This document shows positions 1-41,991 of a stretch of 41,991 nt of DNA, piece after piece. Below the pieces are notes generated by a model. It saw only the letters and a program-made list of their open reading frames with translations. It ran no database searches and was not told the DNA's origin. The DNA comes from Oligoflexales bacterium (GTDB lineage Bacteria; Bdellovibrionota_B; Oligoflexia; Oligoflexales; JAGOVF01). Positions within the stretch are counted from its first letter, which is position 1. Each line of letters opens with the position of its first letter. The position numbers and the translations under genes were made by a program. Location: contig JAGOVF010000015.1 of assembly GCA_018060885.1 (NCBI GenBank), positions 1-41,991 of the forward strand, given 5' to 3'.

Positions 1-1
1 T

Positions 2-100
2 TGGGAGGCTTGCATAGAGCACCAAAACACTGCGCTGCCACGTTGCGAATTCTATAATGTTTTATTTGAATTCGGTGAAGTCAAAGCGGCTGAGTTCTAA
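2..100 (+). CDS. 3' end of an unidentified protein (partial)
   Basis: Reading from base 2 gives 32 codons without a stop, ending at a TAA at 98-100. The residues look like real protein (a Cys-Glu-Phe-Tyr run followed by Leu-Phe-Glu-Phe-Gly), whereas the opposite strand carries stops here. The gene enters from outside the window and converges on the minus-strand gene ending at 131. Too little is present to name a family. It could be a chance open frame, since 99 bases is short. Confidence 0.45.
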   Translation, partial: WEACIEHQNTALPRCEFYNVLFEFGEVKAAEF

Positions 101-130
101 GGTAGCAGAGTATAAAATAGGTTATTTAAG

Positions 131-631
131 CTAAATAAATTTCCCGGCCATTTGTTTTATATACTTGACGACGCGACCTAGAAACGGAATTTGCTCATAT
201 AACATCGCTCCGGCATCAAAATAATCGCGTTGGTAGACGACTTTGCCCTCTGGATTGAATTTAAAATACGACGAACCATTAACCGTAATGCTTTCACCGC
301 CGTTTAGTTTTTTGTGCCGCACTGTCATAATCCAGATTGCTGACGCAGCGTTTTCGCCAATAAGCTCATCTTGAAATTCGAAGTTTATACCAATTACGTT
401 TTCGTATAAGTGCTCGTAATAAGATACTAAAGCTTCTATGCCGACAATTCTGACGAGAGGGTCTTCAAAAACCGCATCTTCTGCATAAAAGATGCGGCTA
501 TTGCTTCCAATATTTTCGCGCGTACTATTTTGAAAAAAGTCTTTTATCGCCCTAGTAGAATTTTCACCCATGGCGATACTCGATAAACCAAATAATAGTA
601 GAATAAATAAGATGCGAACATTATTTAGCAA
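131..631 (-). CDS. secreted SnoaL/NTF2-like protein
   Basis: 166 residues. An N-terminal signal peptide of about 22 residues ends near Ala-Met-Gly, so the product is probably periplasmic. The rest has the pattern of the SnoaL-like / nuclear transport factor 2 fold: an early helix, an Asp-Pro pair in a loop (EDPL, about residue 56), and a late stretch FNPEGKVVYQRDYFDAGAMLYEQ. The last part resembles the nuclear transport factor 2 family proteins often seen in gammaproteobacteria. The start is TTG at 631: an in-frame TAG lies two codons upstream, and a GGGAGAG sequence lies about 10 bases upstream. No enzymatic activity can be assigned, because the fold serves both as enzyme and as small-ligand carrier. 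It lies downstream of the RCC1-like gene, 139 bases away, so it may have its own promoter. Confidence 0.7.
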   Translation of the reverse strand: MLNNVRILFILLLFGLSSIAMGENSTRAIKDFFQNSTRENIGSNSRIFYAEDAVFEDPLVRIVGIEALVSYYEHLYENVIGINFEFQDELIGENAASAIWIMTVRHKKLNGGESITVNGSSYFKFNPEGKVVYQRDYFDAGAMLYEQIPFLGRVVKYIKQMAGKFI

Positions 632-770
632 AAGCTACGTTCTCTCCCATAAGTTCCAAGCGGCATTGTTAAATATTTCTGCACATCCCCCCTAACACCT
701 TTAGACTTTTTTTTCTAGAAATAATATTTTCTCCCACACAAGAATTAGGGAATTTAACTTACTGAACTCT

Positions 771-1703
771 TTAAAACTGCAGACCAGCCGGCACTGCTAA
801 ACGATCATAATCTTGATCGCCCCAACACGTAACGCCATATTGGTCGCGGGCACAGCTATGATAGCTTGATGCAGATATTGAAACAGCTTGGTTCAATACA
901 GGCACATCTAATTGCAAAGCATAGTTATCACCCCAGCACTTTACTTCGCCATTATTATGAATTGCGCAGGTATGCATCAAACCAGCAGCGACCTTGGTCG
1001 GATTTGTTAGGCTTGGCACTTTTGATTGGCCAGAATAATTATCTCCCCAACACACGACTTTGTTATCCGCTACCGCACAGGAATGATCTCCACCAGCGCT
1101 CAAGTGTGTGACGTTCTTTAAGGCGGGAGCCTTTGATTCGCCGTGTCCATTACCACCCCAGCATTTTACAGCTTCATCATCGAGTGCGCAGGTGTGGTAA
1201 TAACCTGCAGTCATAAGACGCGGATTGATCAACTTAGGAACTTTTAATTGATTGTCCACATCATCGCCCCAGCACTTAACACCTTCATCATCTAAAGCAC
1301 AGCTATGATGATAGCCCGCCACAACTGCACGCGGATTTTTTAAATCCGGCACAGAAGTCTCGCCGTATTCGTTATCACCCCAACACTGCAAACCTTTTGC
1401 ATCAATTGCACAGACATGATTGGCTCCGACTGCAACATCTAGCAGCGGCATTGTAAACGATGGAAAATTAAACTCTCCCCAAGACCCAGAGCCCCAGCAA
1501 TGCAGGTTGTTTTTATCGATCACGCAGGTCTCCATACCCTTCCCTGCGGAAAGCGGATAGGAGTTTGCCACGACTACGGGAGTTTGCATCAATTGATTTG
1601 GATAGCCGTTATAATTTTGACTAAAGCTATCTTGGGCTGAAACTATAGAAGTTGAATTCAAATTAACGATTATCAAAAACCCGCATAGCCTATTTAAGCG
1701 CAT
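771..1703 (-). CDS. secreted RCC1-like Cys-Trp-Gly repeat protein
   Basis: 310 residues. A signal peptide of about 23 residues ends at Val-Ser-Ala. Seven tandem repeats follow, each with a Cys, 8 or 9 residues, then Cys-Trp-Gly-Asp or Cys-Trp-Gly-Ser/Gly. The Cys pairs are 60/69, 98/107, 135/144, 172/181, 209/218, 246/256 and 284/293, so the period is 37 residues with at most one residue of drift. Repeats of this type belong to the regulator of chromosome condensation (RCC1/BLIP-II) superfamily, which form seven-bladed propellers. Paired Cys in an exported protein suggest one disulphide per blade. ATG at 1703 has GGGAG six bases upstream. The binding partner is unknown, and no catalytic motif is visible. 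Confidence 0.8.
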   Translation of the reverse strand: MRLNRLCGFLIIVNLNSTSIVSAQDSFSQNYNGYPNQLMQTPVVVANSYPLSAGKGMETCVIDKNNLHCWGSGSWGEFNFPSFTMPLLDVAVGANHVCAIDAKGLQCWGDNEYGETSVPDLKNPRAVVAGYHHSCALDDEGVKCWGDDVDNQLKVPKLINPRLMTAGYYHTCALDDEAVKCWGGNGHGESKAPALKNVTHLSAGGDHSCAVADNKVVCWGDNYSGQSKVPSLTNPTKVAAGLMHTCAIHNNGEVKCWGDNYALQLDVPVLNQAVSISASSYHSCARDQYGVTCWGDQDYDRLAVPAGLQF

Positions 1704-1780
1704 AAATCACTCCCTGTGTTGTTGCAAAAAATAAAAATTTATCTGAAATTTATTATGCGATTTAGGCAGAAGTTTTAAAT

Positions 1781-2173
1781 TTAAACAAGTGGAAAATCAT
1801 TTTCTAATCGTTTAGGTCGGCCAGAGCTGTCAATGCATACAATTTCAACCTCAGCTTGGCATACCAACTCACCACTCCAAGAACTTAGCGCTCTTTGTTG
1901 AAATTTTATGCGCGGGGAATTTGTCAGAAGCGCCTCACTGTCGATGAGTAAGGATTCGGCGAATTTAACCGGTTTGAGATAGTCAATTTTTAGGCTCTTA
2001 ACAACAAACTGAAGATTTTTTTTTCCAAAAAAATCCAATAAATTTTTTTGACCAAAGGCGTGTTCTCTGCCTCGTTCAAAGAACTTTAGATAATTGGCGT
2101 GGTACACAAAACCGCTAAAATCTGTGTCTTCATAATAGATGTTGACGTTTATTTGGCTGTGTATTTTTTTCAT
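1781..2173 (-). CDS. ybgC: YbgC-like acyl-CoA thioesterase
   Basis: 130 residues, the normal length for a single hotdog-fold thioesterase of the 4-hydroxybenzoyl-CoA thioesterase/YbgC family, which hydrolyse short- or medium-chain acyl-CoA in the cytoplasm. The diagnostic N-terminal motif is present at about residues 13-34: YYEDTDFSGFVYHANYLKFF, with the catalytic Asp (in YEDTD) and the His-Ala-Asn-Tyr turn. In many bacteria ybgC heads the tol-pal operon. Here it follows mtnP by 23 bases with no Shine-Dalgarno evident, and the tol-pal genes are not present. The exact acyl substrate cannot be told from sequence. Confidence 0.82.
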   Translation of the reverse strand: MKKIHSQINVNIYYEDTDFSGFVYHANYLKFFERGREHAFGQKNLLDFFGKKNLQFVVKSLKIDYLKPVKFAESLLIDSEALLTNSPRIKFQQRALSSWSGELVCQAEVEIVCIDSSGRPKRLENDFPLV

Positions 2174-2196
2174 ATAAAATTTGCAAATATGAAGGA

Positions 2197-3090
2197 TTAG
2201 CTATTGAAATATTGACCGTAGAGCAATTCTAGTCGCTTTTTTGTTTCAGAAGGGATCATACTTCGATCCGTCATAATGGCAAATCGTGCTGCGAACAGCT
2301 CTTTACAAGAAGATGTCTCGGGCAGAATTTTTGCCAACTCCAAGACTATTTGATTTGCACATTGAGTATTGTCTTTTAAAACTTTTAAAACTGCCTCTAC
2401 TGAAACATCACCCTCATGGGCATTCCAACAGTCATAGTCCGTCGCTAGAGCCAGCATGGCATAACAGAGCTCGGCTTCTCGCGCGAGCTTTGCTTCTGGT
2501 AAGGACGTCATGCCTATTACTGAAGGCTGCAAAGTGGCACGATATTGATGCGATTCGGCACGGGTCGAAAATGCTGGACCTTCCATACAAACCGCTGTGC
2601 CACCAACATAGACGCGCTGTGTCACTTTTTTTGCGGCTTGGATCAAGAGCTGCCGCAACTCTGCTCCAAAAGGATCGGCGAATTCAATATGCCCAACCAC
2701 ACCGTCGCCAAAAAAAGTCGACGCGCGAATGCCTTTTGTCCGGTCAAAAATTTGATCCGGAATCACCATATCTCCGGGTCTAATTTCTTCTCGCATGATG
2801 CCGACTGCGGAGACTGCAAGGACGTGAGTCACTTGCAAACTTTTGAGGGCGTAAATATTAGCGCGGTAGTTCACTTCCGAGGGCGTAAAGCGGTGACCAC
2901 GTCCATGCCGAGGCAAAAAATAAACCGAGCGACCAGCAATATCTGCCTCCATAACTAAATCTGAAGGTTTGCCAAATGGAGTATCAATGGCATGCTCTCT
3001 TATTATTTTTAAGCCCTGCATGTGATAAAAACCGGAGCCACCAATGACGCCGAATTTTACAGGTTTTGTATTTTGATTGGCTTGCTGCAT
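2197..3090 (-). CDS. mtnP: S-methyl-5'-thioadenosine phosphorylase
   Basis: 297 residues, near the usual length of MTA phosphorylase, which splits methylthioadenosine (a by-product of polyamine synthesis) into adenine and 5-methylthioribose-1-phosphate for methionine and adenine salvage. Visible family features are the phosphate-binding GVIGGSGFY at about residues 14-22, the RHGRGH segment, the NYRANI segment, the CMEGPAFSTRAES block, and the purine-site motif MTSLPEAKLAREAELCYA followed by TDYDCW. The Ser-Leu in place of Asn-Met in that motif is a small variation. AAGGG lies five bases before the ATG. It sits 21 bases after tex and 23 before the thioesterase, probably in the same transcript. 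Confidence 0.92.
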   Translation of the reverse strand: MQQANQNTKPVKFGVIGGSGFYHMQGLKIIREHAIDTPFGKPSDLVMEADIAGRSVYFLPRHGRGHRFTPSEVNYRANIYALKSLQVTHVLAVSAVGIMREEIRPGDMVIPDQIFDRTKGIRASTFFGDGVVGHIEFADPFGAELRQLLIQAAKKVTQRVYVGGTAVCMEGPAFSTRAESHQYRATLQPSVIGMTSLPEAKLAREAELCYAMLALATDYDCWNAHEGDVSVEAVLKVLKDNTQCANQIVLELAKILPETSSCKELFAARFAIMTDRSMIPSETKKRLELLYGQYFNS

Positions 3091-3111
3091 TTGAACCCTT
3101 TTTACTTAGGA

Positions 3112-5727
3112 CTAGCGTGGTGCCTTGCCAAATTTTGCCATTAAATCTTCCATAGAGTAACTTGGTACTGGTTTCTGCACTGATTTTTGTTGTGCAGTAT
3201 GCTGTGCTTTATGAGCAGAACTATATCTTTCCTGCTCGCCTCTATTTGAATTTTGTAATGGCGTATTTAGATTATTATGTTTGTTTGAAGAATTACCGCC
3301 ATGGTTATGGTTAGTTTTAGCTTGTGGACTTGTTGAGCTTTGCTGTTGTTGAACTCTTTGAGCTTTGCAGCTCAGGCTAATGCGTTTTTTCTGCAGATCA
3401 ACATCTAAAACAGTCACATCTAAAACATCGCCAACACCGACAACTTCCGCGGGGTCTTTGATAAATTTATCGGTTAGTTCACTGATGTGAACAAGACCAT
3501 CTTGATGCACGCCGATATCAACAAAAGCACCGAAGTTTGTCACATTCGTCACCGTGCCTTTTAGCTTCATACCAGGCTTTAGATCACTCATTTCGTTGAC
3601 ATCGTCAGAATAAAACAGTCTCGCACCGTCTTCTCGTGGGTCTCGACCTGGCTTTAGTAATTCGTTTTTGATGTCCATTAAAGTCGGCATCCCCACACTG
3701 TCGCTGATATATTTTTCCCAAGCGATCGTGTTGACGTATTCAGATTTTGCCAAAACCTCTTCAACTTTTTTATTTAGGTCTTTTATGATGTTTTCTACTA
3801 ATAGGTAGCGCTCAGGATGCACCGATGAGTTATCCAAAGGGTGCTCGGCACCAGCCACGCGTAAAAACCCTGCTGCCTGTTCAAATGCTTTTGGACCAAA
3901 ACCAGCAATCTCTAAAAGCTGTTGCCGTGATTTAAAGGCACCTTTGGCTTCACGCTGCTTCACGATATTCTTTGCTAAAGATGCACCAATACCAGAGACA
4001 TAGCTTAAAAGCTTAAAGGAAGCCGTGTTGATATTAACCCCAACATTGTTTACGCAGCTCTCGACCACTTCTTTGAGAGATTGAGACAAATGATTCACGT
4101 TTACATCATGTTGGTATTGTCCCACGCCGATAGAACGTGGATCGATTTTCACAAGTTCGGCAAGTGGGTCTTGCAAACGCCGTGCTATACTCACCGCACT
4201 GCGTATGGTCGGGTCAAGGTCTGGAAATTCTTCTCGCGCAATATCATCGGTGGAATAAACACTCGCTCCGGACTCATTCACCACCGCACGTTTAATATCC
4301 TTAATCCCAGCAGCTTCAAGAACTGTGCGAATGAATGTGTCAATTTCTTTGCTGCCAGTTCCATTTCCTATGGCGATGTATTGGACATTATTTTTTCTGA
4401 CAAGCTCTAATAGTTTTTGGCTTGCCTCGATGTCCTGACCTTTAGCTTGCGTCTGAGCTCGATTATCTGCACTTTTAAATGAAGGGTAAATCGTGGCAAA
4501 GCCCAAGAGCTTACCGGTAGACGAAACCGCAGCAAGCTTGCTACCAGTACGTATCCCTGGATCCACGCCTAATACAACCGAATCTGGCAAGGGTGGAAGC
4601 ATCAGAAGATTCTTTAAATTTTTTGAAAACACCTGGATTGCTTCGGCTTCGCCGCGGCGGCGCAAATCAAGGCGAATTTCTGTCTCAATGGCTGGCGCCA
4701 ATAAGCGTTTATAAGCATCCAAGCAAACTTCAGCAAAGAAGCTGGAAAACAGAGAATTCGGCCTATATTGTTTTTGTACCCAGGATAAAAACTCTTGGTT
4801 AATTTTTTCATTATCAACCAAAACAGAAAGTTTTAACTCACCTTCCGTTTCGCCTCGCCGTACAGCCATAATGCGATGCGCCAGAGCTTGGCCGATGGGT
4901 TCGCGGTAATTATAGTAATTCTCATAGTGGTTCGCCCCGCGTTTACCAGCCTTGCTGGCTCCTTCATTGAGCTGCGGTGTCGCAAGCCCCGCAGTGGCTT
5001 TGGCGCCTGCGGCTTTAGACGAAGAGGTTTTAGGAGAAGCAGCTTTGATTGTAACTTCAGCTTTTTCTGCTACTAATATGCCACTCGCAAAACTTAGGCT
5101 ACGAATCAGAGCTCGCAATTCTGCGTCCTCGCTCCAAAGTTCTGCTAAAATGTCAGAAGCTCCATTTTTAGCCTCTTCAAAAGTGGATTTGGATAAAAGC
5201 TCCGCTTGGGCGCTGCTACTTTGTAGCTCTTTCCAAAGATCCTCAAGAGTGGCTGTTTTATCCGCACACTTGCTCAATATAAGCTCAGCAAACTCGCCTA
5301 AACCTTTTTCTTTTGCAGCCTGAGCACGGGTGCGGCGTTTTGGTTTAAATGGCAAATAGAGGTCTTCTAAAACCTGTTTGCTCTCACAATTCACAAATTT
5401 TTGGCTCAGTTCTGGCAGGCGTTTTTGGAGTTCTAAATCCTGCGCAGAGCGATCAATAATGACTTTCCAATATTTGCCCTTTTGCTCTTCTAGCTCGTGG
5501 CGGTATTGGTATTTATCGCGAATATCTCGCAAAACAACTTCATCTAACGAGCCGGTCAACTCTTTACGATAACGCGCAACAAAGGGTATGGTGCAGTCTT
5601 CGTTGAACAGCAAAGTCACAACATTGTGGACTTGTGTTTCTTTGAGCTTAAGTTCCTGTGCGATGTTGCGGCAAATGTCAATTGCACTTAAAGGACGAAG
5701 ACTTACAGAAATTTCTTTCGTTTGCAT
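3112..5727 (-). CDS. tex: Tex family RNA-binding protein (YhgF)
   Basis: 871 residues, about 100 longer than typical Tex (about 770). Tex/YhgF is a conserved cytoplasmic nucleic-acid-binding protein linked to transcription and toxin-gene expression. Domains in order: Tex N-terminal helical region (about 10-215), YqgF/RuvX-like domain beginning GVDPGIRTG at 387, helix-hairpin-helix pair around 572-625 (LLSYVSGIGASLAKNIV and IAGFGPKAFEQAAGF), and an S1 domain at about 716-790 (GTVTNVTNFGAFVDIG). Two extras are visible: an Ala/Ser/Lys-rich insertion at about 225-262, and a Gln/Asn/His-rich tail at 790-871 that ends in the family-like SMEDLMAKFG. First gene of a likely tex-mtnP-ybgC transcript. 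Confidence 0.95.
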   Translation of the reverse strand: MQTKEISVSLRPLSAIDICRNIAQELKLKETQVHNVVTLLFNEDCTIPFVARYRKELTGSLDEVVLRDIRDKYQYRHELEEQKGKYWKVIIDRSAQDLELQKRLPELSQKFVNCESKQVLEDLYLPFKPKRRTRAQAAKEKGLGEFAELILSKCADKTATLEDLWKELQSSSAQAELLSKSTFEEAKNGASDILAELWSEDAELRALIRSLSFASGILVAEKAEVTIKAASPKTSSSKAAGAKATAGLATPQLNEGASKAGKRGANHYENYYNYREPIGQALAHRIMAVRRGETEGELKLSVLVDNEKINQEFLSWVQKQYRPNSLFSSFFAEVCLDAYKRLLAPAIETEIRLDLRRRGEAEAIQVFSKNLKNLLMLPPLPDSVVLGVDPGIRTGSKLAAVSSTGKLLGFATIYPSFKSADNRAQTQAKGQDIEASQKLLELVRKNNVQYIAIGNGTGSKEIDTFIRTVLEAAGIKDIKRAVVNESGASVYSTDDIAREEFPDLDPTIRSAVSIARRLQDPLAELVKIDPRSIGVGQYQHDVNVNHLSQSLKEVVESCVNNVGVNINTASFKLLSYVSGIGASLAKNIVKQREAKGAFKSRQQLLEIAGFGPKAFEQAAGFLRVAGAEHPLDNSSVHPERYLLVENIIKDLNKKVEEVLAKSEYVNTIAWEKYISDSVGMPTLMDIKNELLKPGRDPREDGARLFYSDDVNEMSDLKPGMKLKGTVTNVTNFGAFVDIGVHQDGLVHISELTDKFIKDPAEVVGVGDVLDVTVLDVDLQKKRISLSCKAQRVQQQQSSTSPQAKTNHNHGGNSSNKHNNLNTPLQNSNRGEQERYSSAHKAQHTAQQKSVQKPVPSYSMEDLMAKFGKAPR

Positions 5728-5862
5728 ATAACCCCAAAATTAAAAAGCAGAGCCCTAAAAAATACCTAATTTTTTATAAAAAAAGAAGTTTTCTTTCAGA
5801 TTTATTGTTCAAAGTATTTGTAGTTACTTGAGATATATTTTAAAGGCGAGAGCAAAAATTTT

Positions 5863-5915
5863 CTTTCGTCGGTGTATGTTGAGTAACGAGCACCGACGAA
5901 AGTTTTATTTTTTTG
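5863..5915. terminator. strong hairpin beyond ndk, possible bidirectional terminator
   Basis: Perfect 12-bp arms CTTTCGTCGGTG (5863-5874) and CACCGACGAAAG (5891-5902) flank a 16-base loop. On the plus strand the hairpin is followed at once by a T-rich run (5903-5914), the textbook terminator arrangement. On the minus strand, the direction of ndk, which ends at 5922, it is followed by four A and five T. No plus-strand gene precedes it, so it most likely ends ndk and may block antisense reading from the tex side. Confidence 0.65.
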
Positions 5916-5921
5916 AAAACA

Positions 5922-6341
5922 CTAAAATATTGCACTTTGTCTAAAAAAGTAAGCGATTTCGGTATTCGCATTTTCTAGACTATCAGAACCATGTACAGTG
6001 TTTTCACCGATACTTTTTGAAAATAATTTTCTTAAAGTTCCAGGTGCTGCTTCTGCAGGATTGGTAGCACCCATAATTTGGCGGTTTTTCGCAACGGCAT
6101 TTTCGCCTTCTAATACCATCACAACAACTGGCCCAGAGATCATAAATTCCACAAGTTCGCCGAAAAATGGGCGGGCCTTATGCACGGCATAAAAACCTTC
6201 TGCTTCTTGTTTTGACAGCCACTTCATTTCCATTGCCGCAATTTTAAGGCCTTCTTCTTCAAAACGTCCAACAATTTTTCCTATAACCTGAGCTTTCACG
6301 CCGTCTGGTTTTATGATCGATAAAGTGCGTTCTTTTTTCAT
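5922..6341 (-). CDS. ndk: nucleoside diphosphate kinase
   Basis: 139 residues, the usual length. Ndk moves the gamma-phosphate from ATP to nucleoside diphosphates through a phospho-histidine. The sequence shows the N-terminal [12 protein letters not shown] with Lys11, the RPFF segment near 57-60, the [14 protein letters not shown] block at 91-104, and the active-site NTVHGSDS with His117. GGAG lies eight bases before the ATG at 6341. It is transcribed away from the lipoprotein at 6544, with 202 bases between the two start codons for both promoters. Confidence 0.97.
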
Positions 6342-6543
6342 GTTTTCTACTCCAGTCTTAGTCCCGAGTGGGATTAGTATTATTGTAAAGCCCTATGGTT
6401 CTGCCTCATGCTTGAGCTTCGGTCAACTTAAAAGTCAGACTATATTTAACAATAATTACAACAACAAAAAACCTTAACCCATTTTTTTCTTCAGTTTATG
6501 CCTCCCTACACCGAAGCCTCGAACAATTAAAAGGAGGTTATTT

Positions 6544-8160
6544 ATGAAAGTTTCTCGTAGTTGCACCGGAGCAGCAATGCCCATTCTAGTCAGTTTGCTT
6601 TCGGTTTTGATAATCAGTTCTGGATGCAAAAAAAAATCAAGCGACCCGGCAGTTACCCCAACTGATGACCCGTCAGAAGAAACAGGGTCGCTAAAGTTAT
6701 CATCAGTCGCACCTTATATTTCAATTGTATCGCCAATCAGTGGCGAAAGTGAAAGCGCCAGCTTGACCGAAGACGAAGCAGCTAAGCTGGATGAAACCGA
6801 CCCTCAGACCCTTAAAGAAAATCTTCAAACGCTTTTTGGCGCCGCTGAAACTGTAGAGGACTGTCTTGTTGGAGTTGATCGCACGCAAGCCGCAAACAAT
6901 GGCCCAAGTTGCTATGGCCCATCTCTCTATATTTCAGAGCACCACCCTGATGGAACTTGGTCAGGTGCGGAAGCAAACTCTTGGTTCTTACCAAGCGGAG
7001 ATCTTGGAATCTGGTCAGCAGAACATGAAGGCGAAGCTTGCACAGCAGCCAAAATGAATTCTTTGATCGAAACACTCCGTCAACAAGCCCAAAGTGGGAT
7101 TGAAGCCGCATTAAGAGCCGGCTGTATAGCTCGTGTACTTGAAAAAACGTTACCAACGACTGTAGATGAAGAATTAGATCTACTTGAAGATGTGAATACA
7201 GCGATAACAGAGGCAGAAATCGATAATTTTACCTTTTCGACATTGACGATCACCTTAGATTCAAGCGATGCAACAGCTGGAAATGTATACACGACCGTCC
7301 TTGCGGCAGAGACTCCAAATGCTGACGTCTGGACTCGCGTAACTCAACGTCGCGAAAGTGACACAAAAACCAGTGGGTATATTTGGACAACCATAAAAGC
7401 AAAAAACAACACTCCTGCGCTAAATGGCCCACCTCCTGCTGCTGAACAATCTTACGTAACTTCAGTCTTTTTTAATGAAGATGGCGATAACCTCAGCTAT
7501 GAAGCAACCCGTAGCCGCACTGTTGATGCAACAGAAGAGCAAGCGATGGAAGCCGATCCAACGGTTATGTTCGACACCGACAAAAGAGTGCGCATGGCGG
7601 ATAGCAGCAATCCTGGTTACGACCACATCATTACCGAAATGAATACTGCGACAGGCGCTGGCGAGACAGTTTATCTTTGGACTGCAGGCGGCAAAGATGA
7701 AGAGCAACGCGTTATGCACGCCATCGTGGAAGTTGAAGGAGAAACTAAAACAGCTACTGGTTACTTTGGTTTTGGTAAAAAACTCAAAGATATGAGAGAT
7801 CTTGTAAAGGAAGGAACAATCACTGCAACAACACCGAGTATCGAAGGGATGATTTGCAACTGGGCAGGTCCGGGCCATAGTCATGAAACAGTCGCATATG
7901 CGCAAAAACAAGTCATGGAATTTGATGCCGAGACAGGCCTTTTCGCTGCAAGTACTAATAAAATTAGCTACCAACCTAGTAAACTATGCGGTGAAGGTGC
8001 AGACAAGGATACCGACTTTAAATTTGCTTTACCCGATAACAACACTCGCCCTGCGGATGGTGAGTTTGCAGCATTTGCTGATTTCGATCTGCAAGATATT
8101 TCTAGTGGCGAAGATAAAGACGCTTTGGTGATGCCGGAATTGATAAGTATAGATTTTTAG
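6544..8160 (+). CDS. lipoprotein of unknown function (538 aa)
   Basis: 538 residues starting at an ATG with a full AAGGAGG Shine-Dalgarno six bases upstream, so probably well translated. The signal sequence ends in a lipobox-like ISSGC with Cys28 as the lipidated residue, followed by a Lys-rich and Asp/Pro-rich linker. The mature part is acidic, with Cys residues scattered (for example in EDCLVG, PSCYG, GEACT, AGCIAR, GMICNW and KLCGEG) that could pair in the periplasm. The C-terminal half has alternating polar/hydrophobic stretches suggesting beta structure. I do not recognise a family. It appears to stand alone, with a terminator directly after it. Confidence 0.8.
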   Translation: MKVSRSCTGAAMPILVSLLSVLIISSGCKKKSSDPAVTPTDDPSEETGSLKLSSVAPYISIVSPISGESESASLTEDEAAKLDETDPQTLKENLQTLFGAAETVEDCLVGVDRTQAANNGPSCYGPSLYISEHHPDGTWSGAEANSWFLPSGDLGIWSAEHEGEACTAAKMNSLIETLRQQAQSGIEAALRAGCIARVLEKTLPTTVDEELDLLEDVNTAITEAEIDNFTFSTLTITLDSSDATAGNVYTTVLAAETPNADVWTRVTQRRESDTKTSGYIWTTIKAKNNTPALNGPPPAAEQSYVTSVFFNEDGDNLSYEATRSRTVDATEEQAMEADPTVMFDTDKRVRMADSSNPGYDHIITEMNTATGAGETVYLWTAGGKDEEQRVMHAIVEVEGETKTATGYFGFGKKLKDMRDLVKEGTITATTPSIEGMICNWAGPGHSHETVAYAQKQVMEFDAETGLFAASTNKISYQPSKLCGEGADKDTDFKFALPDNNTRPADGEFAAFADFDLQDISSGEDKDALVMPELISIDF

Positions 8161-8165
8161 TTTTG

Positions 8166-8185
8166 AATTAAATTAAATTAAATTA
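8166..8185. repeat. AATTA x4 simple repeat
   Basis: Four copies of the 5-base unit AATTA directly after the stop codon of the 538-residue lipoprotein and just before the terminator. It is probably replication slippage in AT-rich spacer, with no function visible. Confidence 0.6.
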
Positions 8186-8187
8186 AC

Positions 8188-8224
8188 AAATCGGATTGGA
8201 CTCAGGTTCAATCCGATTTTTTTT
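8188..8224. terminator. bidirectional intrinsic terminator
   Basis: A 14-bp stem (8188-8201 with 8206-8219, one G-T wobble, loop TCAG) followed by a T run on the plus strand to 8224 and preceded by an AAA run. It ends the plus-strand lipoprotein gene (stop 8160) and lies nine bases from the end of the convergent minus-strand gene (8233), so it probably serves both. Confidence 0.88.
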
Positions 8225-8232
8225 AGAAAACA

Positions 8233-8454
8233 TTAAAAACAGCGCAAACGACCTTCAATCTTAACAATACGAGACCCACCCGTTTTATAGCAGCGGTTGA
8301 TTGCTTTTTGATAATTGACAGCTTCGTCTTGGTTGATAGGCTCAGAACCACCTTGGTTTCCTATCACACTTCCCCCACCACCTCCTGCGCAGGAGACTGC
8401 AAATGGAAATAATAGACCTAATATCAAAACACCACTTTTTAAATTATTTTGCAT
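8233..8454 (-). CDS. small lipoprotein (73 aa), unknown
   Basis: 73 residues with a clear export signal: a Lys-containing N-terminus, a hydrophobic core, and a lipobox FAVSC with Cys22. A run of five Gly follows the Cys, then a short mature part with two more Cys (in RCYKTG and the terminal RLRCF) that could form one disulphide. The Shine-Dalgarno is weak (CAGG, 7 bases before the ATG). No family recognised. It converges on the 538-residue lipoprotein gene and shares its terminator. The signal peptide and lipobox are the main reasons to believe this short gene. Confidence 0.7.
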   Translation of the reverse strand: MQNNLKSGVLILGLLFPFAVSCAGGGGGSVIGNQGGSEPINQDEAVNYQKAINRCYKTGGSRIVKIEGRLRCF

Positions 8455-8634
8455 AGTTTTACCTGTCTGTTTTACTTTTAACTTTTGATAAATTTTCCAG
8501 AACCTAATTAATATTTTATCTGATGCGCGGCGTAAGCCAAAATTACTGAAATAGCTTGGTTTTTATTTTTTTAAATTTATCGTATATTAGAATTTACTTT
8601 CTGCTCGTTAACTACTGCAAAAGATCTTAATTCT

Positions 8635-8662
8635 TGTCTAAAAGATGCCAATCTTTTAGACA
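8635..8662. repeat. perfect 12-bp inverted repeat, loop GCCA
   Basis: Arms TGTCTAAAAGAT (8635-8646) and ATCTTTTAGACA (8651-8662) separated by GCCA. No T run follows on either strand, so it is not a typical intrinsic terminator. It could be an operator for a dimeric regulator or an RNA hairpin. No copy of it is evident elsewhere in the window. Confidence 0.7.
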
Positions 8663-8789
8663 GCCCTTAAATAAATCGTCGATTTTATTTTGATTAAATT
8701 TGTTTTATAAATTATTTTTCTTAGACAAATTCGCAGCATATGAATTATGAATTTATTATCAAATCTTGTCTTTTTATTGGCATCGTTTT

Positions 8790-8820
8790 TGCTCATTGTC
8801 CTCTGTGTTGTGCCTAATAT
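8790..8820 (+). promoter_or_regulatory. possible sigma-70-like promoter for the 113-aa lipoprotein
   Basis: TTGCTC (8790-8795), a 19-base spacer, and TAATAT (8815-8820). The -10 box is good, the -35 box moderate and the spacing long. It would give a leader of about 38 bases before the ATG at 8865. Low certainty. Confidence 0.3.
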
Positions 8821-8864
8821 GAAATTTTGGCATTTTATTTTAATTGTTTAGAAGGAGTTAAATT

Positions 8865-9206
8865 ATGAGTCGAAAGTTGTTAGCAGTTTTATTTTTAAGT
8901 ATCGGTCTGTCGGCCTTTTCTTGCGGCGATGACAAAAAGACTTCTCGCACAGAAGATGCAGGCTTTCTGTTAAGTGCAGACGAGCGAACAAAAATCTATG
9001 ACACTTGCCTCAGCAAAGTGGAAAGTAATTCGCTACTCAATAAAAGCTATTGCTCTTGTAAAGCAAACTCTCTGGCCAAAAAATACACCGACACAGCTTT
9101 TTTGAGCCTCGTAAAAGATGACTCAGCATATAAAAAAGAACTGACAGACGTTAGTGCTACTTGCCGTAATGAGGCAAAGTCGAAAGGAGTAGGCCGTAGA
9201 GTATAA
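8865..9206 (+). CDS. small Cys-containing lipoprotein (113 aa)
   Basis: 113 residues. AGAAGGAG stands seven bases before the ATG. The signal peptide ends in the lipobox SAFSC with Cys20, and the next residues are Gly-Asp-Asp. The mature part has Cys48, a YCSC pair (Cys63, Cys65) and Cys100, set in a helical, Lys-rich chain. The spacing C-x14-C-x-C-x34-C looks deliberate, and two disulphides are plausible. I do not recognise a named family. It is a single gene with its own terminator at 9229-9258. Confidence 0.8.
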   Translation: MSRKLLAVLFLSIGLSAFSCGDDKKTSRTEDAGFLLSADERTKIYDTCLSKVESNSLLNKSYCSCKANSLAKKYTDTAFLSLVKDDSAYKKELTDVSATCRNEAKSKGVGRRV

Positions 9207-9228
9207 GCCAAATACTAGAATTGTGACG

Positions 9229-9258
9229 AAGGCTCTGACAATATTCAGAGCCTTTTTT
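9229..9258 (+). terminator. intrinsic terminator of the 113-aa lipoprotein gene
   Basis: AAGGCTCTGA (9229-9238) pairs with TCAGAGCCTT (9245-9254) around a 6-base loop and is followed by a T run (9253-9258). The minus-strand side lacks a T run, so it works mainly for the plus-strand gene ending at 9206. Confidence 0.88.
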
Positions 9259-9286
9259 AATTACATTTAAAATGGACAGTCGGCAA

Positions 9287-9844
9287 TTAAGCCAGCAAAG
9301 CCAGTTGAAATGAATACCCCAAACAACCAGCTATAATCCCCGCAAAAATATCATCGAGCAAAGTACCTAAAGGCGATTCTAATTTACTATCAGCCCAGGC
9401 TATAGGCCCCATTTTATAGATATCAAAGAAACGAAAAAGCAAAAATCCTACAATAAAAAACTCCCATTGCAATAAAGCAAGAGTGAGACTTATTCCGACA
9501 ATCTCATCAATAACGATGCGTTGGTCATCGTGCAGTAACAGGTTTTTAGATTCGCTATACGCAATGCATAGATATGCAAAAAGTATCAGCAAACCGAGCA
9601 GTAAAATGACCGCGATTTGATTTTTCTCGCTGCTAAGACCTATAGGCCAAAACCACTTTGCAAGCGCAACTAAAATCAGTCCCACTATCGAGCCAAAGGT
9701 TCCTGGGGTTTTGGGTAGAAAACCGACATAAAATCCTGTTGCGAAAAATACTGCCAACTTGTCTTTTAATGAACTTTTCCCAGCGTCTTGCCCAGATGTT
9801 TGCTGAGATTTTTGTGAGGCTTGTTGACGATAGACCTTTTTCAC
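9287..9844 (-). CDS. pgpA: phosphatidylglycerophosphatase A
   Basis: 185 residues, inner-membrane PgpA family, which removes the phosphate from phosphatidylglycerol phosphate in phospholipid synthesis. Features: an N-terminal polar extension of about 28 residues, GFLPKTPGTFGS at 41-52, the acidic IDEIVG at 112-117, FRFFDIYKMGPI at 137-148 (most members have KPGPI) and LLDDIFAGI at 162-170, with three or four hydrophobic membrane segments. The start is GTG, overlapping the stop of the upstream biotinyl-protein gene (GTGA), which implies translational coupling. Last gene of the lipid operon beginning at 15602. Confidence 0.92.
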   Translation of the reverse strand: MKKVYRQQASQKSQQTSGQDAGKSSLKDKLAVFFATGFYVGFLPKTPGTFGSIVGLILVALAKWFWPIGLSSEKNQIAVILLLGLLILFAYLCIAYSESKNLLLHDDQRIVIDEIVGISLTLALLQWEFFIVGFLLFRFFDIYKMGPIAWADSKLESPLGTLLDDIFAGIIAGCLGYSFQLALLA

Positions 9845-10425
9845 TTTTGCTCAGCACTCCAGGTACACAGCGCCTGACCTTTGGTTACGGCTACGCCCAT
9901 GCTTATGAGTACTTGGCCGATTCTCACATCTGCGGGACAGAAGATCTTATTTTCCATTTTCATCGCTTCAATGACGAATAACAAATCGCCCTTTTTACAA
10001 AGAGAGTCTGCTTGGCAGGCAATTTGCAAAACTTTTCCCGTCATCGGTGCAATTAGTTCTTTGCCTATTAAAGAATGGGAATCCAATTGAATCTCACGCT
10101 GCCCGGGATACCAATCTTGCAACTCACCTGACCATATATTCGTAGCTGCCTTTGCTGGCTGGCGGTATTCGAGTTGAACTAAGTTGCCATTATAGGAAGA
10201 TGTTTTTTTTAAAAGTCGGATTGGATAATTTTTTTCCAATTTCAACTGGGAAGATTCTGTGGTTATGGTGAGTGATATTTGGCGAAAATCACGCTGCCAC
10301 TGGGCTTCAGTGATATCGTCTTTTTTCTCTGCCATTATTATTTTTACAGAATTCTGCTGACTACTCTGCGCCTCTAGTTTAAGCGGATTTTTCGAGTCCT
10401 GTTTTGTTTTAATCAAATAAGCCAT
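9841..10425 (-). CDS. biotinyl carrier protein of acyl-CoA carboxylase
   Basis: 194 residues. The C-terminal 75 or so residues form a biotinyl/lipoyl domain: LIAPMTGKVLQI at about 124-135 and the biotinylation motif EAMKMEN at 153-159, with Lys156 as the attachment site. The N-terminal 115 residues have no motif I recognise and may be what remains of the linker/BT region found in propionyl-CoA carboxylase alpha chains. The gene starts 10 bases after the biotin carboxylase stop and ends overlapping pgpA. Together with the two upstream genes it makes a three-subunit biotin-dependent carboxylase. Confidence 0.88.
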   Translation of the reverse strand: MAYLIKTKQDSKNPLKLEAQSSQQNSVKIIMAEKKDDITEAQWQRDFRQISLTITTESSQLKLEKNYPIRLLKKTSSYNGNLVQLEYRQPAKAATNIWSGELQDWYPGQREIQLDSHSLIGKELIAPMTGKVLQIACQADSLCKKGDLLFVIEAMKMENKIFCPADVRIGQVLISMGVAVTKGQALCTWSAEQK

Positions 10426-10435
10426 ATGACTCTCT

Positions 10436-12022
10436 CTATTCCCTTCCGAGAAAAGTTTGCGCGCCGCTAGATTCCATAATACCGCTCAAACGCCATAATT
10501 TTTGTTGGCCTTTACTCCCCCTAGCCTGCTGCTCACTGATATTGCCATCGTGAGCTACTTGCGAACCCGTAGACTTGTCTGCTTCGGAGTGCGCCACTGC
10601 TAGAATAGCCGATGTTTTGGCTGAGTCAGCGCTTACTTCTTTTTCGCCATTTAAAAATTCCAGCATGTTGGCTTCTTCCTGAAGCAAAAATTTAGTCGTA
10701 AAGTCTCCGGCAACAAAGCGCGGATGCTGTAAAAGCCACTCATGAAAGCCCAACGTGGTTGCCACCCCAAAAAAACGCATTTCTTGTAAACAACGCTGCA
10801 TTCTGAGTATTGCAGTGTTTCTATCCTTGCCCCAAACGATCAGCTTAGCTAACAAGGAGTCGTAGTATTGCGGAATTTTATATCCTTGATAGACATGGGT
10901 GTCGACACGGACAAAAGGTCCACCAGGCAATTGCATATACTCTACGCAACCCGGATCTGGTACAAAACCACTCGCAACATCTTCAGCGTTTATCCGCGCT
11001 TCTAAAGCATAGCCATGACAGACGATGTCTTTTTGTTCGAAAGACAGGCGCTGACCTTGCGCCACCAAAATTTGCTCGCGGATTAGATCCAAACCGGTAA
11101 TCATTTCAGTCACCGGATGCTCAACTTGAATGCGCGTGTTCATTTCCATAAAATACGCTTCATCTGGTGAATTACAGATAAACTCAACCGTCCCGACACC
11201 GCTGTAATTAACGGCCTTTGCCGCTGCCACAGCTATCGCCCCGAGCTTTGCCCTATGCTCGGTATTTAAATAAAGACTGGGAGCTTCTTCAAAAAGTTTT
11301 TGATGACGGCGCTGAATAGAACAGTCGCGTTCAAAAAGATGCACTCCAGAACCATGTTCATCAAAAAGCACTTGAAACTCTATGTGGCGCGGATTGTCGA
11401 TATAACGTTCGCAAAATACCTGCGGATTGCCAAAATAGCTTTTTGCTTCGCGCACACAGGCTTCATAGGCAGTCCGCAGCTCTACGTCGCTCCGCACAAT
11501 GCGCATCCCTCGTCCACCGCCACCAGCAGCCGCCTTGATAATCAGTGGATAGCCAATCGCTTTTGCGTCGGCTTTTAAAGCCGCAAAGCTTTCAGCCGCG
11601 ACTTCTGATCCAGGCACTACTGGAATGCTATTTTCACGCATGATTTTTTTTGCGGTGATTTTATCGCCCATTGCACTTAATGCATGCAGAGAAGGACCTA
11701 TAAGCTTTATATCAGCAGCATCCAAAGCCTTAGCAAATTCTGCACTTTCAGAAAGAAAGCCATAACCGGGATGCACCGCCTGTGCCCCGCTAAGTTTTAT
11801 AGCTTGCATGATAAGAGGAATGTTTAAATAGGTTTCACTTGAGCTGACACCTGGCAAACACAGGGCGTAATTTGCAAAATGCCGATGCAGGCTTTCTGCG
11901 TCGGCTTCAGAATAGACTGCAACACTTTCCAGCCCGAGTTCGTGCAAGCTACGCATAACGCGAATTGCGATTTCGCCACGATTAGCGACGAGAACTCGAC
12001 TAAATTTATTTTCCCTAGGCAT
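10436..12022 (-). CDS. biotin carboxylase subunit of acyl-CoA carboxylase
   Basis: 528 residues. Biotin carboxylase uses ATP and bicarbonate to carboxylate the biotin on its carrier. Visible: RVLVANRGEIAIR at 9-21, HPGYGFLSE at 84-92, the ATP-grasp glycine loop KAAAGGGGRGM at 163-173, ERDCSIQRRHQK at 231-242, and MNTRIQVEHPVTE at 294-306. The core ends near 455. The last 70 residues are a low-complexity Ser/Ala/Gly region ending in KLWRLSG, absent from AccC of E. coli (about 450 residues). The neighbours (PccB-like beta subunit, biotinyl protein) point to acyl-CoA, probably propionyl- or other short acyl-CoA, rather than the housekeeping acetyl-CoA carboxylase. Confidence 0.93.
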   Translation of the reverse strand: MPRENKFSRVLVANRGEIAIRVMRSLHELGLESVAVYSEADAESLHRHFANYALCLPGVSSSETYLNIPLIMQAIKLSGAQAVHPGYGFLSESAEFAKALDAADIKLIGPSLHALSAMGDKITAKKIMRENSIPVVPGSEVAAESFAALKADAKAIGYPLIIKAAAGGGGRGMRIVRSDVELRTAYEACVREAKSYFGNPQVFCERYIDNPRHIEFQVLFDEHGSGVHLFERDCSIQRRHQKLFEEAPSLYLNTEHRAKLGAIAVAAAKAVNYSGVGTVEFICNSPDEAYFMEMNTRIQVEHPVTEMITGLDLIREQILVAQGQRLSFEQKDIVCHGYALEARINAEDVASGFVPDPGCVEYMQLPGGPFVRVDTHVYQGYKIPQYYDSLLAKLIVWGKDRNTAILRMQRCLQEMRFFGVATTLGFHEWLLQHPRFVAGDFTTKFLLQEEANMLEFLNGEKEVSADSAKTSAILAVAHSEADKSTGSQVAHDGNISEQQARGSKGQQKLWRLSGIMESSGAQTFLGRE

Positions 12023-12040
12023 TTTATTTAAGATTCCTTA

Positions 12041-13612
12041 TCACAGCGGTATATTTCCGTGTTTGCGCTTAGGCCTCGCTAGACGTTTACCTCGACAGGC
12101 AAACAAAGCTTGAATTAAGGCTGCGCGTGTTTGTTCCGGATAAATCACCGCATCGATATAGCCATTTTGAGCAGCTACATAAGGGCTGGCAAATTTATGT
12201 TTGTAATCGCTGATAAGATTTTCCCGCAATACAGTTGAATCTGCAGCTTCGGAGATTTGTCGCTTAAAAATAATATTACAAGCTGCTTCAGGTCCCATTA
12301 CGGCAATTTCTGCATTCGGCCAAGCCGCGTTGTAATCGGCACCAATGTGCTTTGAATTCATCACACAATAAGCGCCGCCGTAAGCTTTGCGTATAATCAC
12401 CGTCATTTTAGGCACAGTTGCTTCTGAAAATGCATACAGCAGCTTTGCACCATGACTGATAATACCGCCGTGCTCTTGCGCTGTCCCCGGTAGAAAGCCC
12501 GGAACATCGACAAATGTAATAAGCGGAATGTTAAAAGCATCACAAAACCTGACAAAGCGCGCACCCTTTATCGAGGCATCAATATCGAGAACTCCCGCCA
12601 AGGCCGCAGGATTGTTTGCCACCACGCCAACACTCTGTCCCGCAATACGAGCAAAACCCACGACTAAATTCATGGCGAATTCTGGACTCATTTCAAAAAA
12701 ACTATCTGGATCAAGCATTTTTTCTATAAGCGTCTTCACTTCGTAGGGTTTACTTGCTTGTTCAGGTACCAAAGAAATTAATTCTTTTTGATTTGCGGCT
12801 ATTTTTGCTTCTTGATCTTCGCTCCAAGATAGCGTCGGGGGCAGTTCGAGATTATTTGCCGGAAGATAGCTCAATAGCTTTTGCACGGCTTTGAGTGCCT
12901 CAGCTTCGCTGGCAAAGCGTCTTGCTACGACACCGCTTTTTTGCGTGTGGGTCGCGGCTCCACCTAACTCGTCAAAAGTAACTTGCTCGCCAGTCACAGC
13001 CTTGATGACTTCAGGTCCGGTGATAAACATATGGCTGGTTTGGTCCACCATAAAAATAAAATCAGTCATGGCTGGTGAATAAACCGCACCGCCCGCACAG
13101 GGCCCCATGATGAGAGATATTTGTGGGACCACGCCGCTGCAGGCCACATTGCGGTGGAAAATATCGGCATAGCCAGCCAAACTCGCGACGCCCTCATGAA
13201 TACGAGCACCACCTGAGTCGTTAATGCCCAACAAAGGCACGCCATTCTGCTTCGCCAAATCCATTATTTTACAAATTTTCTGTGCCATCCGCAGAGATAA
13301 GCTTCCACCAAAGACTGTAAAATCTTGCGCAAATAAATAAACCAGTCGACCGTCAATTCGCCCAAATCCCGTCACAACCCCATCACCGACCACCTGCTGA
13401 TTTTCTAAGCCAAAATCATGACAGTCATGCATCACAAAGGCATCGAGCTCCGTAAAAGATCCGCGGTCTAACACCGCATCAATGCGCTCCCGCGCCGTCA
13501 TCTTGCCTTTTTCATGCTGTTTTGTAATTTTATCTTCGCCACCACCTTGTAAGGCAGCCTCCCAAGATTGTTTTAAGCGGTCGCGAGGATTTTTTATTTC
13601 GTTGAGATTCAA
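12041..13612 (-). CDS. acyl-CoA carboxylase beta subunit (PccB-like carboxyltransferase)
   Basis: 523 residues from a TTG start at 13612, chosen because CAGGAG stands seven bases before it and because residues beginning NLNEIKNPRDRL match normal family N-termini. A longer frame from 13675 would overlap the preceding gene. Both crotonase-fold halves are intact: INDSGGARIHEG and GPCAGGAVYSP for the N-terminal oxyanion holes, FVDVPGFLPG and RKAYGGAYCVMNSKHIGAD for the C-terminal half. It transfers carboxyl from biotin to acyl-CoA. The residue after GGAY, which I recall as separating propionyl- from acetyl-preferring Streptomyces enzymes (Asp or Ile), is Cys416 here. Sits 18 bases before the biotin carboxylase. 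Confidence 0.93.
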   Translation of the reverse strand: MNLNEIKNPRDRLKQSWEAALQGGGEDKITKQHEKGKMTARERIDAVLDRGSFTELDAFVMHDCHDFGLENQQVVGDGVVTGFGRIDGRLVYLFAQDFTVFGGSLSLRMAQKICKIMDLAKQNGVPLLGINDSGGARIHEGVASLAGYADIFHRNVACSGVVPQISLIMGPCAGGAVYSPAMTDFIFMVDQTSHMFITGPEVIKAVTGEQVTFDELGGAATHTQKSGVVARRFASEAEALKAVQKLLSYLPANNLELPPTLSWSEDQEAKIAANQKELISLVPEQASKPYEVKTLIEKMLDPDSFFEMSPEFAMNLVVGFARIAGQSVGVVANNPAALAGVLDIDASIKGARFVRFCDAFNIPLITFVDVPGFLPGTAQEHGGIISHGAKLLYAFSEATVPKMTVIIRKAYGGAYCVMNSKHIGADYNAAWPNAEIAVMGPEAACNIIFKRQISEAADSTVLRENLISDYKHKFASPYVAAQNGYIDAVIYPEQTRAALIQALFACRGKRLARPKRKHGNIPL

Positions 13613-13644
13613 TGTATGACTCCTGTGAGGTAGCAGTACGAAAC

Positions 13645-14397
13645 CTAGTCTAAGCGCCCGGGATAGTCCTGCCAAAAGTTTTTAACATAGGTTTTGGCAA
13701 AAAGCTCCGTCCACTCACGGTACTGTAAATGTGTTGTGATATTGTGCGCCGCAATCTCTGATGTTTTAATGGACGTCTTTTGTTCCTTGATCCAAACCAA
13801 GCGAGCAGTACTTAAATCTACCAACAACATGACAAAATGCCCTTCTCTTTGAGCTTGCCAGAGACCACGATCGGTGAACTTTTTCTCGGCTAAACTGATC
13901 ACAAAAGGCAGCAGCAGTGCATCGGCATGCGCTGCATCTAAACTGAGCTCGTTAAGCCAGGAGCGCCAAGCCGGATTCGGGCTCAAAACATCGCGATAAT
14001 AGTCTTGTAGTTCTTTTGGACTGAGTTTATCAGCGGGGAAAATAAAAACTTTGGAAAATTGCTGCAAAAAATCAGGCTTTTTGAGCGATGTAAACCTATT
14101 TTCTAAGGCTTTGTAGGAAAATCCCTTCATGTAGGGCTGCCCGTCAAAACCTTTAGCAACAAAGCCATCAAAATCCACACAAGCCTGGTCCCATGCAGAT
14201 TTTTCTGCATTCGAAGCTTGGCGCTGCGAAAAAACCGCTGCCTGCGGCCAGGCTTGGCATTGCCAAACCAATGTTCTCACCGGGACATAGCCTTTGAATT
14301 CTGGGTTTAAACCCGAAAAATTGTTTTGTGTCGAGCTTAAACAAGAAACTAAACTTAAAAAAATCACATTAAGCACAAATAACTTTAAATGTGTCAC
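13645..14397 (-). CDS. lipoprotein of unknown function (250 aa)
   Basis: 250 residues from a GTG that overlaps the stop of the upstream SGNH hydrolase (GTGA), with AAAGGAA about eight bases before. The signal peptide ends in the lipobox SLVSC with Cys19. The mature part, about 230 residues, is rich in Trp, Phe and Lys with no catalytic motif I know. Its tight coupling to a secreted SGNH hydrolase upstream, and 32-base distance from the carboxylase genes, suggest a job in envelope lipid handling. That is inference only. Confidence 0.78.
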   Translation of the reverse strand: MTHLKLFVLNVIFLSLVSCLSSTQNNFSGLNPEFKGYVPVRTLVWQCQAWPQAAVFSQRQASNAEKSAWDQACVDFDGFVAKGFDGQPYMKGFSYKALENRFTSLKKPDFLQQFSKVFIFPADKLSPKELQDYYRDVLSPNPAWRSWLNELSLDAAHADALLLPFVISLAEKKFTDRGLWQAQREGHFVMLLVDLSTARLVWIKEQKTSIKTSEIAAHNITTHLQYREWTELFAKTYVKNFWQDYPGRLD

Positions 14398-15602
14398 AAT
14401 GCAGTTCCTTTAAGCTCTATGGTCTGCAACTGATCGATATTTTGTTTTAGAGTCAGCGCGAGCTTTTCGTGACCGCTGAGGCTTAAATGAAAGCAATCCA
14501 CAGCGATTTCGTCGGCTGAGAAAGTCAGCTCTTCTGTAGATGCGAGGTATTTAATGCTGAGCTTTTTAGTGCCAAATTTACCTTCTCTTATTTCTTGATT
14601 GAGTTTATCGACCACTTGTTTTTGTTGCTGCCGGAAAGACCTTATTTTATTGGCCAACAAGCTCAGACGCACTTCTAAGTCTTGGTGAGCTAGAAACAAC
14701 GTTGGGCACATCGATACAGGATTAGGCGGTAGCAGGCGACTTAACATACTTAAAGGATTTTTTTCATCAACTAGGTATGTATAGTCTGCGGGAGCTTGAA
14801 AATAGCTTTTATAAAGTTGTTCGCAGGTCGTTGCCTTTGAAAAGGCTTCCACCGGCTTTGCCAAAAGCTCCGCGACATGCAAGAGCTGGGTGGTCCGTAA
14901 AAAGGCCGGCAGCAAAATCGTAGTTGCTTTTGCCGCAGACGCCGCCCTTATAAGGGTCACTAAACCGCTCTCTAATTCGGCAGAATAAGCCTGACTTTGG
15001 TATTCCAATAGATCGTAATTCGCCGCACACAGATCATTACCGGCAAAGTTGACCATCACAACATCTGGCAACTGCCCCTTTCTGTCAGCTAAAAGTCTTT
15101 TTGCCTGCTGAGTGAGTTGCCTGGTGCGATTGCCATTTTCTGCGGCAATAAAGATATTTTCTGCTGCGACCCCATAAGACCGCGCTAAAAGATAAGCATA
15201 GCTGTACTCGGCGCGATTAAGATAATTAAACGAAAGACCAAACATCAGGTGTTGAAAAACCCATGCTGGCCCCATACGAAATTCAGAGTCTTGCGGCCAT
15301 ATGATGTGAGGCGCTGCTAGTAGAGATTCTTGCACAGGGTCGATGCCAAAAAGTGCGGCTTGTTTCAAATTTGCGCTTAAAGCCGATACGTCCGTCTTCC
15401 CTAGGAAAACATCCATTAATTTATTTGCATCATAACTCAACGCAGGATGCGAGGCAGCCCCGGTAGCCAAACTATCGCCTAGGATCGCAAATTCTTTCCA
15501 CTGTTTATTGCTCGTTTCAGCGAAGGTATGAGTGGGGGCGACCTGTCGAAAAAGTAATGCGATTATAAATAAACGCGAAATTTTTGCGTTAGATAGATTC
15601 AA
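14394..15602 (-). CDS. secreted SGNH/GDSL hydrolase
   Basis: 402 residues with a signal peptide of about 28 residues (ending near His-Thr-Phe-Ala). The SGNH catalytic blocks are recognisable: block I FAILGDSLATG with the nucleophile Ser44, block III NFAGNDLC with Gly188/Asn189, and block V VDCFHLSLSGH with Asp369 and His372. Such enzymes are lipases, esterases or phospholipases. The large spacer between blocks III and V resembles phospholipase B-like members, but this is not decisive. The start is TTG at 15602, as the next in-frame Met is at residue 63. First gene of the operon SGNH, lipoprotein, carboxylase beta, biotin carboxylase, biotinyl protein, pgpA. Confidence 0.85.
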   Translation of the reverse strand: MNLSNAKISRLFIIALLFRQVAPTHTFAETSNKQWKEFAILGDSLATGAASHPALSYDANKLMDVFLGKTDVSALSANLKQAALFGIDPVQESLLAAPHIIWPQDSEFRMGPAWVFQHLMFGLSFNYLNRAEYSYAYLLARSYGVAAENIFIAAENGNRTRQLTQQAKRLLADRKGQLPDVVMVNFAGNDLCAANYDLLEYQSQAYSAELESGLVTLIRAASAAKATTILLPAFLRTTQLLHVAELLAKPVEAFSKATTCEQLYKSYFQAPADYTYLVDEKNPLSMLSRLLPPNPVSMCPTLFLAHQDLEVRLSLLANKIRSFRQQQKQVVDKLNQEIREGKFGTKKLSIKYLASTEELTFSADEIAVDCFHLSLSGHEKLALTLKQNIDQLQTIELKGTAL

Positions 15603-15715
15603 CGGTTCTTAAACCCTTTCGACTCAGCTTTATAAAAATCTACGATAGGAGAAGAAAAAGCTAAGCACAACAAAATTGTCAATAAAAGAAGTTCCCTAGT
15701 GCGGAAACAGTAAGC

Positions 15716-15743
15716 TTGATAAAAGCAATAGAAAGTGAATAAT
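15716..15743 (+). promoter_or_regulatory. probable promoter of the AMP nucleosidase operon
   Basis: TTGATA (15716-15721), 16-base spacer, AATAAT (15738-15743). Each box matches the consensus at five of six positions or close to it. The expected start of transcription near 15750 leaves a leader of about 22 bases with AAAGG before the ATG at 15772. Confidence 0.45.
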
Positions 15744-15771
15744 GGGGTTTTACATTTAAAGGCTCAACGAA

Positions 15772-16542
15772 ATGGAAAATAAGCAGACTATTGTTAAGAA
15801 TTGGCTGCCGCGCTATACCGGCACTCCTTTAGAAGAGTTTGGCGAGTATATTTTATTAACTAACTTTACGAACTATGTAGATAAATTTTCGCGGCGCTTT
15901 AAAGTTCCGATCAAAGGTCAAGATCGCCCCATGCAAACAGCTACCTATGAAAATTTAACTATCATTAACTTTGGCATCGGATCGGCAAATGCTGCAACCA
16001 TAATGGACTTATTGGGAGCCACACATCCAAAGGCTGTCCTATTTCTTGGTAAATGCGGCGGTGTCAAAAGATCTACCGAAATTGGCCATTTTATTCTTCC
16101 CATCGCAGCTATACGTGGCGAGGGAACTTCCGATGACTATTTACCACATGAAGTGCCGGCACTACCATCGTTTAAGCTACATAAGTTCGTTTCTGAAAAA
16201 ATTGTCGAAGCAAAAATGGACTACCGCACGGGAGTTGTCTACACGACGAATCGCCGCGTGTGGGAACACGATAAATCCTTTAAAGAAAAACTTATGAAAC
16301 GCCGTGTCATTGCAGTAGACATGGAAACTGCGACGCTTTTTGTAGTGGGTCTGGCTAACGAAATTTCTCGCGGTGCACTCTTACTCGTATCAGATTTACC
16401 TATGACTCCAGAAGGTGTCAAAACCGAAGATAGTGATAAAAAAGTGACAACAAACTACGTTGATTTGCATCTTGAGATCGGTATTAAATCCATGTTAGAA
16501 ATCGGTGTCAAAGGCGAACAAATTAAACATTTCCACTATTAA
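15772..16542 (+). CDS. amn: AMP nucleosidase (short form)
   Basis: 256 residues, matching the short AMP nucleosidase form (about 258 residues, known from Bacteroidetes) rather than the 480-residue E. coli Amn. It hydrolyses AMP to adenine and ribose 5-phosphate. Visible: a phosphorylase-type core with NFGIGSANAATIMDLL at about 66-81, FLGKCGGVKRSTEIG at 92-106, the catalytic-region VDMETATLF at 178-186 and the LLVSDLPM motif at 202-209, with the late Asp as the usual purine contact. First gene of a plus-strand operon with yebC following after 20 bases. Confidence 0.88.
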   Translation: MENKQTIVKNWLPRYTGTPLEEFGEYILLTNFTNYVDKFSRRFKVPIKGQDRPMQTATYENLTIINFGIGSANAATIMDLLGATHPKAVLFLGKCGGVKRSTEIGHFILPIAAIRGEGTSDDYLPHEVPALPSFKLHKFVSEKIVEAKMDYRTGVVYTTNRRVWEHDKSFKEKLMKRRVIAVDMETATLFVVGLANEISRGALLLVSDLPMTPEGVKTEDSDKKVTTNYVDLHLEIGIKSMLEIGVKGEQIKHFHY

Positions 16543-16562
16543 TTTGCCTCGGAAGGGATGCT

Positions 16563-17303
16563 ATGGCTGGTCATAGTAAATGGAAAAATATTCAACACCG
16601 CAAGGGCGCGCAAGATGCACGACGCGGAAAAATTTTTACAAAGATCGGCTTAGAAATAACCGTTGCGGTGCGCATTTCTGGAAAAGATCCTGAATCTAAT
16701 CCGCGCTTGCGGCTAGCCCTCAATAAAGCACGGGCCGAAAACATGCCGAAAGACAATATCGAGCGCGCAATTAAAAAAGGCGCCGGTGAGCTTGGAGATG
16801 CTTCGACTTATACGGAAAAAGTCTACGAAGGCTATGGGCCTAATGGTATTGCGGTTATTGTTGAGTGTTTGACCGATAACGTAAACCGTACTGTCAGTGA
16901 AGTCCGCCATGCATTCTCGCGCAATGGTGGCAACCTCGGAACCGACGGTTCTGTGGCTTGGATGTTCCACAGCAAGGGGCAAATTATTTACGGTAAGGAC
17001 AAGATTAGAGACTTTGATCGCCTTTTTGAATACGCCCTTGAGCACGGAGCCGAAGACTTAAAAGATCAAGAAGATTCTTATGAAATCATTTGTGAGCCTA
17101 GCCAATTCAACGAGCTTAAACAAAAACTAGATGAGTTTCTAAAAATCGACGCAGATTTTGCTGAGGTGACTAGAATTGCTGAAAACACCACCGCCCTCGG
17201 GGTCGAAGAGTCGCAGGCCCTTATGAAACTAGTTGATGCGCTCGAAGATAAAGATGATGTCCAAAATGTTTACCACAATGGAGACCTTGCAGATGATGTT
17301 TAA
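16563..17303 (+). CDS. yebC: YebC/PmpR family protein
   Basis: 246 residues, the standard length. The signature N-terminus GHSKWKNIQHRKGAQDARRG is complete, followed by the conserved KARAENMPKDNIERAIKKG at about 57-75, GYGPNGIAV at 95-103 and the FSRNGGNLGTDGSVAWMF block at 118-135. YebC proteins bind DNA or act on the ribosome at difficult sequences (TACO1-like), and are described as transcription regulators and as translation factors. AAGGG lies five bases before the ATG. The 3' end overlaps the next gene by 11 bases. Confidence 0.96.
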   Translation: MAGHSKWKNIQHRKGAQDARRGKIFTKIGLEITVAVRISGKDPESNPRLRLALNKARAENMPKDNIERAIKKGAGELGDASTYTEKVYEGYGPNGIAVIVECLTDNVNRTVSEVRHAFSRNGGNLGTDGSVAWMFHSKGQIIYGKDKIRDFDRLFEYALEHGAEDLKDQEDSYEIICEPSQFNELKQKLDEFLKIDADFAEVTRIAENTTALGVEESQALMKLVDALEDKDDVQNVYHNGDLADDV

Positions 17304-18264
17304 TACCCCGACGATCTTAGCATTTGGCTTGACCTTTGTTTTAGCAATTGTAGCCTACTATTTTTACTCTTTAAAACAAGAACTTCTTGCCAGGCTGCTG
17401 CATGGCGGTCAGGAATTCGACAAACTGCAAAAACAAATGCAAAATTTAAGCAACGATCATGAAAAAGTTTTAAATCGACAGAATGAAAAAAATCTAGGCA
17501 AAAACAAAACACATAAAACAAGTGTTAGTGATAGTGATAAATACAAACTACTCGTAGAACAGAACCTAAAAACTGTAGAACAACTTAACAAAGACATCGA
17601 ACGCTTTAAGAACACCGAAGAACACTTGCGCCTGCAGGTTCAAAGCTTGACTGAACAGCTTAAGGGTTCAGAACAAGAGCGCATAGAGCTACAAAAACAA
17701 AGCCGCAACGTTCAAGCCCAGGCGCAGGCACAAGACCGCCAGGCTGCACGTATAGACCGCCAGGCCGCACGTATAGACCGCCAGGTCGCACGTAGTAAGC
17801 CGGAAGATTCAGACAAGATAACTTCTAAACTCGAATCGCAATTAAAAATTCTTGATAAAGAAAAGCAAGACTTGGCAGACTCTCTCAGTGAAAAACGCCG
17901 CGAACTTAAAAAATACCAGCATCTTTTTGAAAAGTTTAATCCAAAAGAATTTAGCAAATACAAAAGGCAGCATCAAAACTACGCTCATCTTTACAATTCC
18001 ATGAAGGGTTTGAAGGAAATGGCGGAAGAGCGCAGTGCGAACTTTGAGCTAGCGTCTCGAGCACTTTCTACCTGGATACTCGCAGAGAAAGAAATCAAAC
18101 CAAGCTCTGAACAGTTAGGTGCTCTAGTCACACAGGCACTTGAGTCTATCGGCGTTGCCATGGTTCAAGATGCTTTTACTGCAATGCATTTACAGAATGC
18201 AGCTAGTCCAAGTCTTAGTCCAAGCCCTGTTGCGATCGAGCAAGGTGCAGGGCAAGCGAATTAG
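17293..18264 (+). CDS. membrane-anchored coiled-coil protein, unknown
   Basis: 323 residues from the ATG at 17293, chosen because GGAG stands nine bases upstream. A longer frame from 17233 would lie inside yebC. One N-terminal membrane helix of about 20 residues (TILAFGLTFVLAIVAYYFYS) is followed by a Gln/Glu/Lys-rich chain with heptad character from about 40 to 240, then a small helical end and a Ser/Pro-rich tail. Within the coiled coil lie three 7-residue repeats, DRQAARI, DRQAARI, DRQVARS. The architecture resembles RmuC-like or cell-division coiled-coil proteins, but no domain is recognisable. It is coupled to yebC by overlap and to trmH by a one-base stop/start overlap (TAGTG). Confidence 0.75.
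   Translation: MMFNTPTILAFGLTFVLAIVAYYFYSLKQELLARLLHGGQEFDKLQKQMQNLSNDHEKVLNRQNEKNLGKNKTHKTSVSDSDKYKLLVEQNLKTVEQLNKDIERFKNTEEHLRLQVQSLTEQLKGSEQERIELQKQSRNVQAQAQAQDRQAARIDRQAARIDRQVARSKPEDSDKITSKLESQLKILDKEKQDLADSLSEKRRELKKYQHLFEKFNPKEFSKYKRQHQNYAHLYNSMKGLKEMAEERSANFELASRALSTWILAEKEIKPSSEQLGALVTQALESIGVAMVQDAFTAMHLQNAASPSLSPSPVAIEQGAGQAN
17734..17794. repeat. 21-bp tandem repeat inside the coiled-coil gene
   Basis: Two full copies and one nearly full copy of a 21-base unit beginning GACCGCCAGG (starts at 17734, 17755, 17776). The copies differ at one base in the middle. The unit keeps the reading frame and adds seven residues, two heptad-length steps of coiled coil. Confidence 0.85.
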
Positions 18265-18884
18265 TGGATCTATTAGACCGGCATCAGGATGAAATCAGCG
18301 AAGCTAGGGCAAAAAATTTTCGCAAAGTAGCCGCTCTACGCAGTGACTTTCTCCATTTAGTCTTGGCCTATGTTAACCAGCCGCATAATATTTCAGCGTG
18401 TTTGCGCTCGGCTGAAGCTTTTGGCATTCAAAATGTTCATGTTTTGACCAAGGGCAAACGCTTTAAAGTTTCTGGGGTCGCGCGCGGAAGTGCAAAGTGG
18501 CTTGATATTCAACGCTACGAAACCTTCGAAAAACTCGAACAAACACTTAAAAATAAAAATCTGCTGCTTGCAGCCGCGATGCCAAGTAAGAATGCGATGA
18601 ACCTTGAAGCTGTGCCTATTGAACGCCCACTAGCTATTGTTTTTGGCAATGAACAGAAGGGTTTAGACCCGCAGTGGCAATCTATTATTGATATTGAATA
18701 CACGATCCCGATGTATGGTTTTGTGAGCAGTTTTAATATTTCTGTCGCAGCCGCAATAAGCCTCTTCCACCTAAATTCTCGCATGCGGGAGAAGCTCCAA
18801 CCTGAACAGTATTTATTAACACCAAGCATGCAGCAAAATCTCATCAACGGCTGGGTTGAACAGCATGTGGGCTATAAAGATTAG
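18264..18884 (+). CDS. trmH: TrmH-type tRNA 2'-O-ribose methyltransferase
   Basis: 206 residues, SPOUT (knotted) methyltransferase of the TrmH/SpoU family. Visible motifs: motif 1 VNQPHNISACLRSAEAFGI at about 36-54 with the catalytic Arg, motif 2 IVFGNEQKGLDP at 128-139, and motif 3 IPMYGFVSSFNISVAAAISL at 151-170. The length and the short N- and C-terminal extensions match TrmH, which methylates Gm18 of tRNA with S-adenosylmethionine, rather than the longer RlmB. The start is GTG sharing its G with the preceding TAG, so translation is probably coupled. Confidence 0.9.
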   Translation: MDLLDRHQDEISEARAKNFRKVAALRSDFLHLVLAYVNQPHNISACLRSAEAFGIQNVHVLTKGKRFKVSGVARGSAKWLDIQRYETFEKLEQTLKNKNLLLAAAMPSKNAMNLEAVPIERPLAIVFGNEQKGLDPQWQSIIDIEYTIPMYGFVSSFNISVAAAISLFHLNSRMREKLQPEQYLLTPSMQQNLINGWVEQHVGYKD

Positions 18885-18972
18885 ATGTTTACTTGATTTA
18901 GAATTTTTTAATTTTGTTTTAATTTTGGAACAAGCTATATTGGCTTACTTATTTTGAAGCGAGTTAATAAAT

Positions 18973-19509
18973 ATGCGGTCGACAACACCTCCATCTCCTG
19001 ATGAATTGTCTGAAAAGTCTAAATTGCAAGAATTAAAACTTCCTGCATTGCCTATCGCTGGTGCTGAAGACTCTAATAAAAAAAATAAACTAGCAACTTT
19101 AGCAAATAAAGTCGCCCAGCTAGCTAAAAGTGTCGCTATTTTTTCAGAAGCAGAATTTGCCCCGGAACACTCGGTCATCAGCGCGCCGACCTATGTGTTT
19201 AATTACACAATTACGATTAGCAACCACGGCGTCCATAGCATACAGCTGTTACAACGTCAGTGGGCCATTACCAATGGCCGCGGCGAACAAATCATTGTTG
19301 AGGGTCAAGGGGTTGTCGGAATGAACCCGACCATCGCAGCTGGGCAGTCATTTTGTTACAGTTCGGTAGCAGAAATTTCTACTCCTAGAGGATCCATGGA
19401 AGGCCGTTATCTATTTGTCGATTTAAAAAGCTCGACGGAATTTTGGGTCGATATTCCCGCATTTGTCCTCTATGCACCCGTGCATAAAAAAGACCTCTAT
19501 TTGAATTAA
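18973..19509 (+). CDS. apaG: ApaG domain protein with N-terminal extension
   Basis: 178 residues, against about 125 for ordinary ApaG. The ApaG domain fills about 56-178: APTYVFNYTITISNHG, SIQLLQRQWAITNGRGE, VVGMNPTIAAGQSFCYSS, and TPRGSMEGRYLFVD, which is the complete conserved set. ApaG is a fibronectin-III-like fold linked to magnesium/cobalt homeostasis and diadenosine tetraphosphate levels through its usual neighbour apaH; its biochemical action is not settled. The first 55 residues are Ser/Pro-rich then Lys/Ala-rich and have no counterpart I know. No apaH nearby. Lies 88 bases after trmH and 25 before metG. Confidence 0.9.
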   Translation: MRSTTPPSPDELSEKSKLQELKLPALPIAGAEDSNKKNKLATLANKVAQLAKSVAIFSEAEFAPEHSVISAPTYVFNYTITISNHGVHSIQLLQRQWAITNGRGEQIIVEGQGVVGMNPTIAAGQSFCYSSVAEISTPRGSMEGRYLFVDLKSSTEFWVDIPAFVLYAPVHKKDLYLN

Positions 19510-19534
19510 TAATATTGAGGCGAGTGGAAAGATA

Positions 19535-21595
19535 ATGAGTAAAAATTCTAATTCGCAGCGCAAAATATTAATTACCGCTGCTTTACCTTATGCAAATGGC
19601 GAGATTCATTTAGGCCACCTCGCAGAGCATATGAGTGTGGACTTTTGGGCGCGATTTCAGAAAATGCGCGGTCATGAGTGTCTTGCAATTTGTGGAGACG
19701 ACACTCACGGCACACCGATCATGCTGAGAGCTCGCTCCGAAGGTATCACTCCCGAACAGCTTATCGCTCAAAGTTATAAAAGTCATACGAGTGATTTTAA
19801 TGATTTTCAAATTTATTATGATCACTATGCCTCTACGCACAGCGATGCAAATAAAGAGCTTTGTTATTATTTCTATGATCGCATAAAAGAACAAGGTCAT
19901 ATTGAAAGCCGGTCTATCGAACAGCTTTATTGTGAACACGATAAAATGTTTTTGCCCGATCGTTTTGTAAAAGGTGTTTGTCCTAAATGCGATTCAAACG
20001 ATCAAAATGGCGACAGCTGTGATAAATGTGGTGCAACTTACAATCCCGTAGATTTGAAGCAAGCCTACTGTGTGCATTGCCGTAATAAGCCTGTCTTAAA
20101 GTCGAGCGAGCATTTATTTTTTAAGTTACAAAATTTTCAGAGCTTTCTAAAAGAATGGATACCCACGCATTGCTCCCCAGAAATCCAAAACAAAATGCAA
20201 GAATGGCTGAGCGAAGATTTGAAGGATTGGGACATTTCTCGCGACGCGCCTTATTTTGGCTTCGAAATACCAGGCAAGCCGGGCAAATTCTTTTATGTTT
20301 GGGTCGATGCACCCATGGGCTATATTTCGATCACCGAGCTGTGGTGCAGGTTAAACCATAAAAAACTAGCGGATTATTGGCAAAATCCCGACTGCGAGAT
20401 TTACCACTGCGTCGGCAAAGATATTGCCTATTTTCACTGTTTATTTTGGCCAGCTTTTTTAAAAGCAGCTGGATTTAATACACCGACGCAAGTTTTTGTG
20501 CATGGTTTTGTGACGGTCAACGGTCATAAAATGAGCAAATCTCGTGGTAATTACATTAGTGCGCGTGGCTATCTTGACAAACTCTCGGCTGAATATTTAC
20601 GCTACTATTACGCTTGTAAGTTGCAGCCGGGAATAGATGATTTTGATTTTAGTACTGAAGATTTTGTGGCGAGAGTGAATGCTGATCTTGTTGGCAAAAT
20701 CACCAACCTTGCTTCTCGTAGTGCTCAAATGCTAGAAAAAAACCTCGATGCTACACTTTGTGCCGTCCCGGCATCGGCACAAGAGTTGATTCAATTTGCG
20801 CAAAATTTGGGCGAAGAAATTGCAGAGTTTTATGAAACGCGCAACTTTGCCAAGGCTCTGCTTTTAATAAGAGACATTGCCGATGCTGCCAACAAATACT
20901 TCGATCAACACGCTCCCTGGAAACTTATAAAAGAAGACCCTGAAGCAACTCGCGCTGTTTTAACCAGTGTTCTGAATGTTTTTAGGATCATTTCCATTTA
21001 TTTAAAACCTGTGCTGCCACTTTATACCCAAAAAGTAGAAAAGCTTTTTAATGCGAAAGCTCCTTATCAATGGGCAGATGTTCAGACTTTAATTGAAAAG
21101 CAAAAAATACAGCCTTTTGAACACTTGATCGAGCGGGTGCCAGAAAAAGTTGCCTTAGGACTTGTAGCTAGTCCAGAAACTATAAATCCAGAAACAGCTA
21201 GAACCGAGGCCGTGCAAAAAAAACCAGCAAAGGAAAGCAAAGTGCAAAATAGCTTAGAAGCCACTGAGCAAAAATATATTAGCATTGACGAATTTAATAA
21301 GGTCGATTTACGAGTTGGAAAAATCATCGCGGCAGAAAACATTCCTGAAGCAAACAAACTTTTAAAACTGAGCGTCGACTTGGGAGACCATAGCCGCACT
21401 ATTTTTTCTGGAATCAAGGCGGCATATACCGCCGAACAAATGCTCGGAAAATTAGTCGTCGTGGTTAGCAATTTAGCTCCTAGAAAAATGAAGTTCGGAA
21501 TTTCCGAGGGAATGATACTTGCGAGTGGTGATGGCGATGCTATTAAGCTCGCTTCAGTTGAGGCTGGCGCTAAGGTAGGTGATAGGATTTCTTAA
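19535..21595 (+). CDS. metG: methionyl-tRNA synthetase
   Basis: 686 residues, the long form as in E. coli. Class I synthetase charging tRNA-Met. The HIGH-type HLGH is at 25-28, a zinc site CxxC-x9-CxxC at Cys149, 152, 162 and 165, the methionine-site YVWVDAPMGYIS near 250-261, and KMSKS at 332-336. After the anticodon-binding helices and a charged linker (about 535-580), a C-terminal EMAP/Trbp111-type tRNA-binding domain runs from about 583 (KVDLRVGKIIAAENIP, later NLAPRKMKFGISEGMIL). GGAAAG stands three bases before the ATG. Last gene of the plus-strand set begun at 15772. Confidence 0.97.
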   Translation: MSKNSNSQRKILITAALPYANGEIHLGHLAEHMSVDFWARFQKMRGHECLAICGDDTHGTPIMLRARSEGITPEQLIAQSYKSHTSDFNDFQIYYDHYASTHSDANKELCYYFYDRIKEQGHIESRSIEQLYCEHDKMFLPDRFVKGVCPKCDSNDQNGDSCDKCGATYNPVDLKQAYCVHCRNKPVLKSSEHLFFKLQNFQSFLKEWIPTHCSPEIQNKMQEWLSEDLKDWDISRDAPYFGFEIPGKPGKFFYVWVDAPMGYISITELWCRLNHKKLADYWQNPDCEIYHCVGKDIAYFHCLFWPAFLKAAGFNTPTQVFVHGFVTVNGHKMSKSRGNYISARGYLDKLSAEYLRYYYACKLQPGIDDFDFSTEDFVARVNADLVGKITNLASRSAQMLEKNLDATLCAVPASAQELIQFAQNLGEEIAEFYETRNFAKALLLIRDIADAANKYFDQHAPWKLIKEDPEATRAVLTSVLNVFRIISIYLKPVLPLYTQKVEKLFNAKAPYQWADVQTLIEKQKIQPFEHLIERVPEKVALGLVASPETINPETARTEAVQKKPAKESKVQNSLEATEQKYISIDEFNKVDLRVGKIIAAENIPEANKLLKLSVDLGDHSRTIFSGIKAAYTAEQMLGKLVVVVSNLAPRKMKFGISEGMILASGDGDAIKLASVEAGAKVGDRIS

Positions 21596-21622
21596 TTTTT
21601 GCCAAGAGGTCTAACTTGCATC

Positions 21623-22687
21623 CTACAATTGAACCCCGCGTTTTTTTGCAAGTTCGGCTATCACACTAGAATTTTTTCCATCGTTTTGTTCTTCATCTGC
21701 CAAAATAAGAGCCGTCACGAAATCTTCAATACTCGGCGCATTCTGCACTTTTTCTAAAGCTCTTATTAATAAAACACCTAATTTCTTTTCTGAACCAGAA
21801 CCCAAAACTTGATAAAAATCCCATAGAAATCCAGAAAATACCTGAGTACCTAGTATCACATCGAACCTAGCCATATCTTCGGCGAAACTAAACTGATTTT
21901 CCGCGCTGCGTAAACATTGCGCTCTGATTTCGCAAATGGGGCTCGAAGCGGGGCAAATGCTACGTCCTAGGCACGCATCTTTATTGCGCAACATCGTAAA
22001 AAAGTCTGCTAGACCTTCGTGAAGTATAAGTGCATCTCCGCTGGTAGCTTGAATACTATGATAAATAACATGGTGTGCGAGTTCATGAGATATGACATCT
22101 GCATCTATGGTGAGATTCTGCAGAACATAACCATCGCCTTTTGCTATTGTGAGAGAGGGACCACTCTTGTCAGAAGCTGGAGTGTACATTGCGTTGTTGA
22201 TATTGCCCATAATGTCACCGCCAACTCGTACTGGGATTTGTACAGATACAGGCTCTATTCCCAATCCGCGGTACCAATTGCGCAGCTTATTTAGATTAGC
22301 GAATAAAGAAACTTCTTCAAAACGCGGGTCTTCGACATCGTAATTAAAGCGCAAATCATCACTAAAAGCTCGATCATCTGATTGAGGCTCAGTGGTAAAA
22401 AAATCATTACTCAAAAAGCCACTGGCATCTACGGGAAAACTAACCGTCTCTAATTCACCTTCGGGATGACGCTCATACACCTTTGCAGTGCCCATACTCG
22501 TGAAGTTAAACTCTTTAGCTTCAGGGTAAACATTGGCTTCAGCACGCAAGCCACCAACTCTTTGCTGAGGTTCCGGGGCATTAATGTCGCGCCCCTTACC
22601 AAAGTGGATTATATCCTGAGATCCACAGGAAAGTAATAAAGTGCATAATGTCGCGCTGAATACCGATCTTTGCCAAAGTTCGCGCAT
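21623..22687 (-). CDS. gluzincin-like metalloprotease lipoprotein
   Basis: 354 residues from the ATG at 22687, chosen for the strong AGGGGGG directly upstream and because it gives a clean lipoprotein signal (lipobox LLLSC, Cys21). A longer frame begins at 22747. The metal site is visible: VISHELAHH with His201, Glu202 and His205, and nineteen residues later HEGLADFF with Glu224 as the third ligand and Asp228. This HExxH...E arrangement is that of gluzincins (thermolysin/fungalysin type). Otherwise sequence similarity to known proteases is low, so it may be a distinct family. Cys pairs near 238-255 could be disulphides. Convergent with metG; the substrate is unknown. Confidence 0.82.
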   Translation of the reverse strand: MRELWQRSVFSATLCTLLLSCGSQDIIHFGKGRDINAPEPQQRVGGLRAEANVYPEAKEFNFTSMGTAKVYERHPEGELETVSFPVDASGFLSNDFFTTEPQSDDRAFSDDLRFNYDVEDPRFEEVSLFANLNKLRNWYRGLGIEPVSVQIPVRVGGDIMGNINNAMYTPASDKSGPSLTIAKGDGYVLQNLTIDADVISHELAHHVIYHSIQATSGDALILHEGLADFFTMLRNKDACLGRSICPASSPICEIRAQCLRSAENQFSFAEDMARFDVILGTQVFSGFLWDFYQVLGSGSEKKLGVLLIRALEKVQNAPSIEDFVTALILADEEQNDGKNSSVIAELAKKRGVQL

Positions 22688-22782
22688 GATCCCCCCTAAG
22701 GCTCTATAAATTAGGTGCAGTGATTGAACTCTGACCTTGGGAGGCACATCGGTAGAAAAGAATTAAAATCGACTTATCAAAA

Positions 22783-22811
22783 TTGTTATATATTAAAATT
22801 GAGCATATTTT
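22783..22811 (+). promoter_or_regulatory. possible promoter of yggU
   Basis: TTGTTA (22783-22788), 17-base spacer, TATTTT (22806-22811). The spacing is ideal but the surroundings are AT-rich, so chance matches are likely. Confidence 0.28.
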
Positions 22812-22840
22812 TCGTGTGTATACATTGGCTTCACTAAGAT

Positions 22841-23074
22841 ATGCTTGAAGCTATGAAGCTCAATGTAAAAGTTAAGGTCAATTCCAAGTTAGAGTCGGTA
22901 ACCGCGGAAGCAGATGGTTCTTTGACTGTCAAAGTACATGCACCTCCACTCGAAGGACTTGCGAATAAAAGGGTTTTAGAACTTTTGGCGGAATACTTTA
23001 AGCGCCCAAAAAAGGCGCTAAGACTCTTACACGGCGAAAAAAGCAAAAGCAAAGTTTTTGAACTCGATGAATAA
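22841..23074 (+). CDS. yggU: DUF167 / YggU family protein
   Basis: 77 residues, a slightly short but complete DUF167 (UPF0235) protein. The family pattern is present: KVKVNSKLESVTAEADGSL, then VHAPPLEGLANKRVLELLAEYF, then the HGEKSKSKVFEL end. The biochemical function of DUF167 is unknown. A second ATG at 22853 is an equally possible start, since neither has a strong ribosome site. The gene is followed at once by the exported protein at 23082. Confidence 0.88.
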   Translation: MLEAMKLNVKVKVNSKLESVTAEADGSLTVKVHAPPLEGLANKRVLELLAEYFKRPKKALRLLHGEKSKSKVFELDE

Positions 23075-23081
23075 AGGAAGC

Positions 23082-23786
23082 ATGATGAAAGCTTTTCACG
23101 TAATTGTATTTCTTAGCTTAACGAATGCGGCGATCTCCTCTGCAAATCCAGTTTTGAATGTTCAAATTCTAGAGTATCGCGGCGAAGCGCGCAGTCTTGA
23201 AGGCGATCTGGTTTATCATGAAAATCATCGGGTAGAATTTGTTGGCGAGCAGATAAAAAATACTGAGACTTTTTATTTTGATAAAGATAGAAAAAAAATT
23301 GCCAGTTTAGTCTCTGATTATAGCTACAGCCAGAAAATGCCAACTTATGAATTCACCGATTATATCAATCCGCGTAAAGAAGGCCTACGACGGCAAGGTC
23401 AGGACTACGAGATTTATTTCAGTCTTGGCAGTCAGCCAGAGCAAACAAATCGAATCAAGGCTGCGGAGAATGTATTTGCATCTCAAGGCTGGCATTATTA
23501 TCTCGTCAACAATCTTAGTCGCATCAACGAAACCGGAATGCAGCTGCAACTAGTGCTTCCAAGCGAGCTCGATGCTTTTGAATTTAAACTTAAAAAAACT
23601 GCTGAAGAAAAAAATATAATTAACTTTTCATTAACAGTTAGCTCATGGTTTTTGCGCCTTTTTGCGCCTGAACTCAAGCTCAGTTATGATAAAAAGCAAA
23701 AAAGACTCCTCGAATACGAGGGCGTTTCAAATGTCCTCGATCGAGATGGCAAAAGACAAAAAGTCAAAATCACTTATTTTTATTAA
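23082..23786 (+). CDS. exported protein of unknown function
   Basis: About 234 residues from ATG at 23082 (or 23085), preceded by AAAGGAAG. The upstream frame from 23058 would overlap yggU. The signal peptide ends near Ser-Ser-Ala, so the mature protein of about 213 residues is probably periplasmic. It lacks Cys, is rich in Tyr, Lys and Glu, and alternates charged and aromatic residues as in beta-rich, lipocalin- or barrel-like folds. It ends KVKITYFY, an aromatic terminus of the sort seen in outer-membrane-related proteins, but I see no family match. Close to yggU and probably cotranscribed. Confidence 0.75.
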   Translation: MMKAFHVIVFLSLTNAAISSANPVLNVQILEYRGEARSLEGDLVYHENHRVEFVGEQIKNTETFYFDKDRKKIASLVSDYSYSQKMPTYEFTDYINPRKEGLRRQGQDYEIYFSLGSQPEQTNRIKAAENVFASQGWHYYLVNNLSRINETGMQLQLVLPSELDAFEFKLKKTAEEKNIINFSLTVSSWFLRLFAPELKLSYDKKQKRLLEYEGVSNVLDRDGKRQKVKITYFY

Positions 23787-23868
23787 ACAGCGACATAAAA
23801 GCTTTCCACATAAACTAGCGTAATTTCATATTATTATAAAATAATGATTGTTTGTTCATTTTTTTATT

Positions 23869-23924
23869 GTGAATCAAAATTCACCGTGATACCCGCAACG
23901 ATACTTGCAAATTCAAATTTGCAA
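23869..23924. repeat. two short palindromes upstream of a lipoprotein gene
   Basis: GTGAAT (23869-23874) with ATTCAC (23879-23884), and TTGCAAAT (23905-23912) with ATTTGCAA (23917-23924), each with a 4-base loop. They lie 50-100 bases before the ATG at 23973 and lack T runs, so they look more like protein-binding sites than terminators. The tract is AT-rich, so chance is possible. Confidence 0.4.
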
Positions 23925-23972
23925 AAAAATTGAAAATCGAAAAAATCTACGCACACAAAAAGGTCGGAAACT

Positions 23973-25238
23973 ATGACAAAAGTAAATTGGTTTAAAAAAA
24001 TGGTGCCAACGATATCAACGCTAATTTTAATTTTACAATTCGTTGCCTGTTCTTCTGGACATAATATGGCCGATGGTGGCTCAACAATATCAAATATAAC
24101 CGCTGGGTACATTCACCATAGTGGCCATATACCGGAAGAAACGTTAACTTCGTTTATTGAGTCCAAAAGAGGAAAAGACTTCGGATATGCTTCAGTGATT
24201 GCAAGTAATATTATAAAAACAAGTAAGTGCCTATTTATTGATCGTATATATTTGGCTGCATTTATAGCAGCATTCTCTAACTTTGATAACAATAACCTAG
24301 GAAGACTTAATGAGCTACATATTGCGCATATCGAAGGGAGTTATTCGCTTAGCCCAGAAAAGGAGTATCTTCAAAGAGTCTACGCAGGCTGCGAACAGCC
24401 GGCCACACTGCATCGAAACTTAAATAATACAAGTGCTAATATTTTTTATACAGCTCTTTATATAAAATCTCGACTTGCAAAAATAAACAACCCATCGATG
24501 ATTACTAAATATGAAAATGTAGTTTTGAATTTTTTTCATCTCGGTTCATTTGGAGCTCCGAATCCTGATAATGTCACAAAAGTTAGAAATTCAGTTAAAG
24601 AAATAAATGATTTTTTAACTAGACCTGCAACAAATCCACCACCTAACAATCCTAGTGGACCTGTCGACAAACCCAAGATTGACATAACTCCAGGCAAATC
24701 AGAGCCTACTCCAGCTCCTGTAGAACAGCCTTTAGCGCCGCCTTCTCACGATGGATTTAGTGATCAGCTTGTGTTATGTCCCGACAAACATTGGAAGGTT
24801 GCCTATTATGGTCAATTCAATGTTTGGGAAGCGCAAGACGTCAAACACATCTCCGACTTTCCTGGGCTTTTTGCTTACGAATGTCTCTTCAATGAAGAGA
24901 ATAGCGAATTTCTAATCATAAACGAAGACGTCAAGCGTTCCGTAAAACCTTTAACACTCCAAGGCGCAACATTCATTGAGGACAATTACACAGCCGTATT
25001 TCAAAAAAACATCAACTTTCCGGCAAATGGCTACTATGTTTTTAGCTTTTCCAATATTGACGATGGAATTGAACTGATTGTCAATGACAAGTCTTTTTTA
25101 CGCGTTTGGGAGCCATCAGAAGCGTTGGTTCAAAGTCCAAAGATATTACTCAACGCAGGTAGTAATCGTATTGTCATCAAACATCTTGAACGAAGCTATG
25201 GCGCTTCATTCAACTTCTCATTTCAACAAGTCAATTAA
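23973..25238 (+). CDS. lipoprotein with C-terminal PA14-like domain
   Basis: 421 residues. The signal peptide ends in a lipobox QFVAC with Cys26. Residues 40-215 form a helical domain with Cys in KCLFID and GCEQPA that I cannot place. A Pro-rich linker (about 216-260) leads to a beta domain of about 160 residues whose strands INFPANGYYVFSFSNIDDGIEL, SFLRVW and LLNAGSNRIVIKHLERSYGASF have the PA14 order (disordered Asp-Gly-Ile, late Ala-Gly-x-x-x-Ile). PA14 domains bind carbohydrate or envelope ligands. The function of the whole is unknown. It precedes another lipoprotein by 26 bases. Confidence 0.78.
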   Translation: MTKVNWFKKMVPTISTLILILQFVACSSGHNMADGGSTISNITAGYIHHSGHIPEETLTSFIESKRGKDFGYASVIASNIIKTSKCLFIDRIYLAAFIAAFSNFDNNNLGRLNELHIAHIEGSYSLSPEKEYLQRVYAGCEQPATLHRNLNNTSANIFYTALYIKSRLAKINNPSMITKYENVVLNFFHLGSFGAPNPDNVTKVRNSVKEINDFLTRPATNPPPNNPSGPVDKPKIDITPGKSEPTPAPVEQPLAPPSHDGFSDQLVLCPDKHWKVAYYGQFNVWEAQDVKHISDFPGLFAYECLFNEENSEFLIINEDVKRSVKPLTLQGATFIEDNYTAVFQKNINFPANGYYVFSFSNIDDGIELIVNDKSFLRVWEPSEALVQSPKILLNAGSNRIVIKHLERSYGASFNFSFQQVN

Positions 25239-25264
25239 CTAAATATTTTTTGGAGTAATAAATA

Positions 25265-25981
25265 ATGAACTCGCAATATAAAATAAAAACTGATCACATT
25301 ATAAATTCTTGCCTATTCATAACTATATTTTTAGTGATGTCTGCTTGTAGCCAAACTGAGATCATTCAACCTACAAACTCTGATCTGAATTACGTGACCA
25401 AAGGCAAACTTTGCGATTTCGCCCACTCTGGCAATTGGAACGCATATTTTTTCTACGGCTCTAATATGGATAACGGCGGCGGAGCATCATGGGAGTCTAA
25501 AGGTAGGATCATAGCTGTTGGATGTTTTAAAACACCGGAAAGCTTGCTTGATTTAAATGCTGAAGCGCATGCAGAATTTGATATAAAACAAAATCTACCC
25601 AAGTATAGTGATGGCATTACAGAAGTCTGGGGTTTGCAAGAACACTTCTCAGTATATTTTCAAACGCATCACGAATTTAAAAGTCACTGTAACGAGAATT
25701 TAATTTCTAATAATTTAAAAGGTTACGTTTCTGCAGATGATGTCGCTAAATTTTATTTAGAAGATAAAAACATTCAAACTGTAAAAATGTCCGAAGGGGC
25801 TGTCGGAGTTGCATTTGACACTGATGCAGTCACGGGAACAAGTTGTCATAAAAAAATCACTTTGAAATATGCCAACGAAAAAGGTGATGCAAAAACTGCA
25901 CTCAAAATTTGCAAAAGTGGATTTAAAATCCAAAATCTTAAGTGTGAGCCGGAACCCGAATCAACAGAAACCGTAAATTAA
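25265..25981 (+). CDS. lipoprotein of unknown function (238 aa)
   Basis: 238 residues. TTTTTTGGAGTAATAA supplies GGAG before the ATG. The signal ends in a lipobox VMSAC with Cys28. Mature part about 210 residues with Cys in LCDFAH, VGCFKT, SHCNEN, TSCHKK, ICKSGF and LKCEPE: six, an even number, consistent with disulphides in the periplasm. No recognised domain. It follows the PA14-like lipoprotein by 26 bases and probably shares its transcript, so the two may work together at the envelope. Confidence 0.75.
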   Translation: MNSQYKIKTDHIINSCLFITIFLVMSACSQTEIIQPTNSDLNYVTKGKLCDFAHSGNWNAYFFYGSNMDNGGGASWESKGRIIAVGCFKTPESLLDLNAEAHAEFDIKQNLPKYSDGITEVWGLQEHFSVYFQTHHEFKSHCNENLISNNLKGYVSADDVAKFYLEDKNIQTVKMSEGAVGVAFDTDAVTGTSCHKKITLKYANEKGDAKTALKICKSGFKIQNLKCEPEPESTETVN

Positions 25982-25990
25982 AATAAAAAT

Positions 25991-26023
25991 GCGTCGACAC
26001 CTCGGTAGAGGTAGGTTCGACGC
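25991..26023 (-). terminator. terminator beyond the SDR gene, possibly bidirectional
   Basis: Outer arms GCGTCGA (25991-25997) and TCGACGC (26017-26023), with an inner stem ACCTC/GAGGT around loop GGTA. Reading on the minus strand, the hairpin is followed by ATTTTTATTT, a good T run, so it mainly ends the SDR gene (stop 26056). The plus-strand gene ending at 25981 may use it too, but its T run is poor. Confidence 0.68.
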
Positions 26024-26055
26024 TTAATTGAATTTATTTCTGAAATATTAACTCT

Positions 26056-26925
26056 CTATGACTTGACCTTGAGCAAATGTGCTATTCCAAAGTTCTTGTA
26101 TATTGCTTCCGTGATTTGCCCCAAATGCGCATTGTACTCTGACAAATGACTACCCATACCCATATTGTCAATTATTGTGCGAAATGGGCGTGCACCGTGA
26201 GAACTCGATATTAGTTTCCCAATCGCTTGTGCCACGTGATTTGGATCCTGAGCTGAATTTGAAGCCAGTGCCTGTTCAAAGCCTTTTAAGAATCCTTCTG
26301 CCATATCAGCCATAGGTCCATACTCTTTTGCTCGTTCTTTGTCACTTGCGCGTACCAGATTATCCATAAAAGTTGTAGGGTAACCACCTGGTTCAACAAT
26401 ACAAACTTCTACGCCAAACTGAGAAACTTCCGTACGATAATTTTCTGTTAAACCTTCTAGGGCCCATTTAGTCGCATTGTATGGCCCATAAAATGGTACC
26501 GTCATCCGTCCGAGAAGACTCGAGACGTTTATCACAAGTCCCTTGCTGCGTTTGCGCATTTCTGGAAGAACTGCTCGCATCACGCGGTGAACACCAAACA
26601 CATTCACATCAAAAACTTTTTTCACATCAGCTGTGGTAAATGCCTCGGTTAAACCTAAGACACCTACTCCGGCGTTGTTAATAAGTACATCAACCGAGCC
26701 CATCAGCTCTTGCGCTTTTTTAATAGCACTGTCAACACTCGCCTCATCGGTGACATCCATTTCAACAACCTTTGTGCCAAGCTTCTCAAGGTCCATGGTT
26801 TTTGCTTTATTACGCCCACTCATGTCTCGCACTGTGCCGACGACTTTGTGGCCATCGCGGATCAGTTGTTGAACAGTTAGTAATCCAAATCCACCGCCAG
26901 CGCCGGTGATAAATACATTGGCCAT
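26056..26925 (-). CDS. short-chain dehydrogenase/reductase (classical SDR)
   Basis: 289 residues, one Rossmann-fold domain. Dinucleotide site TGAGGGFG at 7-14, DVTD at 57-60, NNAG at 83-86, catalytic Ser136 in NVSSLLG and YNATK with Tyr149 and Lys153. A PGGYPTTF segment follows. Cofactor preference (NADPH or NADH) cannot be read with confidence. An Arg-Asp pair after the second strand (VRD) hints at NADPH. Substrate unknown. Stands between serA and the terminator at 25991; read away from nothing, so probably its own transcript or serA operon tail, 83 bases after serA. Confidence 0.85.
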   Translation of the reverse strand: MANVFITGAGGGFGLLTVQQLIRDGHKVVGTVRDMSGRNKAKTMDLEKLGTKVVEMDVTDEASVDSAIKKAQELMGSVDVLINNAGVGVLGLTEAFTTADVKKVFDVNVFGVHRVMRAVLPEMRKRSKGLVINVSSLLGRMTVPFYGPYNATKWALEGLTENYRTEVSQFGVEVCIVEPGGYPTTFMDNLVRASDKERAKEYGPMADMAEGFLKGFEQALASNSAQDPNHVAQAIGKLISSSHGARPFRTIIDNMGMGSHLSEYNAHLGQITEAIYKNFGIAHLLKVKS

Positions 26926-27008
26926 TTAAGCCCCCTTAAATTGAAATTTATTTATAAATCTTCGAGCGATTGTATATGTAGTTTAAATGAGTTTCAAGTT
27001 AGTTAAAC

Positions 27009-28598
27009 TTACAACAACACTAACTTCGCGGAGACTATATTTTCAATGGAACAAAGTTGTTTCACCTGCGTTTGCGTCAGTGCATTATCGACCCGAACGA
27101 GTGACATCGCGGTTCCACCTTTTTTGTTTCGACTTAAGTAGAAACTATCAATGTTAATGCTTTCGTTAGCGAAGAAGGTACCAACTTTACCGACAACCCC
27201 TACACGGTCGAGGTTCTCTATTAGAACAAAAGTTCCATTTGGCTCTAACTCAAAGTGATAGTCGTTGATCAAAGACAATCGAATTGCGCTGCTATCAAAC
27301 ACAGTACCGCCGATCTGTAATTTATTGGATCCTGAACTAACTTGAACTTTTAAAGCGGAACTATAAGCAGTAAATCCTGGATCTTTTTCTTCAAAAAGCG
27401 TCAGCCCCTTCTTTTCAGCATGCTGCAATACATTCACATAAGATACATAGTCATCGACAGCATGCGTAAGATAGCCTTTTAAAAAAGCAAGCTTTATAAG
27501 TGTTTGATCGAAATCAGCAAGACTCCCACGATAATACAAGCGAACGTCTTGTGGATTAAATTCAAGAATCTGTGCCGCAAGACTGCCGAGCTTTTCTGCA
27601 AGAATGGCGTAAGATTTTAATATCGGATGATCAATGGTACCGACTTCCGGAAGATTCACCGGATAATCGACGACAGAGCCGCTCATCGCTTTATGAACCT
27701 GTTCATAAATAGTCGAGCCAATAGCTAGCTGAGCTTCTTCGGTGCTCGCACCAATATGCGGGGTGCAATATACGTTTTCATGTTTTAAAAGTGCAGGATT
27801 TGGCCTGGGTTCAGCTTCCCAGGTGTCGACACCGGCACCGGCGATATGCCCGCTTTGTAAAGCTGTTAATAAGTCGGCTTCTACAATGACACCACCTCTT
27901 GCAGCATTTAAAACATAGCTACCCGCATGCATTTTTTCGAGAATAGTAAGGTCGGCCATGCCCTTAGTTTCGTCGTTGAGAGGAACATGAAAACTCATAA
28001 TATCGACGCAGGCTGCGAGATCTGCGAGTTGATGCACTTGCTTCGCCTGATAACGTTCAAACACCTTTGGCGCAATATAGGGATCATAGGCAAATACTTC
28101 CATATCAAAGCCCCGTGCCATCATTGCAACGCGGTGACCCACATTACCTAGACCGACTATACCGATTTTTTTTCCGCGTAATTCAAATCCACTAAATCGA
28201 TGACGATCCCAACCACCAGATTTTAAGGTTTGGTAAGCCTGTGGCACTTTGCGAAACATGGATAAGAGGAGCGCCATCGTCATTTCAGCTGCAGAATTGG
28301 TATTTTTTCCAGGACAGTTGATGACCAAAATGCCTTTTTGAGTCGCATATTCGATATCGATATTGCCTACTCCCACAGCCGCGCGCCCAATAACCTTTAA
28401 GTTTAGAGCTTTTTCGAGCAGCGTTCGATCGATATCCGTTTCACTGCGAGAAACCAAGACGTGATAATCAGATATGATTTCTGCAACTTCTTGAGCCGGG
28501 CAATCAGGGCGGTATTCTACAAGCATTTTCGGATTATTCTGAAAAGCTTGAATAGCCTGTGGGTGCAGCTTGCCTGATATTAAAACTTTGTATTTCAT
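27009..28598 (-). CDS. serA: D-3-phosphoglycerate dehydrogenase
   Basis: 529 residues, the long SerA form with catalytic, intervening and ACT domains. First step of serine synthesis: 3-phosphoglycerate to phosphohydroxypyruvate with NAD. Visible: VGNIDIEYA near 78-86, nucleotide-binding GIVGLGNVGHRVA at about 146-158, NAARGGVIVE with the active-site Arg at about 230-239, the DTWEAEP catalytic Glu near 259-265, and CTPHIGAST with the catalytic His near 281-289. The intervening domain (about 315-450) precedes the ACT domain (about 455-529, LIENLDRVGVVGKVG, serine feedback site). Plain ATG start. Confidence 0.95.
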   Translation of the reverse strand: MKYKVLISGKLHPQAIQAFQNNPKMLVEYRPDCPAQEVAEIISDYHVLVSRSETDIDRTLLEKALNLKVIGRAAVGVGNIDIEYATQKGILVINCPGKNTNSAAEMTMALLLSMFRKVPQAYQTLKSGGWDRHRFSGFELRGKKIGIVGLGNVGHRVAMMARGFDMEVFAYDPYIAPKVFERYQAKQVHQLADLAACVDIMSFHVPLNDETKGMADLTILEKMHAGSYVLNAARGGVIVEADLLTALQSGHIAGAGVDTWEAEPRPNPALLKHENVYCTPHIGASTEEAQLAIGSTIYEQVHKAMSGSVVDYPVNLPEVGTIDHPILKSYAILAEKLGSLAAQILEFNPQDVRLYYRGSLADFDQTLIKLAFLKGYLTHAVDDYVSYVNVLQHAEKKGLTLFEEKDPGFTAYSSALKVQVSSGSNKLQIGGTVFDSSAIRLSLINDYHFELEPNGTFVLIENLDRVGVVGKVGTFFANESINIDSFYLSRNKKGGTAMSLVRVDNALTQTQVKQLCSIENIVSAKLVLL

Positions 28599-28657
28599 AT
28601 GCCTGAGTCCTACCTAATGAAATAATTCTGCGTTCAACAATATATTTTTTTCGGCTT

Positions 28658-29176
28658 TCATTTTTCTACTTGAAACAAAGCTTCGACGGTTTCTATTAGT
28701 TTTGCATCTGAAAGACCCAATTTTTCCTTAGGTACTTGCACAAAAATTCCGCGTCCCAGTGCAAAAACTTGTCCCTGAGTGTCAGTGAGCTGGCTCGTTG
28801 TATAAAATTTACGTCCGTCTTGACTTTCAACCTTAGCAAAAAAGCTCTGCCGACTATTTATCGGAATGGGGCGCTTATAAGTGACTTGCATCTCGGCCGT
28901 CATGGCGAAAATACCCTTTAGAAAAACAGCTGCACCCATGGTTTGATCTAGAACACTTGATATACAGCCGCCATGTACGTGTTGTGGCGGACCTTCCGCT
29001 AATGGACCAAAGTCGACTGAACCCTGCACGCAATTTAAACCATCAGAAAAGTCGTACTCAAACCTAACGCGCTGGCCTGCATCGCTTCCTCCATTTAAAA
29101 AGGAACGGTACAAACAAGAATCCAGCAAGTAACGAAATTTTTCTTCGATCGTTTTTTTATTTAAATCATTCATCAT
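28658..29176 (-). CDS. PaaI-like hotdog thioesterase
   Basis: 172 residues, a hotdog-fold thioesterase of the PaaI/4HBT_3 type. Hallmarks: HVHGGCISSVLDQTMGAAVF at about 73-92, with the conserved His-Gly-Gly and the helix that follows, and a later KRPIPINSRQSFF stretch. Such proteins cleave acyl-CoA, often as a scavenger for trapped CoA. The identity of the substrate is unknown. The gene is 59 bases from serA in the same direction; divergent from the ABC ATPase at 29292, so the 115-base gap holds promoters for both. Confidence 0.78.
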   Translation of the reverse strand: MMNDLNKKTIEEKFRYLLDSCLYRSFLNGGSDAGQRVRFEYDFSDGLNCVQGSVDFGPLAEGPPQHVHGGCISSVLDQTMGAAVFLKGIFAMTAEMQVTYKRPIPINSRQSFFAKVESQDGRKFYTTSQLTDTQGQVFALGRGIFVQVPKEKLGLSDAKLIETVEALFQVEK

Positions 29177-29234
29177 TTTTAATATTTGACCTATGCGATG
29201 CTAAAACTATGCCTTTTAAACTAGTCTGAAGCAA

Positions 29235-29263
29235 TTGAATTTCCAAGTTAAGTCGGATAAGTT
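29235..29263 (+). promoter_or_regulatory. possible promoter of the ABC transporter operon
   Basis: TTGAAT (29235-29240), 17-base spacer, TAAGTT (29258-29263). The leader to the ATG at 29292 would be about 22 bases. No Fur or Zur palindrome is obvious around it. Confidence 0.35.
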
Positions 29264-29291
29264 GTGGGTCTAAGCGTCCAAAAAGGTGAAT

Positions 29292-30023
29292 ATGGAAAAA
29301 AATACTGCAATTGCGATTTCTGATTTAAAGTTCTTCTGGAAAGGTACATCGGCAGCAACCATAGAAATCAAAGAGCTGAGTATACAAAAAGCCGAAAAGA
29401 TTTTTATCCGCGGTCCTAGCGGCAGTGGCAAAACGACGTTCTTGGGACTTATTGGTGGAGTCTTGACACCGCAAAATGGCCGTATTCTCGTCGAGCAGCA
29501 AGAGTTGACTCAATTACGTCCAGCACAAAGGGACCAGTGGCGGGCAGATCACATAGGTTTTATTTTTCAGATGTTTAACCTCCTGCCCTATTTAAATTTA
29601 TACGACAATGTTATGTTGCCATCGCTTTTTTCTAAACTTCGCAAACAACGCGCTATTGAGCGCAGCGGTAGTGTCATAAAAGAAGTTGAGCGACTTTTAA
29701 TCGCCTTGAAATTGGACCCTGCATTACGACATCGCTCGGTGGCGCAGCTCAGTGTTGGGCAACAACAGAGAGTAGCAGTTGCCAGAGCTCTTTTTGGTTC
29801 TCCAGAACTCATCATCGCTGACGAGCCTACCTCTGCACTGGACACAGAACATAGAGAGGATTTTTTGCAGTTACTTTTTGCGGAGGCAAAACAAAGCAAA
29901 GCCACACTGATCTATGTTAGCCATGACCCGCAAATAAGCCATTTATTTGATCGCGAATTAAATCTATTAAAGCTCAATTCCGGTTTAAAAAATAATATTA
30001 ACCCCCATTCAAAACTAAACTAA
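29292..30023 (+). CDS. ABC transporter ATP-binding protein
   Basis: 243 residues from the ATG at 29292, with AAAAAGG five bases before it. A GTG two codons upstream is a less likely start. Walker A GPSGSGKTT at about 40-48, Q-loop FIFQMFNLLPY near 95-105, signature LSVGQQQRVAVARAL near 152-166, Walker B LIIADEPTSALD and the switch His in VSHDP. It belongs to the LolD/MacB/DevA-like group that pairs with FtsX-type permeases, and the permease follows after 15 bases. By recall the pair resembles the zinc-regulated ABC genes of Pseudomonas and Vibrio. Confidence 0.93.
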   Translation: MEKNTAIAISDLKFFWKGTSAATIEIKELSIQKAEKIFIRGPSGSGKTTFLGLIGGVLTPQNGRILVEQQELTQLRPAQRDQWRADHIGFIFQMFNLLPYLNLYDNVMLPSLFSKLRKQRAIERSGSVIKEVERLLIALKLDPALRHRSVAQLSVGQQQRVAVARALFGSPELIIADEPTSALDTEHREDFLQLLFAEAKQSKATLIYVSHDPQISHLFDRELNLLKLNSGLKNNINPHSKLN

Positions 30024-30038
30024 CAAAGGCATCTTTTT

Positions 30039-31304
30039 ATGGCTTCATTAAGCTACTTGACTTTCAAAAGCATCCTAAATCGGCGACAAACAGCTTTCCT
30101 GACCTTGTTTACTATTGCGGTGAGCGTTACGCTGTTGCTCTCGATACAACGAGTCCGCGATGGCGCAAAATTTAGTTTCGAAAATACCATTTCAGGTGCG
30201 GATTTAATTGTTGGGGCTCGCACAGGATCGATAGAGCTGCTGCTTTTTTCTATTTTTCGTCTGGGCTACCCTACGCAAAACGTCAGTGCCGCTTCCTACA
30301 CCAAGATTCGAAGCTGGCCGGGAGTCGATTGGTCCATCCCACTTGCTATAGGTGACAGCCACCAAGGTTACAAAGTCATCGGCACTGATGACAATCTATT
30401 TAAGCACTACAAATTTGGCCGCACACGCCCTTTAGAATTTCTTTCCGGTCAGGCATTTTCTGACGCATCCGAAGCTGTCATTGGCTTTGATGTCGCAAAA
30501 GAACAAAACTACTCTTTGAATAAAAATATCATTGTGAGACATGGCGAATCGGAAGTGCATATCGTCGACCATGAAGATGTGCCCATAAAAATAGTAGGGA
30601 TCATTGCCAAAACAGGCACACCGATAGATCGTTCTATATTTGTCAGCCTAGACGCTATCGCCGTGATGCATCATAGTGAAAGCGATAAAAGCACTCAAGA
30701 CTCAGAGCACGAGCATGAGCATGAGCACGAACACGAGCAAAAAGAAAAATTACCGGCACTAAGCGCTTTTATTTTAGGATTAGACTCAAGGCTGGCTAGT
30801 ATTGGCTTGCAACGCCAGATTAATGATTACCCAGACGAAGCTCTTCTAGCAATTTTACCGGGTGCAAGCTTTGCCCAGCTTTGGGGGCTGATCAGCGGTA
30901 TCGAATTGGCTTTGCTGGTCATTTCATTTTTTGTTTTTATTGCTGGACTCTTAGGTATGCTGAGCTCGCTGCTTTCCACATTGAATGAACGTCGGAGAGA
31001 AATGGCTATTTTGCGCGCCATCGGCGCCAAACCGCGGCATATTTTTTGGCTTTTAGTGTCAGAATCGGTGATTCTTACCACTGCGGGTGCTCTCTTAGGA
31101 TTTTCTTTGCTTTTTATCACACTAGCTATATTAAAACCCTGGTTAGAACATAGTTTTGGAGTATTTTTACCAACCGAGTGGCTCACGCGCGAAGATGTTT
31201 TTATTATAGCAGGGGTGCTTGCAGCGGGTTTGTTTGCTGGCTTAATACCAGCATACCAGGCCTATAAAAATTCTTTAAGCGATGGCCTCAGTATCAGAAT
31301 TTAG
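30039..31304 (+). CDS. FtsX-type ABC permease with His-Glu repeat loop
   Basis: 421 residues. An N-terminal membrane helix (about 15-33) is followed by a large periplasmic domain, then three C-terminal helices (about 283-310, 335-365, 382-405) with the FtsX/MacB-like signature NERRREMAILRAIGAKP. The segments SGADLIVGARTGSIELLLFS, IPLAIGDSHQGYKVIG and LPGASFAQLW match a permease family that I recall as partner of zinc-responsive ABC operons (Pseudomonas PA4063-4066, Vibrio zrg). The periplasmic loop carries HEHEHEHEH at 224-232, typical of transient zinc or nickel binding. No binding protein gene is adjacent. Metal transport is an inference from these features. Confidence 0.9.
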   Translation: MASLSYLTFKSILNRRQTAFLTLFTIAVSVTLLLSIQRVRDGAKFSFENTISGADLIVGARTGSIELLLFSIFRLGYPTQNVSAASYTKIRSWPGVDWSIPLAIGDSHQGYKVIGTDDNLFKHYKFGRTRPLEFLSGQAFSDASEAVIGFDVAKEQNYSLNKNIIVRHGESEVHIVDHEDVPIKIVGIIAKTGTPIDRSIFVSLDAIAVMHHSESDKSTQDSEHEHEHEHEHEQKEKLPALSAFILGLDSRLASIGLQRQINDYPDEALLAILPGASFAQLWGLISGIELALLVISFFVFIAGLLGMLSSLLSTLNERRREMAILRAIGAKPRHIFWLLVSESVILTTAGALLGFSLLFITLAILKPWLEHSFGVFLPTEWLTREDVFIIAGVLAAGLFAGLIPAYQAYKNSLSDGLSIRI

Positions 31305-31315
31305 AAAGTTCTATC

Positions 31316-32122
31316 GTGCCTCTCTCGCTTAAACCTATTTCTTCGTTAGCCGATGAACCTCGCTTACTGCGTTTTAGTTTACGCAGAGATTTCGAGCTTC
31401 ATCCTTTTCAGGAAATGGTTATTGATAGCGATAAAGTTGTCATAAGAGCTATTCAGCAGGGTATAAGACTCAAAATGATCTTAGCTGAGAAAAAATATTA
31501 CGATCAATTCGGCGAGATCTTAAAAGAAGCAAATAACTGCGTGTTCTATTGCGCTGAAAATAAAGTCTTAAAATCCATAGTCGGTCACCAAATCCATCAA
31601 GGCATTATTGCTATTGCCGAGTTGCCAAAATTCTCGACGCTTGAAGAGCTTGAAAGTCCAATACTTGTTTTTAATCGACTTTCAGATGCCAGTAATGTGG
31701 GTGGACTTTTGCGCAATGCCCATGCTTTCGGATTTAAAAGCATCATTTTTGAGGAAAATAGCTGTTCTCCCTATAATCGGCGCAGCATCAGAGTGTCGAT
31801 GGGGAGCTGTTTTGCCTTAAAAATCCACCGTAGTGAAGATTTAAAGGGAAGCCTTATTGCTATAAAAAACAAAGGTGTACAAATCCTCGCATCAGGACTC
31901 TGGCCAGATAGTAAAGCATTACAGGATGTTGCGAAAGACTTGGCACCAAACTGCGCCAAAGCACTGATCATCGGGAATGAAGACCTGGGCGTTGATGATG
32001 AAATTGCGCAGCAAGCGCACTACCGCATTAAAATTCCTATCATTGATACAATAAATAGTTTAAATGCAGCAAGTGCTGGTGCAGTACTCTGTTATGAACT
32101 CACCCGCAATAACTTATTTTAA
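31316..32122 (+). CDS. SpoU/TrmH-family RNA 2'-O-methyltransferase
   Basis: 268 residues from GTG at 31316, 11 bases past the permease stop. An N-terminal substrate-binding-like domain (about 1-105) precedes a SPOUT catalytic domain: SDASNVGGLLRNAHAFGF near 122-139 with the catalytic Arg, LIIGNEDLGVDDE near 216-228, and KIPIIDTINSLNAASAGAVL near 238-257. The layout resembles 23S rRNA or tRNA ribose methyltransferases such as RlmB or AviRb-like proteins. The exact nucleotide target cannot be told. It ends right at the start of era (TAAATG), suggesting a ribosome-maturation cluster with era. Confidence 0.88.
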   Translation: MPLSLKPISSLADEPRLLRFSLRRDFELHPFQEMVIDSDKVVIRAIQQGIRLKMILAEKKYYDQFGEILKEANNCVFYCAENKVLKSIVGHQIHQGIIAIAELPKFSTLEELESPILVFNRLSDASNVGGLLRNAHAFGFKSIIFEENSCSPYNRRSIRVSMGSCFALKIHRSEDLKGSLIAIKNKGVQILASGLWPDSKALQDVAKDLAPNCAKALIIGNEDLGVDDEIAQQAHYRIKIPIIDTINSLNAASAGAVLCYELTRNNLF

Positions 32123-33070
32123 ATGAGGAACATAACTCTGGAGAACGCAGCCCCAACCGCAACAAAGTCTGGTTTTATTGCCATCATCGGCTTACCAAAT
32201 GCCGGAAAAAGCACCTTGTTTAATGCCCTAGTCGGCGAAAAGCTCGCAGCTGTCAGCTTAAAACCTCAAACCACACGAGGGCGGCTGCGTGGGATTCTTC
32301 ATGAAGATGAGGCGGAATTTATTTTTGTCGATACGCCCGGTTTTCAAGAAAAAGTCGCGGAAGAGAATCTGCTTAACAAAATGATGAATAAAGCCGCGTT
32401 TTCGAGCCTTAAAGATGCCGATGTTGTCATCTATCTTATCGATGCAAGCCGCGGTTGGCAGGCAAACGACACGCAGCTTCTTGGCAAAATGGCTGAAAAA
32501 AACCGCAAAAAAATTCTAATAGCGCTTAGCAAAACTGATCGCATCATCAAAGCTCGCATAAAAGAAAATAAAAAAATCATCATGGCGCAGCTCGAAGAAC
32601 TGAATTTTCCAAAAAGCAGCATCGATATCTCCGCAAAGGTAAAAACCAGCCTCATACCCTTAAAGCAGAAAATGAAAGAACTTCTTCCTGAGGGACCTTG
32701 GCACTATGAAGAGGGCGACTTAACAAATCTGCCGGAAAAAAACATCTGTGCAGAGTATGTTCGAGAACAGCTATTTCGGCAACTTGGCCAGGAAGTTCCT
32801 TATTGCTGCAGCGTGAAGATTGACCAACTCACAAATCAAGCTAACAAAGTAATCATCGATTGCACTCTCGTGTTGAGCAAGGAATCGCTTAAACCCATGC
32901 TGATTGGAAAAAAAGGCACAACTGTTCAAAAAATAAGAGAAGCGAGTGAAGTTTCTTTGTCTAAATTCTTCTCGAAACCAGCACAGTTACATATTTTTGT
33001 GAAGGTTGATAAGAACTGGCAAAACAATCTTTCTAGTCTCTTAGAAATGGAAAATTTTATTGAAGAATAA
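32123..33070 (+). CDS. era: GTPase Era
   Basis: 315 residues. Era binds GTP and the 3' end of 16S rRNA during small-subunit assembly. G1 GLPNAGKS at 23-30, G2 region with KPQTTRGR at 47-54, G3 DTPGF at 70-74, G4 reads SKTD at 136-139 where Era normally has NKxD, and G5 ISAK at 169-172. The C-terminal KH domain has the IGKKG loop near 261-265. The G4 Asn to Ser change is in the base-specificity motif. The ATG follows the preceding TAA with no gap, and the end overlaps roxA. Confidence 0.93.
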   Translation: MRNITLENAAPTATKSGFIAIIGLPNAGKSTLFNALVGEKLAAVSLKPQTTRGRLRGILHEDEAEFIFVDTPGFQEKVAEENLLNKMMNKAAFSSLKDADVVIYLIDASRGWQANDTQLLGKMAEKNRKKILIALSKTDRIIKARIKENKKIIMAQLEELNFPKSSIDISAKVKTSLIPLKQKMKELLPEGPWHYEEGDLTNLPEKNICAEYVREQLFRQLGQEVPYCCSVKIDQLTNQANKVIIDCTLVLSKESLKPMLIGKKGTTVQKIREASEVSLSKFFSKPAQLHIFVKVDKNWQNNLSSLLEMENFIEE

Positions 33071-34238
33071 ACAGAAGCCGATTTCAGTAATCGGAGAAAT
33101 GAAAACTGATATTTTTCTAAAAAAATATTGGCAAAAAAAACCTTTGTTTATCAAAGGAGCTTTAAAGGACTTTGCTGCCCCTCTTTCGAAAAAAGAACTG
33201 CAAAAATTAGCGAAAAGTTCTGATTTAGAAAGTCGATTGATCTCCTCAGATAAAAATAGAAAGAAATGGGAGGTTCATTACGGCCCTTTTCGATCTGAAG
33301 ATTTGCAGCCGCACAGCGAAGGCAAATCAACATTGCTTGTCCAAGGCGTAGAAAATGTTTCGGAACAACTCAAAGAATTATTATTTTCTATTAAATTCCT
33401 TCCACGCTGGCGTCTCGCAGATGTTATGGTCAGCGACGGCGGCCCACAATCGAGTGTCGGCCCACACTACGATAGCTATGATGTTTTTCTGGTACAACTT
33501 AAAGGCGAAAAACTTTGGAAAATTGGACAACAGCTAAAAACTCGACCAAAGCTTTTAAATAACTGCGATCTCAGGATACTTGCTCAACCCAAAGAGCTTT
33601 TCACCGATGAGTATTTGGCGAGTCCAGGAGATGTTCTCTATCTACCTCCCATGGTGCCACATTATGGAGTCGGGCAAAATGACAACCAAACCTATTCCAT
33701 AGGATTTTTAGCCCCTGCACATCAAGAGATTATTAACGACTACTTCGGATCACTTGCAGAACATATCGATTCAGACCTTCGCTTTCAAGATCCAAGCCGG
33801 AGGAATGTGGAAAATCCTGCCGAACTCGATGAGGCTTCTATTGAACAATTTATAAAAATAATTAAACAATATACTCCAAACCCAGACCAGATTAAAGACT
33901 GGTTAGGTCGATTTTTAACACAAAATGATTTAATCGATTTTAAATCCAATTCTAAAATACATGCATCAAATAAATCTATTTCGACATCTTTGCTAAAAGC
34001 GAAGTCTTTGTCATTCGCACCAGGATTGCGAGCTTATTATAGCAAAAAGAAAGAAACTATTTGTATATATTTAGCTGGTAATATTTATACCTATAATTAT
34101 ACAAAGGGCAATTTAACTGCTGTAAAAACCCTTTGCGAGCAGAATAGCTTTAGGTTAAAGGAATTAAAAGCATGTCATGCGACTAAAATTCTTTTAAAAG
34201 ACTTTGAATCATGGTGCGAAAGCGGCCTGATTCTATGA
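33060..34238 (+). CDS. roxA: RoxA/YcfD-like ribosomal protein hydroxylase
   Basis: 392 residues from TTG at 33060, overlapping the era stop. An ATG at 33099 preceded by GGAG is the alternative (379 residues); neither is decisive. It matches E. coli YcfD/RoxA, a 2-oxoglutarate and Fe(II) dependent JmjC oxygenase that hydroxylates an Arg of ribosomal protein L16. Visible: FLKKYWQKKPLFIKG, VHYGPF, the iron-binding HxD in GPHYDSYDVF (His136, Asp138) and the distal His201 in VPHYGVG. The C-terminal winged-helix region is less conserved. It shares the operon with era and the rRNA methyltransferase, consistent with ribosome modification. Confidence 0.9.
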   Translation: MKNKQKPISVIGEMKTDIFLKKYWQKKPLFIKGALKDFAAPLSKKELQKLAKSSDLESRLISSDKNRKKWEVHYGPFRSEDLQPHSEGKSTLLVQGVENVSEQLKELLFSIKFLPRWRLADVMVSDGGPQSSVGPHYDSYDVFLVQLKGEKLWKIGQQLKTRPKLLNNCDLRILAQPKELFTDEYLASPGDVLYLPPMVPHYGVGQNDNQTYSIGFLAPAHQEIINDYFGSLAEHIDSDLRFQDPSRRNVENPAELDEASIEQFIKIIKQYTPNPDQIKDWLGRFLTQNDLIDFKSNSKIHASNKSISTSLLKAKSLSFAPGLRAYYSKKKETICIYLAGNIYTYNYTKGNLTAVKTLCEQNSFRLKELKACHATKILLKDFESWCESGLIL

Positions 34239-34280
34239 ATTCAAACTTATTCTACTAGCATTTTCGAAAGTTCACTTACT

Positions 34281-35588
34281 TTAACGAAAATTGACTTCTG
34301 GAAACATGACAGTTAAACGGCTTAAAACTAAATCTCGGTTGAAATTATTTCCCAGCAAGAGAGAATGCAGATTTTTTTCAGCATCCATGTTTAATTTTGT
34401 AATTGGATCAGAACTTAAAAGGCTAGTAGAATTTCGAATTGCATTGACGAGCTGAGCAGATGCAGGACTTTCAGAATTCAAATAGAGTCCCAAGTAAGAA
34501 AGTATCACCCTTTGCTCTAATAAAGGCTTTAATGCTAATTCGCCGCTGAAACCTTTCGAGCAATCTTCTATTTCGTCAAAGGTTTTTGCACTATCAAGAC
34601 AAGTTAACACAGAAAAAATCGATTTCGTCACCATGGTCTTTCTATCTGACTGAGCAACCATATGCTGCAAATAAATCAAGCGATTTTGCACACTTTCTAA
34701 CACGAGAGGATTTGTTGATTTCAAATTATTTCCACTGACTAATTGATCCAAAGCTAATTGAGCCATCTGAATGCAAGCTTGATAGTAATTCAAAGGCTCC
34801 AACCAGAGCTTTGATTGACGGCGGTTGATCCATGCCCTATTCCATAAAAGAAGCTTGTACCAATCCTTGTCTGAATTTATAGCAACACTCTCAAACTGAT
34901 CCACACTCAAGCCGGACAAAGACTGCCACTGTTTTTTCCAGTTAGTAACCGAACATGACTTTGGGGTGCTTTCATCGAGAGTCCCGCGCAAATACTGCAC
35001 ATCTAAACCTTTTAGCTCACCCTCATTTGCATAGGCATAGTACCGGAGGAAGGGAATTAAAAAATTAAACGCCTCTGGACTCGACATTGCGAGTTGTACG
35101 AGTTCAGTTGAATTATTTGCGACATATCCACGAACAGAAAATAAACCTTCAGTTTTTTGTAAGCGTTCAATGCGAGCTCGGTGGCGCTGAAATAATTCGA
35201 CATTAAACTCTGTCGGCTTGAGCTTAAGTACCAGCCAGTCTGAGGAAAATATTGTAACAAGAGCAAGTGCAGCCGCAAACACGACAAACCAAAGCCATTT
35301 TGATGAAGGCTTCTGTGCCCTGCGTTTTCGCCTTCTTTTTAAGGGCCTAATCGGTTCAGCATATTCAGAAACCGGTACGCTTTCCTTATTAAATAAATAA
35401 TTATAAATTTCAGCATAGTTTTTTTTTAATTCTTCTTGATGTTCAAGCTTTACCCATGGTCCGCAGCTCCCACTCACCTCATCAGACAAGCCAAACTCCA
35501 TCGCTTTATAAGCTGCAACGAGCTTAGTCAGTGAGAAGGGGCCGATGTAGTTCTCATAGTCGCGTCGCACTAGAAACAACTTGCGCAT
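34281..35588 (-). CDS. GYF-like domain membrane protein
   Basis: 435 residues. The N-terminus, about 1-60, has the GYF_2-like pattern with IGPFSLTKLVAAYK and CGPWVKL (a Gly-Pro-Phe and a late Trp), a domain used to bind proline-rich or partner proteins. A very basic stretch (RPLKRRRKRR, about 81-90) and one membrane helix (about 98-114) follow. The outer part, about 120-435, is helical and unrecognised. The topology is N-in with a large periplasmic domain. It starts two bases after the PP2C stop, so it is cotranscribed with it and is a candidate partner of the kinase/phosphatase system. Confidence 0.78.
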   Translation of the reverse strand: MRKLFLVRRDYENYIGPFSLTKLVAAYKAMEFGLSDEVSGSCGPWVKLEHQEELKKNYAEIYNYLFNKESVPVSEYAEPIRPLKRRRKRRAQKPSSKWLWFVVFAAALALVTIFSSDWLVLKLKPTEFNVELFQRHRARIERLQKTEGLFSVRGYVANNSTELVQLAMSSPEAFNFLIPFLRYYAYANEGELKGLDVQYLRGTLDESTPKSCSVTNWKKQWQSLSGLSVDQFESVAINSDKDWYKLLLWNRAWINRRQSKLWLEPLNYYQACIQMAQLALDQLVSGNNLKSTNPLVLESVQNRLIYLQHMVAQSDRKTMVTKSIFSVLTCLDSAKTFDEIEDCSKGFSGELALKPLLEQRVILSYLGLYLNSESPASAQLVNAIRNSTSLLSSDPITKLNMDAEKNLHSLLLGNNFNRDLVLSRLTVMFPEVNFR

Positions 35589-35590
35589 TG

Positions 35591-36319
35591 TTATAGCTCC
35601 ACCGAAGCTACAAGCACCGTAATGTTGTCTTTGCCACCTTGTTTATTAGCTTCATTTATCAAAACTTTAGGGAGTTGTTCGATATTGTGTGCATATTTAT
35701 TCATAATTTTTAACAAAGTGCGATCATCAATCATTCCATATAAACCATCCGAACAAGTCAAAAAAACTTGCCCCGGTAGTAAATCAATAGAATACAAATC
35801 AACTTCGCATTTATTAGTTAGGCCAAGAGCACGAGTCAAGGCAGACTTTTTTGAGCCAGGAAGTATATTTTCCGTTTGCATCCAGCCTTTTTCTAAAAAG
35901 GTTTCAACATTGTGATCTATAGTGAGTTGAAATAAATTCTCATGGTAGTATAGATAAGTACGGCTATCGCCAACATGAGCTAAATACGCTTTTTCTCCCA
36001 CAAACATTATGCATTCTAAGGTTGTTCCCATGCCCCTAACATGTGGTTTTTTAAAACCCTCATCTATAATTGTTGCATTGAGACGATCGATTGTAGCTAA
36101 TAGAAAGTTTTTTGCTTCATCATGACGTATCATTTCAGAATTTAGTAATTCGTTTTTTAGACCGTTAACTGCTAATTTTGAAGCAACTTCTCCACCCTTG
36201 CGCCCACCTATTCCATCAGCAACTACCCCCACTCCAAGATCAGAATTAAAATACAAACTATCTTGGTTATACTTACGCAAAAGCCCAACATCTGTTGCAC
36301 CAACCATCACAAACTTCAA
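35591..36319 (-). CDS. PP2C-family Ser/Thr protein phosphatase
   Basis: 242 residues, the standard length of bacterial PP2C/Stp phosphatases, which remove phosphate from Ser and Thr using two metal ions. Visible motifs: VGLLRKYNQDS near 11-21, VADGIGGRKGGEVAS at 33-47, the AHVGDSRTYLYY block near 115-126, the LTRALGL segment, the FLTCSDGLYGMI motif and the late GGKDNITVLV. All metal-binding Asp residues appear present. The likely opposing kinase is the Ser/Thr kinase at 41338, about 5 kb away. Confidence 0.92.
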   Translation of the reverse strand: MKFVMVGATDVGLLRKYNQDSLYFNSDLGVGVVADGIGGRKGGEVASKLAVNGLKNELLNSEMIRHDEAKNFLLATIDRLNATIIDEGFKKPHVRGMGTTLECIMFVGEKAYLAHVGDSRTYLYYHENLFQLTIDHNVETFLEKGWMQTENILPGSKKSALTRALGLTNKCEVDLYSIDLLPGQVFLTCSDGLYGMIDDRTLLKIMNKYAHNIEQLPKVLINEANKQGGKDNITVLVASVEL

Positions 36320-36438
36320 AAGGCCACTCCCAAACTACAAAATCAAACTTGGACCCAAATATTCTTTTTAAATTTCGGCTCTCTGTAAATTATCTGAATA
36401 AAAACAAGTAACACTTTCACGTCAGGTGAATTTGAAAT

Positions 36439-37317
36439 TTAGAAAAAATCAGCATTAGGCGTATAAACCCAACCACTTGTATCGAGATAGCCCACTGGCA
36501 TTTCACTCAATTGCTTTTGTACAAAAAACCAAGCCATACAAGCCGTCACAAAAGCAGAAAATACTGGCAATGAATGAGCTATCTCTGAAAATTGTTCTGA
36601 TTCTATCAAAGACCCGTTATCGGAAGATTTTATATTCAACTTCCGACAAAAAGCTAAACAAAGTTCCTCACGCACACTTTTTCCAACTTCAAACGATCGA
36701 TATTTTTCTATGACATCAGGTTCTGCCTCTAAAAAATGGCTTAACTTTTTTAAACTTTCAAGCACGCTTGTTTCTTTTAATGTGCAATCAATATTTAGAG
36801 CACGCAGCCTTTTTTGAAGCGTTTGACCCCTAATCACCAGTGGTGCCAAATTAGAACTAAAACTAGGTTCTTTTATACTTCCATGCTCATTAGAAGCCGA
36901 AAAGATGTCCCATAAACGATGACATTGGGGATTAACTGGCCTTTGGCGTTTTTTCTTTTTAAAAAACGGATTAACTTGGGCAAGCGCTAGCATGTATGCA
37001 ACTGTCGTATCTTCGCAAGCATAGACTCCTGGACAAACAGGTCTCTGACAACTTACGCAGGGTGGATATGATAATGGGGTATCGACAAATATACTGGCAA
37101 TGTTGCTTTCTGAAGCAATAATTTTAGCAATTCGGTCATCTGAGTAACTGCTTCCCAAACTGCCAATTTTTTCATATAATTTTTTAATTCTTAGGCTAGG
37201 AGTTCGTACTTGTTGTTCGAGGATAATGACCGCTGTTTTGAGCGAGTTAGATCCCGCTAAATGAATTCCTATGAACTTGGTTCTGTCTCGTTCTGTTTGA
37301 TTAAATTGTTTGTCCAT
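36439..37317 (-). CDS. DUF429-like protein with Cys cluster
   Basis: 292 residues. The opening KFIGIHLAGSNSLKTAVIILE and the FVDTPLSYPPC segment match the DUF429 pattern (predicted RNase H-like fold with conserved acidic residues); a later RLWDIF resembles the R-x-x-D of the family. Directly after VDTPLS lies Cys87-x2-Cys90-x4-Cys95-x5-Cys101, with Cys132 further on, suggesting a metal or iron-sulphur site. No catalytic activity is proved for DUF429. The gene is divergent from the outer-membrane candidate at 37384; they have only 66 bases between start codons. Confidence 0.75.
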   Translation of the reverse strand: MDKQFNQTERDRTKFIGIHLAGSNSLKTAVIILEQQVRTPSLRIKKLYEKIGSLGSSYSDDRIAKIIASESNIASIFVDTPLSYPPCVSCQRPVCPGVYACEDTTVAYMLALAQVNPFFKKKKRQRPVNPQCHRLWDIFSASNEHGSIKEPSFSSNLAPLVIRGQTLQKRLRALNIDCTLKETSVLESLKKLSHFLEAEPDVIEKYRSFEVGKSVREELCLAFCRKLNIKSSDNGSLIESEQFSEIAHSLPVFSAFVTACMAWFFVQKQLSEMPVGYLDTSGWVYTPNADFF

Positions 37318-37383
37318 GAGGCACTGCCCATTTTGCCAAATATTATTCTAAGAAATTCTTTTAGAACGAGATTCTTTTTTCGT

Positions 37384-39183
37384 ATGTCAAAGCAATCTTT
37401 CTTTATTCTAACATTTAATCTGCTTTTTATTTCAACTTTATTTTGGACAAAACATTCTTTCGCGAGACCTGCTAAACAAGGATTATCTAAAGCGCAAAAC
37501 ACGCAAATTCAAAACCACGCGCCACATGATACGAATTCTCAAATGGCACTTGCCCGGCAACACTTTGAAAAACAAGAATACGCAAAAAGCATTGGAGTAC
37601 TCAAGCGCATTCAAAACAAGCAGCCGCGGTATTGCCCTGCTCTAGAGCTTATGGCAGCAGCATATTTTCACATTGGGTTACCGATTCGTGCACTTTACTT
37701 CTTAAAACGCTGCGAAAAGACCAGCCTCACTCCTTCCTACAATGCATATTACCAGGGCATGAGTTTTTATTTTTTGGAAAAGCTCCCAACAGCAAAGGCG
37801 CTGCTAAGTAGAGCGTCTCAATATTCTGACTTGTATGCTTCGAATGCCTTATTTGAATTAGCAATCATCGAATATCACCAAAAAGAATTTAATCAAGCCG
37901 CTAACGGATTCCGAATGTACTTAGCTAAATACCCAAATGGACCTTATGCGCAAAAAGCCATGACCGGACTTAAAAGTATTCAGCGTAGAGTTTATTTAAG
38001 ACATCTTTTTGGAATTGCTTATCCAAATGCTGATATCGCGACGTTTAAATATAATCCACTTTCACTATTTGATTTTCAACACTTCTGGCTGTTAGGGATA
38101 GCGACAGGATACACTGAATCGCACGAAAAAGACCCGGTGAGTTCAAATGGAGGTGGCGTCCTTCTTAAAAATACTGCGGCACTCGACTATTTTCTCGAAA
38201 CCCAAGCTTCTTTCGGAATTGGACCTTTTACCAGCACAAGTAACGTAGTTTTTGCTGGCTATAATTACCGACAAAGATGGTTGACGACGCCCGATAGAGT
38301 ACAGCTTTACTTTGAAGACATCACAGACTTTGAATACTTTTTATACCGACCTGATCTCCTCGTCAGAACACATGAATTTTATCTAGATTATTCACGCGAG
38401 CTCTTTACAGATCTTTTTGTCGGAGCTTATACGAAAATTGGCTATACCAGAATGGGTAGCTCCTTTCTTACAACTCCTGAAGATACCGAAATTCAGAAGT
38501 CTATAACCATAGGTCAAAGTCAACTCTTAATGCCTTGGGTTCGATCTCCAATTAACGATTACATTGATGTTATGATTTATGCCTATTTGAATAAAAATTT
38601 AAATGAAGAGGCTCCAGAATTTTCTCATAAGACCTTCGAGTTTGGCGGAAATAGTCCATCTATAAGTTTTGGCGGCAGAGGAATTTTTAATTACCCTGCA
38701 ATATCTTTAAAACTTAATTTGGAAATATTTCGTTTCAACTACACTTATAATGATTACTGGCTAGATTCACGTAAAGAAGGGGTCTTAGTTGAAGCTGAAA
38801 ATGAGTTTCTTCCAAGCTGGCATTTAAAAGGTAGTTTAGGGATGTATGGCGACACCTATTCTGTGCAACAACTCAAAGCAGGCCCTTGTCAAAGCCAAGA
38901 AACACGCCGCAGTAATAGCGATCGCCCCACCCCATGCTGGCGTACAGACCAAGGATTTTTCTATTCTGCAGAACTATATTGGAATTATACAAATTTTACC
39001 CGTTATGCTATTTCTTACGAATTCTTAGAAAACAAAAATCCTAACCTCACACAATTTGACCAGAATATTCAAACTCTGACTTTTTCTGCTAATATCGCCT
39101 TTCCAGATGTTAATAAAGTCAGAACATATACCGATCAACTCAGAGTACATCCGCTATTCAATAAAAAAGAGGGTTTTGAGTGA
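37384..39183 (+). CDS. TPR-containing outer-membrane candidate
   Basis: 599 residues from the ATG at 37384, chosen because it begins a signal peptide (cleavage near HSFA). A longer frame from 37261 would run into the divergent gene. Residues about 50-200 contain helical repeats of TPR type (AYFHIGLPIRALYFLKRCEK and IEYHQKEFNQAANGFRMYL, each with the expected spacing). Residues 205-599 are rich in Tyr, Phe and Asp with beta-strand alternation, as in outer-membrane barrels. The function is unknown. Its stop overlaps the PilZ start (GTGA), so it is coupled to a cyclic-di-GMP-type protein. Confidence 0.8.
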   Translation: MSKQSFFILTFNLLFISTLFWTKHSFARPAKQGLSKAQNTQIQNHAPHDTNSQMALARQHFEKQEYAKSIGVLKRIQNKQPRYCPALELMAAAYFHIGLPIRALYFLKRCEKTSLTPSYNAYYQGMSFYFLEKLPTAKALLSRASQYSDLYASNALFELAIIEYHQKEFNQAANGFRMYLAKYPNGPYAQKAMTGLKSIQRRVYLRHLFGIAYPNADIATFKYNPLSLFDFQHFWLLGIATGYTESHEKDPVSSNGGGVLLKNTAALDYFLETQASFGIGPFTSTSNVVFAGYNYRQRWLTTPDRVQLYFEDITDFEYFLYRPDLLVRTHEFYLDYSRELFTDLFVGAYTKIGYTRMGSSFLTTPEDTEIQKSITIGQSQLLMPWVRSPINDYIDVMIYAYLNKNLNEEAPEFSHKTFEFGGNSPSISFGGRGIFNYPAISLKLNLEIFRFNYTYNDYWLDSRKEGVLVEAENEFLPSWHLKGSLGMYGDTYSVQQLKAGPCQSQETRRSNSDRPTPCWRTDQGFFYSAELYWNYTNFTRYAISYEFLENKNPNLTQFDQNIQTLTFSANIAFPDVNKVRTYTDQLRVHPLFNKKEGFE

Positions 39184-39824
39184 AAGAAGGCGACTACAGA
39201 AAAACTATCGACCTAGCCTACAAATACCGTTCTCCGGTGTTTTTAAACTGTGAAGGCATAGATATAACTTTTGAGTCGTGTATTCGAATGTACGACGGAA
39301 ATAGCATTATTCTCGAGAATAGTGTGCATCCCGATTACATTAGAAAGTTCACCCAGGCCAAACGATTTTCTGTCCAAATTAATATGCTGAGATTTGAAAG
39401 TGATGAAATTCACTCTAACGGTAAGGAAATAATATTCCCACTCAAATATGATGATAGTTTTGAGAATTCACGCTCCGCTGAACGCTACAGTTTTAGTAAA
39501 GAAGAACAAGTCTATTGCAAGTTACGCAACCCTTTTGATCAAGTGACGTTCATTAAGAAAAAGATTGTTGATCTTTCTAATACTGGACTTTGCCTCAAAA
39601 GCCAGTCCAGTACATCATTATTTCAACCTGGGGTTCAATTCAGTTATCTTACTGTTGATATAGACGGAGCAACTTTTTTGCAAACATCAGGAACTGTGAT
39701 TTATGTTCGAAAGATGATGAATAAACATGGGAAATTAGAAGAGCAAATAGGAATAAAATTCGATAAAGAAATTCACCAAATAGAAAAAATAAAACCCGCA
39801 CTTTCAAGTGGAAGAAATATCTGA
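39180..39824 (+). CDS. PilZ domain protein
   Basis: 214 residues from GTG at 39180 (overlaps the preceding TGA; AGAGGG upstream). The N-terminal 100 residues resemble a YcgR/PilZN-like region. The C-terminal part has PilZ features: an ERYSF segment near 100, IVDLSNTGLCLKS at 130-142 (the D/N-x-S-x-x-G motif), and the SGTVIYVRK and IGIKFDK strands. PilZ domains usually bind cyclic di-GMP; the RxxxR motif is partly kept (RSAER), so binding is likely but not certain. It sits between the outer-membrane candidate and a nucleotidase. Confidence 0.82.
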   Translation: MKEGDYRKTIDLAYKYRSPVFLNCEGIDITFESCIRMYDGNSIILENSVHPDYIRKFTQAKRFSVQINMLRFESDEIHSNGKEIIFPLKYDDSFENSRSAERYSFSKEEQVYCKLRNPFDQVTFIKKKIVDLSNTGLCLKSQSSTSLFQPGVQFSYLTVDIDGATFLQTSGTVIYVRKMMNKHGKLEEQIGIKFDKEIHQIEKIKPALSSGRNI

Positions 39825-41272
39825 AAAAAACTAACAAACCATTAAGCCCCTGGCAAAGAGTCTACGTCAATCGCAGCCTTAATATGGCTAAGATTAAATG
39901 GATAGGGTTTGATATGGATCATACTCTTGCACAATACAACCAAATTCGCTTTGAACGCCTCGCATTTAAGGCCGCCTTAGAAAAATTTATTGAAATTGGC
40001 TATCCTCCAGAATTAGCTAAACTTGAATACAATCCTTCTTTTTTAATTCGCGGTCTTTTGGTTGATGTCAAGCGTGGCAATTTATTAAAGGTTGACTGTC
40101 ATAAATACGTAAAAACTGCTTTCCATGGCCATAAAAAGCTTACTAAAGAACAACGCGATCAACTATATAATCAACAAAGCTTTAAAGCCGAAAGTTTTAA
40201 AACTGTCGATACGTTTTTCGCCCTGAGCGAAATGCAAATGTATGCAGAAATCATTGATTATATGAACAGTCATCCAGGGGTCATCAGAAAGAGCTTTGAA
40301 GAGGTTTATCTAGACGTCAAGCACTGTATTGACAAAAGCCATAGCGATGGTTCTATAAAACATTTAGTATTGATGCAACCGCAACTTTATATAGATAAAG
40401 ACAAACAACTCGCCGCAACATTAAAGAAACTAAGTGAAGCTGGCAAAAAAATTTTTTTGCTAACAAATTCACTTTGGGATTACACTGACGCAATTATGAA
40501 ACACTTGTTACCAAAAGAAAAGGGCATGACAAGTTGGCGTGACTATTTTGATCTAGTAATAGTTGGAGGCAACAAACCAAATTTTTTTAGCGGCCGGCAG
40601 CCCTTTTACAAGGTTTTAACCGAATCAGGAAGTCTGCGGGTGACACATGGCCAGCTCAATCCAGATGATGTTTACCATGGCGGTAATGCTCATAGCCTTG
40701 AAAAATTTTTGCGTGTCAAAGGTGATGAAATCGCTTACGTTGGCGATCACATCTATGGCGATATATTCCATTCCAAGGATAAATTCAATTGGCGAACCAT
40801 CCTTATCATCCGAGAATTAGAGCACGAACTCAAGAGTCTCAATGCTTTAAAAAAGAATTTAGCAGATATTCGTAAAATTTCATTAGAAAGAGAACAGTTA
40901 GAGGAAGAGCATCACCAGCTAGCCATGGCACATTTACAAAGCCAGAGCCGCAGCGCGCATAAAAAAAATGATAACCCATATAAAGTTCGCAGTCTGACTA
41001 TAAAACAGAATAAATTTCGCAAAGAACTGGAATATTTTGAATTAAAAATAGCTAGTTGCCATGAGAAAATAAAATCATTAATGGAAAAACGTTCCCAGAC
41101 GTTTCATCCACTTTGGGGAGAGCTATTGAGAACTGGAATGGAAAGAAGCCGCTTTGCTGATCAGATTACTGAATATGCCTGTTTATACACAAGTAAAGTA
41201 ACTAATTTGTTATTTTATAGTCCTTTCAAAAAATTTGAGTCTCATAAGGACAGGCTGCCCCACGAAATTTAA
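39821..41272 (+). CDS. HAD-type IMP/GMP-like purine 5'-nucleotidase
   Basis: 483 residues if started at a CTG at 39821, or 462 from the ATG at 39884. Similar to eukaryotic cytosolic IMP/GMP 5'-nucleotidase (NT5C2), a HAD-fold phosphatase. From the ATG numbering: DxDxT in FDMDHTLAQY with Asp10 and Asp12, FLLTNSLW for motif II, and YVGDHIYGD for the late acidic motif. The family-typical RVYVNRSLN lies in frame upstream of the ATG, so the true start is earlier: GGAAG stands six bases before CTG 39821, which overlaps the TGA of the PilZ gene. No ATG, GTG or TTG exists in frame between the upstream TAA at 39764 and 39884. Confidence 0.9.
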   Translation: MKKTNKPLSPWQRVYVNRSLNMAKIKWIGFDMDHTLAQYNQIRFERLAFKAALEKFIEIGYPPELAKLEYNPSFLIRGLLVDVKRGNLLKVDCHKYVKTAFHGHKKLTKEQRDQLYNQQSFKAESFKTVDTFFALSEMQMYAEIIDYMNSHPGVIRKSFEEVYLDVKHCIDKSHSDGSIKHLVLMQPQLYIDKDKQLAATLKKLSEAGKKIFLLTNSLWDYTDAIMKHLLPKEKGMTSWRDYFDLVIVGGNKPNFFSGRQPFYKVLTESGSLRVTHGQLNPDDVYHGGNAHSLEKFLRVKGDEIAYVGDHIYGDIFHSKDKFNWRTILIIRELEHELKSLNALKKNLADIRKISLEREQLEEEHHQLAMAHLQSQSRSAHKKNDNPYKVRSLTIKQNKFRKELEYFELKIASCHEKIKSLMEKRSQTFHPLWGELLRTGMERSRFADQITEYACLYTSKVTNLLFYSPFKKFESHKDRLPHEI

Positions 41273-41337
41273 GGAAGCTCCAATTATTCCGAAACCTAAC
41301 AACGATCTGTTGTGAAAAGTTTTAGGGAAATCAATTG

Positions 41338-41991
41338 GTGGAAAAAAACCTGTTACTCGACAATCGCTATCAACTCGAAAACCGCATCGGCAGCGGCGGA
41401 ATGGCTTCTGTCTATATGGCAATGGATTTAAAGCTTAAAAGAAAAGTCGCCGTTAAAATTTTACATGAACATATGGCGAAAAATCCAGAAATCAAAAAGC
41501 GTTTCCAACTTGAAGCGCAAGCTATTTCTGCAATAGAACACCCAAATATTGTAAAAATATACGATTACTCAGGTATCAATAGTGAGCATTCTTGGCTCGT
41601 GACCGAAGTCATTTCAGGTCAAAATCTCGGAGAATATCTTAGTCTTTTTCCAAAATCTCGCCTGCACCCAATTCTCGCGAGTTGTATTGTTCGCGAAGTC
41701 AGCAAAGCCTTAGGAGCTGCACACGATAAAGGAATTATCCACCGTGATATAAAACCAGAAAACGTCATGATTACAGAAACTGGTGTTGTGCGTCTTATGG
41801 ATTTTGGAATTGCTAAAGATTTGCAGCAAAACTCGCTAACGCAAACCGGTACTTTTATTGGCTCGCCTGGATATATGTCTGTCGAGCAAATCAAAGGTAA
41901 AGGAGTTGACTATAGAAGTGATATATACAGTTTAAGTATTCTATTTTACGAGCTGGTAACTGGTGTTCTTCCATACAAAGGTAGCAGCTCC
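41338..41991 (+). CDS. Hanks-type Ser/Thr protein kinase (5' part)
   Basis: 218 codons, running off the right end. GTG at 41338 is chosen because AGGGAA is eight bases upstream; a TTG at 41335 is possible. The kinase core is complete as far as it goes: GSGGMASVY glycine loop near 21-29, catalytic Lys in VAVKIL, HRDIKPENVM catalytic loop, LMDFGIAKD with the DFG, and GSPGYMSVEQIKG beyond the activation loop. The start of helix F (SDIYSLSILFYELV) is included. The C-terminal part (possible membrane helix and sensor) is missing from the window. It is a natural opponent of the PP2C at 35591. Confidence 0.93.
   Translation, partial: MEKNLLLDNRYQLENRIGSGGMASVYMAMDLKLKRKVAVKILHEHMAKNPEIKKRFQLEAQAISAIEHPNIVKIYDYSGINSEHSWLVTEVISGQNLGEYLSLFPKSRLHPILASCIVREVSKALGAAHDKGIIHRDIKPENVMITETGVVRLMDFGIAKDLQQNSLTQTGTFIGSPGYMSVEQIKGKGVDYRSDIYSLSILFYELVTGVLPYKGSSS

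Follow-up and report, generated by a model that had tools for sequence, protein, structure and literature searches.

At the far end of the window, by which we mean the whole 41,991-nucleotide stretch analysed here (contig JAGOVF010000015.1 of the Oligoflexales assembly GCA_018060885.1), a PilZ-domain gene is followed on the same strand by a gene whose predicted product is an IMP/GMP-type 5'-nucleotidase. The nucleotidase frame is bounded upstream by an in-frame TAA at 39764-39766 and closes with a stop at 41270-41272. As the first-pass annotation had noted, and as the sequence confirms, there is no ATG, GTG or TTG in this frame from 39767 to 39883, the first ATG being 39884-39886, and the only NTG codon ahead of it is a CTG at 39821-39823. 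The two open frames overlap for 58 bases (39767-39824), and the TGA that ends the PilZ gene (39822-39824) shares two bases with the proposed CTG start, giving a 4-nt CTGA overlap at 39821-39824. The features of the locus are as follows.

39180..39824, plus strand: PilZ-domain gene (PF07238; RxxxR and DxSxxG motifs), with a TGA stop overlapping the CTG
39764..39766, plus strand: in-frame TAA bounding the nucleotidase frame, read from the sequence
39810..39814, plus strand: GGAAG, a weak Shine-Dalgarno-like site (-3.3 kcal/mol)
39821..39823, plus strand: CTG, the proposed nucleotidase start codon, sole NTG before ATG 39884 and at the position of the TTG in the same-family relative L002
39821..41272, plus strand: 5'-nucleotidase gene as read from the CTG, 483 residues and a stop (PF05761 and TIGR02244, scored on the frame from 39767; best solved relative 2bde)
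39824..39830, plus strand: run of seven A residues after the CTG, where a one-base error would put GTG 39808 in frame
39857..39883, plus strand: RVYVNRSLN, the N-terminal block ahead of the first ATG, its N, R, L and N conserved in 47 to 50 of 50 loci and with mostly third-position differences
39884..39886, plus strand: ATG, the first in the frame and probably coding for an internal methionine, without a Shine-Dalgarno and present as ATG in 38 of 49 relatives

Further upstream, the longest frames at 36439-37317 (minus strand) and 37261-39183 (plus strand) overlap head to head by 57 bases (37261-37317), and the start of the plus-strand gene may lie further in.

The assignment of the downstream gene is clear by the curated cut-offs for HAD-IG 5'-nucleotidases, both of which are exceeded by the frame read from 39767 (PF05761, 494.9 bits against a cut-off of 28.5; TIGR02244, 363.3 bits against 237.15). 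Both matches begin at frame residue 32, which lies within the block ahead of ATG 39884. The DxDxT motif is the catalytic motif of these enzymes and is present here as DMDHT within GFDMDHTLA. The best solved relative is the IMP-GMP specific 5'-nucleotidase of Legionella (2bde, E 4.8e-84), whose alignment starts at residue 4 of the chain, directly with the block (HKVFVNRIINM). Entries for the human cytosolic purine 5'-nucleotidase rank next, and their alignments start at residue 10 of the CTG-initiated protein, ahead of the block. Set against these HAD-IG (cN-II-like) enzymes, to which the family match extends over the whole protein, the protein is ordinary and its start codon is the only oddity. 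A start at ATG 39884 would lose a block that the Legionella enzyme also has.

To place the start codon we relied on relatives of the gene. Searching 56 genomes, all within the same class, gave the gene in 51 including the window's own, and the 50 matched relatives were reduced to 49 for comparison by leaving out one (G054) whose match lacks the N-terminus. A phylum-wide search at a completeness of at least 80 returned 52 genomes, again all inside the class, the sole addition (G056) being a match without the N-terminus, and one distant locus from a contig scan (L051) was left out of the counts. The genome of the window is a single draft assembly and comparison at the level of the family rests on one same-family genome, that of L002. 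An NRSLN-type block is found in frame in all 49 relatives, and with the window included its residues are conserved as N in 49, R in 50, L in 48 and N in 47 of 50 loci, which bears out the earlier claim of a conserved block ahead of the only ATG. Every one of the 49 also has an ATG, GTG or TTG in frame after its upstream stop and ahead of the block NR, leaving the window as the only locus of the 50 with no standard start codon there.

The position of these starts points to the CTG. In 47 of the 49 relatives a standard start lies 11-21 codons before the block. The other two were considered as second CTG-type cases and rejected, since L050 (G005) has a TTG at 35 codons, after GGAGAGG, and L036 (G030) an ATG at 26 as well as a TTG at 36. 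CTG 39821 lies 16 codons ahead of the block NR, and the nearest relative and only family-mate, L002 (56% identity), has a TTG at exactly that distance. A start-type codon occupies the 16-codon position in 12 of the 49 (seven TTG, of which one, in L009, is followed by an ATG one codon on, and five ATG), and there is none in the other 37. Because N-terminal tails vary in length across the relatives, we place weight mainly on L002; the same variation means that the 16-codon distance is not obligatory, which counts against the CTG. As CTG makes up 1.4% of window positions on both strands, its occurrence precisely at the start position of the family-mate would be a coincidence of about 1 in 70, as against about 1 in 7 for a CTG anywhere 11-21 codons ahead of the block. 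This positional match is what argues most strongly for a CTG start. The first-pass annotation had named homologues of close relatives starting at 39884 as one observation that would overturn its proposal; none of the 49 relatives needs a start there, and at the position of ATG 39884 itself 38 have ATG and 11 do not, so that this codon probably encodes an internal methionine rather than marking a conserved start.

The pattern of substitution tells where coding begins. Between the window and the 49 relatives, the nine codons of the block differ at rates of 0.30, 0.27 and 0.63 by codon position (107 codons identical, 212 synonymous and 122 non-synonymous); the corresponding rates are 0.21, 0.20 and 0.61 over the 16 codons downstream of ATG 39884 and 0.71, 0.74 and 0.71 upstream of the CTG (39779-39820). 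Between these, 39845-39856 gives 0.59, 0.60 and 0.71, and 39821-39844 gives 0.68, 0.59 and 0.70, with little or no codon-type signal. Among the relatives the seven codons that follow the CTG show no conservation, the uppermost conserved single residue being that at 39842, which is L or I in 45 of the 50 loci. Over the stretch from the CTG to the first standard start codon, what is conserved is thus this residue and the block at 39857-39883. The start should accordingly lie no further downstream than 39842, and up to that point CTG 39821 is the sole NTG available, even though the little conservation over 39821-39844 leaves the first residues themselves without support of this kind. Other near-cognate starts fare no better, with ATT, ATC and ATA all absent in frame from 39767 to 39883 and the AAG codons at 39806 and 39812 judged less likely.

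These observations bear directly on translation from ATG 39884, by which the upstream block would not be made in this organism. No standard start codon precedes ATG 39884 in the frame, but we consider a start there very unlikely, as it drops a block that all 49 relatives and the Legionella enzyme possess, a block that moreover retains codon-type conservation in the window, and the ATG has no Shine-Dalgarno (+1.1 kcal/mol). The earlier proposal of a probable CTG start is thus supported by comparison of sequences, both through the TTG of the same-family relative and through the lack of a Shine-Dalgarno at the first ATG.

The ribosome-binding site is a weak part of the picture. It had been proposed that the CTG is served by a GGAAG six bases upstream, and the spacing is as described (39810-39814, with a six-base gap to 39821), but the site is a poor one, scoring -3.3 kcal/mol against the anti-Shine-Dalgarno, a value equalled or bettered by 18.6% of 3000 random window positions. 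Where relatives have TTG at this position (seven cases), the corresponding values run from -4.8 to -8.1 kcal/mol, with L002 at -6.9. A start codon this weak would be expected to come with a strong site, so this counts somewhat against the CTG; it also suggests that coupling to translation of PilZ probably helps initiation. Around the overlap no notable RNA fold was found, prediction being no better than for shuffled sequences (z 0.14).

A relaxed initiator tRNA was considered and is unsupported. Swapping one of the three G-C pairs of the initiator arm is described as altering discrimination against CUG (PMC11497404). A single gene with the exact arm, GGG-CTCATAA-CCC, and all three G-C pairs was found, and ARAGORN, run on 5 of 35 tRNA matches (6 loci, two of which are the same gene), calls it tRNA-Met with anticodon CAT. 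A longer initiator-tRNA pattern gave no match. The gene found looks ordinary, with no sign of a special tolerance of CUG.

The upstream gene is a weaker member of its family by score, its match to PF07238 (22.7 bits) being barely above the cut-off of 22.5. It has the RxxxR and DxSxxG motifs; RxxxR and (D/N)xSxxG are the motifs by which PilZ domains bind c-di-GMP. Counting the window, 36 of the 50 loci have a PilZ gene with RxxxR and (D/N)xSxxG no further than 600 bases upstream of the nucleotidase block. Together the genes would make up a conserved pairing in which a probable c-di-GMP receptor precedes a predicted GMP-removing enzyme, and a literature search for PilZ and nucleotidase with combined terms (including c-di-GMP, operon and Bdellovibrio) found no paper on such a pair.

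The end of the PilZ gene appears to have moved. Its tail after the core motif GIKF is 20 residues long in the window, compared with 1-12 in 36 relatives (the PilZ end was located in 37 of the 50 loci, the other 13 falling outside this count), and the PilZ stop of L002 has its first base 31 bases upstream of the TTG. The distance from GIKF to the start codon is nearly the same in the two, at 59 bases here and 58 in L002, so that a single T-to-C change in a TTG start like that of L002 would give the CTG, which is the most likely origin. PilZ, in turn, may have lost its stop and been read on to the next TGA, placing its end on the nucleotidase start.

Overlaps of this type are usual in the genome. 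The first-pass annotation had likened the CTGA to the GTGA overlaps of the window, and the geometry is indeed shared with those at 39180 (plus), 14397 (minus) and 9844 (minus); the likeness is partly automatic, however, and carries little weight by itself, since wherever a TGA ends the upstream gene the -1 frame necessarily reads NTG at that point. A crude frame-calling census (frames of at least 150 codons) of the window and 20 other stretches of the genome, 262,911 bases together, gave 11 NTGA overlaps, namely seven ATGA, three GTGA and one CTGA. An overlap of 4 or 1 nt is described as the arrangement found most often in gene pairs, and as a requirement for coupling by termination and reinitiation (PMC10666635); the present overlap has the same -4 nt NTGA geometry but a CTG start codon, which the abstract of that paper does not mention. 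Two further papers (PMC9955659 and PMC4825925) deal with coupling and, in their available text, with no natural CUG start.

Our preferred explanation, to which as a whole we would give a probability of about 0.8, is that the nucleotidase is translated from CTG 39821 with the ordinary initiator tRNA, coupled to PilZ, and that this start derives from an ancestral TTG. The 483-residue protein so made would keep the conserved block. Ribosomes finishing PilZ at the overlapping TGA would move back one base, within CTGA, and restart; given how usual NTGA overlaps are in the genome and that coupled pairs have this geometry, we infer that most initiation at the CTG probably comes from such ribosomes, and that expression would be low.

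The alternative that survives best, unlikely as we hold it to be, is an error of sequence or assembly, or a mixture of strains, such that 39821 is really T, A or G, or the A-run at 39824-39830 is one base shorter and translation starts at GTG 39808. The assembly is a fragmented draft (266 contigs, contamination 3.26) and the nearest relative has TTG at the same position, yet a base error would demand one specific wrong base, and errors in consensus sequence are rare. With six A residues in place of seven, GTG 39808 would join the nucleotidase frame 20 codons ahead of the block; this codon has no Shine-Dalgarno (+1.6 kcal/mol).

Entry into the frame by recoding, whether through a -1 shift ahead of the PilZ TGA that yields a fusion or, from GTG 39808, through a +1 shift or slippage of the transcript at the run of A residues, is less probable still and can largely be set aside. 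The overlap of the frames and the run of seven A would offer an opportunity for it, and a heptamer A AAA AAC is present in the frame of GTG 39808, but a -1 slip there enters the PilZ frame and not that of the nucleotidase, no slippery heptamer was found by eye in the PilZ frame before the TGA, the region lacks a notable fold and the relatives have separate starts. Decay of the start codon in a gene scarcely expressed and heading for loss, which the rarest of the NTG starts and its weak Shine-Dalgarno might suggest, is scarcely credible for a full-length frame with no internal stops and 56% identity to its nearest relative over 479 residues.

Initiation at CTG is rare in bacteria, as had been pointed out from the outset. 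CTG is reported as the annotated start of 20 of nearly 85,000 bacterial genes, or 0.024% (PMC11983097, with the same percentage in PMC11497404), a rate at which a genome of this size, assuming some 3,500 genes, would hold about one. CUG is reported to give 0.86% of AUG expression in Escherichia coli (PMC11497404), a point against the CTG start, and 1 of 2,468 ancestral UUG starts to have switched to CUG (PMC5622118). One supported case is a CTG inside a Salmonella rhs gene, where fusion to a reporter gave a small but significant signal with the orphan copy, unlike with the main one (PMC7043789). The closest known parallel is the rep gene of RepFIB plasmids, where a CTG start, misannotated at a GTG 14 codons downstream, was identified through analysis of the protein N-terminus, with mutation as confirmation; that start has a good ribosome-binding site, in contrast to the weak site and stop-start overlap of the present, comparatively placed one (PMC11983097). 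Bacterial CTG starts are therefore already known, and the locus adds another example and no new mechanism.

Common gene finders take only ATG, GTG and TTG as starts. So limited, they would begin this gene 21 residues late and lose its conserved block, and some real CTG starts may be hidden by gene finders behind the 0.024% of annotations, whereas here the comparative data place the CTG at the start position of relatives. Nature here provides a case in which to ask whether a very weak start codon can be sustained by an overlap of stop and start. A more far-reaching reading, which we put forward tentatively and think doubtful, is that the CTG and the CTGA make synthesis of the nucleotidase almost wholly dependent on translation of PilZ, the probable c-di-GMP receptor, by having a very weak start fed only by ribosomes that finish PilZ; if true, the amount of a GMP-removing enzyme would be linked by this locus, in a low fixed ratio, to that of a c-di-GMP effector.
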